Shown here piece after piece: positions 1-64,000 of a stretch of DNA of 64,000 nt. The translations under genes were made by a program, and so were the position numbers. The notes below the pieces were generated by a model. The model was given only the letters and a program-made list of their open reading frames with translations, was not told the DNA's origin and did no database searches. Location: positions 1,525,465-1,589,464 of the forward strand of contig NC_020134.1 in assembly GCF_000331995.1 (NCBI RefSeq), written 5' to 3'. The stretch comes from Thermoclostridium stercorarium subsp. stercorarium DSM 8532 (lineage in GTDB: Bacteria > Bacillota > Clostridia > DSM-8532). Numbering within the stretch: position 1 is the first letter of the stretch; each line of letters begins with the position of its first letter.

Positions 1-1574
1 GATTTGGCCAATTCACCGTCGAGTACGGGAAATGAAAGGCTGACGGCAAGGATTTGATTAGGCCTTATTTTGTCGTCTTTACCTTTTTCATTCACCACGT
101 CATACAGACAACCTTTATTGGCATTCCAGAAAAGCTTAATGAAGCTTTTCCGGATTTCCTCTGCCAACGCGGAATAATCAGCGTTATTTTCGCCTATTTG
201 TTCAAAAATATATGACATAACCATTGCTGCGTTGTACCACAGAGCGTTTATTTCAACAGCCTTCCCGTGGCGTGGCGTTACAACCCAGTCATCAACCTTT
301 GCGTCCATCCACGTGAGCTGAGTATGTTCGTTCCCGGCATATATCAGAAAATCGTCGTCCATTTTTATATTAAAAACCGTACCTTCCCTGTAGGCCTTGA
401 AAATTCTTTTTAAAACCGTAAGAAGCTCTTCCTTTACAAATTTCATATCGCCGGTATACCGTAAATACTTGTAAACGGCTTCGAAAAACCAAAGTGCAGC
501 ATCAACGGTATTATACGCCGGCTCGTTTTTTTCGTCGGGGAACAGGTTGGGTATCAGCCCGTCTTTTTCATACTTTGCGAAAGTATATAAAATATCCCTG
601 GCGTCGCCATATCTTTTCGTTACCAGTGTAAGCCCGGTAAGCGATATCATTGTGTCACGGCCCCAGTCGGTAAACCATGGATACCCCGCAATAACCGTTT
701 TGGAATTTGTGGAATTCCGTTCCACTATAAATTTGTCTGCCGCCAGCACAAGCCGTCTCAGAAACTCATCCCCGTCAAACCCCGGTAATAAAGCTTTCTG
801 CCTTTTTATTTCCTCTGCGATTATAAATTCGCCGTCGGTAATGTCCACAGGTTCATCAAAGCTGCAGATTAATGTTATTGTTTTTTCCTCACCTTCACTT
901 ACAGGTATATCGAAATAACCGGGCATATAATGATCTTCAGTTCCGTCAAAGCCTCTTTCATGTTCATAGGGATAATCCATGTTATAAAAAAAGCAATTGC
1001 TTTCCACTGCTTTTCCGTCCGAGCATGCGACAAAGATTTTCCTGTCTGTGTTACCGGGAGTAATGATTATTTCCCTGTCCCGAATTTCAGTTGAAAAATT
1101 CAGCGAACCGCTTACCGAAAGTCCATGGTAATCTCTGAAATTTATCAGCGGAGCAAGCTGTATTCTGCAGGTTACCGGGTTAATAATTCTGTAAACGACT
1201 GCCACCTGGTTTTTCCGGTTTCTTAAGCAAATCCTTTTTTCTATTCTCATTGACTCTATTCGGTAATAAAATTCAGGAATGAAATCATAACGGAAAGCTT
1301 CAAGATAATATTCCCCATGTGCAAAGAAATCAGGAGTTTTAAATGTATGAAGCAAATGCTTCTCTCCGTTCACCAAAACGCATTCACTTACCGAAGACAT
1401 GACAAGGAAGCGTTCAGTAGGCGGATTTAAGGAAGCAATCAGCAGGCCGTGATAACGCCTTGCATTCATACCGATAATCGTACCACAGGCAAAACCTCCA
1501 ATGCCGTTTGTTATAAGCCATTCTTTCTTGATTCCCTGGTCAGGCGTAATCCAGTGTGACTTTCCGAAAATCAT
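1..1574 (-). CDS. Glycogen debranching enzyme (amylo-alpha-1,6-glucosidase), 3' end beyond window
   Basis: Reading the minus strand from an ATG at 1574 gives an open frame of about 524 codons that runs off the window edge, so the C-terminus is missing. The start has a GGGAAGG ribosome site inside the end of yvcK. The N-terminal part (NGIGGFACGT, then RRYHGLLIAS) is the sugar-binding domain of bacterial and archaeal debranching enzymes. The following helical region, with YPWFTDWGRDTMISL and AALWFFEAVYKYLR, is the GH133-type (alpha/alpha)6 catalytic domain. By family knowledge it removes alpha-1,6 branches from glycogen in the cytoplasm. It abuts yvcK with no gap and is the last visible gene of the thrC-hprK-murB-rapZ-yvcK run, which suggests coupling to carbon-status control (inference). 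Confidence 0.9.
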   Translation of the reverse strand, partial: MIFGKSHWITPDQGIKKEWLITNGIGGFACGTIIGMNARRYHGLLIASLNPPTERFLVMSSVSECVLVNGEKHLLHTFKTPDFFAHGEYYLEAFRYDFIPEFYYRIESMRIEKRICLRNRKNQVAVVYRIINPVTCRIQLAPLINFRDYHGLSVSGSLNFSTEIRDREIIITPGNTDRKIFVACSDGKAVESNCFFYNMDYPYEHERGFDGTEDHYMPGYFDIPVSEGEEKTITLICSFDEPVDITDGEFIIAEEIKRQKALLPGFDGDEFLRRLVLAADKFIVERNSTNSKTVIAGYPWFTDWGRDTMISLTGLTLVTKRYGDARDILYTFAKYEKDGLIPNLFPDEKNEPAYNTVDAALWFFEAVYKYLRYTGDMKFVKEELLTVLKRIFKAYREGTVFNIKMDDDFLIYAGNEHTQLTWMDAKVDDWVVTPRHGKAVEINALWYNAAMVMSYIFEQIGENNADYSALAEEIRKSFIKLFWNANKGCLYDVVNEKGKDDKIRPNQILAVSLSFPVLDGELAK

Positions 1575-2846
1575 TTATGCCTTCCCTGCCTTATTTTCAT
1601 AAATATCAAGCACTGCTTTCGCCAGTTTTACAGGATCATGCCTCACGTAACCTTTGTTTATCTGTACCAAATCCCGTTCAACTACTTTTATTCCCATCTT
1701 TCTGACCTTACCGGCATCAAGTTTTACTACCGACGCCCCTTCTTTGACATACCTCCTGTAAATTTCGTCGGGTATTCTGCCTGTATTGACAATACAGTAA
1801 TCAATAAAACCTTCGCAGCCAGAATGACGGTATATTGCATCAATATGATCCGAAACAGTATATCCCTCGGTTTCTCCGGGCTGGGTCATTATATTTGACA
1901 CATAGATTTTTATCGCGTTTGATTTTACAATTCTTTCCACAACATGATCAACCAGCAGATTGGGTATTATGCTGGTATAAAGGCTTCCCGGACCGAGAAC
2001 AATGATTTCGGCTTCATCCAGCGCCTCCAAAGTACTTTCAAGTGGTTTAACATTATTCTTGTCCAAATACACTCTTTTTATTCTGCCCGGATGAAAAGTA
2101 TGGTGTTCGCCGATTTTGGATTCACCCTGAATTACAGCTCCGTCCTCAAGTTCGGCTATTAGGTTGATATTTTCCGATGTAACGGGGAGTACCCTGCCCG
2201 TGACCGCAAGAACCTCGCTCATGTTGCGCACTGCAGCTTCAAAACTTTCACTAATCCCCGTCATCGCCGCGAGGAACAAATTGCCGAAAGACTGCCCTTT
2301 TAAATCGCCTTCCTGAAACCGGTATTGCAACAGTTTTTCCATCTGAGGCTCGGTATCTGCGAGGGCAAGTATACAGTTCCGTATATCGCCCGGTGGAAGC
2401 ATGCCCAGATCCCTTCTGAGCATTCCAGACCCTCCGCCGTCATCGGCAACGGTTATAATGGCCGAAATATTCGCCGTAAACTGTTTTAACCCCCTTAATA
2501 ACGTGGATATACCCGTTCCTCCGCCGATAACTGCTACATTCGGGCCTTCCTTTAATCTTGAGCGTATGTAGATTTTTTTACCTATGTCAAGCATTGACGT
2601 CGGAACATTCGTAAGGCCGTTATTATTGATTTTCAACAAAGCCAGCAGTATTTTTCTCAAACACAAATAACAAAGAATTATGCCGGTACCGCTGAGTATT
2701 AATGCCGTTACGAACTGAGCAGTGCGTATTTCAGCCCGGTAAACCAGTACAGCAATTCCCGCTATAATCAGAAGCAACCCCACAATACCATTCCACAGCC
2801 ATTTTCTGAATTTATAAACAGTACGAAAAATCTTAAGAGGATTCAT
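1575..2846 (-). CDS. yvcK: YvcK/CofD-family gluconeogenesis factor, membrane-anchored form
   Basis: 423 residues. Two predicted membrane helices lie at about residues 16-36 and 43-65, ahead of the cytoplasmic YvcK domain. The domain shows the nucleotide-sugar-binding glycine motif GGGTG at 108-112 and DDGGGSG near 136, followed by LPPGDIRNC. Characterised YvcK proteins bind UDP-GlcNAc, influence peptidoglycan synthesis and are needed on gluconeogenic carbon sources. The N-terminal membrane segment is absent from the short Bacillus type. The ATG overlaps the end of rapZ by 14 bp, so the two are probably translationally coupled. The usual downstream partners whiA and crh are not here; a debranching enzyme follows instead. 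Confidence 0.93.
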   Translation of the reverse strand: MNPLKIFRTVYKFRKWLWNGIVGLLLIIAGIAVLVYRAEIRTAQFVTALILSGTGIILCYLCLRKILLALLKINNNGLTNVPTSMLDIGKKIYIRSRLKEGPNVAVIGGGTGISTLLRGLKQFTANISAIITVADDGGGSGMLRRDLGMLPPGDIRNCILALADTEPQMEKLLQYRFQEGDLKGQSFGNLFLAAMTGISESFEAAVRNMSEVLAVTGRVLPVTSENINLIAELEDGAVIQGESKIGEHHTFHPGRIKRVYLDKNNVKPLESTLEALDEAEIIVLGPGSLYTSIIPNLLVDHVVERIVKSNAIKIYVSNIMTQPGETEGYTVSDHIDAIYRHSGCEGFIDYCIVNTGRIPDEIYRRYVKEGASVVKLDAGKVRKMGIKVVERDLVQINKGYVRHDPVKLAKAVLDIYENKAGKA

Positions 2847-3717
2847 TTCTCATTCTCCTGTTATCTTTGTCAACATCCCTGTGTTCAAGAACCACACTGC
2901 TGTTCTTGGCTTTAAGTATTTCAAACAGCTGATTTGCAATTGTTACCGAACGGTGTTTCCCTCCTGTGCAGCCTATGCCGATTACCAGCTGATTTTTCCC
3001 TTCCTTTACGTAATTGGGAATTAGAAAATCAAGCAAGTCAACAAGTTTTGTCAGGAATACCCTGCTCTCATGAAAACTCATCACATAGTCGCTTACATCC
3101 TTGTCGTTGCCTGTGAGGCTCTTCAGGGAATCGACGTAATACGGATTGGGTATAAACCTCACGTCGAATACCAGGTCGCAGTCAATCGGTATTCCGTACT
3201 TAAAGCCAAAAGAAATTATATTTATGATAAGCCCGGAAAAAGGTTTACCTTCAACAAAAAGCTTGTGAATTTCCTGCTTGAGTTGACGCGGGGTAAGGTT
3301 TGAAGTATCGATTACGTAGTCGGCTTTTTCCTTAACAGGCGCAAGTATGCGCCGCTCTTCCCTTATCCCGTCCAGTATCCGACCCTCAGGGGACAAAGGA
3401 TGCATTCTCCGGGTTTCTTTGAATCTTTTTACCAGAACATTATCCTGCGCTTCCAAAAACAAAATTTTGTAGGATATGCCGTAAGCTGCAAGCGACTCAA
3501 GGGCCGGGAACAAGTCAAGGAACATCGTTCCTCCCCGTATATCCATAATCAGGGCGATTCTGTCCATTTTATTCTGGCCCTGAAGGCATATCTCTGCAAA
3601 CTTAGGTACAAGTGACGGTGGAAGATTGTCCACGCAGAAGTATCCAATGTCTTCAAAGTATTTTACACATAGGCTCTTTCCGGCACCCGACATGCCGGTA
3701 ATGATAAGAAATTCCAC
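2833..3717 (-). CDS. rapZ: RapZ/YvcJ-family nucleotide-binding protein
   Basis: 294 residues, the normal family length. Walker A GMSGAGKS is at residues 8-15, and the conserved C-terminal block GIGCTGGKHRSV sits near 247-258. The start is GTG at 3717, with GGGAGG six bases upstream. YvcJ is a nucleotide-hydrolysing protein. Its Escherichia coli relative RapZ binds the sRNA GlmZ and a cell-wall precursor, but no GlmZ system is known in Clostridia, so the RNA role should not be assumed. It lies 2 bp after murB and overlaps yvcK, in the conserved rapZ-yvcK order. Confidence 0.93.
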   Translation of the reverse strand: MEFLIITGMSGAGKSLCVKYFEDIGYFCVDNLPPSLVPKFAEICLQGQNKMDRIALIMDIRGGTMFLDLFPALESLAAYGISYKILFLEAQDNVLVKRFKETRRMHPLSPEGRILDGIREERRILAPVKEKADYVIDTSNLTPRQLKQEIHKLFVEGKPFSGLIINIISFGFKYGIPIDCDLVFDVRFIPNPYYVDSLKSLTGNDKDVSDYVMSFHESRVFLTKLVDLLDFLIPNYVKEGKNQLVIGIGCTGGKHRSVTIANQLFEILKAKNSSVVLEHRDVDKDNRRMRNESS

Positions 3718-3719
3718 GC

Positions 3720-4640
3720 TTATCCTCCCAGTATCTTAACTTCCTGCTGTAACATGACGCCGGAAGTTTCAAAAACTCTTTTTTTGATAAACTCTATCAA
3801 TTCAATTACATCCGCCGCCGTAGCCGTTCCCGTGTTGATAATAAAACCGCAGTGCTTGTCAGACACCCTCGCACCACCTATCTGGAATCCCCTGAGGCCT
3901 GCCTCTTCTATCAGCTTTCCGGCGTAATAACCTTCAGGCCTTTTAAAAATGCTGCCTGCACTTGGAAAGTTCAAAGGCTGTTTTTCCCTTCTCCTACGGT
4001 TCAGTTCTCTCATCTTATCCCGTATTTCATCCCTGTTTCCGCCACTGAGCCTCATTTTCACCTCAAGGACAATCAGACTTTCGGTTTGTATTCTGCTTGT
4101 CCTGTAACCAAACTGGAGTTCTTCCGCGCAAAGATGCACCAGATTCGCATCTTTGTCAAGGCATGTGACTTCCAGAACCACATCTTTCATTTCACCGTCA
4201 TAGGCGCCGGCATTCATTGTAACCGCTCCGCCCACCGTTCCGGGAATCCCAGCTGCAAATTCAAGGCCGGAAAGTGAATGATCACAGGCCAGATTGGAAA
4301 CCAGAACAAGAGGTGCTCCTGATTTCGCGGTAATAATATCCTCTTCTACCGATGTTGACGAAAAATTGTCCGACAATTTTATTATAACTCCGTCATATCC
4401 CGTATCATGGACTATAAGATTTGTCCCATTTCCGATAACGTAATATGGAACATTGTTCTCATTTAGGTATTTTATAACATCCCGGATTTCCTCCACGCCT
4501 GACGGAAGCAACATCATTTTAGCCTTTCCGCCTACCCGCATGGAAGTATGCTCTTTCATCGGTACATCCAGTAAAATCTGCTCATCTTTCAGGATTTTCC
4601 TTATTTCATTCATGGCGTTCATTACCATTTCACTATCCAT
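3720..4640 (-). CDS. murB: UDP-N-acetylenolpyruvoylglucosamine reductase
   Basis: 306 residues. MurB reduces UDP-GlcNAc-enolpyruvate to UDP-MurNAc with NADPH, the committed step of peptidoglycan precursor synthesis. The FAD-binding half shows HTSMRVGG, VIGNGTNL and the AAGIPGTVGGAV block. The catalytic half carries SAGSIFKRP, with the proton-donating serine, and the terminal QQEVK glutamate region. The ATG has GGAG nine bases upstream. It is 36 bp after hprK and 2 bp before rapZ. The murB-rapZ-yvcK arrangement recurs in Firmicutes. Confidence 0.95.
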   Translation of the reverse strand: MDSEMVMNAMNEIRKILKDEQILLDVPMKEHTSMRVGGKAKMMLLPSGVEEIRDVIKYLNENNVPYYVIGNGTNLIVHDTGYDGVIIKLSDNFSSTSVEEDIITAKSGAPLVLVSNLACDHSLSGLEFAAGIPGTVGGAVTMNAGAYDGEMKDVVLEVTCLDKDANLVHLCAEELQFGYRTSRIQTESLIVLEVKMRLSGGNRDEIRDKMRELNRRRREKQPLNFPSAGSIFKRPEGYYAGKLIEEAGLRGFQIGGARVSDKHCGFIINTGTATAADVIELIEFIKKRVFETSGVMLQQEVKILGG

Positions 4641-4676
4641 AGTCCAATACTCCGTAATACCGTGGTCTTTCAGTCA

Positions 4677-5663
4677 CTAATCACCGTTCATATTTCTCAT
4701 TGAATTTCTCTCAATTTCCCGCATTACTCTTTCATTTAAAACCTTCGCTGCGTTATAACCCATTTTTTTTTGCCGGTGATTCATTGCCGCAACCTCAATG
4801 ATAATCGCCAGGTTTCTTCCCGGTCTTACAGGAATTGTTAGTGAAGGAACCTTAATTCCCAGTATTTCTGTATACTCGTCGTTAATCCCCAGCCTGTCAT
4901 ACTGCTTATTTGTATCCCACAGCTCCATGTTGACAACCAGATTTATATTCTCGGTCATCTTAACCGCGCCGACACCGTACAGGTTTTTTACGTCAATTAT
5001 ACCCACTCCGCGAATTTCTATAAAATGCCTTATAATATCAGGAGAACTTCCTACAAGCGTTCTGTTGGATACCTTCCTGATTTCCACAACGTCATCGGCG
5101 ACAAGGCGATGACCGCGCTTTACAAGTTCCAAAGCAGTTTCGCTTTTTCCTACTCCGCTCTCGCCAAGCATCAAAACCCCTTCGCCGTATACCTCCACCA
5201 AAACCCCGTGCATTGTTATTCGGGGTGCAAGTTCGACATTCAGATACAAAATTAAATAACTTGCAAACCTTGAAGTTTCCTCGTCGGTCCGCAGAAGCGG
5301 AACCCCGTACTCAGTAGCCAGTTCCACCATTTCGGGAAAAGGCTCTTTTCCCCTTGCAATGATAACACACGGGAAATCGTGCTTAAAAAAAGCCTTAAGG
5401 CTTGCATACCTTTCTTCATACGAGAGCGAGGCAAGATAAGCCATTTCAACAGTACCGATAATCTGAATTCTTTCGGTATCACAATATTCGTAAAACCCGG
5501 CCAGCTGAAGTCCGGGACGGTTTATATCCGATGTTTTTATCAAAATGTCGTGTGAACCGGGCACATAATTCAGTTCTTCCAGCTTAAATTCACTTATTAT
5601 TCTTCCTAATGTAACATTATATGAAGAGTCTGACATATTTATCACCTGCAGGTTTCCCTTCAT
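4677..5663 (-). CDS. hprK: HPr kinase/phosphorylase
   Basis: 328 residues from the first ATG. HprK phosphorylates Ser46 of the PTS protein HPr using ATP and reverses the reaction with phosphate; this is the master switch of carbon catabolite control in Firmicutes. Walker A GESGVGKS is at about 167-174, followed by the HRLVADD active-site histidine block and the family signature region RGVGIIDV. A second in-frame ATG at residue 10 has an AGGTGAT ribosome site six bases upstream and may be the true start. Only 21 bp separate it from thrC, so it is probably co-transcribed. Neither ptsH nor crh lies in the window. Confidence 0.95.
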
Positions 5664-5684
5664 TCCTTTCCTTTATATTGACTT

Positions 5685-7178
5685 TTACGAATTAAGGATA
5701 TTAAGAACTACGTCACCCATTTCATCCTTTTCGCAGACCGTTTTGTGAAGTATTTCTTTCCTGTCCAGATCTTTTAATCCTTTTGGTATCTCCCAGCCGG
5801 TTTTTTCCGAAAGCAGCCTCAGAAGTCCGAACTCGTCAAGCCCTTCGGTTTCGTCACCGAACAGAGCCTTTGCTACGCTGCCGCTGAACTTGAACGGGCT
5901 TGCGGTGGAAACGATTACGGTCTGAGTAAGATCTCCGCTATATATTACATACTTGTCATAAACGTCCATCGCCACTGCAGTGTGAGTATCCAATACATAA
6001 CCATAATCCTTGTAAACGCTTCTTATGCAGGCGAGGGTTTCATTATCACTCGAATATCCTCCCCAGAATATTTCCTGAATTTTTCCCTTAATTGTTTTGT
6101 TCACCGTATAATAACCCTTTTCGTTGAGGTCGTTCATATAACCGCGTATAAGCCCGGCATCTTTTCCTCCGAGTTCAAAAAGCAGCCTTTCAAGATTACT
6201 GGAAATAAGTATATCCATTGACGGAGACAGAGTTTTATGGAATTCCCTTCTCCTGTCATATGTTCCTGTAATAATAAAGTCGGTAAGTATATTATTTTCA
6301 TTTGATGCACATATAAGCCTGTTCACAGGCAGCCCCATTTTCATCGCATACCATGCCGCAAGAATATTCCCGAAATTACCTGTCGGAACCACAAAATTTA
6401 TCTTCTCTCCGGGTTCAATGATTTTATCCTTCAATAAATCCGCATATGCGGAAAAATAATATACAATCTGCGGAACCAGTCTTCCCCAGTTTATCGAGTT
6501 CGCCGATGAAAACCTGAAACCTTTGTCCTGTATCTTATCACATATGTTTTTGTCATTGAAAATCTTTTTTACGCCGCTCTGAGTATCGTCGAAATTCCCG
6601 TTTACGGCTATAACATTCGTATTTTTGCCTGTCTGAGTAACCATCTGAAGTCTCTGGATTTCACTTACTCCGCCGTTTGGATAGAATACAATGATATACG
6701 TGCCGTCGACGTCTGCAAATCCTTCAAGTGCAGCCTTGCCTGTATCACCGGATGTAGCCGTAAGTATAACTATTTTTGAATTTTCTCCTGTTTTCTTGAT
6801 GGCTTTTACCATAAAGTGCGGAAGTATTTGCAAAGCCATATCCTTAAAAGCACAGGTAGGGCCGTGCCAGAGCTCAAGCATATGAAGATGCTCGTGCAGA
6901 TGTACAAGAGGAGTAACCTCGGGAGATGAAAAATTATTCCCATAGGCTTTCTTTACGCATTCTTCCAATTCTGCCCTGTCAAAATCGGTCAGAAAAAAAG
7001 AAAGTATTTTTTCTGCTCTTTGCCGGTAATTATCACTAACCAAATTTTCAATAAACTTTAAATCAACAGTTACGTCATCTTCCGGAACAAACAGCCCGCC
7101 GTCAGGCGCAATACCCATTTTAATTGCTTCCGAAGAAGTAACGCCGGAAAATCCACCGCGTGTGCTTCTGTACCTCAT
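5685..7178 (-). CDS. thrC: Threonine synthase
   Basis: 497 residues, the long bacterial form. ThrC converts O-phosphohomoserine to threonine with pyridoxal phosphate. The PLP lysine is K112 in HGPTCAFKDMALQ. The phosphate-binding and active-site blocks ATSGDTGKAAL and VPTGNFGNILAAW are present, and the N-terminal domain (RYRSTRGG) is typical. GAAAGAAGGG precedes the ATG. It appears to be the first gene of the operon leading into hprK-murB-rapZ-yvcK. Threonine synthesis has no obvious link to that group, so the fusion of transcription units may be local. Confidence 0.94.
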   Translation of the reverse strand: MRYRSTRGGFSGVTSSEAIKMGIAPDGGLFVPEDDVTVDLKFIENLVSDNYRQRAEKILSFFLTDFDRAELEECVKKAYGNNFSSPEVTPLVHLHEHLHMLELWHGPTCAFKDMALQILPHFMVKAIKKTGENSKIVILTATSGDTGKAALEGFADVDGTYIIVFYPNGGVSEIQRLQMVTQTGKNTNVIAVNGNFDDTQSGVKKIFNDKNICDKIQDKGFRFSSANSINWGRLVPQIVYYFSAYADLLKDKIIEPGEKINFVVPTGNFGNILAAWYAMKMGLPVNRLICASNENNILTDFIITGTYDRRREFHKTLSPSMDILISSNLERLLFELGGKDAGLIRGYMNDLNEKGYYTVNKTIKGKIQEIFWGGYSSDNETLACIRSVYKDYGYVLDTHTAVAMDVYDKYVIYSGDLTQTVIVSTASPFKFSGSVAKALFGDETEGLDEFGLLRLLSEKTGWEIPKGLKDLDRKEILHKTVCEKDEMGDVVLNILNS

Positions 7179-7384
7179 ATGTACCCTTCTTTCAGTTTCA
7201 CTCTCCTGTAAACTAATGATAATATAATATAAAATACATAAAAAATCAAAAAATTTTTATGTATTTACAATACAGCATTGTTACAAGCCTGTATTAATTT
7301 TGTTAACGAATTGTTCATAACTTTAATCTTATCTTAATGGTAATTTTATCATGAATATGCTATACTTTAATCACGATGATTTAT

Positions 7385-7399
7385 TTAACTTTTTTTCAT
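7385..7399 (-). other. Four-codon frame behind a near-perfect ribosome site
   Basis: On the minus strand AAAAGGAGG is followed after six bases by ATG, two Lys codons, a Ser codon and TAA. A start signal this strong in front of only four codons is either a minimal leader frame or the decayed start of a lost gene. It lies about 207 bp before thrC, so a regulatory role there would be long-range. Translation is not shown. Confidence 0.3.
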
Positions 7400-7454
7400 T
7401 TTGTTCCTCCTTTTAATATAGATCCTTGATCTGAGTTTATATGAGATGATCTTG

Positions 7455-7512
7455 AAAAGCACATTGAATATAATGCTATCATATTCATAAGTACATAGTT
7501 GAATGTGCTTTT
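7455..7512. terminator. Bidirectional terminator
   Basis: Stem AAAAGCACATT (7455-7465) pairs perfectly with 7502-7512, and a smaller 6-bp hairpin lies within the loop. The plus-strand side ends in a run of nine T; the minus-strand side ends in TTTT. It follows the stop of the DUF2298 gene at 7533 and probably ends that minus-strand transcript. The better T-run faces plus, where no gene is recognised. Confidence 0.75.
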
Positions 7513-7532
7513 TTTTTATCTTTTTTTCCGCA

Positions 7533-9806
7533 TCAGTATTCGACTTTTATAAGTTTTGCATTCGGTCTTTCAAAAACCACTGTGCCAAGGCCCATAAGTT
7601 TTTTTTCGTTTAATTCCGGAAATGTTTCATGCTCGGTTTTTCCTATAACGATATACTCCACACTGTATTTTCTGAGAAGTTCCTTCGTCATTTCCAAATC
7701 GTCGGATTCATAAATTGCTTTTACATCGCTTATGCGTTCCTGAATCAGTGTAATATCACCCCTCCACAGCCATTCATGAGTATACCAGCCCTGGATTGTG
7801 GGAAGACCTGTGGCCATTGATATTCTGCAATTATATGTGTAACTGTCCCCGTTAGCCTCAAGTACAACGGGCTGGCCCTGAACGTTTTCGCGCAGCCAGC
7901 AAACAAGCTCGTAATCGTCGGGATTGCTGTTTTTCATAAAAGCCAGTCCGTCCAGACCTTCATATTTCTGCGGATCTAAATTCTTATACCAGCTGGGTAT
8001 TGCATAAAAAGGATAAATCATTGGCAGAATTACCATAATAACGGTGAGCGCTTTCGCCAAGACAAGTTTCGGTTCTTTGTATATTGATTTTCTGATGCGG
8101 ATAAAGATATAGCCGCAAGCCAGACCAAACATTATAAAAGCCTGATAAGTCAGCTTGAACATGGTATTGGCTCGTGCATATCCGTTTTCATATATATCCT
8201 TCACGTAAACAATCTCAGGAATAAGAACCAGACCCATTGCGGACACGCAAAGGATCACGGCAAAAACGTCCCCGGTTGAAAATTTCTCCAGAACGTTTTT
8301 TATTCTTACGGTAAAAGTAAGCTCATTCCGTGCTTTGAGCCTTTCCGTTCCCCTTAATCTTTTCCATGCCGTGTTCTGTTCGGCATAGAGAATTGCAATA
8401 AAGAATACTATTACAAATGTAAGCTGATAGCCCCACAAAACAAGCAGCTGGTGCGGTAAGGAATGGTTTCTTGCCAGGCGTACCGTGGAAGCTATCTTTT
8501 CGAAAGACAGGTTAAAAGGAAGCGCAAACAGGAGCGACAGCAGCAGCACCGCAACAAAACGCAAAACGGTTACAACAGTTGTTTTTTTGCGAAAACCGTA
8601 ATTTCGTATTCCTGCGCATATAAATACAAACAGCGTAACAGTCAGATAAATCGGAAAATCCCAGTAATTGGACATCTGGAAAATACAAATGAAAAGCGAG
8701 ATTAACAATATTTCGGGGAAAAAGATTTCATTAAGACGGTATTTATCATCCTGATTGCCCAAGGTTTTACGCTGCAATTTTCCGAACACGGCCAGAAGTA
8801 CCCCAATCAGCGTCAGGACAAAAATCATGTTAATTACGTGAGCGTGCAAATCGGACACCACAAAAGAATAAACGGGAAATTCATGAATTGTTTTGTCGTC
8901 TGTCGGAGGATTATAGCCGATATATCTTGTCGCATCGGGAAACCAGTATTTGTCCCCTTCCTTTGTAAATTTGGCAAGAAATCCGTAAAAAAAGGAATGC
9001 AGGTTACCGCCGATCGAAACAAGAACGGCCGCAATTAATCCTCCTGCAACAGCGGGGCATTCTCCCTCAATTCCGTGTTCCCTGAGCATGTTAGAAACAA
9101 TCGTAAAACAAAGGGCCATGCTGAAGGCAAAAAGGGTCGCCATCATGACGTTATAGGAAATTTCGGTTTCAAGGCCGCTGAGTCTGGTCAGAAACGCCGT
9201 AACATACTGTCCGAAATAATAGTAATTTATTGGTTTTCCCGCAAACCACATATCCTTCGGCGGAACATAACCCGAACGGAGTATGCTGTTTACAAAACCA
9301 TAGTCCATAAATTTTTCAAGACCTTCTATTTTTGGGTTAAATCCTCTGAGATATGTCCAGAAACTTAATGAGAATAAAAAGAGCCCCTCACCGGTAAAAA
9401 CCCAGAAAAACGTGTCTTTATCAATGATGCCTGAAATGTTCCGGTAAAATTTCTTCCACCCAAAAAACACCACATAAACAGCCAAACCCGCTGCCACTGT
9501 AACAGACCAGCAGTGGGCCGGGGTTATATCCAACAATTTGGCATATGAGAGAAGCCAGAATATAAACGAACTTATGGCAAGCCCGATAATTTTTGAGAAC
9601 ATAAAGCCTTTATCGGTAAAGGTGGAAAAAATACGAAACGTCATCGGCAAAAATAAAAAACCAATAAATAAAAAAACAGCCCACCATTTCAGCACATATA
9701 TAAACTCATTTTTTAATTTGATTCCCCATAATACCATAGACAACGGCAGCAAAAAATACGATAAGCATTTAACCAAAAATTCTGGGAAAGCCTTTGTTTT
9801 TTCCAT
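7533..9806 (-). CDS. DUF2298 (YYY-type) polytopic membrane protein, putative GT-C glycosyltransferase
   Basis: 757 residues with about a dozen hydrophobic segments. The first extracytoplasmic loop contains FAGKPINYYYFGQY, the tyrosine-rich signature of the DUF2298/Chlor_Arch_YYY family, and PKIEGLEKFMDYGFVNS ahead of it. A later block has HEFPVYSFVVSDLHAH. The C-terminal soluble stretch (about 640-757) ends with SVEYIVIGKTE. GT-C-like transferases share this topology of many helices with an acidic first loop, so a lipid-linked sugar donor is likely, but no member activity can be assigned. GGGAGG precedes the ATG. It is divergent from the gtrA operon and shares its overall plan with the 747-residue protein at 10562. 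Confidence 0.82.
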   Translation of the reverse strand: MEKTKAFPEFLVKCLSYFLLPLSMVLWGIKLKNEFIYVLKWWAVFLFIGFLFLPMTFRIFSTFTDKGFMFSKIIGLAISSFIFWLLSYAKLLDITPAHCWSVTVAAGLAVYVVFFGWKKFYRNISGIIDKDTFFWVFTGEGLFLFSLSFWTYLRGFNPKIEGLEKFMDYGFVNSILRSGYVPPKDMWFAGKPINYYYFGQYVTAFLTRLSGLETEISYNVMMATLFAFSMALCFTIVSNMLREHGIEGECPAVAGGLIAAVLVSIGGNLHSFFYGFLAKFTKEGDKYWFPDATRYIGYNPPTDDKTIHEFPVYSFVVSDLHAHVINMIFVLTLIGVLLAVFGKLQRKTLGNQDDKYRLNEIFFPEILLISLFICIFQMSNYWDFPIYLTVTLFVFICAGIRNYGFRKKTTVVTVLRFVAVLLLSLLFALPFNLSFEKIASTVRLARNHSLPHQLLVLWGYQLTFVIVFFIAILYAEQNTAWKRLRGTERLKARNELTFTVRIKNVLEKFSTGDVFAVILCVSAMGLVLIPEIVYVKDIYENGYARANTMFKLTYQAFIMFGLACGYIFIRIRKSIYKEPKLVLAKALTVIMVILPMIYPFYAIPSWYKNLDPQKYEGLDGLAFMKNSNPDDYELVCWLRENVQGQPVVLEANGDSYTYNCRISMATGLPTIQGWYTHEWLWRGDITLIQERISDVKAIYESDDLEMTKELLRKYSVEYIVIGKTEHETFPELNEKKLMGLGTVVFERPNAKLIKVEY

Positions 9807-9889
9807 TTGTTTGCCTCCCGTCAGTAACCTGTACCTGTTTTTTCAGCCAAAGCCGTATACTCATATTTTTCAACGAAATCGGCAACGTT

Positions 9890-9918
9890 ATTATAACAGT
9901 TTGTCAAGTAATACTCAA
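9890..9918 (-). promoter_or_regulatory. Sigma-A promoter of the DUF2298 gene
   Basis: TTGAGT (9913-9918, minus) and TATAAT (9890-9895) are spaced 17 bp. This leaves a leader of about 80 nt to the ATG at 9806. Confidence 0.6.
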
Positions 9919-9935
9919 GCGTTGGAAATTCCGGT

Positions 9936-9964
9936 TTGAACTATAGTTTTCCAAATGATATAAT
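9936..9964 (+). promoter_or_regulatory. Sigma-A promoter of the gtrA operon
   Basis: TTGAAC (9936-9941) and TATAAT (9959-9964) are spaced 17 bp. The predicted leader to gtrA is about 110 nt. A 15-base palindrome, TACACTTAAAGTGTA (10025-10039), lies within that leader and could be an operator. The two divergent promoters lie about 18 bp apart. Confidence 0.65.
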
Positions 9965-10082
9965 ATTTTCTAAAGTATTGATAATAATTTATTTGGTTTT
10001 ACTTGAAAAAATATATTCAAGGTATACACTTAAAGTGTAAATAAAACGGTAAACTGCTTCATTTTGATTAGGAGAGTTTGTG

Positions 10083-10538
10083 ATGAGCGGAATACGAATG
10101 ATTAAGGAAAAAATAACCAATGAATTCTTAAGTCCTGAATTTATAGGAAAATTCACCAGATACATCATTGTAGGAGTTTCAACTTTCACAATAGAATACG
10201 TCCTTTTTCTTGTTTTCAGAAAAATCTTACCGGTTCCCGACGTTGTCGCCAATATAATTGTCTACACATTCATATTCTGGTTCAATTTTCTTTTAAACAA
10301 ATTTTTTACTTTCAAATCCCGAAAAAACTTTAAGAAGCAGCTGTTATCTTACGGATTGCTGTTTTTGTTCAACATGGTTGTCGGAAACGTACTCCTTTTT
10401 ATGGCAATAACTCAGCTTTTGAAAGGACTTTTTCCCGACACACCGTGGATACCTTATTACCTGCCCAAAATTGTAATAATGATATTTATTGTGTCCTGGA
10501 ATTTTATACTATATAATAAGGTCATTTATAAGGAATAA
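10083..10538 (+). CDS. GtrA-like membrane protein
   Basis: 151 residues with four hydrophobic segments, the whole GtrA fold. The KFTRYIIVGVSTF start, the WFNFLLNKFFTF centre with its conserved asparagines, and the final WNFILYNKVI helix are characteristic. GtrA proteins are believed to flip undecaprenyl-phosphate-linked sugar to the outer face of the membrane. ATG at 10083 is preferred because AGGAG ends eight bases upstream; a GTG one codon earlier is an alternative. It leads an operon with a polytopic protein, a FAD oxidoreductase and a GtrB-like transferase. Confidence 0.88.
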   Translation: MSGIRMIKEKITNEFLSPEFIGKFTRYIIVGVSTFTIEYVLFLVFRKILPVPDVVANIIVYTFIFWFNFLLNKFFTFKSRKNFKKQLLSYGLLFLFNMVVGNVLLFMAITQLLKGLFPDTPWIPYYLPKIVIMIFIVSWNFILYNKVIYKE

Positions 10539-10561
10539 AAACATAACCGGGGGAAATATTC

Positions 10562-12805
10562 ATGGCTTTGCTGTATATATGCCTTTCAGTCTGCGTCGGA
10601 GCGGGAATTATACTGAGTCTTAAACCATACTGGAAAACCGGAATGGAATTTCTGAACAGACCAAACAGGCCAGTAAGCCCAATTTTCGTATTTCTACCGT
10701 CCGCATATCTTATCGGAACTTTAATACTTTCATGGATAACGTATTTTTTGGCACTGGCTTTCAAAAACTATGAAAAACCGTTATTTTACGCAAACACAAT
10801 ATCTTTTGTCATCGCCGTTGTGTTTTTAACGTTTCTTTTTCTGTCACACCGCGAACGGGTTAAAAGGTTGGTTTACGAAACAAAAAAATACGGAATAAGT
10901 CTTAACATCAAAGGCACCGAATGGTTTGTTCTAATCTCTTCCGTCGTTTTTTGGACCTTTTTCATATGCCGTTCACTGTATCTGGACGGCAGTTATCTTC
11001 GTGTGGGAGTATCGGCATTCAGCGATTTTGGCGCTCATCTTCCTGTAATCCGTTCGTTTTCGGTGGGAAAAAACTTCCCGGCGCAATATCCTCATTTCCC
11101 CGACGGTACCATGCGTTACCATTTCATGTTTTATTTCATGGCTGGAAATCTTGAGTTTCTGGGCTTAACCCTTCCGCAGGCATTAAACATTCCGAGCGTT
11201 CTTTCCCTTGTAAGTTTCAGTATGCTCCTTTATGCCCTTTGCGTTTTTCTTACGAAAAAAACTCAGGCCGGCGTTTTGTCCTGCTTTCTGTTCGCCTTCC
11301 GTAGCTCATTCGCTTTTTTCACGTACAGAAATGGTTTCTCAAGCATTAAGGACTTTATCCATGCAGTGGCAAACAACCTTAATGCCGACGGAACTTACAG
11401 GGAACATATAGGCAATACTCTCCACGAAGACTGGGGATTATGGGCTCAGAAAGTATACATAAATCAGCGCCATCTTGCCTTTGCTTACGGACTTTTTATC
11501 ATTGTTCTTTTCCTGATGATTCCTTTTTTCGTCGAAACCGTGGAATATGCAGTCAAGTCTTTGCAACCGGCGAAATCAGAAAAATCCGGCTTGAAAAACA
11601 ATAAAAAGCCGTTTGGCGACTACATAAAAATAATCCTTTTTTCACGGCAAGCGTGGGCAGTCAGGTCAATATTACCATGCGTTCTTTCCGGAATAATCCT
11701 TGGTCTAATGGCATACTGGAACGGTGCGGTTGTTATTGCCGGCATTTCGGTATTGTTCATAATGGCCGCACTTTCGATGCATAAGCTGGGATACCTTGTT
11801 ACTGCAATAATCACATTTGCTCTTTCGGTTTTTCAGACAAGGTTTTTCACCGCCAGCAATACCGGAGTGGTATCGGTGAAATTTAATCCGGGATTTCTCG
11901 CTGAATCAGGTAGCTTGAAAGACATCGCAGCCTATTATATCGAATTGCTGGGAGTTTTCCCTTTTATCCTTACGGGTGTTTTCATATTTCATTGCGCCCG
12001 GAAAAGCAGGCACGCAGCGGTTATTATTTTAGTCATTTCCCTCTTGTTACTTATACTCTTCATACCTTCAATAGGCATATTCCGCGCCTTTTTGATAATA
12101 TTATTGCTGGTTCTTTTCTATGCGGCACTAATATACCGCAGCACAAACCTGAAAGTTTGCCGGATTTCTTCATGGCTTATCCCGGTTTTTGCGGCCCCTG
12201 TAGTTCTCGCAACCACACTTCAACTAACTCCTGATGTAACCGTTAACCACAAATATATAATACTTGCCGTTATATTATTAAACATACCGGTTTCGGATTT
12301 GCTGACCGAATTTTTCAAATCGGGAACCACATTCATTGTTTCTGTCTGCCTTATATTTCTTCTTACTTGCACAGGCCTCGTGGACATGATTACCCTTTAT
12401 AATCTGGACAGGAACAGCGTATCCTACAACCTGAAGGATGAACTTCTTCTGTGGGCCATGAATGAAACCCGGCCCGACGATATCTTCCTTACCCATTACA
12501 TGACCCATTACGGCGCGCCTATGTCCATCATGCTTGCGGGAAGAAGCGTGTACAACGGGTATCCGTATTTTACAATAACGGCAGGTTATGACATCGCCCA
12601 CAGGGAAGAATGCATGAAAAAAATTTACAGCGCTGCTGATGAGAACGAACTCAGAAACCTTGCCATCTCTGAAGGAATTGATTACATAGTTATTGAGGAC
12701 CAAAACAGAAATGCGGCCGAGTATAAACTGAATGAGGAAATCTTTTATAAAACTTTCGGTGTTGCTTTTCAGAATGGCAGTATTACAATATTTAAAGTCA
12801 GGTAA
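10562..12805 (+). CDS. Polytopic membrane protein, putative GT-C-type sugar transferase
   Basis: 747 residues, many predicted helices. The first large loop contains GVSAFSDFGAHLPVIRSF and FPDGTMRYHFMFYF, acidic and aromatic as in GT-C enzymes. The C-terminal soluble end (about 630-747) contains HYMTHYGAPMSIMLAGRSV and GIDYIVIEDQNR, a pattern that resembles the tail of the DUF2298 protein at 7533. I do not recognise a characterised family member. Position between gtrA and gtrB-like genes suggests it moves sugar from a lipid carrier to a surface acceptor. This is inference from topology and context. GGGGGAAA precedes the ATG. Confidence 0.75.
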   Translation: MALLYICLSVCVGAGIILSLKPYWKTGMEFLNRPNRPVSPIFVFLPSAYLIGTLILSWITYFLALAFKNYEKPLFYANTISFVIAVVFLTFLFLSHRERVKRLVYETKKYGISLNIKGTEWFVLISSVVFWTFFICRSLYLDGSYLRVGVSAFSDFGAHLPVIRSFSVGKNFPAQYPHFPDGTMRYHFMFYFMAGNLEFLGLTLPQALNIPSVLSLVSFSMLLYALCVFLTKKTQAGVLSCFLFAFRSSFAFFTYRNGFSSIKDFIHAVANNLNADGTYREHIGNTLHEDWGLWAQKVYINQRHLAFAYGLFIIVLFLMIPFFVETVEYAVKSLQPAKSEKSGLKNNKKPFGDYIKIILFSRQAWAVRSILPCVLSGIILGLMAYWNGAVVIAGISVLFIMAALSMHKLGYLVTAIITFALSVFQTRFFTASNTGVVSVKFNPGFLAESGSLKDIAAYYIELLGVFPFILTGVFIFHCARKSRHAAVIILVISLLLLILFIPSIGIFRAFLIILLLVLFYAALIYRSTNLKVCRISSWLIPVFAAPVVLATTLQLTPDVTVNHKYIILAVILLNIPVSDLLTEFFKSGTTFIVSVCLIFLLTCTGLVDMITLYNLDRNSVSYNLKDELLLWAMNETRPDDIFLTHYMTHYGAPMSIMLAGRSVYNGYPYFTITAGYDIAHREECMKKIYSAADENELRNLAISEGIDYIVIEDQNRNAAEYKLNEEIFYKTFGVAFQNGSITIFKVR

Positions 12806-12829
12806 TTTTTTAATTTGGAGGGCGGATAC

Positions 12830-14128
12830 ATGAAAATTGCCATTATAGGTGCAGGAGCAACAGGACTTACCGCCGGTTGGAAATTATCAGAAAAAGGACA
12901 CTGTGTAACCGTTTATGAGAAAAACGACAGAATAGGCGGTCTTACTTCTGTCGTTCCGGTAGGCGACGACCTTCTGGAGATTTATTACCACCATATTTTT
13001 ACAAACGACACGGTCATTATCGACGTGATTAAGGAGCTGGGGCTTGAAAAGGATTTAAAATGGTACGAACCGTCCAACGTAATTTATATAAACGAAAAAA
13101 TTTATCCCTTTACATCCCCATTGGATCTGTTAATGTTCAAACCGCTGTCTTTAATAAGCAGAATTCGCATGGGGCTTATGGTAATTCACGCCTGGTTTAT
13201 AAAAGATTATCTTGCCATTGAGAACATGACAGCGCGGGAATGGATTATCCGGCACGGCGGTGAAGAATGCTACAGGCTTGTCTGGGAACCGCTGCTGAAT
13301 TCCAAGTTTGACTTCGACAGTGACAAAATATCCGCAACGTGGATATGGAACAAATTCAAACTCCGAGGGTCAAGCAGAGGCAAAAACATTAACAAAGAAT
13401 TGCTTGGGTACATGGACGGAAGTTTTATAAAAATATATAACAAAATAGCTGAAAGAATAAAAGCAAATAAGGGCGAGATCCGCCTTAACGACGGTGTTAC
13501 CGAAATTTCAAAAAATTATGACAGATTCAGGGTCAGAAGTCAGTCAGGGACTGAAGAGTTCGACTCGGTAATTTTCACCGCATCTCCCGAAAGACTTTCT
13601 TATGTGATCAAAGGCATGGGCAGACAATATCTGGACAGTCTGAGGAAAATCAAATATAAGGCAAATATATGCATGATTCTTGAACTTTCCGAAAGTCTGA
13701 TGCCTAATTACTGGATGACTGTGGCAGACAGGGACATACCTTTTGTTCTGGTAATAGAACACACCAATCTTGTTAAAAATCACAAATACGGTTCGCATAT
13801 AGTTTACCTGTCCAGGTATCTTGACATTACAAACGAGCTGTACGGTATGGACGATGAAAGCATTAAGTCATTGTTTATTTCGGGTCTGAAAAAGATCTTT
13901 CCGGATTTCAAGGAAGAATGGATAAAAAAATACCATATCAACAGGACACGGGACGCCCAGCCCGTTGTAACAACAGGATATTCCAGACTGATTCCCGATG
14001 TGGAGACTCCAATGAAGGGGTTGTATCTTACATCAATGTCTCAGATATACCCCGAAGACAGAGGGCAAAATTACGCCATATTGAGCGGTCTTGAAATTTC
14101 ACGGCGTTTTCCCGCCGTTGAGGAATAG
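12830..14128 (+). CDS. NAD(P)/FAD-dependent oxidoreductase (amine-oxidase / HemY-like fold)
   Basis: 432 residues. The Rossmann start IAIIGAGATGLTAGW is followed by YEKNDRIGGLT, the paired FAD-binding motifs of the protoporphyrinogen-oxidase, phytoene-desaturase and UDP-galactopyranose-mutase superfamily. The C-terminal FAD segment with GLYLTSMSQIYPEDRGQNYA closes the fold. ATG at 12830 follows TTGGAGGGCGG with ideal spacing, so an upstream in-frame TTG that overlaps this ribosome site is rejected. The substrate is unknown. Location between a sugar transferase and GtrB suggests modification of a sugar or a lipid carrier rather than haem synthesis. Confidence 0.82.
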   Translation: MKIAIIGAGATGLTAGWKLSEKGHCVTVYEKNDRIGGLTSVVPVGDDLLEIYYHHIFTNDTVIIDVIKELGLEKDLKWYEPSNVIYINEKIYPFTSPLDLLMFKPLSLISRIRMGLMVIHAWFIKDYLAIENMTAREWIIRHGGEECYRLVWEPLLNSKFDFDSDKISATWIWNKFKLRGSSRGKNINKELLGYMDGSFIKIYNKIAERIKANKGEIRLNDGVTEISKNYDRFRVRSQSGTEEFDSVIFTASPERLSYVIKGMGRQYLDSLRKIKYKANICMILELSESLMPNYWMTVADRDIPFVLVIEHTNLVKNHKYGSHIVYLSRYLDITNELYGMDDESIKSLFISGLKKIFPDFKEEWIKKYHINRTRDAQPVVTTGYSRLIPDVETPMKGLYLTSMSQIYPEDRGQNYAILSGLEISRRFPAVEE

Positions 14129-14163
14129 TCCAAATTCATAAAACAGAAAGAAAGGAAGATTCT

Positions 14164-15108
14164 ATGGATATTCTGTGCTCAGTGGTAGTTCCGATGTACA
14201 ATGAAGAAGCCGTTGCGCGCGAAACCTACAGAAGGCTTACAGAGGTTATGGAAAAAATCGGCTGCGCTTATGAAATTATTTTTGTAAATGACGGAAGCAG
14301 GGACAGAACTGCAGAAATATTAAATGAAATATGCGACATGGACAAACGCGTTAAACTCGTTAATTTCTCCAGGAACTTCGGTCATCAGATTGCAATCACC
14401 GCGGGCACCGATTATGCCTCGGGCCAATGCGTGGTGATAATAGACGGGGATCTGCAGGATCCTCCCGAACTCATTCCTGAAATGATAGAAAAATGGAAAA
14501 GCGGTTATGACGTTGTATATGGAAAGCGAATTTCAAGAAAAGGAGAAACTCTCTTCAAAAAATTCACTGCAGCGGCGTATTACAGGTTCCTCAGAAGCAT
14601 GACCGATGTCAGCATCCCGGTGGACACAGGCGATTTCAGGCTAATAGACAGAAAAGTCTGCGATGCGTTAAAACAGGTAAGGGAGCGCAACAGATATGTA
14701 AGAGGACTTATAAGCTGGCTTGGATTCAGGCAGACGGCCATTGAATTTGAAAGGGAAGAACGTTTCGCCGGCGAAACAAAATATCCGTTAAAGAAAATGG
14801 TTAAACTCGCCCTTGACGGAATTACGACTTTCTCGTACAAACCGCTTAAACTGGCGTCTTATATCGGTTCCATTATTTCAGCCGTAAGTTTTATATATCT
14901 TATTTACGTTGTCGTTAAGAGAATATTCTTTCCTGAAACCGTTCAGCCGGGATGGGCATCAATCCTCGCAGTAAGCCTGTTTTTTAACGGAATAACCCTT
15001 TTAATGCTTGGCATAATCGGCGAATACATCGGCCGCATTTATGATGAAGTAAAGGCAAGACCTCTGTACGTCGTTAAGAACACAAGAAATTTTGACAATG
15101 AAAAATGA
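14164..15108 (+). CDS. GtrB-like family 2 glycosyltransferase
   Basis: 314 residues. The GT2 domain (1-225) has VVVPMYNEE, FVNDGSRD and the metal-binding IDGDLQDPPE block. Two C-terminal membrane helices at about 232-255 and 268-292 are the bactoprenol glucosyltransferase/DPM1-like layout. These enzymes load a hexose from a nucleotide sugar onto undecaprenyl phosphate at the inner face of the membrane. AGAAAGGAAG precedes the ATG. It is the last gene of the gtrA operon and ends 2 bp from the convergent next gene, with no terminator visible between them. Confidence 0.9.
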   Translation: MDILCSVVVPMYNEEAVARETYRRLTEVMEKIGCAYEIIFVNDGSRDRTAEILNEICDMDKRVKLVNFSRNFGHQIAITAGTDYASGQCVVIIDGDLQDPPELIPEMIEKWKSGYDVVYGKRISRKGETLFKKFTAAAYYRFLRSMTDVSIPVDTGDFRLIDRKVCDALKQVRERNRYVRGLISWLGFRQTAIEFEREERFAGETKYPLKKMVKLALDGITTFSYKPLKLASYIGSIISAVSFIYLIYVVVKRIFFPETVQPGWASILAVSLFFNGITLLMLGIIGEYIGRIYDEVKARPLYVVKNTRNFDNEK

Positions 15109-15110
15109 AA

Positions 15111-16175
15111 TCAAAAAAGAACATCAGTTGACTTTATTCCGCTCCGCATAACCATTCCACGCAGAAAACGGTTATACATTGCGGGGCATTTCAGATTTTT
15201 GCCCAGAAGTTTTAATTTAAGCGTTCTGACCGATTTCGAATAACGGCGCTGAAAACCGTTAATTCCTTCATTTAAAGCGTCTGCAAGACAGTAAGCGCTT
15301 TTTAAGGCATAACTTATGCCTTCTGCCGAACTGGGGCTTATAAAACCCGCCGCTTCTCCGACCAGCGCGCAATAATCATTTCCGGTTATAATTGATGAAA
15401 TATCACCCGGCCTTAATATCAGTGCCCCTTCCCTGAATATTTTTTTCCCATAAACCAACCCTCTGTCCCTGAGTTTCATTTTAAACATTCTGAAACGGTC
15501 AAGGGCAAGGTTGTTCATTTTCAAAGCCGAACCTATTATCAGAACATTTCCCTTTGTTATGGTCCATGAATAAAAATCAGTTATTGTAGAATCAAAAATA
15601 ACGTTATACCACGGCATGGATTTGTCAAATTCAAACCATTCCTGGACAGCTACATAAGTTTCCGGCATTTTTTTGCCGGGAAAAACATATTTTCTTACCA
15701 TGGAATGCCCGCCGTCGGCGCCTATTATTACCTTCGCGTATTCGGTAAAGGTTTTTCCCTGGTATGTAAATGAAAATTTTACCCCTTCACCGGTATATTC
15801 ACAGTTCTTGAACGTACAGCCAAGGGCCAGATCAACGCTCTTCGGCACCTGTGACAAAAGCCACTGTTCAAAAACAAGCCTGTCCATATTGAAATAAAAA
15901 CGCTGATAGTATCGTTCAAGATTATTGTCGAAATCTAATGTCCTGACCAAGAAAAGCTGAGGATCCACCAAAACCGACGATGGTATTGCCATACCCATCC
16001 TGCCAAGAATTTTCTGAGCATCGGGTGCCAATAAACCGCCACAGCATTTTGAATTACAGTTTTCCGAAAGTATATCCCTTTTATCAAGAAGAATAACCTT
16101 ATACTTTTTGTCCAAAAGTTTTGCCAGAGTACAGCCAGCAGGCCCGGCCCCAATTATAGCTATATCGTATGGCAT
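15111..16175 (-). CDS. Geranylgeranyl-reductase-family flavoprotein
   Basis: 354 residues. The FAD Rossmann motif IAIIGAGPAGCTLAKLL is at 5-21. The second FAD block VIIGADGGHSMVRK lies near 190, and LVGEAAGFISPSSAEGISYAL near 290 is the family's flavin-binding DxxG-like region. A cysteine-rich stretch, NCNSKCCGGLLAP, follows the first strand, as in several anaerobe members. Family enzymes reduce prenyl double bonds or hydroxylate aromatics; the substrate here is unknown. AGAGG precedes the ATG. It converges on the GtrB-like gene and could act on the polyprenyl carrier used there, which is speculation. Confidence 0.8.
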   Translation of the reverse strand: MPYDIAIIGAGPAGCTLAKLLDKKYKVILLDKRDILSENCNSKCCGGLLAPDAQKILGRMGMAIPSSVLVDPQLFLVRTLDFDNNLERYYQRFYFNMDRLVFEQWLLSQVPKSVDLALGCTFKNCEYTGEGVKFSFTYQGKTFTEYAKVIIGADGGHSMVRKYVFPGKKMPETYVAVQEWFEFDKSMPWYNVIFDSTITDFYSWTITKGNVLIIGSALKMNNLALDRFRMFKMKLRDRGLVYGKKIFREGALILRPGDISSIITGNDYCALVGEAAGFISPSSAEGISYALKSAYCLADALNEGINGFQRRYSKSVRTLKLKLLGKNLKCPAMYNRFLRGMVMRSGIKSTDVLF

Positions 16176-16219
16176 ATGTAACCTCTTTTGTTATAGTTTG
16201 CAGATTTCGGATTAAATAA

Positions 16220-16250
16220 AAATACGATGTGCATCATACACATCGTATTT
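16220..16250 (-). terminator. Terminator of tRNA-Tyr
   Basis: Eleven-base perfect stem (16239-16249 with 16221-16231) and a seven-base loop, followed on the minus strand by TTTTTATTT. The 5' arm starts directly after the encoded CCA. Confidence 0.85.
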
Positions 16251-16335
16251 GGTGGGAGAGGGCGGATTCGAACCACCGAAGCTATACAGCAACAGATTTA
16301 CAGTCTGCCCCCTTTGGCCACTCGGGAACTCTCCC
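16250..16335 (-). tRNA. tRNA-Tyr (GTA)
   Basis: 86 nt with CCA encoded. Acceptor GGGAGAG pairs with CTCTCCC, and the discriminator is A. The anticodon loop reads CTGTAAA with GTA. A long variable arm is present, as expected for bacterial tRNA-Tyr. The T arm contains GGTTCGAATCC. Confidence 0.96.
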
Positions 16336-16377
16336 ATATTCATTTATTTTATTTATACCGTAAGGCGAACACTTAAT

Positions 16378-16406
16378 ATAATACAAGAGGTTTGGCTTTT
16401 TGTCAA
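16378..16406 (-). promoter_or_regulatory. Promoter of tRNA-Tyr
   Basis: Consensus TTGACA (16401-16406) and TATTAT (16378-16383) are 17 bp apart, about 40 bp before the mature 5' end. Confidence 0.8.
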
Positions 16407-16464
16407 TAAAGAATTTAAAATTTTTTTATTATTATAAATTGCAATATTAAATGCCGTTATTTCT

Positions 16465-18195
16465 TTATGCATCGACAGAGTATAACCTGCCATGCAGTTC
16501 GGTTATAAGTTCCTGCACGGCTGAAAGCATTTGTCCTGTTTCCACTTTACGGCTGATGCTTTTATCCCTTGTCTGTATCTCGCATAAGTTTTCCTTCAGG
16601 TTTCTTGGGCTTACAATTATTCTTATCGGCACACCGAGGAGGTCGGCATCGGATAACATAACCCCTGCGCTCACGTCTCTGTCGTCATATATTGTTTCAA
16701 TATTCGCCGACTGTAACTGTTCGTAAAAATAATCGGCAGTTTCCTTGACCTTTTGATCATCAGGCCGCATACAGCAAAGGTGTACCTGCCACGGTGCAAT
16801 CGAAATGGGCCATATAGGTCCGTAGCCGTCATGATGCGCTTCACATACCGCCGCAGCAAGTCTTTCTATACCAATTCCGTAACAGCCCATGACGGGATAA
16901 CGTAAATTACCGTTTGCATCCACATACTGCATATTCATTGATTTTGTATATTTGTCACCAAGCTGAAAGATATTCCCGACTTCTATACCCCGCGATATTG
17001 TCAGGGCGTTCTTTTGGCATCTCGGACATATACCGTTTTCCGACGCTTTCGCAAAATCGTGGTATTCTACTTTACCCAAATCCCTCTCTATGTTCAGGCC
17101 GGTATAATGGTAATCCGGAACGTTGGCTCCACAGCACAGATTTCCAATTCCCATAAGGGAACGGTCAAACAGCATCTGTACGTTTTTCAAACCGTACGGC
17201 CCGATAAAACCCGCCACAAGTCCGCTATTTTCGCCAATTACGGCAGGACGTATGCTTTCGCCGAGAAATTTCGATACTTTTGTTTCATTAACGTCCAGAT
17301 CACCGCGAATAAACACAACTACATATTCACCCGTCTTTTCCTTCCAATATACAACTGCTTTGCATGAGTTTTCAACCGGTATGCCAAGAAAGCCGCAAAC
17401 CTCCTCGATTGTTTTCATGCCAGGCGTATGGACCTTTACCAGAGGCGCTTCGTCACCGGCATTTTCATTTATCACTATGCTTTCGGCAGCCTCAAGGTTG
17501 GCTTTATAATCACAGTTTCTGCATATTACGATTGAATCCTCGCCCACAGGCGTGAGCAGCATGAATTCATGGGACACGCTGCCGCCCATCATGCCGGAAT
17601 CCGAGGCCACGGCAATTACTTCGGGAAGCCCCACCCTCGCAAATATTCTGTAATAAGCTTCAAGGCATTTCTGATAAAAATCCTCCAGGTCCTTCTGAGA
17701 GGTGTGAAAGGAATATGCGTCCTTCATCGTAAATTCCCTTACACGTATTAAACCGCCGCGCGGCCTGGCTTCATCGCGGAATTTCGTCTGAATCTGATAA
17801 ATCATAAAAGGATACCTGGTATAACTTCGTCCATATTCCCGTACAAGGTGAACGGCCGCTTCTTCATGGGTCATTCCCAGAACCATGGAATTTCCGTTCC
17901 TGTCATCAAACCTGACCAGTTCGTTTCCGATGCTGTTGTAACGCCCCGATTCCTGCCACAACCGGGCCGGCATAACAACGGGAAACAGAACTTCCTGGCC
18001 GCCAATCCTGTCCATTTCATCACGGATGATATTTTCTATTTTCCTTGTGATGCGGCGAAGAACGGTTAATGACGAGAATATACCCGACGTAACCTGTTTC
18101 ATGTATCCGCCGCGCAGCATCAGCGCATGACTGTGGATTATGCAGTCTGCCGGCCTTTCCTTGAATCTTTCGCCCACCAGCTTTTCAAGCTTCAT
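16465..18195 (-). CDS. proS: Prolyl-tRNA synthetase, bacterial type with editing domain
   Basis: 576 residues. ProS charges tRNA-Pro with proline in the cytoplasm. Class II motif 1 is near 50-85 (IIRDEMDRIGGQEVLFPVV). Motif 2 is FRDEARPRGGLIRVREFTMKD near 140, and motif 3 is GCYGIGIERLAAAV near 440. The roughly 170-residue insertion between motifs 2 and 3 is the INS domain that removes misacylated alanine, and the anticodon-binding domain is C-terminal. CGGAGG precedes the ATG. It follows the HD hydrolase by 33 bp. In many Firmicutes proS directly follows the rseP-type protease gene, but here ispG, htpG and the HD gene intervene. Confidence 0.96.
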   Translation of the reverse strand: MKLEKLVGERFKERPADCIIHSHALMLRGGYMKQVTSGIFSSLTVLRRITRKIENIIRDEMDRIGGQEVLFPVVMPARLWQESGRYNSIGNELVRFDDRNGNSMVLGMTHEEAAVHLVREYGRSYTRYPFMIYQIQTKFRDEARPRGGLIRVREFTMKDAYSFHTSQKDLEDFYQKCLEAYYRIFARVGLPEVIAVASDSGMMGGSVSHEFMLLTPVGEDSIVICRNCDYKANLEAAESIVINENAGDEAPLVKVHTPGMKTIEEVCGFLGIPVENSCKAVVYWKEKTGEYVVVFIRGDLDVNETKVSKFLGESIRPAVIGENSGLVAGFIGPYGLKNVQMLFDRSLMGIGNLCCGANVPDYHYTGLNIERDLGKVEYHDFAKASENGICPRCQKNALTISRGIEVGNIFQLGDKYTKSMNMQYVDANGNLRYPVMGCYGIGIERLAAAVCEAHHDGYGPIWPISIAPWQVHLCCMRPDDQKVKETADYFYEQLQSANIETIYDDRDVSAGVMLSDADLLGVPIRIIVSPRNLKENLCEIQTRDKSISRKVETGQMLSAVQELITELHGRLYSVDA

Positions 18196-18228
18196 TGTTT
18201 TTACCTCCGTTTTATAGCAAAAGACTTT

Positions 18229-18816
18229 TCAGCTTTTCTTCAGATACCCTTTCTCCACTGCGTCGTGAAGCAGGCTCTCCACAAATTCCCATAATTTCTG
18301 CGAACTGTCCTTTATTCTGCCGTTCCTGTTAAGAACCTGATCAACGTATATGCCATGTTCCTTCCATGATTTTCCTCCTGAAAAATAATTCAAAAGTACA
18401 GGCTGCAGCCTGTCCAGCGCGGCGGCATATCTTGCTTCAGGTGTTTCCATGCGCTCGAACTCCTCCCAGAGTTCATACATCTCATTGCGCTGTTCATCAG
18501 GGAGCATAGAAAACAGGCGTTTTGCGCACTTCTCTTCCCTTTCCTTTTTATCCCGCATGGCCCTCTCGTCATAACAGTAAGTATCCCCAGCATCTATCTC
18601 AACCAAGTCATGTACCAAAACCATTTTTATTACTTTAAGCAAATCTACTTTTTCGTCCGCGTATTCAGCGAGTATAAATGCCATAACGGCCAGATGCCAT
18701 GAATGTTCTGCATCATTTTCATGCCTCGATCCGTCGGTTAAATATGACTGGCGGTAAATATTTTTAAGTTTGTCGATTTCTACGATAAATGATATCTGCT
18801 GTCTCAACTTATCCAT
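18229..18816 (-). CDS. HD-domain hydrolase, YfbR-like
   Basis: 195 residues in the HD superfamily. The metal ligands are visible as DAEHSWHLAVMAF (about 34-46), LVHDLVEIDAGD (about 68-79) and a later aspartate in AALDRLQPVL. YfbR-type members are 5'-deoxynucleotidases, but the family is broad and the substrate is not certain. AAGGAGAG precedes the ATG. It lies between htpG and proS on the same strand, with a terminator-like hairpin on its upstream side. Confidence 0.8.
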   Translation of the reverse strand: MDKLRQQISFIVEIDKLKNIYRQSYLTDGSRHENDAEHSWHLAVMAFILAEYADEKVDLLKVIKMVLVHDLVEIDAGDTYCYDERAMRDKKEREEKCAKRLFSMLPDEQRNEMYELWEEFERMETPEARYAAALDRLQPVLLNYFSGGKSWKEHGIYVDQVLNRNGRIKDSSQKLWEFVESLLHDAVEKGYLKKS

Positions 18817-18835
18817 AAAAAACTCTCCTTAAAAT

Positions 18836-18862
18836 TCAGGAGGGGGGTTTTCCCCTCCGTTG
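18836..18862 (-). terminator. Hairpin after htpG
   Basis: GC-rich stem of GGAGGGG with CCCCTCC and a short A-rich loop, followed on the minus strand by GAATTTT. The T-tract is short, so partial read-through into the HD gene is likely. It ends just before the HD gene's AAGGAG. Confidence 0.55.
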
Positions 18863-18877
18863 TTGTTTTTCCTATTA

Positions 18878-20740
18878 TTATACTATCATTTCCATAATTT
18901 TTAAACTTCGATTTATAAATTCTGTCAGATCATCGGGATTCATGGGTTTCAGGCTTAGCAGCGCGATGTCATAAATCTGTTTTACCAGCAGTTTGTTCTT
19001 TTCTTCCTTTTCCTTGTCGTCAGCGCTTTCGGCAATGGATTTTACCAGTTTGTTGTTAAGGTTTATAACCAGAGTTTTTTCCGTCGGGAACATGTTGCCG
19101 GCATCTTTGCCCATGAAAATCCTGCCTATGTCATGAATACGTCTTGACTGTTCCGAAAGTAGTATTATTGCAGGCGTGGACTCGGTTTTCAGTTTTTCCA
19201 CCTTAATTTTCAGATCCTTGATATTAAGTGTATCCTTAAACAGTTTTTCTATCTTTTCCGACAGCTGCTTTGTTTCGGCTTCATTCTCCTCTTTCGTCTG
19301 ATCCTTGAGGCTTGACGTAATGTCCGCATCTATTCTGAGGAACTTGACGTTACTGTTCTTGGACTCAAGAAAACTTATAAAGTGATTGTCAATCAGTGCG
19401 TCCAATACCACAGCTTCCATCTGGTTGTTTTTGAATATGTTTATATACTGGGCCTGCTGGTTGACGTCGTTCACATAGTAAACAATATTTTCGTGCTTGT
19501 TCTTGTTTCTTTCAAGATACTGATTAAGTGTTACATATTCGTTGTTAATGGTCTTGAATATAATTATATCCTTCACTTTGTCGTAAAATTTCTCCTCGCG
19601 CATGCAGCCGTATTTGACAAACGGATTAATGTCATCCCAGTATTTTGTGTAATTCTCAAATTCCTTCTTATATAATATGTTAAGCTTATCTGCAACCTTC
19701 TTTATGATATGCTGTGAAATCTTTTCCACGTAACCCTCATTTTGCAGGTAACTGCGCGAGACATTCAGCGGGAGATCAGGGCAGTCAAGCATTCCTTTCA
19801 GCATAAGAAGAAATTCGGGTATTACTTCCTTTATATTATCAGCCACAAATACCTGGTTATAATATAATTTTATTTTTCCCTCCATTGTTTCAAATTCATG
19901 CTTCAGCTTCGGGAAATAAATAATTCCCTGCATTCTGAAGGGATATTCCATGTTGATATGAATCCAGAACAGCGGATCGTTGAAGTCATCAAATGCCTCG
20001 CGGTAAAACTTTTTGTATTCTTCATCGGTACAGTCCCTGGGATTTTTCTTCCAAAGCGGATTGGTGTTGTTTATCGGCTGCAAATTTTCCTTTTTAACGT
20101 CTTTTTTGTCATCATTTACCAGGTAAATTTCATATGGCAGGTATGCAAAATATTTTTTCAGAACGTCGCGCATTTTGTAAAAATCGGTATATTCAAGGCT
20201 GTCTTCGGCCATATACAGAGTAACCGTTGTACCTACGGTATTTCTGTCGGAATCGGTCATTTCATACTCCGTATCTCCCTTGCTTATCCATCGTACCGCC
20301 TGAGCGCCTTCTTGATATGACAGCGTATCTATCTGAACCTTTTCAGCTACCATGAAGGCAGAATAAAATCCCAATCCGAAATGACCTATAATCTGCTGAT
20401 CATCGGTTTTATCCCTGTATTTTTCAATAAAATCCACCGCGCCTGAAAAAGCTATCTGGTTTATATATTTTTTAACTTCATCAGCTGTCATTCCAATTCC
20501 GTTGTCTATTATTTTTATCGTTTTATTTTCTTTGCTTACCGCCACCGTTATTTCAAATTTTTCATTTTCCCGTACCGGCGCTTCGCCTATATCCTGAAGC
20601 TTTTTAAGCTTGCTGATTGCATCAGCGGAGTTTGAAACCAGTTCTCTTACAAATATATCCTTTTCGGAATACAGCCATTTTTTTATTATAGGCAATATAT
20701 TCTCTGTGCTGATGGAAATACTGCCCTTTTCCTGAATCAT
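18878..20740 (-). CDS. htpG: Chaperone HtpG (Hsp90)
   Basis: 620 residues from ATG 20740. The upstream ATG at 20755 overlaps the GGGAGG ribosome site and is rejected. The GHKL ATPase domain shows ELVSNSADAISKL, IIDNGIGMTADEV and GHFGLGFYSAFMVAEKV, all in the first 130 residues. Middle and C-terminal dimerisation domains follow. HtpG is an ATP-dependent cytosolic chaperone for late folding and stress repair. Its control region (20797-20924) has a perfect CIRCE element, a sigma-A promoter and a leader hairpin, so HrcA repression is expected. In Bacillus subtilis htpG lacks CIRCE, so the wiring differs from that model. Confidence 0.97.
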   Translation of the reverse strand: MIQEKGSISISTENILPIIKKWLYSEKDIFVRELVSNSADAISKLKKLQDIGEAPVRENEKFEITVAVSKENKTIKIIDNGIGMTADEVKKYINQIAFSGAVDFIEKYRDKTDDQQIIGHFGLGFYSAFMVAEKVQIDTLSYQEGAQAVRWISKGDTEYEMTDSDRNTVGTTVTLYMAEDSLEYTDFYKMRDVLKKYFAYLPYEIYLVNDDKKDVKKENLQPINNTNPLWKKNPRDCTDEEYKKFYREAFDDFNDPLFWIHINMEYPFRMQGIIYFPKLKHEFETMEGKIKLYYNQVFVADNIKEVIPEFLLMLKGMLDCPDLPLNVSRSYLQNEGYVEKISQHIIKKVADKLNILYKKEFENYTKYWDDINPFVKYGCMREEKFYDKVKDIIIFKTINNEYVTLNQYLERNKNKHENIVYYVNDVNQQAQYINIFKNNQMEAVVLDALIDNHFISFLESKNSNVKFLRIDADITSSLKDQTKEENEAETKQLSEKIEKLFKDTLNIKDLKIKVEKLKTESTPAIILLSEQSRRIHDIGRIFMGKDAGNMFPTEKTLVINLNNKLVKSIAESADDKEKEEKNKLLVKQIYDIALLSLKPMNPDDLTEFINRSLKIMEMIV

Positions 20741-20796
20741 ACACAAACCTCCCATTACATTTTCATCTGTTTATATGAACCCGTTTTAACGCATTA

Positions 20797-20825
20797 AAAA
20801 AGCAACAAGTCTAAACTTATTGCTT
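20797..20825 (-). terminator. Terminator-like hairpin inside the htpG leader
   Basis: On the minus strand AAGCAATAAGT pairs with ACTTGTTGCTT over 11 bp (one G-U) around a TTAG loop, followed immediately by TTTT. It lies downstream of the htpG promoter and about 60 bp before the start codon. It can stop read-through from ispG, whose stop lies only 2 bp from CIRCE. It would also act on transcripts started at the htpG promoter. Flanking ATGAACC (20846-20852 region) and GGTTCAT can pair around it. Confidence 0.7.
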
Positions 20826-20862
20826 AAAAAGATACGCCTGATCACAGGTTCATGCTATCAAT

Positions 20863-20890
20863 ATCATAACACTTAAGCATTTGTTGTCAA
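20863..20890 (-). promoter_or_regulatory. Sigma-A promoter of htpG
   Basis: TTGACA (20885-20890) and TATGAT (20863-20868) are spaced 16 bp. The -35 lies 7 bp from CIRCE. The expected leader is about 115 nt. Confidence 0.8.
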
Positions 20891-20897
20891 TACTTTT

Positions 20898-20924
20898 TTA
20901 GCACTCATCCGACAAGAGTGCTAA
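20898..20924 (-). promoter_or_regulatory. CIRCE operator (HrcA-binding site)
   Basis: TTAGCACTC, nine bases, GAGTGCTAA: a perfect match to the 9-9-9 CIRCE inverted repeat bound by the heat-shock repressor HrcA. It lies just upstream of the htpG -35 and 2 bp after the ispG stop codon, so HrcA would block polymerase binding. Confidence 0.95.
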
Positions 20925-20926
20925 CA

Positions 20927-21988
20927 TCAAAGTTTCTTTATCTCCTCCAGTAATTCCTCCACAATTCTGTCTTCCGGAATCTTCCGGATTATTTCCCCAT
21001 GTCTGAAAAGAAGGGCACAGCCATCTCCGCCGGCTATACCTATATCCGCCTCTCTGGCCTCGCCCGGGCCATTTACCGCACAACCCATAACAGCCACTTT
21101 TATCGGCTTATCAATATTTTCCAATGCCCGTTCCACTTCTTCGGCAATCTTTATCAAATTAATCCTGGTCCTGCCGCAGGTCGGGCAGGATATAAGTTCG
21201 GCGCCGCGGTTGTAAAGGCCAAGGGATTTTAATATCGTCTTTCCTGCTTTTATTTCTTCCACGGGATCGCCGGTCAGGGAAACACGGATTGTATCCCCTA
21301 TACCTTCGGCAAGCAACGCACCTATCCCGACCGCCGACTTGATTGTTCCGCTGTAAACAGTACCTGCCTCGGTGATACCGACATGAAGAGGATACCTTAC
21401 CTTTTCCGATATAAGCCTGTATGCGGCTATTGTTAAAGGAACACTTGTGGCTTTAAGAGAAATAACAATATCTGAAAAGTTTAATTTCTCCAAAATCGAA
21501 ACATGCCTTAACGCGCTCTCCACCAGGGCTTCCGGAGTAATACCGTGATATTTTTCCAAAAGATCCTTCTCCAGCGAACCGGAGTTAACGCCTATGCGAA
21601 TCGGTATGCCACGTTCCCTGGCGCAGCTTACAACACTTCTTACCCTGTCTTCAGAGCCGATATTGCCGGGGTTAATCCTGACCTTGTCGGCACCCTTCTC
21701 CATTGCAGCTATGGCAAGGCGGTAATCAAAGTGAATATCGGCCACAAGTGGAACGGATATTTCTTTTTTTATTTGACCTATAGCCATGGCGGCATCCATA
21801 TCGGGCACAGCCACGCGGACAATATCGCACCCCGCATTTTCAAGCTTTCTGATCTGGGCGATTGTGGCCTTTACATCCGAAGTTTTAGTATTTGTCATGG
21901 ATTGAATGGAAATCGGCGCGTCTCCGCCTATATAAACATTCCCCGCCCGTACTTTAACGGTTTTTTTTCTGTTTATCAGCCTATCCAT
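20927..21988 (-). CDS. ispG: 4-hydroxy-3-methylbut-2-enyl diphosphate synthase (flavodoxin/ferredoxin type)
   Basis: 353 residues, the bacterial two-domain form. IspG reductively opens methylerythritol cyclodiphosphate, the penultimate MEP-pathway step, using a [4Fe-4S] cluster. Cluster cysteines are visible in SCPTCGRT (about 263-270) and [12 protein letters not shown] (about 306). The TIM-barrel half has SIQSMTNT and RINPGNIG. It starts 1 bp after rseP and closes the uppS-cdsA-dxr-rseP-ispG operon. Confidence 0.97.
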
Positions 21989-21989
21989 T

Positions 21990-23276
21990 TTATTTACCTC
22001 TGATTACTTTCGGAATGTCGTTAAACAGTGTGGCAATCATCAGCATTACCAGCAGAACAAAACCCACCATCGAAATCCATGCTTCTTTTTCGGGATCAAT
22101 GGGCTTTCTGCGGATTTTTTCAATTAAAATCAGGAACAGCTTTCCACCGTCGAGCGCAGGAAACGGGATTATATTCATCACTCCGAGGTTCAGACTTAAG
22201 AATGCAGTTATCTGGAGCAGATACAGGAACTTTTCCGAAAAACCTCTTCCCATTTCAACAACCTCGCCAATGGTCGAAACAATTCCGACAGGCCCAGATA
22301 CCTCTGAGAAACCAACTTTGCCTGAAATCAGCCATACAAGGGAATAAATTACGCTTCTTATCGTGGACAGTGAATAATTGACTGAACTTGCAATAGCACC
22401 AAACACATTGCCTTTTTTGTATTCAAACTGCACACCCAAATCGGGGTAAGTTTTTCTCTCTACAGGCACAACATCATGGAACGTGACAGTTTCACCGTTC
22501 CTCTCCACCGTAATATCCACCGGTTTATTTTTTGTTTTCTGAAGATAATTGTACAAATCATCCCTTTTATCCACCGTGACGTCATCAATCCGTATAATAA
22601 CGTCTCCGGGCAAAATACCTGCGACATCGGCAGGCGAACCTTCTTCCACATCCTCAACCCTGTTACTGGCTGCAACGTCGCCGGAACTTACCGAAATTCC
22701 AATCATGTAAACCGACGTTTTTGGAGTGATTACCGTCCGCTGCAGCTCTTTAACGCCTTCACGCCGGTATGCCACCTCAACCGGCCCGCCGTCATAAATA
22801 TACAAAAACAGCGAAAGATCGCTCGGGTGAAAAATATACTTTCCGTCGTAATATACAATTCTGTCCCCGACTTCCATTCCCGCTTCCTTTAATACCGAAT
22901 CTTCCTCGAGATATGCCACCGTTGTCGTACTGTATCCCAAAGAAAGGGAAATTATGGTGACTATAAGAACGGCGATAAAAATATTCATTGCTGCCCCGGC
23001 TGCAACAACCAAAGCCCGTGTACCCGCCGGTTTGTTATTAAAGGCCCTTTCGTCGTCCGAGGCTTCTTCCTCGCCTTCCAGCCTAACAAAGCCGCCCATC
23101 GGGATTGCCCGTATCGAATATTTTGTTTCTCCCTTTCCCCACTGAATAATTTTGGGTCCCATAAAAATTGAGAACTCCAGAACTTTAATATCGGCCCTGC
23201 GCGCCGCAATAAAATGGCCTAATTCATGTACCAGTATCAGCAAGCTTAGTGCGACAAAAGCCAACAGTATGTTCAT
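21990..23276 (-). CDS. rseP: Site-2 zinc metalloprotease RseP/RasP
   Basis: 428 residues. The intramembrane protease motif HELGHF is at about 17-22 in the first helix. The third ligand region [14 protein letters not shown] lies near 370. A PDZ domain sits between (about 200-270, with [17 protein letters not shown]), and a shorter PDZ-like segment precedes it. Family members cut anti-sigma factors and signal-peptide remnants in the membrane. Upstream is dxr by 39 bp; downstream ispG follows at 1 bp. Confidence 0.95.
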
Positions 23277-23315
23277 ATCTTAACCTGCCTTCTTTATAAA
23301 ATTTATTGCGTTTGT

Positions 23316-24515
23316 TTAATTATTCCCCATATAAGCCCATTGGAAAACCCTAACATGATCTTTATATTTTTTCTTATATATGTTTAGAGTTTCCTCACGG
23401 GCCAAACGGTCCACTTCTATTATATCATTAAGGGAAGGATTCATATGCACCCTATGGTTTTCCATAACTTCGCCGATTAAGTCCATTATCGCCTTAAAGG
23501 AGATTTTTCCGTCAAGGAAAAGTGAAACTGCAACCTCATTCGCGGCATTCAACACGGCCGGCATTGTGCCGCCGATATTTGCCGCACGGATTGCAAAATT
23601 CAGGCACTTAAACACCTTTAAATCGGGTTTTTCAAAGGTTAGCATGCCAACTCTTGTAAAATCGACCCTGCCGAAACTGTTTTCCATACGCTCTGGCCAC
23701 GTCATCGCCAACTGAATGGGAATTCTCATATCCGACGCGCCCAATTGTGCTATTATCGAACCATCCCTGAACGATACCATCGAATGGATAATACTCTGGG
23801 GATGAACCAAAACTTCAATCTTCGACAACTCCATGTCAAACAGCCACCGGGCCTCGATAACTTCGAATCCCTTGTTCATCATTGTTGCCGAATCTATCGT
23901 TATTTTTTTGCCCATCAGCCATGTGGGATGGTTCAGGGCCTCTTCAACGGTAACATCATTAAGCAGTTCTTCGGTATACCCTCGGAAAGGCCCACCCGAT
24001 GCGGTTAAAATTAATTTTTCAATGTCTTCCTTCCTGTTTCCGGCAAGACACTGAAAGATGGCCATATGTTCACTGTCCACGGGTAATATATTTATATTAT
24101 TCCTTTTTGCTGCTTCCATTACCAGCTTTCCTGCAGTAACAAGGGTTTCCTTGTTGGCGAGAGCAATAGTTTTCCCTGCCTCAATGGCCCTGACGGTAGG
24201 AACAAGCCCCGCTATCCCCACCACCGATGTCAGAACGGTATCGGCTCCGGGAAAAGTAACAAGCTCAATAATCCCATCCATTCCCCAAACAACTTTTATG
24301 TTGGTATCCCTTAACCGAACTTTAAGCTCCTTCCCCCGTTCCGGATCCATAACCGCCACAATGGCCGGTTTATACTTTCTTGCCTGCATCTCAAGCTTAT
24401 CTATATTTTTCTGCGCTGAAAGTCCCAAAACACGGACATTTATGTTGTCACAGACATCCAAAGCCTGCGTTCCGATTGACCCTGTCGAACCCAATATAAC
24501 CAAATTCTTTGTCAT
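23316..24515 (-). CDS. dxr: 1-deoxy-D-xylulose 5-phosphate reductoisomerase
   Basis: 399 residues. Dxr converts DXP to MEP with NADPH. The N-terminal NADPH motif ILGSTGSIGTQALDV is intact. The metal- and substrate-binding blocks PVDSEHMAIFQCL and TASGGPFRGY are present, as are ATMMNKGFEVIEA and VHPQSIIHSMV. ATG 24515 has GGAGG six bases upstream; a TTG two codons earlier touches the ribosome site and is rejected. It overlaps no neighbour and follows cdsA by 16 bp. Confidence 0.97.
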   Translation of the reverse strand: MTKNLVILGSTGSIGTQALDVCDNINVRVLGLSAQKNIDKLEMQARKYKPAIVAVMDPERGKELKVRLRDTNIKVVWGMDGIIELVTFPGADTVLTSVVGIAGLVPTVRAIEAGKTIALANKETLVTAGKLVMEAAKRNNINILPVDSEHMAIFQCLAGNRKEDIEKLILTASGGPFRGYTEELLNDVTVEEALNHPTWLMGKKITIDSATMMNKGFEVIEARWLFDMELSKIEVLVHPQSIIHSMVSFRDGSIIAQLGASDMRIPIQLAMTWPERMENSFGRVDFTRVGMLTFEKPDLKVFKCLNFAIRAANIGGTMPAVLNAANEVAVSLFLDGKISFKAIMDLIGEVMENHRVHMNPSLNDIIEVDRLAREETLNIYKKKYKDHVRVFQWAYMGNN

Positions 24516-24531
24516 ATGCAACCTCCGGATT

Positions 24532-25428
24532 TCAAAAGATAAAAAACTTTATATAAAAATATACTGCAGGTGCAACAAAAAGCAAGCTGTCAATTCTGTC
24601 CAGCAACCCGCCATGCCCCGGCATAATGTGTCCGAAATCCTTAATACCGACGTTTCTTTTTATTGCCGAAGCGGCCCAGTCCCCAAGCTGGGCTATTATT
24701 CCGCAGAGGACACCAAGTATCATGTAATGATAAATTTCAATTATAAGTGCCGAAAAAGTATTCATGTATAAAATTCCAAAAAGGGTCGTACAGACAATGC
24801 TTCCGGCAATTCCCCCTATACCGCCTGCGACGGTTTTGTTGGGGCTGATGTCGGGCACAAGTTTCCTTTTTCCGAAAAATTTACCCGTAAAATACGCAAA
24901 AATATCGGTAGAAAACGTCGCTATAATAACAAGCCAGGATAATTCATACCCGTTCTCCATTAATCTAACCAAAAAAATAAAAGATATAAGAAAAGGAATA
25001 TAGGCAATTCCCAGAAGCGTAACGGCAACGTCTTTCAAATTAAAACGCCTGTGTCTGAACACAAGCTGAAGAAGTAAACATACAATGACAATATAAATAA
25101 ACAGATATATAATGTCCTGTCGAAAAAACGTTCTGTACAAATCATTCAGGAAAGTGCCGCTGATTTCATCAATATAAGCACTGCCAATCAAGTACAGAAA
25201 GTAAACTGTTGACGTGAAAAAACCAATGGTTCTTATGGGATTATAATTTTCCCTTCTCACGCACTGGTAAAATTCGTACAATGCAATCGAAGAAACAATA
25301 AAAACGGCCACACCTAACATAAAAGGCGGCAGCTGCATTATAACGAAAAGAATTATCGCTGCAATGGTTCCGCTTATAATTCTCGTTCTCAAAAAATCAC
25401 CGTCACTTTCCGAACCAATCCCGGACAT
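24532..25428 (-). CDS. cdsA: Phosphatidate cytidylyltransferase
   Basis: 298 residues with about eight hydrophobic segments. CdsA makes CDP-diacylglycerol from phosphatidate and CTP at the membrane. The family signature is in the last third: SPNKTVAGGIGG, then GDWAASAIKRNVGIKDFG and MPGHGGLLDRIDSLLF. It sits 15 bp after uppS and 16 bp before dxr, the conserved uppS-cdsA-dxr-rseP order of Firmicutes. Confidence 0.95.
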   Translation of the reverse strand: MSGIGSESDGDFLRTRIISGTIAAIILFVIMQLPPFMLGVAVFIVSSIALYEFYQCVRRENYNPIRTIGFFTSTVYFLYLIGSAYIDEISGTFLNDLYRTFFRQDIIYLFIYIVIVCLLLQLVFRHRRFNLKDVAVTLLGIAYIPFLISFIFLVRLMENGYELSWLVIIATFSTDIFAYFTGKFFGKRKLVPDISPNKTVAGGIGGIAGSIVCTTLFGILYMNTFSALIIEIYHYMILGVLCGIIAQLGDWAASAIKRNVGIKDFGHIMPGHGGLLDRIDSLLFVAPAVYFYIKFFIF

Positions 25429-25443
25429 TCAACAAGCATTCTC

Positions 25444-26184
25444 TTATTTTCCCAAACCTCCGAAACGCCTTTGCCGCTTCTGGTATTCAAGTATGGCCTC
25501 GTTGAAATGTTTTTCCCTGAAATCAGGCCACAGGACATCAGTAAAATAGAATTCGGTATATGAACACTGCCAGATAAGGAAATTGCTTATGCGCATTTCT
25601 CCACTTGTCCTTATCATCAAATCAGGATCAGGTATGTCTTCGGTATATAATCTTTTACGAAATTCCTCTTCAGTGATATCGTCTTTATTCAAAATCCCCT
25701 TTTGAACGTCATCCACTATCTTTTTCACCGCCTGCAGAATATCCTGACGCCCGCCGTAATTCAGTGCAATCAGCAAAGTCATTTTATCCTTATCGGCAGT
25801 ATGTTTCTCCACCTTGTCAATCTGATTAATAAGTTCCGGGGACAGCCCTATCCTGCTGCCTATTATTTTTACCCTTATGTTCTTGTCATTGGTCTCATTC
25901 TCGGCACTTTTCAGATAGTCAAGGTACAGTTTCATCAATTCATCCACTTCTTCTTTCGGTCTTGACCAGTTTTCGCTGGAAAAGGCAAAAAAAGTGAGAT
26001 AGCGGATACCCAAATTGTACGCATGTTCAATTATCCTTCTAACCGCTTTTGCACCTTCCCGGTGTCCGGCACTTCGCGGCAGCCCACGTCTTTCCGCCCA
26101 TCTTCCGTTTCCGTCAACAATGATTGCCACATGCTGAGGTAATTTTGAAAAATCTATCTCTGTATTTTTTTTTAATAAAGCCAT
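25444..26184 (-). CDS. uppS: Isoprenyl (undecaprenyl) diphosphate synthase
   Basis: 246 residues from ATG 26184, which has AAGGGG six bases upstream. A longer frame to 26295 would overlap the FHA gene and swallow a good promoter, so it is rejected. UppS condenses IPP onto farnesyl diphosphate to make the C55 wall carrier. HVAIIVDGNGRWAERRGLP with the catalytic aspartate, FAFSSENWSRP and the terminal DLMIRTSGEMRISNFLIWQ are all present. It heads the isoprenoid/phospholipid operon with its own promoter. Confidence 0.95.
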   Translation of the reverse strand: MALLKKNTEIDFSKLPQHVAIIVDGNGRWAERRGLPRSAGHREGAKAVRRIIEHAYNLGIRYLTFFAFSSENWSRPKEEVDELMKLYLDYLKSAENETNDKNIRVKIIGSRIGLSPELINQIDKVEKHTADKDKMTLLIALNYGGRQDILQAVKKIVDDVQKGILNKDDITEEEFRKRLYTEDIPDPDLMIRTSGEMRISNFLIWQCSYTEFYFTDVLWPDFREKHFNEAILEYQKRQRRFGGLGK

Positions 26185-26211
26185 AACCTTCCCCTTAAAG
26201 TCTTTTATAAA

Positions 26212-26241
26212 ATAATAAATTGCGGTTCTGAAAAAAGTCAA
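26212..26241 (-). promoter_or_regulatory. Promoter of the uppS-cdsA-dxr-rseP-ispG operon
   Basis: TTGACT (26236-26241) and TATTAT (26212-26217) are 18 bp apart, giving a leader of about 20 nt to the uppS ATG. Confidence 0.65.
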
Positions 26242-26269
26242 TATCAGTATACCAAAAAAAACATGTCTT

Positions 26270-27808
26270 TTAAACCACAAATGTATATGATTCATTTGCC
26301 AGTGTTACAATATCCCCGTTTTTCAGTTTTACTTCGGTGCTGCACGTAATTCTTTCATTATTGACATATGTGCCGTTTACCGAGTTCAAATCTATGATAT
26401 AGTAGCCATCATCCTTTCTGACTATTTCAGCATGAATTTTTCCAACCGCTCTGTTGTTTATTGCATAATCCACACTGTCCGAAAGCCTTCCCAGCAGTAC
26501 CGAGTCCTTCGTAATATATATTCTTTCACCGGGGCAGGAATGACTCTGAAGATATGGTATATTGCCTGAAGCATATCCCAAAATAACAGTTCTGTCCTGG
26601 GTACCCATGCCGGTGTGAGCCGTTCCGGAGAAAGGTTCGGAATTCTCTATATATGTTCTGACAGATAAACCGGGTGGCTGGATTTCCTTTACCTCGTCAT
26701 GGCTTTTGCAATCAGACTCATGTGCTTTATTTTCCGTAACTTTTCTGAATTCTTCCATGCATGAACCGACCATTTTATTCACGTAAACCGCCGACCTTTT
26801 TGGATGAGCAATAACTTTCTCAGCAGTCTCCCCATACAATGATTTTACAATGTTTTTATCAGACGCCTCCATGATTACATTACAGTCGCCGGTCTTTTTT
26901 TCATCTGAAAACAACCTTGTAAAAATGAAATAATTCGCCGCAAAACCGATAAGAGCCAAACCAAGTACGGTGCCGGTTATATCATTTGAAGCTCTCCTTA
27001 AAAACAGCATATAAACAAGCAGCCCGACAAAAAAAGCATTCGCTGCGCCGGCAACAATATATGATTTCAAAGGATGCTTAAAGCCACCATGTGTTTCACC
27101 GTTCTTCTCGCGGTTATTTCTGTTTTCACGACAGTTCATCGTGCCATTTTTCTGTCTTTGATCCGGAGTTTCGGATATTAAGGAAATTCCCTCATTTCCT
27201 TCGTCGGATGAAAATCCTGCCAATCGGTCTTCAGATGTCTCCCGTAGTTCCGAATTTATACATTTCAGCAACATTTCAGGGGTGAAGGTTTCGGATTTAA
27301 GAACGTCCAAAAGTCGTTTTAAAATACTTCCGGATGAATCTTCTGTCAGTCTTATATTTAAAATCAAATTCCGAAGGAAATCTTTTATGGTATCCGAACT
27401 AAAGTCTGCGTTCTTCACCGGAAAATACATAAAATATAGCGACAAATCCGAAGGATCGCAATATATGTACGAATTATTGAAAATCACCGAAGAAATGTCA
27501 AGAAGATAATCTTTGAGCTTTGCAGAAAGCTTTCCAATCTGTTTCAGAATACTTGCGAATTCCCCGTATTTCAGACATTTTCTTTCCAACACCTTCCCCA
27601 GCGGTATTTTTGATGTAATATCATACGACAGTTTCCAGTTATTGTTCAGCCTTTGCACCGAAAGAGGCAGTAAAAAATCAATGCGGTTTTTTGCCAGCAT
27701 TTCTACCTGATAGCATATTAACTCTTCTTTTTCCGATACTGTAAAAGTGATATAGCTTTTCCCGCCAAATCCGGCATATGTCGGTATAAGTTCCTGTACA
27801 TCTATCAT
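26270..27808 (-). CDS. DUF6382-like protein with C-terminal FHA domain
   Basis: 512 residues. The N-terminal half (about 1-170) resembles the DUF6382 domain found beside FHA domains in Clostridia. Residues about 250-300 hold two membrane helices. The C-terminal 90 residues form an FHA domain with LLGRLSDSVDY, the NRAVGKIHAEI core and DLNSVNGTYVNNERI. FHA domains bind phosphothreonine, so a Ser/Thr kinase partner is implied, but no kinase is encoded nearby. GAAGGTGG precedes the ATG. It is the last gene of the Tad locus, where genes of this type often sit. Confidence 0.8.
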   Translation of the reverse strand: MIDVQELIPTYAGFGGKSYITFTVSEKEELICYQVEMLAKNRIDFLLPLSVQRLNNNWKLSYDITSKIPLGKVLERKCLKYGEFASILKQIGKLSAKLKDYLLDISSVIFNNSYIYCDPSDLSLYFMYFPVKNADFSSDTIKDFLRNLILNIRLTEDSSGSILKRLLDVLKSETFTPEMLLKCINSELRETSEDRLAGFSSDEGNEGISLISETPDQRQKNGTMNCRENRNNREKNGETHGGFKHPLKSYIVAGAANAFFVGLLVYMLFLRRASNDITGTVLGLALIGFAANYFIFTRLFSDEKKTGDCNVIMEASDKNIVKSLYGETAEKVIAHPKRSAVYVNKMVGSCMEEFRKVTENKAHESDCKSHDEVKEIQPPGLSVRTYIENSEPFSGTAHTGMGTQDRTVILGYASGNIPYLQSHSCPGERIYITKDSVLLGRLSDSVDYAINNRAVGKIHAEIVRKDDGYYIIDLNSVNGTYVNNERITCSTEVKLKNGDIVTLANESYTFVV

Positions 27809-27820
27809 AAAACCACCTTC

Positions 27821-28348
27821 TTAAATCAATAAAATGAATGCAGCCGCTACACACGGCGACAGAGGCACAGACACGCTGTTAAAGCTTTTGTTTCGTATAC
27901 ATTTAAAAATTCCCGATAAAGAAGCAAAGGCAAATGTCAAAAACAGAAACTTCATTGTATTCTCAGCCCGAAGGGATTGGACACACGACGTAACCAGCAA
28001 AATATCCCCAAGCCCTATTAAATTCCGGTTTAAAAAATATAAAGCCATAAGGGCTGCCAATAGAATAAAGCCTATTATCCACTGAACCACGCTTTTATAA
28101 ACCATTACGGAATGGATAACGTTAATGCCAAATATTGCGGCACAAACCCACAGCGGAACTTTTTGTTCCCGAATATCATGAAATGATGCAATGGCAAGCA
28201 AAATCACAAGAATGAATTTTCGCGCGGCATATTCCCTCGCCGGCATAAAAAGCGCCACTGACGAATAGGATATATGGAAAATAAAAAAAGTCAATAATCC
28301 CATTATTTTAAATAACCGCTTTTCATTAATTTTCTTCAGCATAGTCAT
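27821..28348 (-). CDS. Type IV prepilin peptidase (A24; TadV/CpaA-like)
   Basis: About 175 residues from ATG 28348, which overlaps the preceding gene by 23 bp. A start further upstream would overlap it by 125 bp. The aspartyl-protease aspartates are in SFHDIREQKVP and in the GLGDI motif, both at membrane-edge positions as in A24 enzymes. It lacks the N-methylation domain, as TadV/CpaA proteins do. It presumably trims the Flp pilin at 33378 and the TadE-like pseudopilins. The start is uncertain because the ribosome site is weak. Confidence 0.78.
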   Translation of the reverse strand: MTMLKKINEKRLFKIMGLLTFFIFHISYSSVALFMPAREYAARKFILVILLAIASFHDIREQKVPLWVCAAIFGINVIHSVMVYKSVVQWIIGFILLAALMALYFLNRNLIGLGDILLVTSCVQSLRAENTMKFLFLTFAFASLSGIFKCIRNKSFNSVSVPLSPCVAAAFILLI

Positions 28349-29648
28349 ACTTACCGTATTTCTGCACCTGATACAGTTCAATACCCATTTTGTCAGCCAA
28401 TTTCTTGCATTCCTCAAAAGCCTGAATATACGCCTCAGGAAGTACTTCATTCTCGGGGATTACGATATATGCAATCCTCTTATAATTACCTGAAAGCAGC
28501 GATACATCTAAGATGTAGTCACGAACCTGGTATCTCTGAAAAGTGCTGAGTTTGTTCAAATTTTGCTTTATCGTGCCCACAACTGCGGATTTACTGCTGT
28601 AAGTCGGCAGAAAAGGATTTAACGAAAATATCATAACCAGCGAACCGTCTTTTCGGTCATGGGCGTACTCAATCAAATCTATCGTTTTGAAATTTTCAGG
28701 CGTCAGTTCAGCATATTCGCCGATTTCATTCTTTAATTCCCGGGCAAATAACCTGTCTATTTTGTTTCCCCTTGCCAGATGCTGCAAGTAAACGGCTTTC
28801 CCCTTATCCAAATTCCATAAGCTTGCATCTTCCCCCGCCGTTTCCGTCGGGCTGCCAACACCCCACTGCCAGGAAAGCACACAAGCCCTGTTTCGCAATT
28901 TCACTTCAGGTATTATGAAAAAAGCCGGTTTTACCGTGTATTCCACTATAATATCTATTGTTTCCCTGTCATTGAAAAAGGTTGATGACGATAAATCCAG
29001 TTTTTCAATTCCGCCTTTCAGGAAAAGAGACTTCTCCAGTTTTTCAGGTGCAATCTTAAGATCATTTGCCAGGTTATTTTTCAGCATAGCTTTCACAATG
29101 GCATCGAATAAAACGGTTTTTGTTTTACTCAGAATCGAGTCGGAAAGAGCAATACCTATAAGCTGCATCTCATGAACCGGATCTTTCACAACGGTGTTAA
29201 CTGTCTCAATCAGTTCAGTGGTTGAAGTCTGGATGTTTTCTATTCCGGAAAGAAAATTATTAAGGCTTTCTTCAATATTCTTGTTTTCTTTTCCCAATGA
29301 TACCGCTTCACAGTAAACATTCTGAACTGATTTATAGAAATTTTCAATTACCGCCGTTTTGTTTTGAAGCTCTTCCCAAGCCTTTTTTGTTGTGTCAAGT
29401 AATTCATCATGCTGCTGTTTCAGTCCCGACACTGCATATATATAGCTGTAATGCGCCAGTTCTGTAGCCACTTTGTTTACGGCATGCTGCATTCTGGCAT
29501 AGGTTGATATTATCCGTATAACCGTCAGCAAGGAAACAAAAGCAATCATCAGAAGCGGTATTACCACGGCAGCTTCAACCGTCGCGCTTCCACGTTGTTT
29601 TTCAGCATATCCGGCAGCAGATTCATTTTTCAATAGCCATACCCCCAT
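28326..29648 (-). CDS. TadE-like pilus assembly protein
   Basis: 440 residues. RGSATVEAAVVIPLLM at about 20-35 is the class III prepilin-like cleavage and hydrophobic segment of TadE-like proteins. The rest is an extracytoplasmic domain of unknown fold with a helical segment at about 90-150. The last 90 residues (VPENEVLPEAYIQAFEECKKL) look globular. An alternative TTG start at 29633 overlaps the preceding stop as TTGA and has GGGGG upstream. It is co-oriented with, and overlaps, the 1025-residue gene. Confidence 0.75.
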   Translation of the reverse strand: MGVWLLKNESAAGYAEKQRGSATVEAAVVIPLLMIAFVSLLTVIRIISTYARMQHAVNKVATELAHYSYIYAVSGLKQQHDELLDTTKKAWEELQNKTAVIENFYKSVQNVYCEAVSLGKENKNIEESLNNFLSGIENIQTSTTELIETVNTVVKDPVHEMQLIGIALSDSILSKTKTVLFDAIVKAMLKNNLANDLKIAPEKLEKSLFLKGGIEKLDLSSSTFFNDRETIDIIVEYTVKPAFFIIPEVKLRNRACVLSWQWGVGSPTETAGEDASLWNLDKGKAVYLQHLARGNKIDRLFARELKNEIGEYAELTPENFKTIDLIEYAHDRKDGSLVMIFSLNPFLPTYSSKSAVVGTIKQNLNKLSTFQRYQVRDYILDVSLLSGNYKRIAYIVIPENEVLPEAYIQAFEECKKLADKMGIELYQVQKYGKYDYAEEN

Positions 29649-32600
29649 CTTATACTGAATTTCCCTGTCTGCGGAGTTTTCAGAAAAGACGGTATAAACA
29701 TTGTTTTCATCGAAATCTCTGCTTCAACAATAATAAAAGAATTGTATTCCGACATCAGAAAATCAGGGTTATCCAGAGTTTCCCTCATGTTAAGCTGTAT
29801 TATATCAGCGGCCCTTAACAACTTGGTTTTATTGGGCACGGCGACAAGAAGGAGCCTTAAATAATCCACATAATCAAAGGACACAACCGTTCCGACCAGT
29901 TGGCTTTGCATCCCGGGATCGCCTATCTGGTTTCCGATTTGCTGCAGGCTTTCGGAAAGCATGTCAAGGCTTCCGTCGATTATATTGTTAAGACCTTTTT
30001 TAACTGTCGAAAAAATATTCTCATAGGCAGGACTGTTTATTATGAAATTTGTAATCTCATCTATTGCTTTTTTCTTAAAATGTTCAAGCCTGGCTCCGGT
30101 CCAGTGCGTAACACTGTTCTTCGCTTGCCGGTACTGGTCCTGGCATACTTTTACAACCCATTCCTTTAAATCATCCACATTACTTACGTCATCCAATGGG
30201 AGGGAAACAGCAAATTTCACATCGCCAGCATTATCCTCTTCATCACCTGCCTCGGTTACAGCCTGCTCAATAGGGGCAAAAACTTCATTAACCTTACCGG
30301 TTACCAGTTCGCGAATTAACGTTTTTACCGCATCATCTGCTTTGTCAACCCATTCATCCTTTGTCTTTTTCAGCCATACAGATGTATCCTCAAGGAACTT
30401 CCCTGTAATATCCGAAAACAGCGAGGCAAGGCTTAGTTTCCATGTGTTTTCTGTTTTGTACACGGCCACATCCTTGCCGTCGTTTATATCCTTTAAATCG
30501 AGATAAGATTCGCCGGCGGCCCACCCAAGCAGAATAAGATTTTTGACTATGGGGACTCCGAAGCCTGACCAGCCTGCAATGGATACAGCAGCCGACATTG
30601 CAGCGGAGACTTTTTTGGAATCCATGTACACATGAAGAAGGTTAAGACCCATTCTTATGCCGAATATCGACGCCTGTGCCAGATCGGCATTTGTCTTCTC
30701 TTTTTTGTTTCCGAATATAATGTACTCAACCTCCGCTTTTTCAAAAAAAGTTTTTGCAGGACCACCGTGAATGTTTATTCTCGGGGCGGATACCTTGTCA
30801 ATGTTTGCGTTTTTAAATGCGCTGACTATATACTCATTAATATAAAGGGATTTAAGTACCGATTCACCCAGATTATCCAAAATACTTCCAATCTTAAAGG
30901 AAATGTCTGCGTTACTGTTCAGCGACTTCTTATATTTTTCTTCGGGCTCTGTATTTTCATAATTCTCCGTTAATGCGCCGCCGGTTTCATTATTCTTTTT
31001 TGACGGCAGTGATTTAAACAGTTCTTCCAGTTCTTTGCTCGAAAGTTTTTTGTCTTTGCCGTTAAATGACATTTCATTTTCTTTCTTCCCGCTTTCATCA
31101 GCCTTTTTGATATTGTTCCTCAGTTTTTTCTCGTAACCTTTATCCTTGTTCTCTGTTTCATTTTTCTCATCAAAAACTTTGTTGCACCATCTGTAAAACT
31201 CATTTTTTTCTTTCGCGTTAATATCGGGTTCCAGTTGAAGGGATCTTACTTTATACCCCGAAACCGCCGAATTTATTTTACTTTCCAGCTCTTTGACACA
31301 CTGCTCAATCCCGGTGCCGAACACCTTTCTCTCAGTATATTCCAGTGTCACATATATTCGTTCGGTGCTGTATATAAAGCGTAATATTTCATCCAGAATT
31401 TCTTCAAGCCGACTGGCGGCGTGAGACAATACGGAATAAGTCTCGTTCAACGCAGTCAGATTTACCTCCAAATCTGTTTTTATTGAAGACACCGCTTCAG
31501 GATCTGCGGTAAGCACCAGCTGCTTCATGTCCGACTTGATTTTAACCAGAAATGCATTATCCGACTTTTCGGCTTGTCTTTTTATTTCGGTATTAATTTC
31601 TTCAGACAAATGTTTTATTTCGTAGCACTGTTTCAATATATCCGAGGAGAGTTTTACCGATTCCTCATGGTATTTGACAAATTTGCCCACACTGTTTTTA
31701 ATTTGTGTTATTTTTTCCTGTACCCTTTCGGTTTTGACCGCTATTTCGTTAAGCAGTCCCACACATGTGTCAATTTCTGACTTGAGCTTTCTTTTCGCAG
31801 ATTCAAGCACTTTTTTGGCTTCAGCCTTTTCATCGCTTTTTTGTGAAATTTTTCTCTCAATTTTCTGTATTTCATCAGTAATTCCCGCAATTTCTGCTTC
31901 ATCCTCGCAGTCTTTCAGCCTGTCCTCAAGGTATTCTATTTCCTTCTCCAGATCGGATATTTCCTCTTCAATATTCTCTATCTCGTTTTCTGCTTCATTT
32001 ATTTCTTCAATTGACGAAGGTATGGAAAGATAAGCCCTGTCGAGTACTCCGTTTTGTTTTTCCATATCGTTTATTTCATATAGTAATGAAGATATATGTA
32101 ACAGGCTGTCATTTATCCCCTTTTCAGGCTTTTGGCCGTTTACAAAACGGGGAATCCTCTCAGAGAGAATCAGACTCAGGTAAACCTGTTTCTCACGGAT
32201 TTTCTGCAGATTGTCTTCCAGCTCCATTCTTTTGTTCAAAAGCCCTGACTGAGCCAGAAAAAGATTAAATGCTTTAAGTTTTTCAAGAAAAAGACCTGCA
32301 GTATTCACCGGAGCCCTGTATTTCATAAAGTCGGCAATTTCCTTTTCCAGTACCTGGGCATCGGTCAGGTTAAACACAGGATATACCGTGACACTGTCCA
32401 CCGAAAAACCGAAAAGATCGGTAATACCTGGTATAAACGTATTTTCGGTACCCAAGTTTTTTTCAATAAGGTCGTATATCAGCATTTCAAGTTCTTCCTT
32501 ACTGTGTGCGCTGGCCCACAGCCCGTAATTCTCCTTCAGCGGTGAAAAATACCGGGCCAGCGCCGACTGAACCGCCAATTGAACGGCAGCACGGGCATGC

Positions 32601-32707
32601 GTTTCTCCTGCCCGGAACCGGGCCAAATCAATCACCGTACCTGAAAACAGTATTAAAGCAGACAATATTATACTGACAAAAACCGTTACACTGCCCCGTA
32701 ATTTCAT
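29630..32707 (-). CDS. DUF5702-like Tad-locus protein with large coiled coil
   Basis: 1025 residues. The N-terminus RGSVTVFVSIILSALILFSG is a pseudopilin-like membrane segment, followed by DLARFRAGETHARAAVQLA, as in DUF5702/TadG-like proteins. Residues about 205-345 form a dense acidic/basic coiled coil (long Glu/Lys heptads around EEEISDLEKEIEYLEDRLKD). A second charged low-complexity region lies near 520-620. The C-terminal part is richer in hydrophobic segments. ATG overlaps the stop of the preceding tadE-like gene, with GGAGAA upstream. Function is probably in assembly or length control of the pilus; that is inference. Confidence 0.75.
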   Translation of the reverse strand: MKLRGSVTVFVSIILSALILFSGTVIDLARFRAGETHARAAVQLAVQSALARYFSPLKENYGLWASAHSKEELEMLIYDLIEKNLGTENTFIPGITDLFGFSVDSVTVYPVFNLTDAQVLEKEIADFMKYRAPVNTAGLFLEKLKAFNLFLAQSGLLNKRMELEDNLQKIREKQVYLSLILSERIPRFVNGQKPEKGINDSLLHISSLLYEINDMEKQNGVLDRAYLSIPSSIEEINEAENEIENIEEEISDLEKEIEYLEDRLKDCEDEAEIAGITDEIQKIERKISQKSDEKAEAKKVLESAKRKLKSEIDTCVGLLNEIAVKTERVQEKITQIKNSVGKFVKYHEESVKLSSDILKQCYEIKHLSEEINTEIKRQAEKSDNAFLVKIKSDMKQLVLTADPEAVSSIKTDLEVNLTALNETYSVLSHAASRLEEILDEILRFIYSTERIYVTLEYTERKVFGTGIEQCVKELESKINSAVSGYKVRSLQLEPDINAKEKNEFYRWCNKVFDEKNETENKDKGYEKKLRNNIKKADESGKKENEMSFNGKDKKLSSKELEELFKSLPSKKNNETGGALTENYENTEPEEKYKKSLNSNADISFKIGSILDNLGESVLKSLYINEYIVSAFKNANIDKVSAPRINIHGGPAKTFFEKAEVEYIIFGNKKEKTNADLAQASIFGIRMGLNLLHVYMDSKKVSAAMSAAVSIAGWSGFGVPIVKNLILLGWAAGESYLDLKDINDGKDVAVYKTENTWKLSLASLFSDITGKFLEDTSVWLKKTKDEWVDKADDAVKTLIRELVTGKVNEVFAPIEQAVTEAGDEEDNAGDVKFAVSLPLDDVSNVDDLKEWVVKVCQDQYRQAKNSVTHWTGARLEHFKKKAIDEITNFIINSPAYENIFSTVKKGLNNIIDGSLDMLSESLQQIGNQIGDPGMQSQLVGTVVSFDYVDYLRLLLVAVPNKTKLLRAADIIQLNMRETLDNPDFLMSEYNSFIIVEAEISMKTMFIPSFLKTPQTGKFSIRWGYGY

Positions 32708-33381
32708 TGTCCATTCTCCTGCAATTTAAAATATTTTTTTATATTCTTAAGGGAATTCAGCAGGGGTTCAACTTTTTCCTCAACCCAGTTTCTGGCTCCT
32801 GATTCTTCATAAATTTGAAGTAAATAATCGGTATTTTGGATAAAATCCTGAGTATCATGTACCATTGTTTCACTGTACACTTCCATTCTGGTACGACCCG
32901 GTAACCCCACAAGTTCAAGCAAATCTCCGAAAGGCAGTACATAATCGGCTCTGATGCACAATCCAATCTTTTTAAAAATTATGTAATTGTTGTAGGTCAT
33001 TTCTACGTCAAAACCGCCCGAAGGCTTTATAACACTTTTCGACATCAGTTCATTGAGAACGGCCTGAGCTGCTTTTTCACCTCTTTTGTTTTTATCGGTG
33101 ATAAGCTGCCAGTAAAGGGCCTCACTGACGTATGCATTCCTGTCCGTTATTCCGGTTTCAATATTTATTTCATCAGGATCGTATCCCCATAAAAGGGCCA
33201 TGCTGCGCACACACTTGCTTGCCACCGTCTGCATTAAACAATGCTGATAGTAAAGCATCCCTATGTGAATAATTATAAATATGCATACGATGACAATAGG
33301 AAATATAACGGCATATTCAACCGTAACGGCTCCACGGCACTGTTTTTTTACAAAATCCTGCTTTAAAAATCTTTTACTCAT
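32704..33381 (-). CDS. TadE-family pseudopilin
   Basis: 225 residues. CRGAVTVEYAVIFPIVIVC at about 15-33 is the TadE-like motif: a conserved glutamate followed by a hydrophobic helix. The extracytoplasmic remainder contains EALYWQLITDKN and a C-terminal helix. TadE proteins are processed by the prepilin peptidase and are needed for Flp pilus assembly. The ATG overlaps the flp stop as ATGA, so the two are translationally coupled. Confidence 0.8.
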   Translation of the reverse strand: MSKRFLKQDFVKKQCRGAVTVEYAVIFPIVIVCIFIIIHIGMLYYQHCLMQTVASKCVRSMALLWGYDPDEINIETGITDRNAYVSEALYWQLITDKNKRGEKAAQAVLNELMSKSVIKPSGGFDVEMTYNNYIIFKKIGLCIRADYVLPFGDLLELVGLPGRTRMEVYSETMVHDTQDFIQNTDYLLQIYEESGARNWVEEKVEPLLNSLKNIKKYFKLQENGQ

Positions 33382-33572
33382 GGCGCAGGCGTTATTGAAG
33401 GTAAACCGTACATTCCGGGATTTAAGACCTCTCCCAGCAAATTTTTTACGAAAGAAAAAATCTGTTCCCTGAAAATTAATGCAAGCCCAAGGGCGATTGC
33501 CACAAGAACGACAATTTCAACGGTATTGATACCTTTTTCATCTGAAACAAGCTTTCTTAACATTATTTTCAT
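33378..33572 (-). CDS. flp: Flp-type (type IVb) pilin
   Basis: 64 residues from ATG 33572, with GGGAGGG six bases upstream. KGINTVEIVVLVAIALGLALIF matches Flp1-like pilins: cleavage after the glycine, conserved glutamate at +5, then a hydrophobic helix. The tail ends in PSITPAP. It is the presumed major subunit of the pilus. A pilin this short would form thin filaments. It is adjacent to tadC and the tadE-like gene in the same transcript. Confidence 0.85.
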   Translation of the reverse strand: MKIMLRKLVSDEKGINTVEIVVLVAIALGLALIFREQIFSFVKNLLGEVLNPGMYGLPSITPAP

Positions 33573-33592
33573 AATCAACCCTCCCGGAAAAT

Positions 33593-34468
33593 TTAATAAT
33601 TTATTGAAAACTGCATTATGGCCGGGGCCAATGCAATAATCAGAATCGCCACAAGCATAAGCATCATTGGAAACACGAGTTTTGCCGAAGCCGTTTCACC
33701 CAGTTGTCTCGCGGCATTTTTCCGCATTTCCCAAGCTTCATGGGACATTCTTTTTAATTCATTCACCATCTGTTTTCCACCGAGCTTTGAATTTTGCACT
33801 ATCATGCTTGCAAAGGAGGTTATTTCCCTCACTTTGCATCTTTCCGAGAATTCCTGCCATGCCTGGCTCTCACCGATGCCCGCTTCCAAGTCTGCAAGAA
33901 CCGTCCCTAATTCTTCATACAACGGTTTGGTTTTGTCCGAGTCATCATAAATTTTTACCAAGGCCTGCCGGAGATGCATTCCCGCATTCATCAGTAATGC
34001 CAGCTTACTGACAAACGCCGGAAAATCAATCATCAGCTGGAGTTTTCTCTTTTCCGCCCTATCATCGAGATTTCGGTCTGCAAGAAAAAACAGAAGCGTT
34101 CCCGCAGCAGGTACTGCTATAACAAATTTTGCACCGGCACCCGATGCGGCGCCAACAAAACACGCAACAATAATTCCCAAAAAGGAATACATGAATTTTT
34201 CACCCCAGTATATTCTCAGATAATAACCTGCATACCTTGTCCCATAAACCATAACTATGCGTTGATACAGAAAAACATGGTAAGAACCGGATTTAGGTAT
34301 GTTCAGTTTATTGTAGAGCCACATACCGAAAGCCAGAAAATCCCTGTATGGATATTCCTTTACGTCAAGTATTTTCAGTTCATCGGAAAACTTTTGTCTG
34401 GCGAATTGGTTCATAATAACGTAGAACAAAAAGGTAGATATCATAATTACGGCATATGCGGTATTCAA
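33593..34468 (-). CDS. tadC: TadC-like type II secretion F-domain protein
   Basis: 291 residues with hydrophobic segments near 7-24, 90-130 and 265-289. The T2SF domain shows MIDFPAFVSKLALLMNAGMHLRQAL and the characteristic SKLGGKQMVNELKRMS turn. TadC pairs with TadB to form the inner-membrane platform that couples ATPase motion to pilin extrusion. The start is TTG at 34468. It follows tadB by 14 bp. Confidence 0.85.
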   Translation of the reverse strand: MNTAYAVIMISTFLFYVIMNQFARQKFSDELKILDVKEYPYRDFLAFGMWLYNKLNIPKSGSYHVFLYQRIVMVYGTRYAGYYLRIYWGEKFMYSFLGIIVACFVGAASGAGAKFVIAVPAAGTLLFFLADRNLDDRAEKRKLQLMIDFPAFVSKLALLMNAGMHLRQALVKIYDDSDKTKPLYEELGTVLADLEAGIGESQAWQEFSERCKVREITSFASMIVQNSKLGGKQMVNELKRMSHEAWEMRKNAARQLGETASAKLVFPMMLMLVAILIIALAPAIMQFSINY

Positions 34469-34482
34469 ATCCTATCCCGCCC

Positions 34483-35286
34483 TTAAAACCTTATATTCAT
34501 AATCCTGTTGGAGACAAAAATCCCCACACCAAGCAGTATCAAAGAAAAAGTCATAATAATTCTTCCTGAAGACGTTGCAAACATTGGTTCCATAAATTCA
34601 CCGCTCATTAGAGATATGAAAAGCACCATCATTACCGAAGATAATGAAAGAATACGCTGTTCCTGCTTTTTGGCGGCAAGGCCGATTTCAATTTCCTGCT
34701 TAATCTCAATCCGTTCGCCAATCATCCCCGAAGTGGTGCGGATAACCTCCACAAGGTTTCCGCCCGTCCTTTTACATACCGAAAACACGTCTGAAAAATG
34801 TTGTATTTCTTCCACACCCGACCGCGCTGCAAAATCCTTAAGTATGTTTTCAATGTTTTCATTCATCTGTAACCTTTTTATAATCAGCTCTGTCTCATTT
34901 ACAATGTATGCTTTCTTACCGGGATATAAATTTCTGAGTATTCCGTGTGCATACACAAAAGCCTGTTCGACGGATTTTCCGGCAGACAGTGCGGCTCCAA
35001 TGTAATACAGCATATCTTTAAACTGCAACCTTAAAATATTCCTGCGGGTCTCGATAAGCTGCCTCTTCCTGATTTTCGGATAAAATAAGCCTAATGCCGA
35101 AATAAACGCCACCGGTATAATTTTTCTGTAAAATATCCATCCGATTACTGCCATTACCAGAACACCAACAGCTGAATAAATAATCCACTCATGAATTTTG
35201 TAGTTGTATTTATCATAATTTTCAATGTAAAATTCTTCTGTTCGGGTTTGACTCACAGAAAACACCAACTTTTGATTATTTGTCAT
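34483..35286 (-). CDS. tadB: TadB-like type II secretion F-domain protein
   Basis: 267 residues with hydrophobic segments near 33-70, 209-225 and 238-258. The T2SF core has LQFKDMLYYIGAALSAGKSVEQAF and KRTGGNLVEVIRTTSGMI. It is the first gene of the visible Tad operon. The ATG has no clear ribosome site. Promoter-like hexamers (35289-35317) place a possible transcription start inside the first codons, so the true start may be a GTG at codon 8 or 11, or transcription may begin further upstream. Confidence 0.82.
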   Translation of the reverse strand: MTNNQKLVFSVSQTRTEEFYIENYDKYNYKIHEWIIYSAVGVLVMAVIGWIFYRKIIPVAFISALGLFYPKIRKRQLIETRRNILRLQFKDMLYYIGAALSAGKSVEQAFVYAHGILRNLYPGKKAYIVNETELIIKRLQMNENIENILKDFAARSGVEEIQHFSDVFSVCKRTGGNLVEVIRTTSGMIGERIEIKQEIEIGLAAKKQEQRILSLSSVMMVLFISLMSGEFMEPMFATSSGRIIMTFSLILLGVGIFVSNRIMNIRF

Positions 35287-35288
35287 AG

Positions 35289-35317
35289 ATCGTACAGAAA
35301 TTGTAAGAAGAAGTCAA
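35289..35317 (-). promoter_or_regulatory. Possible promoter overlapping the tadB start
   Basis: TTGACT and TACGAT on the minus strand are spaced 17 bp, with the -10 ending two bases before the annotated tadB ATG. If used, the message would be leaderless or start downstream of that ATG. Confidence 0.35.
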
Positions 35318-35321
35318 TAAT

Positions 35322-35400
35322 ATTGGCATAAAAAGCCGTTTTCCGGGCATAAAATGCCCGCTTATGCCATTCATGCAATAAACTAATCAATTCATGCAAT
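35322..35400 (-). promoter_or_regulatory. Structured, repeat-bearing region upstream of tadB
   Basis: Two exact copies of ATTCATGCAAT (35369-35379 and 35390-35400) are spaced 21 bp, two helical turns, as expected for paired protein sites. Next to them, on the minus strand, GGCATAA pairs with a distal TTATGCC around an inner CGGGCAT-TTT-ATGCCCG hairpin. It lies between the histidine kinase stop and tadB. It matches no riboswitch class I know. Confidence 0.5.
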
Positions 35401-35447
35401 CAGGAAACATAAAAAAAGAAAAAAACTTTGAAATAATGCCTTCAGTT

Positions 35448-36965
35448 TTAGTTGTCCGAAATGCCTTCGCAGGAATTGTTCCTTTCAAGTTTTAAAATTA
35501 CCGAAAAAACGCTGCCTTCTCCCAATTTGCTTTTGACATGGATTTTCCCTCCATGCCTGAGTATTATAATTCTGGCAATTGAAAGCCCAAGGCCGTGGCC
35601 GCCTTTGTTCCTGTCCCTTGACCTGTCGGCACGGTAAAACCGATCAAAAATGCTCTGGATATCCCTGCTGTCAATTCCGCAGCCTGAATCCTTTACCGAA
35701 AGTACCGCTGTGTTATTTTCTTTTTTTAAGCTTATTTCAATCTTTTTCCCCGGTTCGGTATATTTCTGTGCATTGTCCACGAAAATACGCATGGCCTGTT
35801 TCAATCGGTTTCTGTCACCTACAATTTCAATCCCCGTTTCAATTGAATCCTCGATAATGTGATCCTTGTCCACCATCCTTGTTTCCTTAACCAGTTCCTC
35901 CATCATCTCGCTTAAAGAAAACAGCTTCTCTTCCAGCACAAGGGTATCCTTGTCGTTTCTTGCAATAAACAGAAGCTTGTCAACAAGTTCTTTCATGTTT
36001 TCGGCTTCTTGCTCAATAGCTTCAATGGCTTCATTCAGTACTTCCGGATCGTCTTTTCCCCAGCGTTCCAGCATTCTGGCATATCCCTGTATAACGGAAA
36101 TGGGGGTCCTTAATTCATGAGAAGCATCGGATACGAACTGGTTCTGTTTGTTATATGCGGCTTCGATACGGTCCATCATTTCATTGAAGGTAACAATAAG
36201 TTCTTTAAGTTCGTCTTTTGCATTGGTAACATTAAGCCTCAGATTAAGATTTTGGGCTGTAATTTCCCTGGCCATTTTTGTCATTTCGGCTATTGGGTTC
36301 AAAACATTTTTGGTGATGGCATTACCCCTGAAAAAAATTATAAGGGTAACGGTGATGTACAAAACTGCAGAAAAACCGAATATTAATAACATTTCATATA
36401 CAGTTCGTGTTATGTTTCTGAAAACGTATACTGTGAAAGTTTTTTCGTTCACTGATAAATCCGACTTAAACATTATATATATCGAACGTTCTTTTTGAAA
36501 AAACCAAATTGGTATTTGGCTATAGGAAACTGCAAAATCACCAAAGGTATTGATTATTAATTCTCCGCTCAAATCGGCCAGGGCTATCTCCGTATCCTTC
36601 TGAACGGCTATTTCGTAAATGCTTTCGGACAGATCATCCGACACCATCAGTTCTTCAATAACCTTCTTTGTGTCGCTTCCAAGTAAGATAAGATTAAAAC
36701 CGGTATAAACAATCATGACCAATATAAGGCATGACAAAAAAGTATCGATTAGAATCTGGGTATATGAAACAGATATCCTGCGGCTCATCGAAAAATTGGT
36801 TTTGTATGAAGCTCTACCGCTCTTTCCCGAAGCATTTCCCGGCGCAGGACCATTGTTTTTATATTTCATTTTGCCTTTCTGTTTCCCCGCTGCAGCGGAT
36901 ACTTTTTTATCATGTTTTAAATTGTCGGTACTATTCTCCGTCTTCAAAAATATACCCCACTCCAC
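35448..36965 (-). CDS. Membrane sensor histidine kinase
   Basis: 505 residues from GTG 36965, which overlaps the regulator gene by 35 bp; a TTG six codons later has a better-placed GGAGTGGGG. Residues 1-65 are basic and low in complexity. Membrane helices lie at about 72-94 and 190-212, enclosing a sensor loop of about 95 residues. HAMP and coiled coil follow. The phosphoacceptor box is SDASHELRTPISVIQ, the N box DNAQKYTEPG, and the G boxes DSGCGID and GGHGLGLSIAR. It phosphorylates the upstream-encoded regulator. Ligand unknown. Confidence 0.9.
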   Translation of the reverse strand: MEWGIFLKTENSTDNLKHDKKVSAAAGKQKGKMKYKNNGPAPGNASGKSGRASYKTNFSMSRRISVSYTQILIDTFLSCLILVMIVYTGFNLILLGSDTKKVIEELMVSDDLSESIYEIAVQKDTEIALADLSGELIINTFGDFAVSYSQIPIWFFQKERSIYIMFKSDLSVNEKTFTVYVFRNITRTVYEMLLIFGFSAVLYITVTLIIFFRGNAITKNVLNPIAEMTKMAREITAQNLNLRLNVTNAKDELKELIVTFNEMMDRIEAAYNKQNQFVSDASHELRTPISVIQGYARMLERWGKDDPEVLNEAIEAIEQEAENMKELVDKLLFIARNDKDTLVLEEKLFSLSEMMEELVKETRMVDKDHIIEDSIETGIEIVGDRNRLKQAMRIFVDNAQKYTEPGKKIEISLKKENNTAVLSVKDSGCGIDSRDIQSIFDRFYRADRSRDRNKGGHGLGLSIARIIILRHGGKIHVKSKLGEGSVFSVILKLERNNSCEGISDN

Positions 36966-37617
36966 GCACCGTTTTTATGTAAGAAAGGTTGTATTTCTGA
37001 TCAATTTTTGCTCTGAGATATCTTATGTATACGTCGGTTACATTGGTATCTCCAAAATAATCATAACCCCATACCTTTTCCAGAATCTGCTCGCGTGTTA
37101 GGACAATACCCCTGTTTTCCATAAGGTATTCAAGAAGATCATATTCCTTTTTGGAAAGCGTTATTTCTTCATCTTTATACATTACAGTGTGCTTTGCCTT
37201 ATTCAGAACAAGATCCCCGGCCCTGATAATGTCACTTTCCCTTTTGGCGGAGTTGTCTCGCCTTTTAAGGGCAACCCTTATTCTCGCCAGCAGTTCTTCT
37301 ATCGCAAATGGTTTTGTGACATAATCATCCGCCCCGCTGTCAAGACCTACCACCTTATCAGATACGTCATCCTTTGCAGTTAGCATGATAACGGGCATGT
37401 CCGACACTTTCCTGATACGCCGTAAAACCTCAATCCCGCTTAGAAGAGGAAGCATCAGATCAAGAATTACCAGGTCGGGATTATTACTCAAGGCTTTTTC
37501 AAGACCGCTTCGCCCGTCGTAGGCTATTTCAACTTCGTACCCCTCGTGCCTGAGTTCCAGCTCAAGAAACCTGGCCAGCCTTGTATCATCTTCGATTATC
37601 AGTATTTTCTCAGCCAT
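36931..37617 (-). CDS. OmpR-family response regulator
   Basis: 228 residues from ATG 37617 (AGGGTG upstream). An in-frame ATG at 37647 overlaps the previous stop as TAATG and is an alternative. The receiver domain has IIEDD, the phosphorylated aspartate in VILDLMLP and the lysine of VTKPF. The winged-helix DNA-binding domain occupies about 130-228 (LSKKEYDLLEYLMENRG, GVGYIFE). It pairs with the adjacent kinase. The pilus operon directly downstream is a plausible target (inference). Confidence 0.93.
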   Translation of the reverse strand: MAEKILIIEDDTRLARFLELELRHEGYEVEIAYDGRSGLEKALSNNPDLVILDLMLPLLSGIEVLRRIRKVSDMPVIMLTAKDDVSDKVVGLDSGADDYVTKPFAIEELLARIRVALKRRDNSAKRESDIIRAGDLVLNKAKHTVMYKDEEITLSKKEYDLLEYLMENRGIVLTREQILEKVWGYDYFGDTNVTDVYIRYLRAKIDQKYNLSYIKTVRGVGYIFEDGE

Positions 37618-37646
37618 TTTTTCACCCTGGAATTTAATATCATTCA

Positions 37647-38162
37647 TTACTCAATAATGATTTCACTGTAATTATCTTTTATGTTTTCGTCATTTAACTG
37701 ACTTCCCTGCTGGTTTTGCGGCAAATCATTACTCTCCATTACAGCAGTAATATCCCGTACAGCCGACGAAACCCCTGTCTCTTCCCTCCCCGTATTTCTG
37801 ATGCTCAGTTTATATCCAAGCAACAGCAGTATCAGCAGGATGGGAATCACTATATACGAAGCAAAAATTACAAACAGAAGCATTATGTTAACCGGTACGT
37901 TTATAATAACATTCCTCTCATTATCTTCAATTATCACCCTTGTTACAAAGCCCTGTTTTATAAGTTTTGATACACTTTGCCAGAAATCACCGGCATTCTT
38001 TCCCGAAATGAAACTTTGCGTTTTCGTTCCGTTTTTGTTTTTTTCAAAATCTACAATGGCCTCAAGCAAATCACCGTTATGTTTTTCCAGAAAAAATTTA
38101 GCCTCTTCGTAACTGCAGTTCGTCCTTTTTCGCATCTGATCCACCTGTTCCAGTGTAATCAT
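37647..38162 (-). CDS. DUF4342-like protein with UBA-like N-terminus and membrane helix
   Basis: 171 residues from ATG 38162, which has GGAGG eight bases upstream; an earlier in-frame ATG lacks this. Residues 1-45 (TLEQVDQMRKRTNCSYEEAKFFLE) form a UBA-like helical domain. About residues 60-85 match the DUF4342 strand segment, and a single long membrane helix lies at about 100-125. The C-terminal 45 residues are acidic and polar. It is the first gene of a three-gene operon with the two-component pair, so a role in signal sensing or in holding the kinase is possible. No activity is known. Confidence 0.7.
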   Translation of the reverse strand: MITLEQVDQMRKRTNCSYEEAKFFLEKHNGDLLEAIVDFEKNKNGTKTQSFISGKNAGDFWQSVSKLIKQGFVTRVIIEDNERNVIINVPVNIMLLFVIFASYIVIPILLILLLLGYKLSIRNTGREETGVSSAVRDITAVMESNDLPQNQQGSQLNDENIKDNYSEIIIE

Positions 38163-38266
38163 TCCAAGCACCTCCGAAATCGCAAATATTTCTACACCGG
38201 ACATTGTATTACCGAAACATTAACGGTAGCTTTACGATTAATTAAAATTTCATTAGAAATACTAAA

Positions 38267-38300
38267 AATAAAGCGGGTGAACTTGTCACACCGCTTTATT
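38267..38300 (-). terminator. Terminator of the CE7 esterase gene
   Basis: Stem AATAAAGCGG (38267-38276) with CCGCTTTATT (38291-38300), extended inside by GTG/CAC. On the minus strand TTTATTTTTAG follows. Confidence 0.85.
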
Positions 38301-38307
38301 AAAATTT

Positions 38308-39270
38308 CTATAAACCGAGCATAAACTGGTATTTTATGTCTTCAAAACCCGGCAAATATTCATGTCCGTAATCAGGATATATTACAATATCCTTTTTGGA
38401 TTTTATTTTGTTATACACAGCAAACTGAGTGGAAGGCGGGCATACGGTATCCATAAGCCCGGTGGCCATCAGCACTTCTCCCTGGATTCTGTCCGCAAGG
38501 TGTTGAATATCAATGTATCCCAGTTTTGTAAAAATATCTTCCTCTCGTAAATGCAGCGGATCAAATCTCCTGAAATACTGAGACAGCTCCAGATAGGCAT
38601 CCTTCGCTAAATCCATGTCCCATACTCTTTTATAATCACTGAGGAAAGGATATACGGGCACAAGTCTTTTTATTTCGGGTACCAGTGCCGCGCACGCGAT
38701 TGTCAAGCCTCCGCCCTGGGAACCGCCGGTTGCCCCGATCCTGTTTCTGTCCACATAAGGCAAATTCATTACAATTTTTGCCAGCATTGCCGTGTCAAGG
38801 AATATATTCCTGAAAAGCAGGTTGTCAGGATCGGGATCGTCAAGGCCGCGGATTATATGCCCCTGAAGCGTATTGCCCAATACTCCTCCCCTGTCCTCGG
38901 ACAGTCCGCCCTGTCCACGGCAGTCCATTGCCGCAATGGTAAAGCCTGATGCAACATACCCGAGATAATTATACCAATCACCGCTGTTACCTGAATAACC
39001 GTGGAAGTTTAGAATTGCCGGCATAGGTCCGTCATTGTTCCTGGGTTTCATCAGTTTGGCGTAAATTCGCGCCCCCTTTACCCCGGTAAAGTACAAATGG
39101 TAGCATTCAGCAACGGGGCTTTTAAAATCCGCCGGTATAATCTCCACATTGGGATCTGTGGCGTTCATTTCATCCAAGGCTCTTTGCCAGTATTCATCAA
39201 AATCCTTTGGTTTTGGATTGGTCCCCGTGTAATTTTTCAGCTGCTCAAGAGGCATTTCAAAAACAGCCAT
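38308..39270 (-). CDS. Acetyl xylan esterase / cephalosporin-C deacetylase (CE7)
   Basis: 320 residues, the standard CE7 length. The N-terminus MPLEQLKNYTGTNPKP with DFDEYW is typical. The oxyanion region is RGQGG, and the nucleophile serine is in GGSQGGGLT (about 180-188). The acid aspartate is in GLMDTVCPP and the histidine in DYGHEYL. No signal peptide is visible, consistent with an intracellular esterase that removes acetyl groups from imported xylo-oligosaccharides. It stands alone between its own promoter (39297-39325) and terminator. Confidence 0.93.
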   Translation of the reverse strand: MAVFEMPLEQLKNYTGTNPKPKDFDEYWQRALDEMNATDPNVEIIPADFKSPVAECYHLYFTGVKGARIYAKLMKPRNNDGPMPAILNFHGYSGNSGDWYNYLGYVASGFTIAAMDCRGQGGLSEDRGGVLGNTLQGHIIRGLDDPDPDNLLFRNIFLDTAMLAKIVMNLPYVDRNRIGATGGSQGGGLTIACAALVPEIKRLVPVYPFLSDYKRVWDMDLAKDAYLELSQYFRRFDPLHLREEDIFTKLGYIDIQHLADRIQGEVLMATGLMDTVCPPSTQFAVYNKIKSKKDIVIYPDYGHEYLPGFEDIKYQFMLGL

Positions 39271-39296
39271 ATTGCATCCTCCTTTTCCTAATCAGA

Positions 39297-39325
39297 ATTA
39301 TAACGTTAATTTTTTACATCAACAA
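39297..39325 (-). promoter_or_regulatory. Promoter of the CE7 esterase gene
   Basis: TTGTTG (39320-39325) and perfect TATAAT (39297-39302) are spaced 17 bp, ending 26 bp before the ATG. Confidence 0.65.
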
Positions 39326-39359
39326 TAATTTATTTAAAATGGACATGGAATCGGCGATG

Positions 39360-39388
39360 TGGACAATGACTGCCCTGTTTGGTAAAAT
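39360..39388 (+). promoter_or_regulatory. Possible promoter of the acyltransferase gene
   Basis: TGGACA (39360-39365) and TAAAAT (39383-39388) are spaced 17 bp, about 60 bp before the ATG at 39448. Confidence 0.45.
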
Positions 39389-39447
39389 AAAAAGGACAGA
39401 GTGATCTCCGGATATCTTTATTTTTTTTTCTCATTCAGGAGGATGGA

Positions 39448-40662
39448 ATGAAAGCAGGGCAGTATCACTACAGCAAATGGTTTAACAAATTCTTAAAATC
39501 CACTTTTGGGTTATATCTCATTAAGCGTTTTAATGTAAGGATATTCAACAGCAAAATTCTGAACATAAAACCCCCGTATCTGGTTATCGGAAATCATGTA
39601 GGACTTTGGGATCCTTTTTTAATGTCCATTGGGATACCGGAACCCATTTATTTTGTTATTTCGGATTCTTATTTCAGGAATTTTTGGCTGAGACAGCTTC
39701 TGAAACTTGTCGGCGGGATACCCAAATCCAAAATGCTTGCCGATTCCGGAACTGTCCGCGCTATATTGTCCATAACAAAGCGAAACGGCGTGATCGGTCT
39801 GTACCCTGAAGGTGCACGCAACTGGGATCTGAAAAATGTGCCTGTTATTTATTCCACCGCCAAGCTGATAAAAAACCTCAAAATTCCTGTTATAACCACG
39901 TTGATGCAGGGGGCAGGTCTCACAAGACCAAGATGGGCAAGAAGTTCAAGAACAGGCATAATAAACCTGAACTATGACGTTCTGTTGACTCCTGAAGAAA
40001 TAAAAAAAATGGATGTGGACGAAATTTACAACAAAGTGGTGGACGGAATTAAATTTAATGAATACGTTTGGCAGAAAAAAAACATGATCCCCTTTCGTGG
40101 CAAAAATCTTGCGGAGTATCTTGATTTGTTTCTGGTAGTGTGCCCACGCTGCAAATCCCTGTGTTCCCTGCACAGCCACGGCAACTTTTTTACCTGCAAA
40201 AATTGCAGTTATTCGGTAGAGTACAACGAATATGGTTTTTTAAAAACCAACGATGAAAAATATTTCGATTCACCGCAGTCCTGGAGCGAATGGCAAAATA
40301 ACTATCTTTACGAACTGTTTTCAAAAGACGAATACGTAACCTGCAAAGTTCCTCTGTTTACCGATACAAACGCAAAACTGTTCACCGGTAAACGCAGAGG
40401 AAAACTAAGAAAATACAAATGGATGGGAAAAGTGGAATTATATTTTGACAGGTTTGATTTCATTCCTGAAAAAGGAGACAGGTATTCCTTTCCGTTGGAT
40501 GAGATTTCCGGCATGAATATTCAGAACAATAACAAATTTGAGTTTTATCACAATAATGTTCTTTACCGTTTTAGATTTACCACGCAGCATAAATCGGTTT
40601 ACAAGTATGAGCTGGCCATTAACATTATTAACAAAATCAAAACCGGTATTCCGGCAAACTGA
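39448..40662 (+). CDS. PlsC-type acyltransferase with C-terminal zinc ribbon and extra domain
   Basis: 404 residues. The acyltransferase domain (about 25-225) has the HxxxxD-type motif as NHVGLWD and the LYPEGARNWD substrate block of 1-acylglycerol-3-phosphate acyltransferases. A four-cysteine ribbon (CPRC and CKNC, about 231-255) follows. The last 130 residues (FTGKRRGKLRKYKWMG, YSFPLDEISGM) look beta-rich, possibly PH- or GRAM-like. Standard PlsC proteins stop at about 200-250 residues. GGAGG precedes the ATG. It probably acylates a lipid at the membrane; the substrate may not be lysophosphatidate. Confidence 0.85.
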   Translation: MKAGQYHYSKWFNKFLKSTFGLYLIKRFNVRIFNSKILNIKPPYLVIGNHVGLWDPFLMSIGIPEPIYFVISDSYFRNFWLRQLLKLVGGIPKSKMLADSGTVRAILSITKRNGVIGLYPEGARNWDLKNVPVIYSTAKLIKNLKIPVITTLMQGAGLTRPRWARSSRTGIINLNYDVLLTPEEIKKMDVDEIYNKVVDGIKFNEYVWQKKNMIPFRGKNLAEYLDLFLVVCPRCKSLCSLHSHGNFFTCKNCSYSVEYNEYGFLKTNDEKYFDSPQSWSEWQNNYLYELFSKDEYVTCKVPLFTDTNAKLFTGKRRGKLRKYKWMGKVELYFDRFDFIPEKGDRYSFPLDEISGMNIQNNNKFEFYHNNVLYRFRFTTQHKSVYKYELAINIINKIKTGIPAN

Positions 40663-40994
40663 TTATGCTTCTGTCCCATTAACAGTTCCGGAAGCAATGT
40701 GTTTACACGTTTATGTACTGCCAGTACGGCGGCTGGATATGTCAGCCAACTCTTAGCCAGGCCCACCGTTATATAAACTTTACCGTTATACCTGTTATAG
40801 TATTGTGAGGCCCGCTCTGTTCAGCGGTGAAGAATGCAGACGCCGGCTACATTTGGACACACCTTTAAATTTCCGGTTCAGGACACTGCTTCAAGCATAA
40901 TTATATATGGTTATTTTGCCATTATCTATATTATTAATATGTTCCATTTACCTGGTCTCAATTACCTTTTCAATAAAAGGATTTATGTATAAAA
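40663..40994. other. Intergenic stretch without a recognised gene
   Basis: No supported frame, RNA or clean repeat. Parts (around 40801-40890) have GC-richer coding-like composition unlike the AT-rich remainder and may be decayed mobile-element sequence, but I could not identify the source. Confidence 0.3.
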
Positions 40995-41051
40995 AAACTC
41001 CCTTCTGGTTCATTGCTGCCAATCCAGCCAGAAAGGAGTTTCTTTATCATG
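40995..41051 (-). terminator. Terminator of guaA
   Basis: Stem of 14 positions with one mismatch (40995-41008 with 41038-41051) and a long loop, followed on the minus strand by seven T. Confidence 0.85.
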
Positions 41052-41085
41052 TGTAAATTAAAATGTGCCGATAAATTCCGGACAC

Positions 41086-42624
41086 TCATTCCCATTCGAT
41101 TGTAGCAGGCGGTTTTGTCGTTATATCATATACTACACGGTTAACGCTTTTTACCTCATTTACAATTCTGCTGGATACCCTTTCAAGAACCGAATAAGGT
41201 ATTTTTGCCCAGTCTGCAGTCATAAAGTCGGTGGTTGTAACGGCTCTGAGTGCAACGGTATAGTCATAAGTCCTTTCATCGCCCATTACACCGACACTTC
41301 TCATGCTTGTCAGTACCGCAAAATACTGGTTTATTGTCTTGTTCAGGCCCGCTTTTTCAATTTCATCCCTGAATATCTGATCCGCTTCCCTTAATATTTC
41401 CAGTTTTTCAAAAGTAACTTCGCCGATTACCCTGATAGCCAGGCCTGGTCCGGGGAAAGGCTGTCTCCAGACCATGTGCTCGGGCAGCCCCAGTTCAAGG
41501 CCTACCTTACGCACCTCGTCCTTGAAAAGATCCCTGAGCGGTTCTATTATTTCTTCAAAATCTATATGTTCAGGGAGCCCGCCCACGTTGTGATGGCTTT
41601 TTATTACTGCCGCGTCTCCGATCCCGCTTTCAATAACGTCCGGATAAATTGTTCCCTGGACAAGGAAATCAACTTTTCCAAGTTTTCTGGCCTCTTCCTC
41701 GAACACGCGTATAAATTCTTCACCGACTATTTTTCTTTTACGTTCAGGATCGGTTACTCCTGCAAGGCGCTTTAAAAAACGCTCCTGGGCGTTAACCCTT
41801 ATGAAATTCATATCAGCAAACTGGCGCCTGAAAACATCCTCCACCTGTTGAGCTTCATTTTTTCTCATCAGGCCGTGATCAACCAGGATACATGTAAGCT
41901 GCTTTCCCACCGCTTTATATACCAAAGCCGCTGCAACTGCGGAATCAACCCCTCCGGATAATGCACACAATACTTTTTTATTTCCTACCTTTGCCCTTAT
42001 TTTTTCAACAGTGCTTTCTATAAACGAAGACATTTTCCAATCCGGCCGGCAACCACAGACATTAAACAGAAAATTTTTGATTATTTCCTGTCCATACGGA
42101 GTATGAAGAACTTCGGGATGGAACTGAACACCGTAAAGTTTCTTTTCCCTGTTCCCCATTGCAGCGACGGGACAATTGCGTGTTCTTGCCAAAACTTCAA
42201 AACCCGGAGGCATTTTTTCAACCTGGAATGTGTGGCTCATCCAGCAACTGGTTTCGGTATCTATATTTGAAAACAAATCATTATCGGCTTCAAGAGCAAT
42301 TTCAACTCTGCCGTATTCGCCGCTTGAGGCCTTTCCAACAGTACCTCCAAGTTCGGCGGCCATCAACTGCATTCCGTAGCAGATGCCGAGAATTGGCACA
42401 CCAGCACCGAAAATTTCAGGATCGCATTTTGGAGCGCCTTCATTCAGTACTGAAGCAGGACCCCCGGTAAAAATAATACCTTTCGGATTTTTCGCAAGAA
42501 TTTTGTCCAAAGGTGTATTATATGGCAGTACCTCGCAGTATACACTGGCATCACGTACTCTTCTTGCAATAAGCTGATTGTACTGCCCTCCAAAATCAAG
42601 AATTATTATTGTATCATGATTCAA
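41086..42624 (-). CDS. guaA: GMP synthase (glutamine-hydrolysing)
   Basis: 512 residues from TTG 42624, placed eight bases after AGGAGG; earlier codons overlap the ribosome site. GuaA aminates XMP to GMP. The class I amidotransferase domain has the nucleophile in GICYGMQLM and the histidine/glutamate in HPEVLHT. The ATP-pyrophosphatase loop is SGGVDS, and the dimerisation domain ends [17 protein letters not shown]. The -35/-10 pair at 42730-42758 fits its promoter. No guanine riboswitch is present. Confidence 0.97.
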
Positions 42625-42729
42625 CAAAAAGCCCTCCTTTCGGGTTTGAAAAAACAAATTTCACCGGTTCTTTTCCGCGCCTTTTCTTTATTTCGGTATG
42701 TATTATGCTATGTAATTCAATATTTCTAT

Positions 42730-42758
42730 ATTATAGTTTAAAATATTTTTGCGCGCAA
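42730..42758 (-). promoter_or_regulatory. Promoter of guaA
   Basis: TTGCGC (42753-42758) and perfect TATAAT (42730-42735) are 17 bp apart. The leader is about 100 nt. Confidence 0.6.
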
Positions 42759-42834
42759 CGAAAATTTATTTAACCTTTTACAGCTTGTTTCATATATTAT
42801 TATTGAAAAATCAATTAAAGGAGATGAACACTGT

Positions 42835-42990
42835 TTGAAGTATACCGAGTTTAAGGAATTTCTTGAAAAACATCCCTACTGTTTTACGCCTAACAAAGAA
42901 AAACAGAAAGAGTTCGACCGCAGGGTGGCGACCGCTGAAAAAAGGCCTATAATTTTTGCTCATCACGAAGGAAAGGAAACGAAAAATTAA
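42835..42990 (+). CDS. Small hypothetical protein, 51 residues
   Basis: TTG start after AAAGGAGAT. The product begins KYTEFKEFLEKHPYC and ends with RPIIFAHHEGKETKN; it is basic, soluble and unrecognised. The frame is supported by the ribosome site, by coding-like composition and by a terminator 15 bp after the stop. No partner is evident. The spacing from GGAG to the TTG is slightly long (11 bases), so confidence is moderate. Confidence 0.55.
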   Translation: MKYTEFKEFLEKHPYCFTPNKEKQKEFDRRVATAEKRPIIFAHHEGKETKN

Positions 42991-43004
42991 AACCAATAAA
43001 TAAA

Positions 43005-43056
43005 AAGGCTCTCTTCACGCATTTGCCATTTCGGACGAAAACCGTGAAGGAGCCTT
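43005..43056. terminator. Bidirectional terminator
   Basis: AAGGCTC-CTTCACG (43005-43019, one bulge) pairs with CGTGAAGGAGCCTT (43043-43056). The minus side is followed by TTTTTATTTATT, ending the lipoprotein gene; the plus side ends the small ORF less strongly. Confidence 0.75.
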
Positions 43057-43081
43057 ATTTCTTATCCAATGCAAACAGGTT

Positions 43082-44305
43082 TCACTCTTTTAAAAATGCA
43101 TCGGGATCGTATTTATTATTTGCGTCCCAGAAAATCCACTGTTCATACCCTGCATCGTAAACAGCCTGTATTTGCTGCCTGTACTGCTCTGCGGTATATT
43201 TCTGGTACGATCCTTCCGGGAGCCAGCTGGCAGTGTAAGCCTGCAGATAGGGCCGAATATCGGCTTTGTAATTTTCAACCTTTGACAGCCTTTCCCGCGC
43301 CATCAGAAGCGTATTGTAAACAACCGCATATGGTTCAAGATCGGGGTTTGGAAATTTAATTCCGTTTACAATCTGCCCTCTTGCATACAGTGAAGGATAA
43401 GTCATAGGCGAGATATAGTCCAGTTCCTTGCCTATTAATTCAAGATACTGTCCTATGTCCTCCCGATCTTCAGGGCTTACACACACAATTCCGAAAATAT
43501 CGGCTGACAAAGTCACATCAGGCAACTCTTTTCTTGCATATGCGAGAAAATTATTAATTACCTCATGCTTTACAAAACCGGTTTGCCCAAAATTCATTTT
43601 ACTCCTGTCCCCGTCAGGGAAACGCACATAATCAAACTGAATTTCGTCAAACCCCAGTTCCACGGCTTCCCTTGCAATGTCCACAATATATTTCCAATTT
43701 CGTTCATCACAAGGATTCAGCCATGTTATTTCCTTATCCTTTTTATTCTCGCGCCATAACCCCCCGTCGACATGCTTGACTGCCCGTTCAGGGTATTTTT
43801 TCGAATAAGCCGGGTCCCTGAAGCATACTATTCTCCCTATAACATAAATATCTTTTGCATGAAGGGTTTCAAGAAGTTTTTTCGCGTCATATTTTTTAAG
43901 GTATGTACCGGCTTCCACTACCGCAGGAACCTTTGATTCATAGCTTACTATGCCGTCATCGTTTTTGATGTCTATCACAAGAGCATTAAGCTCCGTCTCT
44001 TCTATAAGCTTTATGTAATAATCCATTCTTTCCTTGTTTCCCGCCGACCATCCCGTAAGATACAGACCTTTTACCTTTACATCCTTCTTAACGGCAGAGG
44101 GAGTCGGCACGGCCGTCGGTTCAGGCGTTGGTGTCGGGGTAGGAGTATTGAAAACCATTTCATGTTCCGGTTCCGGCGTTACAAACACCTGTTTACTTTG
44201 ATCAGTCAGGGAAGTTTTTCCGGAATTTTCAAATTTGCATCCGGTAACAAGAAAAACAAATAGAACGCAAAAAAACGGCAGCACCAAGCTTTTGTACCTT
44301 CTCAT
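43082..44305 (-). CDS. Lipoprotein with predicted glycoside-hydrolase-like TIM barrel (DUF4015-like)
   Basis: 407 residues from ATG 44305 (AGGAGG six bases upstream). The signal is a basic start, a hydrophobic run and the lipobox VTGC, so the mature protein is lipid-anchored outside. A Thr/Pro linker (TPTPTPTPEP) follows. From about 95 on, the barrel shows KGLYLTGW, NALVIDIKNDDG, DEIQFDYVRFPDG and ISPMTYPSLYARG, as in DUF4015 putative glycosidases. Activity is unknown; wall or exopolysaccharide is the likely substrate. Confidence 0.85.
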   Translation of the reverse strand: MRRYKSLVLPFFCVLFVFLVTGCKFENSGKTSLTDQSKQVFVTPEPEHEMVFNTPTPTPTPEPTAVPTPSAVKKDVKVKGLYLTGWSAGNKERMDYYIKLIEETELNALVIDIKNDDGIVSYESKVPAVVEAGTYLKKYDAKKLLETLHAKDIYVIGRIVCFRDPAYSKKYPERAVKHVDGGLWRENKKDKEITWLNPCDERNWKYIVDIAREAVELGFDEIQFDYVRFPDGDRSKMNFGQTGFVKHEVINNFLAYARKELPDVTLSADIFGIVCVSPEDREDIGQYLELIGKELDYISPMTYPSLYARGQIVNGIKFPNPDLEPYAVVYNTLLMARERLSKVENYKADIRPYLQAYTASWLPEGSYQKYTAEQYRQQIQAVYDAGYEQWIFWDANNKYDPDAFLKE

Positions 44306-44494
44306 CATAAGCCTCCTGATTTTTTCTTGTGTGAAATCTCCTTTTCCCGAAAACATAATATTTTTCGGGAGTTTATCCACTATGTTTACATAATATATTA
44401 TACTACAACAAAAATAGATAATGGTACAAAAATTACTGCCATTTTTCTGTCCCAGGACCTTCCCTGACGGAAATTCCTGCACAGGCTTTCATAT

Positions 44495-45364
44495 TTATTC
44501 CACACTTTCCCATCTTCCCGTTGCTCCACAGGGCAAAACCAATCCGGAGGCTGAAACAGGCAAGCCGATTTCATCACTGTAAACATTACCCCCGAACCTT
44601 TTTGCCACCGACATGGACAAAACATTTGTCAGAACGCTCGGGGCAAGGCCTGTTGTGTATGAATTGATCAGGAAAAAAAGAGGTTCCGGGCTTAAAATGT
44701 CCATACAAAGTTCCACCAGCCCGAAAAGCTCGTCTTCTATTTTCCACAGCTCTCCGTTCGGGCCTCTTCCGTAAGAAGGCGGATCCATAATTATTGCTTC
44801 GTACATTTTCCCGCGTCGTTTTTCCCTGCGCACGAATTTCACCACATCGTCGACGATAAACCTTACCGGACGGTCGCTCAGTCCGGACAATGCAAGATTT
44901 TCCTTCGCCCTTGTAACCATACCTTTTGCCGCGTCCACATGGCAGACCTCGGCTCCGGCATAGGCACATGCCACGGTGGCCCCGCCGGTGTATGCAAAAA
45001 GGTTAAGTACACGAACGGGTTTTTTCGCCGATTTTATCTTCTCAATCATCCAGTCCCAGTTTACGGCCTGTTCAGGGAATAAACCAGTATGCTTGAATCC
45101 TGTCGGCTCTATATAAAACAAAAGGTTTCTATAGCTTATAGTCCATCTTTCGGGAAGTTTTCTTTTATATTCCCAGCTTCCTCCCCCGCTTCTGCTCCTG
45201 TGATAATGGGCATCCACCCTTTCCCATACTTCATCATCCGCGGTATGCGGCCAGATGGCCTGCGGGTCCGGTCTTCTCAGAATGAATTTTCCCCATCTTT
45301 CAAGTTTTTCACCGTTTCCCGTATCAATAAGTTCATAATCCACCCATTTGTCAGCAAGCAACAT
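44495..45364 (-). CDS. Class I SAM-dependent methyltransferase, RlmI/K-like
   Basis: 289 residues. The SAM site is VRVLNLFAYTGGATVACA, followed by VDAAKGMVTRAKEN. The catalytic motif is IIMDPPSYGRGPNG, the DPPS/T form of rRNA base methyltransferases. Unlike RlmI there is no N-terminal PUA domain; residues 1-110 instead hold a beta-rich region with WERVDAHYHRSRSGGGSWEYKRKLPE (shown here only as a landmark around residues 48-72). Probable target is 23S rRNA, not assigned. GGAGG precedes the ATG. Confidence 0.82.
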   Translation of the reverse strand: MLLADKWVDYELIDTGNGEKLERWGKFILRRPDPQAIWPHTADDEVWERVDAHYHRSRSGGGSWEYKRKLPERWTISYRNLLFYIEPTGFKHTGLFPEQAVNWDWMIEKIKSAKKPVRVLNLFAYTGGATVACAYAGAEVCHVDAAKGMVTRAKENLALSGLSDRPVRFIVDDVVKFVRREKRRGKMYEAIIMDPPSYGRGPNGELWKIEDELFGLVELCMDILSPEPLFFLINSYTTGLAPSVLTNVLSMSVAKRFGGNVYSDEIGLPVSASGLVLPCGATGRWESVE

Positions 45365-45652
45365 ATGGCTGATAACCTCCGATTAATTTTCGCCTAATTT
45401 TACCACAGTAAGCCGTACAATATCAACTCATGTTATTGTCAGTCCTTACAGGCAAACATTCACATCTTCCGAGGTAAGATATTCTTTATTTCAATCTTGA
45501 TGAATTAACATACATAGTTCTGCAAATCTATTTTTGCTTTGTCTTTGGTGAAATATTAAATAAATTCATTCCACAAGCTGAAATATTTACGCTATAGGGA
45601 ATAATAAAAAAATGCAGTGTATTGTTAAATACAAAAAGGAGGTTTATACATT
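45365..45652. other. Intergenic region before the DUF3787-like gene
   Basis: AT-rich, no gene or hairpin recognised. No convincing sigma-A pair is seen ahead of the 45653 gene, so a sporulation sigma factor is possible, but I could not fit a consensus. Confidence 0.3.
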
Positions 45653-45820
45653 ATGAGTGATAACAAAAAAAAACAGATGTTTATGCAAAAACCAATCGAA
45701 AGGCATGATACCGCTTCATGGGCTGACATTGAGCAGCTCGAACCGGAAACAGGAGTGATAATACCTAAGGAATCCGGTGTTATTAATGCCAAGGAATACG
45801 TGGACCAAAACCAAAAATAG
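45653..45820 (+). CDS. DUF3787-like small protein (spore-surface type)
   Basis: 55 residues, perfect AAAGGAGG before the ATG. The core PIERHDTASWADIEQ and the tail INAKEYVDQNQK resemble the clostridial DUF3787 family, one member of which is reported on Clostridioides difficile spores. The protein is hydrophilic with no signal peptide. A long perfect hairpin follows at 45888-45920. Family assignment rests on remembered motif similarity. Confidence 0.65.
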   Translation: MSDNKKKQMFMQKPIERHDTASWADIEQLEPETGVIIPKESGVINAKEYVDQNQK

Positions 45821-45887
45821 ACATTTTTCTTTGGTTTAACAAGTTTTAGGACGAAAAGAAATCGAAAAAACTTTTTTCACTATCAAA

Positions 45888-45920
45888 CCGGTAAAGCTGA
45901 CCGGGGGTCAGCTTTACCGG
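45888..45920. terminator. Perfect 15-bp hairpin
   Basis: CCGGTAAAGCTGACC and its exact complement enclose a three-base loop. No T-run follows on either strand, so it is either a weak terminator or an RNA-stability element of the preceding small gene. Confidence 0.5.
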
Positions 45921-45949
45921 AAAGACTAATTGTTCCGTCATAAATGAAA

Positions 45950-46257
45950 TCATTGCTGTTTTCTGTTATATTCCTCGAATACTGCTGTACCTGACAATAA
46001 GTCGAAATAGCCTTTATTGCCGCTATTGAACGTAAAAATCACGATATTTTGGTCAACCAGTATCTCATCAAAAACTATCATACCGGCATCGGGATACTCG
46101 TAAACGGTTCTTTGAGTATTCATTTACATCATTTAGATCACACTTAAGTTCAAATATAATACCTGTAGACTGCTCATCTTTCAGAGAACCGCCGATAATT
46201 TTGCTGTATGCCGAAACAGCCATTCCTGATTTTTTCAGCTCTGTCTGTACCGTATTT
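45950..46257 (-). pseudogene. Frameshifted remnant of an unknown gene
   Basis: The minus strand reads about 50 codons (TELKKSGMAVSAYSK ... FELKCDLNDVNEYS) to about 46110. The sense continues in another frame with RTVYEYPDAGMIVFDEILV and ends FEEYNRKQQ at 45950. Both parts look like normal protein, so one frameshift and a missing N-terminus explain them best. I do not recognise the family. It lies between nifJ's terminator and the 45888 hairpin. Confidence 0.6.
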
Positions 46258-46277
46258 CAGCCCGTATAACAAATTTA

Positions 46278-46304
46278 AAGGCGTCTTTTGGGAAAAGACG
46301 CCTT
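46278..46304 (-). terminator. Terminator of nifJ
   Basis: Perfect 12-bp stem AAGGCGTCTTTT with AAAAGACGCCTT around GGG, followed on the minus strand by TAAATTTG. It starts 8 bp past the nifJ stop. Confidence 0.85.
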
Positions 46305-46311
46305 AATCCTG

Positions 46312-49300
46312 TCAGCTGGAGATTTCCGCCAGACGTTTGTACCATTGATACCTTTCCTTCGCATGCCTTTCTGCCTGCTTGAACAAATCCTCGGCAATTT
46401 CAGGGAATACCGTCGCCAGCTGTGAATAACGCACTTCGCCAAGCAGAAACTCCCTGAAATCCTTTGTCGGTTCCCTGGAGTCAAGTATAAACGGGTTCTT
46501 TCCCTGCTCCTTAAGCATCGGGTTATAGCGGTACAGATGCCAGTAACCGCACTCAACGGCTTTCTTTTCTTCCGCAATACTTGTTCCCATGCCGGTTTTT
46601 ATACCGTGATTGATACACGGGGAATACGCTATTATAAGAGACGGCCCTTTATAACTTTCAGCCTCAACCAGCGCCTTTACGGTCTGGTTCATGTTTGCGC
46701 CCATTGCGATCTGGGCCACATACACGTAGCCATAACTTATCGCCATCAGACCAAGGTCTTTTTTTCTGATTCTCTTTCCTGCCGCGGCGAACTTTGCAAC
46801 GGCTGCAGTTGGCGTTGACTTTGAAGACTGTCCTCCCGTATTTGAATACACTTCGGTATCCAGAACCAGTATATTCACGTCATCACCGGTGGAAATAACC
46901 TGATCCAGGCCTCCGAATCCTATGTCGTAAGCCCAGCCGTCACCTCCTATAATCCACTGGGACGGTTTTATAAGATAATCCTTAAGATCAAGGATTTGTT
47001 TAAATTGAGGATTTTCGGGGTTTTCATTCAGGACTTCCATTACTTCCGCTGATACCCTTTTCGATTCTTCACCGTCGTCGAAAGCGTCCAGCCATTTCCG
47101 GAATACATCCTTCGCTTTGTCGGATATGTCGGTTCTCATTGCTTCTTTCATCAGCTCGGCTATTTTCTCCCGCAGTTGTTTCACGGCAAGGAACATCCCG
47201 TACCCATATTCGGCGTTATCCTCAAACAGCGAGTTACCCCATGCAGGACCTCTGCCGTAGGCATTTGTTGTATATGGAATTGACGGAGCGCTGGCGCTGT
47301 AAATAGACGAGCAACCCGTTGCATTTGCAATGAGCATTCTGTCGCCGAACAACTGTGTAAGAAGCTTCACATACGGAGTTTCTCCACAGCCGGGGCAGGC
47401 CCCGTTAAACTCAAACAGCGGACGGATGAACTGGCTTCCCTTAAGCGTCTTTTTATCCATTGCTTCTTTTTCTGTCACCGTCAAACTAAATTCATAGTTT
47501 TCGGATTCCATCATTATTTCCTGTTCAGCATCTTTCATTATCAGCGCCTTGCCGGGCGCAGGACATACCTCAGCGCATACGCCACAGCCTGTGCAATCCA
47601 TGGGGCTTACCTGAATCCTGAACTTGTATTGTTCAAGCCCTTTTCCCTTAGCCTGTAGCGTTTTAAACGTATCGGGCGCCCGTTTTTCTTCTTCACCGTC
47701 AAGAAGAACAGGCCTGATTACCGCATGCGGGCATACAAACGAACACTGGTTGCACTGAATGCATTTGTCGATATGCCATTCAGGTATCAAAACCGCAATT
47801 CCGCGTTTTTCGTATTTTGTAGTTCCTACTGGGAAACTGCCGTCTTCCATGCCGACAAAGACGCTGACGGGAAGTTCGTCTCCTTCATGCCTTGCCATCG
47901 GCCTTTGAATTTTCTTCACAAATTCGGGCTCATCCTTTATTGGCGCATTTTCGTCAACGGCGTTTTTCCATTCCTCAGGAACATTTACCCTTATCAAAGC
48001 CTCAAGTGATCTGTCTATTGCTTCCTTGTTCATATCAACAATTTTCTGACCCTTTTTACCGTAGGCGGTTTCCACCGATTCCTTAAGATAGTGAATTGCG
48101 TCATTTACGGGAATTATTCCGGCGAGCTTGAAAAACACACTCTGCATAACCATATTGATGCGGTTCCCAAGCCCCACTTCCCGGGCAATCTTAATTGCGT
48201 TAATGATATAGAAGTTTATGTTGTTGTTTGCGATATATCTTTTCATAGATGCCGGGAGTTTCTCATCCAGTTCTTCTTCGCTCCACTGGCAGTTAAGAAC
48301 GAAAATTCCGTTTTTCTTAAGCCCCTTGAGGAGGTCAAAATGGTTTACAAAAGACGGGTTATGGCATGCAATATAGTCGGCGGTATATACAAGATAAGGC
48401 GAACGTATCGGTTTAGGGCCGAACCTGAGATGGGATATCGTGGAACCGCCCGACTTTTTACTGTCGTATGAAAAATACCCCTGGGCGTACAAATTGGTTT
48501 TATCCCCTATTATCTTGATTGCCGTCTTGTTTGCCCCTACCGTGCCGTCGGAACCAAGTCCCCAGAATTTGCAGCTTATAGTTCCTTTCGGCGTTGTATC
48601 AACAATCTCGCCTTCTTCAAGAGATGTATATGTTACATCGTCGACAATACCAATTGTAAATCTGTCTTTCGGCTTTTCCTTTTTCAAATTCTCAAAAACA
48701 GCAATTATCTGCGAAGGCCTTGTGTCTTTTGAACCCAATCCATATCGCCCGCCAACCACCTGGATCTCCAGATTGTTTTTAAAAACGAAATTAACAATGT
48801 CCAGATACAGCGGTTCGCCGGGAGCACCGGGTTCTTTCGTCCTGTCAAGGACTGTGATTTTCCGCACGGTTTTGGGAAGTACGTCCAGAAGGTGCTTATG
48901 AGAGAAAGGTCTGTATAAATGCACCCTTACCGAACCTACCCGTTCACCCTTTTCGGTAAGGTAATCCACCACTTCATCGATGCAGTCGCAGACCGATCCC
49001 ATCGCCACAATTACATATTCAGCATCGGGAGCACCATAATAATTGAAAGGTTTATAGTTCTTTCCGGTAATTTTGTTGATCTCCTGCATGTAATAATCAA
49101 CAATGTCGGGTACGGCATTATAAAACGGGTTTGAAGCTTCCCTGTTTTGAAAGAATATGTCCGGATTCTGTGCAGTTCCCCTTACAACCGGGTGTGACGG
49201 GTTTAAAGCCCTCTCCCGAAATTTCTGAATTGCATCGAAATCCACGAGTTTTCTGAGTTCTTCATAGTCCAGAACTTCTATTTTCTGTTGTTCATGAGAC

Positions 49301-49827
49301 GTTCTGAACCCGTCAAAAAAGTGCAGAAAAGGCACTCGTGACTTGACTGCCGAAAGATGAGCTATGGCTCCAAGATCCATAACTTCCTGAACGTTTGATG
49401 ATGCAAGGAGCGCAAAGCCTGTCTGCCGGCATGCCATAACATCCTGATGATCACCGAAGATCGACAGCGCATGGCTCGCAACTGCACGGGCAGAGACATG
49501 AAACACACCGGGGAGTAATTCTCCGGCAATTTTATACATATTGGGTATCATCAAAAGAAGTCCCTGGGATGCGGTATAGGTCGTGGTTAAAGCTCCCGCG
49601 GCAAGCGAACCGTGCACTACTCCGGCAGCACCCGCCTCGGACTGCATTTCAATGACCTTTACCGGCTGATCAAACATATTCTTTTTTCCATGAGCTGACC
49701 ACTCATCCACCAGTTCGGCCATTGGAGAGGACGGTGTTATGGGGTATATGCCCGCAACCTCGGTGAAGAAATATGATATATACGCCGCAGCTGTATTCCC
49801 GTCCATTGTTTTCATCGTCTTTGGCAT
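46312..49827 (-). CDS. nifJ: Pyruvate:ferredoxin (flavodoxin) oxidoreductase
   Basis: 1171 residues, the single-chain homodimeric form. It oxidises pyruvate and CoA to acetyl-CoA, CO2 and reduced ferredoxin, the central reaction of clostridial fermentation. The start ITPSSPMAELVDEW is domain I. Two [4Fe-4S] motifs are CIQCNQCSFVCP near 690 and CTGCGVCAEVCP near 745; the proximal cluster begins with GACPGCGET near 800. The TPP site is GGDGWAYDIGFGG near 965 with NTGGQSS. GGAGG lies ten bases before the ATG. A 14-codon frame overlaps the start (49812-49856). Confidence 0.98.
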   Translation of the reverse strand: MPKTMKTMDGNTAAAYISYFFTEVAGIYPITPSSPMAELVDEWSAHGKKNMFDQPVKVIEMQSEAGAAGVVHGSLAAGALTTTYTASQGLLLMIPNMYKIAGELLPGVFHVSARAVASHALSIFGDHQDVMACRQTGFALLASSNVQEVMDLGAIAHLSAVKSRVPFLHFFDGFRTSHEQQKIEVLDYEELRKLVDFDAIQKFRERALNPSHPVVRGTAQNPDIFFQNREASNPFYNAVPDIVDYYMQEINKITGKNYKPFNYYGAPDAEYVIVAMGSVCDCIDEVVDYLTEKGERVGSVRVHLYRPFSHKHLLDVLPKTVRKITVLDRTKEPGAPGEPLYLDIVNFVFKNNLEIQVVGGRYGLGSKDTRPSQIIAVFENLKKEKPKDRFTIGIVDDVTYTSLEEGEIVDTTPKGTISCKFWGLGSDGTVGANKTAIKIIGDKTNLYAQGYFSYDSKKSGGSTISHLRFGPKPIRSPYLVYTADYIACHNPSFVNHFDLLKGLKKNGIFVLNCQWSEEELDEKLPASMKRYIANNNINFYIINAIKIAREVGLGNRINMVMQSVFFKLAGIIPVNDAIHYLKESVETAYGKKGQKIVDMNKEAIDRSLEALIRVNVPEEWKNAVDENAPIKDEPEFVKKIQRPMARHEGDELPVSVFVGMEDGSFPVGTTKYEKRGIAVLIPEWHIDKCIQCNQCSFVCPHAVIRPVLLDGEEEKRAPDTFKTLQAKGKGLEQYKFRIQVSPMDCTGCGVCAEVCPAPGKALIMKDAEQEIMMESENYEFSLTVTEKEAMDKKTLKGSQFIRPLFEFNGACPGCGETPYVKLLTQLFGDRMLIANATGCSSIYSASAPSIPYTTNAYGRGPAWGNSLFEDNAEYGYGMFLAVKQLREKIAELMKEAMRTDISDKAKDVFRKWLDAFDDGEESKRVSAEVMEVLNENPENPQFKQILDLKDYLIKPSQWIIGGDGWAYDIGFGGLDQVISTGDDVNILVLDTEVYSNTGGQSSKSTPTAAVAKFAAAGKRIRKKDLGLMAISYGYVYVAQIAMGANMNQTVKALVEAESYKGPSLIIAYSPCINHGIKTGMGTSIAEEKKAVECGYWHLYRYNPMLKEQGKNPFILDSREPTKDFREFLLGEVRYSQLATVFPEIAEDLFKQAERHAKERYQWYKRLAEISS

Positions 49828-49856
49828 ATTTCATCATCCTCCGAAAGTTTTTTCAT
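49812..49856 (-). other. Possible upstream ORF overlapping the nifJ start
   Basis: AAGGAGAG, 12 bases, ATG, then MKKLSEDDEICQRR and TGA; the stop lies inside nifJ in another frame. Its last codons contain the nifJ ribosome site. Translation is unproven. Confidence 0.25.
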
Positions 49857-49923
49857 GTATATATTGCTCTCCTTATTTTGGTTTTAGTCATGAAATATGC
49901 CAAATTGATAAATACGACGGGCA

Positions 49924-49941
49924 ATATATTAAATTTTTTGT
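49924..49941 (+). repeat. Left 18-bp direct repeat flanking the IS30 remnant
   Basis: ATATATTAAATTTTTTGT occurs here and at 51698-51715. The copies bracket the IS30 ends and are best read as a target-site duplication. Confidence 0.7.
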
Positions 49942-49977
49942 GGGAAGTTGTAAAATAAAATGCCGTAATATATAGAA

Positions 49978-50047
49978 AACTCATGGTAATCCATTGTAAA
50001 ATGTTTAATAACCAAAGAAAAACATTAGCAAAGGAGTACCATGAGTT
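49978..50047 (+). promoter_or_regulatory. Stem sequestering the IS30 transposase start
   Basis: AACTCATGGTA (49978-49988) pairs perfectly with TACCATGAGTT (50037-50047), which flanks AAAGGAG at 50030-50036. In an incoming read-through transcript this would hide the ribosome site and start. Similar protection is known in other insertion sequences. Confidence 0.5.
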
Positions 50048-50051
50048 ATAT

Positions 50052-50139
50052 ATGAATAATAACACAGAAACAAGAAAAAACAAACACCTAAATGAAAGAG
50101 AAAGATACGCCATAGAGTTGTACCTAAAAGAAAAGGAGA
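50052..50139 (+). pseudogene. IS30 transposase, N-terminal fragment
   Basis: From ATG 50052: KHLNERERYAIELYLKEKES, the helix-turn-helix start of IS30 transposases. It is broken at 50140 by the IS256 left end. The ATG at 50041 leads to a stop after four codons, so expression may have needed the second ATG. Confidence 0.8.
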
Positions 50140-51427
50140 GTTGTCAAGAATTTTGTGTCTGATTAAAGTAACGTAACTGGAAAATTTGTTGTATTTCATA
50201 AATGTGAGCATTTATCATTGGTACCGCTTTTTTCCATTTTGTCCGCCTCAAGTTCTCCCTCTGTAAATATATGTTAATTTCCAATACTTCGACAGAGTTA
50301 AAGTAACCACCCGATCTTATCCGAATTTTTTCAACTAGACTGTTGATACTCTCTACACTGTTGGTAGTATAAACATGCTTCCTCAAGGATTCGGGGTATT
50401 TAATGAAAGCCATATAATGTTCTGCTTTCTCCATGAGAATGTTCATATATCGGCTATATTTACTCTTAAATTTACTGCAAAGGTCATAAAACTTTTGAAC
50501 AGCTTCATCAAAGGAAGAAGCAAATTTTATTTTATCGAGTTCTTTATTGAATTCTGCGGCATCAGCTTTGGTCATGTATTTGCGGATATTTCTCTGAAGG
50601 TGTACAAAACAGAGCTGATGATCAGCATATGGATATACAGCTTTGACGGTCTCGATAATACCTGGGAAATCATCACTTACAACCACTAAAACTCGTTTAA
50701 GACCGCGGTTTATCAAGTCTTCAAAGACCTTGTTCCAATCGGCTCTGTTTTCTTTGCCGAAGAAGGTGTAAAGGCCAAAGATGTCTTTCTTACCTTCCAT
50801 ATCAACGCCAAGGATTATGTAGCATGCGGCTTTCTTCACTTTTGAGCCGTCTTTTATCTCACAATGATAAGCATCGATTAATAAAGCAAACACCGATTCG
50901 GGTAATTCCCGTTGTTTGAAAAGGTCTAATTCACTTTTTAGGTCATCTTTGATTTTGTTGAGTTCATCATCAGAGTAAGGAAGGTTGAGGCTTTTGAGGG
51001 TATTTAAGAGAGAAGATTCTGAATAACCGTTGACAACAAGGGACATAAGAAGGTCTGTATAGGATTCATCCACCCTTTTATACGGTTCAGGTAGGATGTG
51101 GGGTCTGAAATCGCCAGTGCGAGTTCTTGGGACAGAGATGTCCAGGTTACCCATAGGTGTACCAAGTTTTCTATCATAAAAGCCGTTGCCTTTGTCGTTC
51201 TCGTTTTTCAAGAGATAGATTTGGCGTTCAGACAACATAAACCAGTCGAGCAAATCCTCCAGCAACTTTTTGAGGGCAGGGCGTGATGGATCTGAATCAG
51301 AGCAATACTGGTTTAATACTTTTTCAACCGCCATATTTTTGACTGTTTCATAATAGGTATTTTTATCCATAATTACCAGCCTCCTTTGTGATTTTATTAT
51401 ACACCAGACACAATTTTATTTTAACAC
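50140..51427 (-). mobile_element. IS256-family insertion sequence
   Basis: About 1.29 kb. The ends share an imperfect inverted repeat, GTTGTC...TTTTGTGTCT on the left (50140-50160) and its counterpart at 51406-51427. It holds one full transposase gene. No 8-9-bp target duplication is visible at its edges (AAAAGGAGA versus CCAAAGTGT), as expected if insertion was accompanied by a deletion in the host IS30. Confidence 0.88.
50144..51370 (-). CDS. IS256-family transposase
   Basis: 408 residues, full length and uninterrupted. Family landmarks are LPEPYKRVDESYTDLLMSLVV, DAYH with the first catalytic aspartate, VVSDDFPGI with the second, and TTNSVESINS with the glutamate. HQLCFVHLQRNIRKY is the typical central block. 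The zone from about 300 to 400 ends with LRRTKWKKAVPMI. Because frame and DDE residues are intact, the element is probably still active or recently inserted. GGAGG precedes the ATG at 51370. Confidence 0.93.
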   Translation of the reverse strand: MDKNTYYETVKNMAVEKVLNQYCSDSDPSRPALKKLLEDLLDWFMLSERQIYLLKNENDKGNGFYDRKLGTPMGNLDISVPRTRTGDFRPHILPEPYKRVDESYTDLLMSLVVNGYSESSLLNTLKSLNLPYSDDELNKIKDDLKSELDLFKQRELPESVFALLIDAYHCEIKDGSKVKKAACYIILGVDMEGKKDIFGLYTFFGKENRADWNKVFEDLINRGLKRVLVVVSDDFPGIIETVKAVYPYADHQLCFVHLQRNIRKYMTKADAAEFNKELDKIKFASSFDEAVQKFYDLCSKFKSKYSRYMNILMEKAEHYMAFIKYPESLRKHVYTTNSVESINSLVEKIRIRSGGYFNSVEVLEINIYLQRENLRRTKWKKAVPMINAHIYEIQQIFQLRYFNQTQNS

Positions 51428-51429
51428 CC

Positions 51430-51630
51430 AAAGTGTATTATGCTCATCCTTATAGTTCTTGGGAAAGAGGAACGAACGAAAATATTAATAAACTGATAAG
51501 AAGATTTATACCAAAAGGAACAGATATATCAAAAGTAAGTAAAGCAAAAATAAAAAGTATAGAGAGATGGATTAATGAATATCCAAGAAGAATGTTTGGT
51601 TATAGGTCAGCCATAGAAATGGCGGTATGA
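51430..51630 (+). pseudogene. IS30 transposase, C-terminal fragment
   Basis: Frame KVYYAHPYSSWERGTNENIN followed by LIRRFIPKGTD and ending GYRSAIEMAV, the standard IS30 transposase terminus. It belongs with the fragment at 50052. It has no start of its own. Confidence 0.85.
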
Positions 51631-51697
51631 TGTATAGAATTTATTCCAGTAAGCAATGGATTTACCAAATTTTTCACGGCATTTAATATTGCAATTT

Positions 51698-51715
51698 ATA
51701 TATTAAATTTTTTGT
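51698..51715 (+). repeat. Right 18-bp direct repeat flanking the IS30 remnant
   Basis: Exact copy of 49924-49941. It ends 11 bp before the -35 of the tRNA-Pro promoter. Confidence 0.7.
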
Positions 51716-51726
51716 TCAAAAACCTC

Positions 51727-51755
51727 TTGAGATTTTTTTGATTATGCCTTATAAT
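51727..51755 (+). promoter_or_regulatory. Promoter of tRNA-Pro
   Basis: TTGAGA (51727-51732) and perfect TATAAT (51750-51755), 17 bp apart, 15 bp before the mature tRNA. Confidence 0.8.
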
Positions 51756-51770
51756 ACATAATGTCGCTGT

Positions 51771-51847
51771 CGGGGTGTAGCTCAGGTGGTATGAGTGCTT
51801 GCTTGGGGTGCAAGAGGTCGCTGGTTCGAGTCCAGTCACTCCGACCA
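51771..51847 (+). tRNA. tRNA-Pro (GGG)
   Basis: 77 nt with CCA encoded. Acceptor CGGGGTG pairs with CACTCCG (one G-U); discriminator A. The anticodon arm is CTTGC-TTGGGGT-GCAAG with GGG; T loop TTCGAGT. Confidence 0.96.
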
Positions 51848-51850
51848 GAA

Positions 51851-51888
51851 AAACAGCGGATTATATAGAAATGTAATCCGCTGTTTTT
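51851..51888 (+). terminator. Terminator of tRNA-Pro
   Basis: Stem AACAGCGGATTA with TAATCCGCTGTT, then TTTTT and further T-rich sequence. It begins four bases past the tRNA. Confidence 0.9.
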
Positions 51889-52117
51889 TTATATTTTTAT
51901 GACAGTTTGTCATTCATAGCAACGGAATGGATTTTTATGTAACTTTCAGTCAGCTGTTTTTCTTCTAAAAATTAATTACCTTCACATCATTAATGTTCTT
52001 CAAATAAAAGCTCTCCATAAAGCTTTAAAAATTCTAATTTTTCACATCATGAATAATATCTGTAATTTTATAAAAACTATATAGCGTTGAAAAGAAATTA
52101 CGGAAAGGAGAGCGTGT

Positions 52118-52306
52118 ATGCCACAACAGATTAATGAACTGGAATTGCAGAATCTGCGCCATATGATTGGATCCCATGATACATGTATAAAGAAGCTGGA
52201 GACTTATGCACAGCAATGCCAGGATCCAACGCTCAAACAAATGTTCGAAAAAGATGCAAACGACGCGAAGGCAAACAAACAGAAACTTATGTCATTTTTG
52301 CAGTAA
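52118..52306 (+). CDS. Small spore-coat-type helical protein
   Basis: 62 residues, all predicted helix: ELQNLRHMIGSHDTCIKKLE then ETYAQQCQDPTLKQMF. It resembles the short partner gene that often precedes CotF-like coat proteins in Clostridia. GGAAAGGAGAG precedes the ATG. It ends 12 bp before the CotF-like gene, so the two form one operon. The role in the coat is inferred from the neighbour. Confidence 0.7.
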   Translation: MPQQINELELQNLRHMIGSHDTCIKKLETYAQQCQDPTLKQMFEKDANDAKANKQKLMSFLQ

Positions 52307-52318
52307 GGAGGAAGTTTC

Positions 52319-52597
52319 ATGTTAACTGAAAAGGATATGGTAAATGATTACCTGAGCTCTTTAAAAAGCAGCTTAACCGTTTATACCACCGCAATATCCG
52401 AATGCAGCAATCCTCAGTTGAGAAATACGTTAAAACAAATGAGAGATCAGGATGAAGAACGTCAGATGAGACTTGCCCAATATGCCATTCAAAAAGGATA
52501 TTATCAGCCTGCACAGCCCGCACAGCCAAACCAGATACAGCAGGTTTACAATCAGTTACAGGGTGGTGGCCAGCAACAACAGCAAAGCATGCATTAA
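52319..52597 (+). CDS. CotF-family spore coat protein
   Basis: 92 residues. LTEKDMVNDYLSSLKSSLTVY and QLRNTLKQMRDQDEERQ match the CotF four-helix domain (ferritin-like), followed by a Gln/Pro-rich tail (QPAQPAQPNQ, then a QQQQQ run). AAGGAGGAAG precedes the ATG. CotF proteins are assembled into the spore coat. Its presence supports a spore-forming host. A strong terminator lies at 52626-52655. Confidence 0.85.
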   Translation: MLTEKDMVNDYLSSLKSSLTVYTTAISECSNPQLRNTLKQMRDQDEERQMRLAQYAIQKGYYQPAQPAQPNQIQQVYNQLQGGGQQQQQSMH

Positions 52598-52625
52598 TAT
52601 TTTTAGCACACTGACACTCAAATCT

Positions 52626-52655
52626 GAAAAGGCAGGATTCCCTTCCTGCCTTTTC
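52626..52655. terminator. Bidirectional terminator
   Basis: Perfect 12-bp stem GAAAAGGCAGGA with TCCTGCCTTTTC. It serves the spore coat operon (plus) and metY (minus). Confidence 0.8.
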
Positions 52656-52717
52656 AGGTTTATACGGTAATGCTGTTTTAATATGAAAATGCTTTGCCAA
52701 AATTGTTTCATATAATT

Positions 52718-54968
<2,251 letters not shown>

Positions 54969-55037
54969 ATTCCACTACTCCTTATATATTATTCATATAT
55001 AAATAATATATAATCGCAGATAAATAATTTGGTATAG

Positions 55038-55065
55038 ATTATAGCAAATTCGCATTACATTGCAA
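55038..55065 (-). promoter_or_regulatory. Promoter of metA-metY
   Basis: TTGCAA (55060-55065) and TATAAT (55038-55043), 16 bp apart, with TGC before the -10 (extended). The leader is about 65 nt. Confidence 0.7.
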
Positions 55066-55086
55066 GAGTTTATTTTCAATAAAAAA

Positions 55087-55130
55087 GCGGATACTTTAGC
55101 ATCTTCTTCCGACAAAACTAAAGTACCCGC
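55087..55130 (-). terminator. Terminator of the YhaM gene
   Basis: Thirteen-pair stem (one G-U) between 55087-55099 and 55118-55130, then TTTTTT on the minus strand. Confidence 0.88.
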
Positions 55131-55184
55131 CTGTATTTTTCGTTTACGGAATGCACCTTTCGTATTATTCATGATAACCGGGAA

Positions 55185-56147
55185 TTATTCTTTGTGCAAT
55201 TGTGGTTTATACAATCTTCTTCTGTCAAGAGACCATACAGGATCGGAAAAACCGCCTTCCTCAACGTTTTTCAGATTATTTACATAATCATAAACCCTCG
55301 CATCTATCATATCAATGAAATGCAGCAACTCCGCTTCAAGGAACATCGGTCTTTTCGGACTTCCATACTCGGCTTCATAGTGATGGCTTAAAACCATATG
55401 CTTCAGGAGCAACATCACTTCGGGAGAAATGCCCAGTTCATTTCCGGCCCGTTCTATTTCGCAAATTCCCATTACTATATGGCCCAGAAGCTGACCTTCC
55501 TTAGAATATTCCGAAATTCCCAATTCATTGGCTTCCAGTTCTCCTATTTTGGCAAGGTCATGAATTAAAACACCTGCATACAGTAAGTCAAGGTTTATTT
55601 CCTCGTATATTTCCTTCAATTTTTCCGACAGGCGAAGCATTCTGAGAATATGATACAAAAGCCCGCTGCGGATTGAATGATGCAATGATTTTGCAGCCGG
55701 ATAATAAACAAGTTTTTCTTCCTTGTCTTTCAAAAGTTTCAATACCAGTTTTCGAATCTCTTCGTTTGTAATTCTGTATGCATACTCATATATTTCATTC
55801 AGCATATCGCCGGCGGGAATTGGTGCCGAGGGCACGAACTTGTCTATCTCTTTCTGGTCCTCGGGATCAGCTATACGCATTTTATTTATTGTAAGCTGCA
55901 TCATGTCTTTGAAACAGTCAACTTTTGCATTGACATAATAAAGCATGTTCAGTTGCAGTTTATTATAAACATCTTCGCCGGCATCCCAGATCTTTGCCGG
56001 AATTTCACCGGTATTGTCAGAAAAAACCACATCAATAAACGGTTTTTTGTTTGATGCCTCTTTAAGTTCCTTCTTACGAAGTATGTATATCCCGTTAATT
56101 GTCTCTCCCAGCTTCAAATCTTTTATTGCTACTCCAACAAACCTCAT
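55185..56147 (-). CDS. yhaM: 3'-5' exoribonuclease YhaM family
   Basis: 320 residues. An N-terminal OB-fold (FIDVVFSDNTGEIPAKIWD, about 40-60) precedes an HD phosphohydrolase domain with HHSIRSGLLYHILRM and LIHDLAKIGE. YhaM trims the ends of decaying mRNAs in Firmicutes. GGAGT precedes the ATG. It lies 17 bp after the HD-GYP gene, its likely operon partner. RNase Y is encoded 5 kb away. Confidence 0.92.
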   Translation of the reverse strand: MRFVGVAIKDLKLGETINGIYILRKKELKEASNKKPFIDVVFSDNTGEIPAKIWDAGEDVYNKLQLNMLYYVNAKVDCFKDMMQLTINKMRIADPEDQKEIDKFVPSAPIPAGDMLNEIYEYAYRITNEEIRKLVLKLLKDKEEKLVYYPAAKSLHHSIRSGLLYHILRMLRLSEKLKEIYEEINLDLLYAGVLIHDLAKIGELEANELGISEYSKEGQLLGHIVMGICEIERAGNELGISPEVMLLLKHMVLSHHYEAEYGSPKRPMFLEAELLHFIDMIDARVYDYVNNLKNVEEGGFSDPVWSLDRRRLYKPQLHKE

Positions 56148-56164
56148 TTCGGACTCCTTTTATT

Positions 56165-57229
56165 TCATATATCCCATATATCTACTATACGATATTGCAG
56201 CTCACTGGTCAAATCCACTTCCTTCTGTTTCTGAAGCATTTTCCCTGAAGCGTCCGTTACTACCCTCACAACAGGCCGTGTCGGATACTTTTTGTTATAT
56301 TTTTTCACTATACCTCTTTCCCCGGTGTTCAAAATCACACCTGTGCCGACAGGATAATATGCAATGTACCTGATGAAAACATCCACCACATCCTGATCAA
56401 AATGCTGCGAGCCGAGAGAGGTTATGTAATCAATTACTTCATGAGGCATGAGTTTTTTTCTGTAAACCCTGTCGGTTGTAAGGGCATCGTATACATCGGC
56501 AACTGCAACGATACGCGCCGCTTTATGTATGTTTTCACCTTTCAGATGATAAGGATACCCGCTTCCGTCCATGCGTTCATGGTGTCCAAGAATTATGTAG
56601 GACGCCATCATTGAAATGCCCCTGATTTTTTTCAAAAGCTCATGTCCGTAAATGGTATGCTTTTTTATTTCCTCAAACTCATCATTGGTCAGTTGAACGG
56701 GTTTTTTAAGAATTTCCTGAGGGATCATCATTTTCCCTATATCGTGAAGAATAGAACCAACGCCCAATTCCCGCAGTTTATCACTACCATAACCAAAACC
56801 GATTCCGATAATCAGCGAAAGAATGCAAACATTAACGCTGTGGGAAAAAGTATAATCATCAACAGACCTTATGTCTGAAAGAGTCGCAACGATATCCCTG
56901 TTTGAAAGGATATCGGATATTATTTTATCAACAATCTGCATAATCTGATAACCATCAATACTGGTTTTCAAGGAAGGGTTGGTCATCATCAGCTTAACCC
57001 GGCGTTTAGCTTCGGTAACAATATCTTCATGCACCACGCCATGAATTTGTATGTCCTTCGATATTTCGTCCTCAATGTAAACTTCGGTTATACCGTTGGC
57101 TAAAAGCCTCTTTTTGAATTCTTCAGTAATTTCCACTCCGGAAGCGAGTAATACTTTACCTTCCAATGTCACGATAGTCTTTGCAAGTATTGCCCCGGAT
57201 TGTATTTTATCCAGGCTGACCCTGCGCAC
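56165..57229 (-). CDS. HD-GYP domain phosphodiesterase
   Basis: 354 residues from GTG 57229, with GGGAGG ten bases upstream. The N-terminal 110 residues are a strand-rich regulatory part. The HD-GYP domain follows: HSVNVCILSLIIG, LHDIGKMMIPQEIL, the HHERMDGSGYP signature, and AVADVYDALTTDRVYR. Such proteins usually hydrolyse cyclic di-GMP. No receiver domain is fused. It may influence the surface structures encoded here, but that is inference. It precedes yhaM by 17 bp. Confidence 0.9.
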   Translation of the reverse strand: MRRVSLDKIQSGAILAKTIVTLEGKVLLASGVEITEEFKKRLLANGITEVYIEDEISKDIQIHGVVHEDIVTEAKRRVKLMMTNPSLKTSIDGYQIMQIVDKIISDILSNRDIVATLSDIRSVDDYTFSHSVNVCILSLIIGIGFGYGSDKLRELGVGSILHDIGKMMIPQEILKKPVQLTNDEFEEIKKHTIYGHELLKKIRGISMMASYIILGHHERMDGSGYPYHLKGENIHKAARIVAVADVYDALTTDRVYRKKLMPHEVIDYITSLGSQHFDQDVVDVFIRYIAYYPVGTGVILNTGERGIVKKYNKKYPTRPVVRVVTDASGKMLQKQKEVDLTSELQYRIVDIWDI

Positions 57230-57356
57230 CTACGGTTGCCCTCCCAACTCACACCAGGTAAAAATAAACCCATAATTAAATATCGGGTTAAAATCTGTCT
57301 GAATTTAGCAAATACAGAAGGAAATATAAAATTATTTACTTTTTCATAAAAAATTA

Positions 57357-57388
57357 GGACTGTCTCAGGCCAAACCATGAGACAGTCC
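57357..57388 (-). terminator. Terminator of the 131-residue gene
   Basis: Perfect stem GGACTGTCTCA with TGAGACAGTCC, ten-base loop, then TAATTTTTT on the minus strand. Confidence 0.85.
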
Positions 57389-57394
57389 ATAATT

Positions 57395-57790
57395 TTAACT
57401 TAGAAAATCAAGCTGTTCCCTGCGATGTTCCTGTTTTTCCAGAGTATTTTCCAAAGTTTCCTCGTCCATTTTATCCGCATTGTTTCTTAAATAACCGTCT
57501 GTATATTCAATTCTTTTTTTCAGATTCTCAACTTGATCTTCCTGCTCATGTTTGCCATATACTATGATATTTTTCAGGTTTTCCATCTGCTTAAGCCTTT
57601 CCTGCTGAACTTTTTCGCTGTGTCTTACGTTTTCAGGATCGGCTATGTCAGCATGCTGTTCCAGATGTCTTTCTGTCCGCACGTAACGGTTATTAATATT
57701 TAACAGCTCTTCAATCCTTCTTTCATTGGCCATTTTCAGTTCTTCCTTACCGTCAATGGCCTTTTCCGCACTTCTCTGTTCCTCGCTCAT
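57395..57790 (-). CDS. Hydrophilic helical protein with a duplicated module
   Basis: 131 residues, strongly charged, no membrane segment, almost all helix. Two stretches align in order: from RTERHLEQHADIADPENVRH to MENL (about 39-74) and from YTDGYLRNNADKMDEETLEN to DFL (about 95-130). They share the T..xL..xADxxDxE..E.xxxQ pattern, so the gene appears to contain a tandem duplication. Family not recognised. AAGGAGGG precedes the ATG. It follows the phosphoglucomutase gene. Confidence 0.75.
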   Translation of the reverse strand: MSEEQRSAEKAIDGKEELKMANERRIEELLNINNRYVRTERHLEQHADIADPENVRHSEKVQQERLKQMENLKNIIVYGKHEQEDQVENLKKRIEYTDGYLRNNADKMDEETLENTLEKQEHRREQLDFLS

Positions 57791-57859
57791 GCTTTCCCTC
57801 CTTTCGGAACTTATTATTTCCCTGGAGGAAAAAAACTAATTATGCAGCTTAGTGCCATT

Positions 57860-59587
57860 CTATTCCAACAATGGCTTTATTTTCGACAGAACGTCTTCTC
57901 TCAGACGCTTAAGAGCTTTTTCAGACGCATCGTCGGTATTGCCCGAAACACCGTAATAAATTTTAATTTTCGGTTCTGTTCCCGAAGGTCTTATACAGAA
58001 CCAGAAATCTTCTTCTGTTTCATAATACAGCACATTGGACTTGGGTAGTGTAAGAGTTTCTTCCTTCCCTGTCTTTATATCTGTTCTAATACCGGTTTTA
58101 TAGTCGCGTATTGCTTTAATGACGGTATCTCCGAATCTTACAGTCTTTTCACTGCGTAAAACCGACATTGCATTCTGTATCTTTTCCAGTCCTTCTTTTC
58201 CGGTCAAGGTAAAAGAGTCCAGTGTTTCCTTTGCATAGCCGTATTTCTCGTAAAGGTTAATCAGTGCATCATACAGGGTTAATCCTTTAGACTTATACCA
58301 TGCAAACATTTCGGCAATGAGCATTGACGCAACTACCGCGTCCTTGTCGCGCACAAAGGTACCTGTCAGATATCCGTAACTTTCTTCAAAGCCAAAAACG
58401 AAATTCTCATCGCCGTTCTCATCCCTTAAAAGAATTTGCTCACCTATAAACTTGAACCCCGTTAAAACTTCGTAAAGTTTTACATTATAAGCGCTGGCTA
58501 TCTTCCTTGCCAGTTCGGTTGAAACAATGGTTTTTACCGCAAAAGGTTTTTCAGGCATTCTGCCCTGTTCTGTAAGGCCGGCCAGGATATATTCCATTAA
58601 AAGGCATCCTGTCTGGTTACCCGTTAAAGTAATGTATTCTCCTTTTTTATCCCTGACTACGATTCCAACCCTGTCACAGTCAGGATCCGTACCTATAATC
58701 AACTCCACATCCTTTTCCTTTGCCATTTTGATTGCCAGTTCGAAAGCCGACTTTTCTTCCGGGTTTGGATATTTCACCGTACTGAAATTAGGATCGGGGT
58801 TTTCCTGCTCAGGTACCACATACACATTGTTAAAGCCGGTTTCCTTTAATATCCGCCTTACAGGTTTATTTCCCGAACCATGCAGCGGTGTGTAAATTAT
58901 ACTGCATTTGTCAAGAATCTCCGAAGGAAGCCTGTTAACCGACAATGACTTTAAGACGCCGATATACGCATCATCGACGTCCTTTCCGATTATTTCAATT
59001 AAGCCTTTTTTCACCGCCTCGTTAAAATCCATTACTTCCACAGAAGTAATGTCGGTTATAGCATTTATTTCCTCCAATACCGCATTGGCAATGTCAGGCG
59101 GAATTTGACCTCCGTCCTTGCCATAAACCTTATATCCGTTATATTCCTTTGGATTATGGCTTGCGGTTATTACCACACCGGCATCGCATTTCAAATATCT
59201 AACAGCAAATGACAACTCAGGTGTCGGTCTTAACTCATCAAACAGGAAAGTTTTTATTCCGTTCTTTGCAAACACCCGGGCACTTTCTTCGGCAAATTCA
59301 CGGGACTTAAACCTTGAATCGTAGGCAATTACAACCGAAGGATATCTGCTTACCTTAAGCAGAAAATTGGCCAGCCCCTGGGATGCCCTTCTTACCACAT
59401 AACGATTCATACGGTTGGTACCTGCGCCTATAATCCCCCTTAAACCTCCGGTTCCAAATTCAAGGTCACGGTAGAATCTTTCCTCGATTTCCTTTTCATT
59501 ATCGGAAATGGACAATAATTCGGCTTTTGTTTCTTCATCGAAATACGGACTGTTTACCCAATTATTGTACCTTTCAATATAACTCAA
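57860..59587 (-). CDS. Phosphoglucomutase/phosphomannomutase
   Basis: 575 residues from TTG 59587, which follows GGGAGTGAT; an ATG five codons upstream has no ribosome site. The phosphoserine loop is ITASHNPKEYNGYKVYG, the metal site GTDPDCDRVG, the sugar loop GFEESYGYL and the phosphate site RPSGTEPKIKIYYG. It resembles Bacillus PgcA, which interconverts glucose-1- and -6-phosphate and so feeds UDP-glucose synthesis. It could supply the sugar-transfer cluster and the glycogen path. Confidence 0.92.
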   Translation of the reverse strand: MSYIERYNNWVNSPYFDEETKAELLSISDNEKEIEERFYRDLEFGTGGLRGIIGAGTNRMNRYVVRRASQGLANFLLKVSRYPSVVIAYDSRFKSREFAEESARVFAKNGIKTFLFDELRPTPELSFAVRYLKCDAGVVITASHNPKEYNGYKVYGKDGGQIPPDIANAVLEEINAITDITSVEVMDFNEAVKKGLIEIIGKDVDDAYIGVLKSLSVNRLPSEILDKCSIIYTPLHGSGNKPVRRILKETGFNNVYVVPEQENPDPNFSTVKYPNPEEKSAFELAIKMAKEKDVELIIGTDPDCDRVGIVVRDKKGEYITLTGNQTGCLLMEYILAGLTEQGRMPEKPFAVKTIVSTELARKIASAYNVKLYEVLTGFKFIGEQILLRDENGDENFVFGFEESYGYLTGTFVRDKDAVVASMLIAEMFAWYKSKGLTLYDALINLYEKYGYAKETLDSFTLTGKEGLEKIQNAMSVLRSEKTVRFGDTVIKAIRDYKTGIRTDIKTGKEETLTLPKSNVLYYETEEDFWFCIRPSGTEPKIKIYYGVSGNTDDASEKALKRLREDVLSKIKPLLE

Positions 59588-59650
59588 GTTAATCACTCCC
59601 ATACTACTATATTGAAATTATTCCCGATATGTTAACGTATATTTTTAATT

Positions 59651-60433
59651 CTAATCGTATATTTCCGAAATCCTTAATATATCACGTGCATGCCCCGTTT
59701 GTTCATCAATGTCTATCAATACGGCGTTAAGACACGTTCTACCGCCGGCCGGTTCAAAATATACCGGAAGTCCTGTGATGAATTTCCTTATGACCTGATT
59801 CCTGTCCACCCCTATTACACCGTCCGCCGGCCCAGTCATCCCCACATCTGAGATATACGCCGTTTTGTTTTCCAAAATTTTTTCATCTGCCGTCTGGACA
59901 TGAGTATGAGTTCCTACCACAGCACTGACACGGCCGTCAAGATAATATGCCAAAGCCAGTTTTTCACTTGTCGCTTCTGCATGAAAATCAACAATGATGA
60001 CTTTACATTGCTGTCTCAAAACCGATATATCGCGATCCGCAGTCTGAAACGGGCATTCTGCAAAAGAATCCATATAAACCCGTCCGATTAAATTTATAAC
60101 TCCGATCTTAACACCGTTTTTTTCTATAATTATTCTCCCTTTTCCAGGCAAACCCCTTGAATAATTGGAAGGTCTGACTATTTTTTCACAGCTGTCAATA
60201 AAATTCAGTACTTCTCTTCTTGCCCATGTATGATTTCCAAGAGTTATTGTGTCAACACCGCATTTGAATATTTCCTGAGCAGTATTGTAATTAATCCCCT
60301 TGCCGCCGGCAGCGTTTTCAGCATTTGCTATACATACGTCCCATTTATAGATGCTTTTAAGCTTTTCCAGATGATTTTCCAGTACCCGCCTGCCGGCTTT
60401 TGCAAAAATATCTCCGATAAATAACAGTTTCAA
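59651..60433 (-). CDS. ymdB: YmdB-family metallophosphoesterase
   Basis: 260 residues from TTG 60433, with AGAGGAAGA just before it; a TTG six codons earlier is part of that site. Dinuclear metal motifs are visible: LLFIGDIF, ANAENAAGGKGI, LGNHTW and VDFHAEATSEK, plus GTHTHVQTAD. YmdB is a phosphodiesterase for cyclic nucleotides that affects sporulation and biofilm choices in Bacillus. It sits downstream of rny, separated by a hairpin (60453-60483), as in Bacillus. Confidence 0.93.
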   Translation of the reverse strand: MKLLFIGDIFAKAGRRVLENHLEKLKSIYKWDVCIANAENAAGGKGINYNTAQEIFKCGVDTITLGNHTWARREVLNFIDSCEKIVRPSNYSRGLPGKGRIIIEKNGVKIGVINLIGRVYMDSFAECPFQTADRDISVLRQQCKVIIVDFHAEATSEKLALAYYLDGRVSAVVGTHTHVQTADEKILENKTAYISDVGMTGPADGVIGVDRNQVIRKFITGLPVYFEPAGGRTCLNAVLIDIDEQTGHARDILRISEIYD

Positions 60434-60452
60434 AAAAATTCTTCCTCTCAAA

Positions 60453-60483
60453 ATGCAAGAAGCGTAAAATACGCTTCTTGCAT
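60453..60483 (-). terminator. Hairpin between rny and ymdB
   Basis: Perfect 14-bp stem ATGCAAGAAGCGTA with its complement, three-base loop, then TTTTGAGAGG. The short T-run merges into the ymdB ribosome site, so it probably gives partial termination. Confidence 0.7.
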
Positions 60484-60514
60484 CCGAATAAAATTTTCAT
60501 TTTGATCAGTTCAA

Positions 60515-62110
60515 TTACTTCGCATACTCAACCGCACGCGTTTCTCTTATAACATGCACTTTAATCTGTCCGGGATAATCAAGTTCACTTTCAATGCGTT
60601 TTACAATTTCTCTGGCAATAAGGATCATATCTTCATCAGATACATCTTCGGGCTTAACCATAATACGTATTTCACGTCCGGCCTGGATGGCAAATGACTT
60701 CTCAACTCCGTCAAAGGAGTTGGCAATTTCTTCAAGCTTCTGCAGCCTTTTGATATAAGATTCAAGAGTCTCCCTCCTTGCACCGGGACGGGAGGCTGAA
60801 ATTGAATCGGCTGCCTGAACCAATACCGCAATAATTGACTTTGGCTCTTCATCACCATGATGAGACAATATGGCATCAATCACAACTTCGCTCTCATGAT
60901 ATTTCCTGCACAGTTCCGCGCCTATCGACACATGAGAGCCTTCCATTTCATGGTCAACGGCTTTCCCTATATCATGTAACAATCCTGCCCGTTTAGCAAG
61001 AGCGACGTCTTCGCCCAACTCTGCCGCCAGCAGACCTGCAAGATGAGCCACTTCTATCGAATGGTTCAGCACATTTTGCCCGTAACTGGTTCTGAAACTG
61101 AGCTTACCAAGTAATTTGACAAGTTCAGGATGTAACCCGTAAACACCTGTTTCAAAAGTAGCACGGTCACCCTCTTCACGGATGGTGTTCTCAACTTCTT
61201 TCCTGGCTTTTTCCACCATCTCTTCAATACGGGCAGGATGAATTCTGCCATCCAGGATTAATTTTTCAAGGGCAATCCTTGCAATCTCCCTGCGAATGGG
61301 ATCAAAACCCGACAATATCACCGCTTCAGGTGTATCATCGATAATCAGGTCAATCCCTGTAAGAGTTTCAAGCGTACGTATATTTCTTCCTTCTCGCCCG
61401 ATAATCCTTCCCTTCATCTCATCATTTGGAAGGGACACAACCGAAACAGTAATTTCCGAAGTATGATCCACCGCACATTTCTGAATGGCGGTTGCCAGAA
61501 CCTCCTTTGCTTTCCGGTTGGCTTCTTCCTTGGCTTTTTCGTAAACTTCCTTTACAAGTATTGCAGCGTCATGTTTTACTTCATCTTCTACCTTATTCAG
61601 AAGATATTCCTTTGCTTCTTCTACCGACAATCCTGAAATACTTTCAAGTTTTTCAAGCTGCTGCTGGTACAGGTTCTCTATTTCCTGCTGCCTTTGCTCG
61701 ATTTCCTTAATCTGCCTGTTTAAGCCCTCTTCTTTTTTCTCAAGAGAATCCATTTTCTTTTCAAGGGTTTCTTCCTTCTGCTGGAGTCTGCGCTCTAAGC
61801 GTTGGATCTCCATTCTTCGCTCTTTTACTTCTTTTTCGAACTCAACCCTGCTTTTATGGATCTCTTCCTTGGCCTCGAAAAGTGCTTCTCTTTTCTTTCT
61901 TTCGGCCATCTTTTCAGCTTCACTTATAATTCGCTGGCTTTCCAGTTCTGCGCTGCCTATTTCCGCCTCTGCAATACGTTTTCTATGCTCAATTCCTTTA
62001 CGGAACATAATAAGTGAACTGATTACTGCAATTACAATGCCAATCCCCAGACCTATCAATAATGAAACATAATCGATCTCCCTCACCTCCTTGTCCATAG
62101 TACCTTGCAA
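60515..62110 (-). CDS. rny: Ribonuclease Y
   Basis: 531 residues. TTG 62110 has GGGAGA seven bases upstream, better placed than the ATG four codons later. One N-terminal membrane helix (about 13-36) precedes a long coiled coil to about 190. Then come a KH domain ([15 protein letters not shown]) and an HD domain with [12 protein letters not shown] and [12 protein letters not shown]. RNase Y is the main mRNA-decay endonuclease in many Firmicutes. Promoter at 62276-62304. Confidence 0.96.
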
Positions 62111-62240
62111 ATTTTTATCTCCCGTAATAACGCGATTTCTTTTAAAATATATTTCGCCGTTATCAGGAAATATGCAAGTATACTTCTTTTCTTTCGTGGA
62201 TTACCTTTTTCGGTTAATACAAAAAAGCATTAGTATAACT

Positions 62241-62266
62241 GGTATGAGCGTAAAAATGCCCATACC
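62241..62266 (-). other. Hairpin in the rny leader
   Basis: GGTATG-GGC pairs with GCT-CATACC (one G-U, nine pairs) around an A/T loop on the minus strand. No T-run follows, so it is not a terminator. It lies near the 5' end of the predicted transcript and may influence stability. Confidence 0.45.
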
Positions 62267-62275
62267 ATTATAAGT

Positions 62276-62304
62276 ATTTTAAACTTATTTAAAAAAAGTG
62301 TCAA
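62276..62304 (-). promoter_or_regulatory. Promoter of rny
   Basis: TTGACA (62299-62304) and TAAAAT (62276-62281) are spaced 17 bp. The leader is about 160 nt. Confidence 0.7.
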
Positions 62305-62339
62305 GAAACAGCAAATGAATTTGGTAAGAATGCATAAAT

Positions 62340-63191
62340 TTATTGTCTTGAAAGCTCAGCAGACATGATTGTATTTTTAAGAAGCATTGTAATCGTCATA
62401 GGCCCGACTCCGCCGGGAACAGGTGTTATATATGAAGCTTTTTCCGAAACACTGTCAAAATCCACATCCCCGCAGATTTTGCCGTCTTCAAGTCTGTTTA
62501 TTCCAACATCAATAACAACTGCGCCGTCTTTGACGTAATCGGCATTAATGAACTTGGGTTTACCTACCGCAACAACCAAAACATCGGCCCGTCTGCAGAT
62601 TTCTTTCAGATTTCTGGTTTTGGAATGGCATATCGTAACTGTGGCATTACTGTGCAGTAACAGCATTGCTATAGGCTTGCCTACGATATTGCTTCGACCT
62701 ACTACCACACATTCTTTTCCTACAAGATTAATTCCGGACCGGATCAGCAATTCCATAATTCCCGCCGGAGTGCACGGAAGGAAGTAGTAATCGCCTATCA
62801 TAACCCTGCCCATGTTAAAAGGATGGAAAGAATCCACATCTTTGTCAGGGGAAATTCTAAGAAGTACATTTTCAGCGTCAATATGCTTCGGAAGAGGTAA
62901 CTGTACAAGGATCCCGTGTACCGAATTATCCTTGTTCAAAGTTTCCACCAGCTGAATTAATTCTTCTTCAGTTGTTTTTTCAGGAAGTATATATTCAAAA
63001 GAACGTATCCCTATTTCTTCACAAGCTTTTTTCTTATTATTCACATAAATACGCGAGGCAGGATCATTTCCAACAAGAACTACTGCAAGACCGGGATGCA
63101 AACCATTTTGTTTTAATTCATCCACTTTTGCCTTTAGGTCCTTCCTAATCTCCTGCGAAATTTCTTTTCCGTTTAAAATGATTGCACCCAT
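62340..63191 (-). CDS. folD: Methylenetetrahydrofolate dehydrogenase / cyclohydrolase
   Basis: 283 residues, normal length. FolD interconverts methylene-, methenyl- and 10-formyl-tetrahydrofolate using NADP. Landmarks are YVNNKKKACEEIGI with the catalytic lysine, HGILVQLPLPKH, VVGRSNIVGKP and TPVPGGVGPMT. It has its own promoter (63228-63256) and stands alone between rny and the redox protein. Confidence 0.97.
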   Translation of the reverse strand: MGAIILNGKEISQEIRKDLKAKVDELKQNGLHPGLAVVLVGNDPASRIYVNNKKKACEEIGIRSFEYILPEKTTEEELIQLVETLNKDNSVHGILVQLPLPKHIDAENVLLRISPDKDVDSFHPFNMGRVMIGDYYFLPCTPAGIMELLIRSGINLVGKECVVVGRSNIVGKPIAMLLLHSNATVTICHSKTRNLKEICRRADVLVVAVGKPKFINADYVKDGAVVIDVGINRLEDGKICGDVDFDSVSEKASYITPVPGGVGPMTITMLLKNTIMSAELSRQ

Positions 63192-63227
63192 TTTTTTATC
63201 TCCTCTTTTATAAATTTTTTCAAAATG

Positions 63228-63256
63228 ATTTTATGGCCTTTCACATAATTTGTCAA
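63228..63256 (-). promoter_or_regulatory. Promoter of folD
   Basis: Consensus TTGACA (63251-63256) and TAAAAT (63228-63233), 17 bp apart, about 35 bp before the ATG. Confidence 0.7.
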
Positions 63257-63402
63257 CCGGTTGCACCGTTTAAAAATATCCATTTAAGGACTTAATGCGG
63301 CATGAAGCAGCCGTTACAGCATACGGAATATTTATACCGGTATCGAAAAGCAAATGTACACTTGCAAAAACCATTGCAAAAACCATGTCACTAAATTAGT
63401 TC

Positions 63403-63714
63403 TCAGCATCTTTTTCCTTCTGAATTAGCACCAAGCGAACAAAAAGCCGGATTTTCATCCGGACGGTTTTTCAGGCCTGCCTCTTTGGCATCCAAAGTGA
63501 TCCTTCCGTCTTCCAGAACAAAACACGGAATACCAATCTGTCCGTTTTCTTTAACGTGCAGGAAAATTTCCGAATTATCCCTGATTTTCAGAAATTCTTT
63601 TAAAACCCGAACATGGGATCCAATGTCCATATATTCGAAATTCGGGTTATTTTCAATCTGTTCCTTAATATAAGCGCAATCAGGGCAGGTGTCCATCCCA
63701 TAAATTTTAATCAT
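63403..63714 (-). CDS. Glutaredoxin-like protein with CPDC site
   Basis: 103 residues from ATG 63714 (GGAGG six bases upstream); an ATG six codons earlier overlaps that site. IKIYGMDTCPDCAYIKEQI is a glutaredoxin/thioredoxin first strand and active site with a CPDC motif. GIPCFVLEDG is the cis-proline strand, here with an extra cysteine. The C-terminal stretch contains two more cysteines. A role in thiol-disulfide exchange is likely; the partner is unknown. Confidence 0.82.
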   Translation of the reverse strand: MIKIYGMDTCPDCAYIKEQIENNPNFEYMDIGSHVRVLKEFLKIRDNSEIFLHVKENGQIGIPCFVLEDGRITLDAKEAGLKNRPDENPAFCSLGANSEGKRC

Positions 63715-63887
63715 AATCGGCCTCCAATCCATTTACTGTTTATTTATTCTCTTTTACAACATTACGCCATTGTGAAACGTTTATACGTTTCCACCGGTCG
63801 TTTAAGGAAGGCAGTGCAATGAAATTTTTGCTTCCATGCATGAAAAACGCCATTTCCGGAATAACCGCATACAATACGGCTCCACCA

Positions 63888-64000
63888 TTACGACGCAGTC
63901 AGGGATTTAAAGTCCTCATGCCGGGATAATACTTTGAAGCTGCTGTCATTTAAAATCCTTGTTTTATATGAAGGATCGGCTTCCAAAACTTTTCTGAGTA
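63888..64000 (-). CDS. C-terminal end of a gene entering from beyond the window
   Basis: The minus strand carries 36 codons, LRKVLEADPSYKTRILNDSS then FKVLSRHEDFKSLTAS, and TAA at 63888. The first part resembles a tetratricopeptide helix (LEADPSYK). Too little is present to name it. Confidence 0.5.
   Translation of the reverse strand, partial: LRKVLEADPSYKTRILNDSSFKVLSRHEDFKSLTAS

Follow-up and report, generated by a model that had tools for sequence, protein, structure and literature searches.

The window, meaning the whole 64,000-nucleotide stretch of Thermoclostridium stercorarium DNA that was analyzed, comes from a genome consisting of a single contig of 2.97 Mb. In the region read from 20924 to 20738 on the minus strand, ispG is followed by a perfect CIRCE operator, TTGACA, TATGAT, an 11-bp hairpin with six T's and then htpG, which encodes the bacterial Hsp90. 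The features of the locus are as follows:

20927..21988, minus strand: ispG (gcpE), the upstream and co-directional gene, with a GcpE/IspG domain match
20898..20924, minus strand: CIRCE operator, perfect TTAGCACTC-N9-GAGTGCTAA, a predicted HrcA site whose distance to the -35 is conserved in relatives
20885..20890, minus strand: -35 hexamer TTGACA, 7 bp past the CIRCE
20863..20868, minus strand: extended -10 hexamer TATGAT (TGtTATGAT), with the TG one base ahead and the transcript predicted to start at ~20856
20796..20825, minus strand: leader hairpin AAGCAATAAGT-TTAG-ACTTGTTGCTT and T-run, a predicted weak intrinsic terminator/attenuator
20775..20853, minus strand: enclosing helix ATGAACC...GGTTCAT, found by folding and particular to the source genome
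20738..20753, minus strand: Shine-Dalgarno GGGAGG (20753-20748) and probable htpG ATG (20740-20738), outside the conserved hairpin
18878..20740, minus strand: htpG (bacterial Hsp90), with an HSP90 domain match

The CIRCE starts 2 bp past the ispG stop codon, and no terminator-like hairpin was found in the interval between that stop codon and the htpG promoter. The initial annotation had described a perfect CIRCE 7 bp ahead of TTGACA with TATGAT 16 bp further on, and all of these elements were indeed present on the minus strand; the two hexamers, with their 16-bp spacer, were the top promoter in the 6-kb stretch that was scanned. The htpG start is likely the ATG at 20740 rather than that at 20755, because the latter, which begins the longest open reading frame, overlaps the Shine-Dalgarno sequence GGGAGG. 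The scan for htpG returned mostly distant proteobacterial genes, and the nearest named relatives in it were two genome bins of uncultured Clostridiaceae/Clostridiales, AS20ysBPTH_8 and DTU070.

The operator at 20924-20898 has 0 mismatches and was the sole CIRCE in the window when up to three mismatches were allowed, versus 0.02 sites expected. The source genome encodes HrcA (L003; Pfam HrcA, 1.4e-62), and five perfect CIRCE elements were identified in it: at hrcA itself, at two groESL operons, at a nucleotidyl-transferase gene and at htpG. At hrcA, the first groESL operon and the nucleotidyl-transferase gene the CIRCE lies 6-11 bp past the -10, no promoter was called for the second groESL operon, and it is only at htpG that the element is clearly upstream of the -35. 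To place this arrangement in context, the regions upstream of 102 htpG genes of the class were collected, 60 of them with a CIRCE. The distance from the end of the CIRCE to the -35 was 6-8 bp in 56 of the 60, from 14 families (7 bp in 46, 8 bp in eight and 6 bp in two), and the letters of this spacer varied across htpG genes, so that it is the distance, rather than the sequence, that is kept. Among the remaining four, three overlapped the -35 (family f57) and one differed; the f57 elements (L162, L177 and L202), which have 1-2 mismatches, represent a second geometry at htpG. The comparison set of CIRCE elements at hrcA, groES/groEL and nucleotidyl-transferase genes was drawn from 16 further genomes of many families plus the source genome, and ~38 of these were downstream of the -10, typically by 4-14 bp, with two elements ambiguous and four having no promoter call. 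The usual place of an HrcA-regulon operator, at or just past the transcript start, is not strictly defining for the regulon, and the htpG operator was found elsewhere. Since the CIRCE ends 6-8 bp ahead of the -35 in 56 of 60 htpG genes, the expected HrcA-binding position at htpG, as judged from this spacing, is a fixed one near -57, like that of an activator.

In its perfect CIRCE, its sigma-A-type promoter and the chaperone nature of its gene, htpG matches the known HrcA/CIRCE system, but its operator is fixed 7 bp upstream of the -35 as opposed to at or past the start site, as it is for groE and dnaK, for example in Lactobacillus plantarum (PMC1676014). The proposal that htpG is under HrcA/CIRCE control was strongly supported by the conservation described above and is already in print for clostridial htpG, CIRCE having been reported there for Clostridium cellulovorans and, as cited in the same paper, C. 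acetobutylicum (PMC8336468); elsewhere, htpG has been assigned a class of its own, class IV, with no other member (PMC3848806). The presence of a CIRCE at clostridial htpG is itself known, and it is the fixed geometry and the leader hairpin that go further. No paper commenting on the position of CIRCE at htpG was found in our literature search, and its odd fixed place upstream of the -35 had been overlooked in the initial annotation.

Several other observations were made on the HrcA regulon. The source genome has two groESL operons (L004 and L005), with a perfect CIRCE ahead of each. A CIRCE just past the -10 of the nucleotidyl-transferase gene (sugar-nucleotide pyrophosphorylase-like) was seen in five families, perfect in L001 (G000:C1:74733-74755) and L225 and with one mismatch in L252, L254 and L257. 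It is likely that this gene is an extra member of the HrcA regulon, connecting the heat-shock response with the metabolism of sugar nucleotides or of the envelope. In two other families (L265 and L270) a CIRCE was located ahead of hsp20-like genes.

The 11-bp stem followed by T's that had been noted ahead of htpG was located at 20825-20800 and consists of 11 pairs (one U-G and three G-C, with A-U at the stem base) closing a 4-nt loop, with a six-T run at 20801-20796. When the leader was shuffled by dinucleotides 1000 times, a hairpin and T-tract as good turned up in only 5 shuffles, and a stable hairpin with a directly adjoining T-run, beyond chance, is the anatomy of an intrinsic terminator. 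The predicted energy is -11.2 kcal/mol at 37 °C, -5.5 at 60 °C and -3.1 at 70 °C. A 400-kb sample of the source genome was taken. In the ranking by stability, 74 gene-end candidates were compared, a set padded with chance hairpins. Sixty-two percent of the 74 were weaker than the leader hairpin and the clear terminators seen were at about -17 to -25 kcal/mol, and given both the padding and the strength of the clear terminators, the leader hairpin can be called unusually weak with only moderate confidence.

The hairpin sequence GCAATAAG-CTTGTTGC-T6 was conserved at htpG in ten genomes belonging to four genera of one family, with the consensus GCAAT(A/G)(A/G)G-loop-(C/T)TT(G/A)TTGC and then a T-run, which was on the htpG side in all ten. 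Its mean pairwise identity was 0.885, versus 0.60 for shuffled sequence, and the leader flanks were at background (0.75 versus 0.73 before the hairpin and 0.83 versus 0.81 after it, all being inflated by the alignment of unequal segments). Within the genus, identity was 0.82 for the hairpin versus 0.42-0.58 for two other gene-end terminators near the locus, a tiny control of three comparisons; the terminator after htpG failed as a further control because most relatives do not have one. Because sequences ending in TTGCTTTTTT also turn up in terminators of this class that are unrelated, the hairpins may owe some of their similarity to convergence. A covariance model identified the hairpin once in the source genome, at htpG, and found it at htpG in every genome having it. 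We rejected the possibility that it is a repeat or marks a regulon, given its single copy in the source genome and weaker matches elsewhere that were ordinary gene-end terminators. No such hairpin was found in the htpG leaders of the sister genera g2 and g7 or of the other families sampled.

Because the site GCAATAAGT-N3-ACTTGTTGC is near-palindromic, conserved in sequence and downstream of the promoter, we considered whether it is instead bound as a DNA operator by another regulator. The stem cells were 98% paired, and changes were of the kind A-U to G-U or U-G to U-A that keep pairing in RNA, with the U-G pair itself conserved. The dyad carries a conserved T/G mismatch, the variants in L012, L014 and L016 break the DNA dyad yet keep the RNA pairs, the T-run is one-sided and the genome holds a single copy, all of which makes a DNA operator highly improbable. 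The counts of pair changes were not above the shuffled control (108/500); with too few of them to beat the shuffles, the case for an RNA hairpin therefore rests on its anatomy and the one-sided T-run.

The position of the hairpin relative to the promoter bears on whether it is a plain terminator of the ispG operon, with the htpG promoter lying upstream of it and the leader position tolerated rather than used. Such a role would fit two findings: most genomes with the hairpin have ispG as the gene upstream, and the interval from ispG to the promoter holds no other terminator. However, in four genomes (L010, L012, L015 and L016) the gap between ispG and the CIRCE is roughly 70-150 bp, and the hairpin is still downstream of the promoter, as it also is in L014, whose upstream gene is a different one; placement past the promoter despite this free space and in L014 makes a pure ispG terminator less likely. 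In addition, all htpG transcripts have to cross the hairpin, and it is more strictly conserved in sequence than other terminators are. As such, we view a role solely as ispG terminator as rather unlikely, albeit the most credible of the alternatives, and the hairpin may additionally serve that purpose. The htpG gene of L014 (G012:C143) has no detectable CIRCE and is preceded by a gene that appears by eye to be alanine dehydrogenase-like, and it has kept the hairpin. The initial suggestion that the leader stem acts as a terminator or attenuator is supported, as far as comparison of genomes can indicate, by the conserved stem sequence, by pairing kept through G-U changes, by the T-run on the htpG side and by retention of the hairpin where another gene takes the place of ispG upstream.

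In all ten genomes the candidate terminator lies between the promoter and the start codon of htpG, as would be the case for an attenuator, starting 39-76 nt past the -10 in most and only ~8-12 nt past it in L012 and L016, too short a distance in these two for an antiterminator to fit upstream. The comparison of leaders revealed no conserved antiterminator, sensor or aptamer upstream of the hairpin of the kind that characterizes regulated attenuators, no conserved upstream reading frame for a leader peptide was seen by eye, and an Rfam search of the window returned no regulatory RNA family at the htpG leader. The leader therefore has a terminator hairpin and T-run between promoter and start codon in common with the leader attenuators of Firmicutes (trp, pyr and riboswitches), but, unlike them, it lacks any antiterminator, leader peptide or ligand-binding element that is conserved, and it has no Rfam match. 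With no conserved antiterminator or sensor, it would be a guess that termination is regulated rather than constant.

The leader of the source genome has a strong fold (z -4.75), in which ATGAACC (20853-20847) pairs with GGTTCAT (20781-20775), and 14 of 1000 shuffles of the flanks were as good. The enclosing helix that had been proposed from these motifs thus forms in the fold, but its proposed change with temperature was not supported, since relatives have no equivalent: structure in the flanks was not clearly significant in five of six relatives tested, and we rejected the helix as a switch on account of its lack of conservation. Moreover, polymerase makes its 3' strand only after passing the termination point, too late for the helix to influence the first termination decision. 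We treat it as a feature of the source genome only. The Shine-Dalgarno sequence was unpaired in the fold of 20857-20753 and paired in the lowest-energy fold extended to the start codon, a pairing that was not conserved and had no Rfam match. The htpG leader is similar to the ROSE and FourU RNA thermometers in being structured and preceding a heat-shock gene, but its conserved hairpin leaves the Shine-Dalgarno sequence unmasked, and any effect would be transcriptional rather than translational. The strong fold, seen in the source genome and in L011, and the location of the hairpin almost at the 5' end in L012 and L016 could also suit a hairpin that serves mainly to stabilize htpG mRNA at its 5' end, or that belongs to a rod-like leader shielding the transcript or holding the ribosome-binding site accessible. 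A stabilizer would not need a T-run, yet one is present in 10 of 10 genomes and always on the same side, and the flanking helices are not conserved; we consider a stabilizing role very unlikely.

In view of the sequence features above, the hairpin is probably a partial intrinsic terminator (attenuator) under an HrcA-regulated promoter, passing only part of the transcripts. On balance we lean, with modest confidence, toward htpG belonging to the HrcA regulon and being governed by a two-step switch, in which HrcA limits initiation and a weak terminator acts in the leader; HrcA binding, termination and dependence on Nus factors or heat are what we infer from the observed anatomy, conservation and restriction to htpG. 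HrcA bound to the CIRCE, centered near -57 and fixed 7 bp ahead of the -35, would limit initiation, probably by disturbing the alpha/upstream contacts of RNA polymerase, as against occupancy of the start site at groE and hrcA. Polymerases from the htpG promoter, together with read-through from ispG, would then meet the weak terminator, where a fraction would be released with a ~60-nt RNA; the short promoter-proximal RNA of this length that had been anticipated fits the predicted start near 20856 and predicted termination at the T-run. A leaky terminator of this kind would lower both basal htpG expression and ispG read-through. Under protein-folding stress, release of HrcA would increase initiation, and more polymerases would pass the terminator as initiation rises or as heat weakens the hairpin.

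In Bacillus subtilis, weak hairpins with terminal A-U or G-U pairs need NusA and NusG (PMC8060035), and in its sequence the htpG hairpin is comparable to these terminators, being likewise weak with A-U at the stem base and a strong T-run. The AU-rich hairpin, with its A-U base and internal U-G, may be of this NusA/NusG-dependent kind. Heat should destabilize it further, which may also raise read-through into htpG. A stronger version, in which the hairpin is a heat-tuned terminator (a thermometer acting on termination, not translation) beneath the upstream HrcA site, so that heat is sensed twice, seems to us quite doubtful. Dual heat sensing by these two mechanisms was not found described in the literature for class I heat-shock genes, and a published RNA-seq study of Clostridium stercorarium does not discuss start sites or terminators. 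Overall, the initial interpretation of the locus was partly supported.

In the usual view, HrcA acts at groE and dnaK by obstructing the start site. The upstream CIRCE conserved at htpG across 14 families would mean a second working geometry for HrcA, and if a heat-shock promoter is indeed followed by a weak terminator that is conserved, this would offer a simple case for testing termination efficiency as a sensor of temperature or stress.
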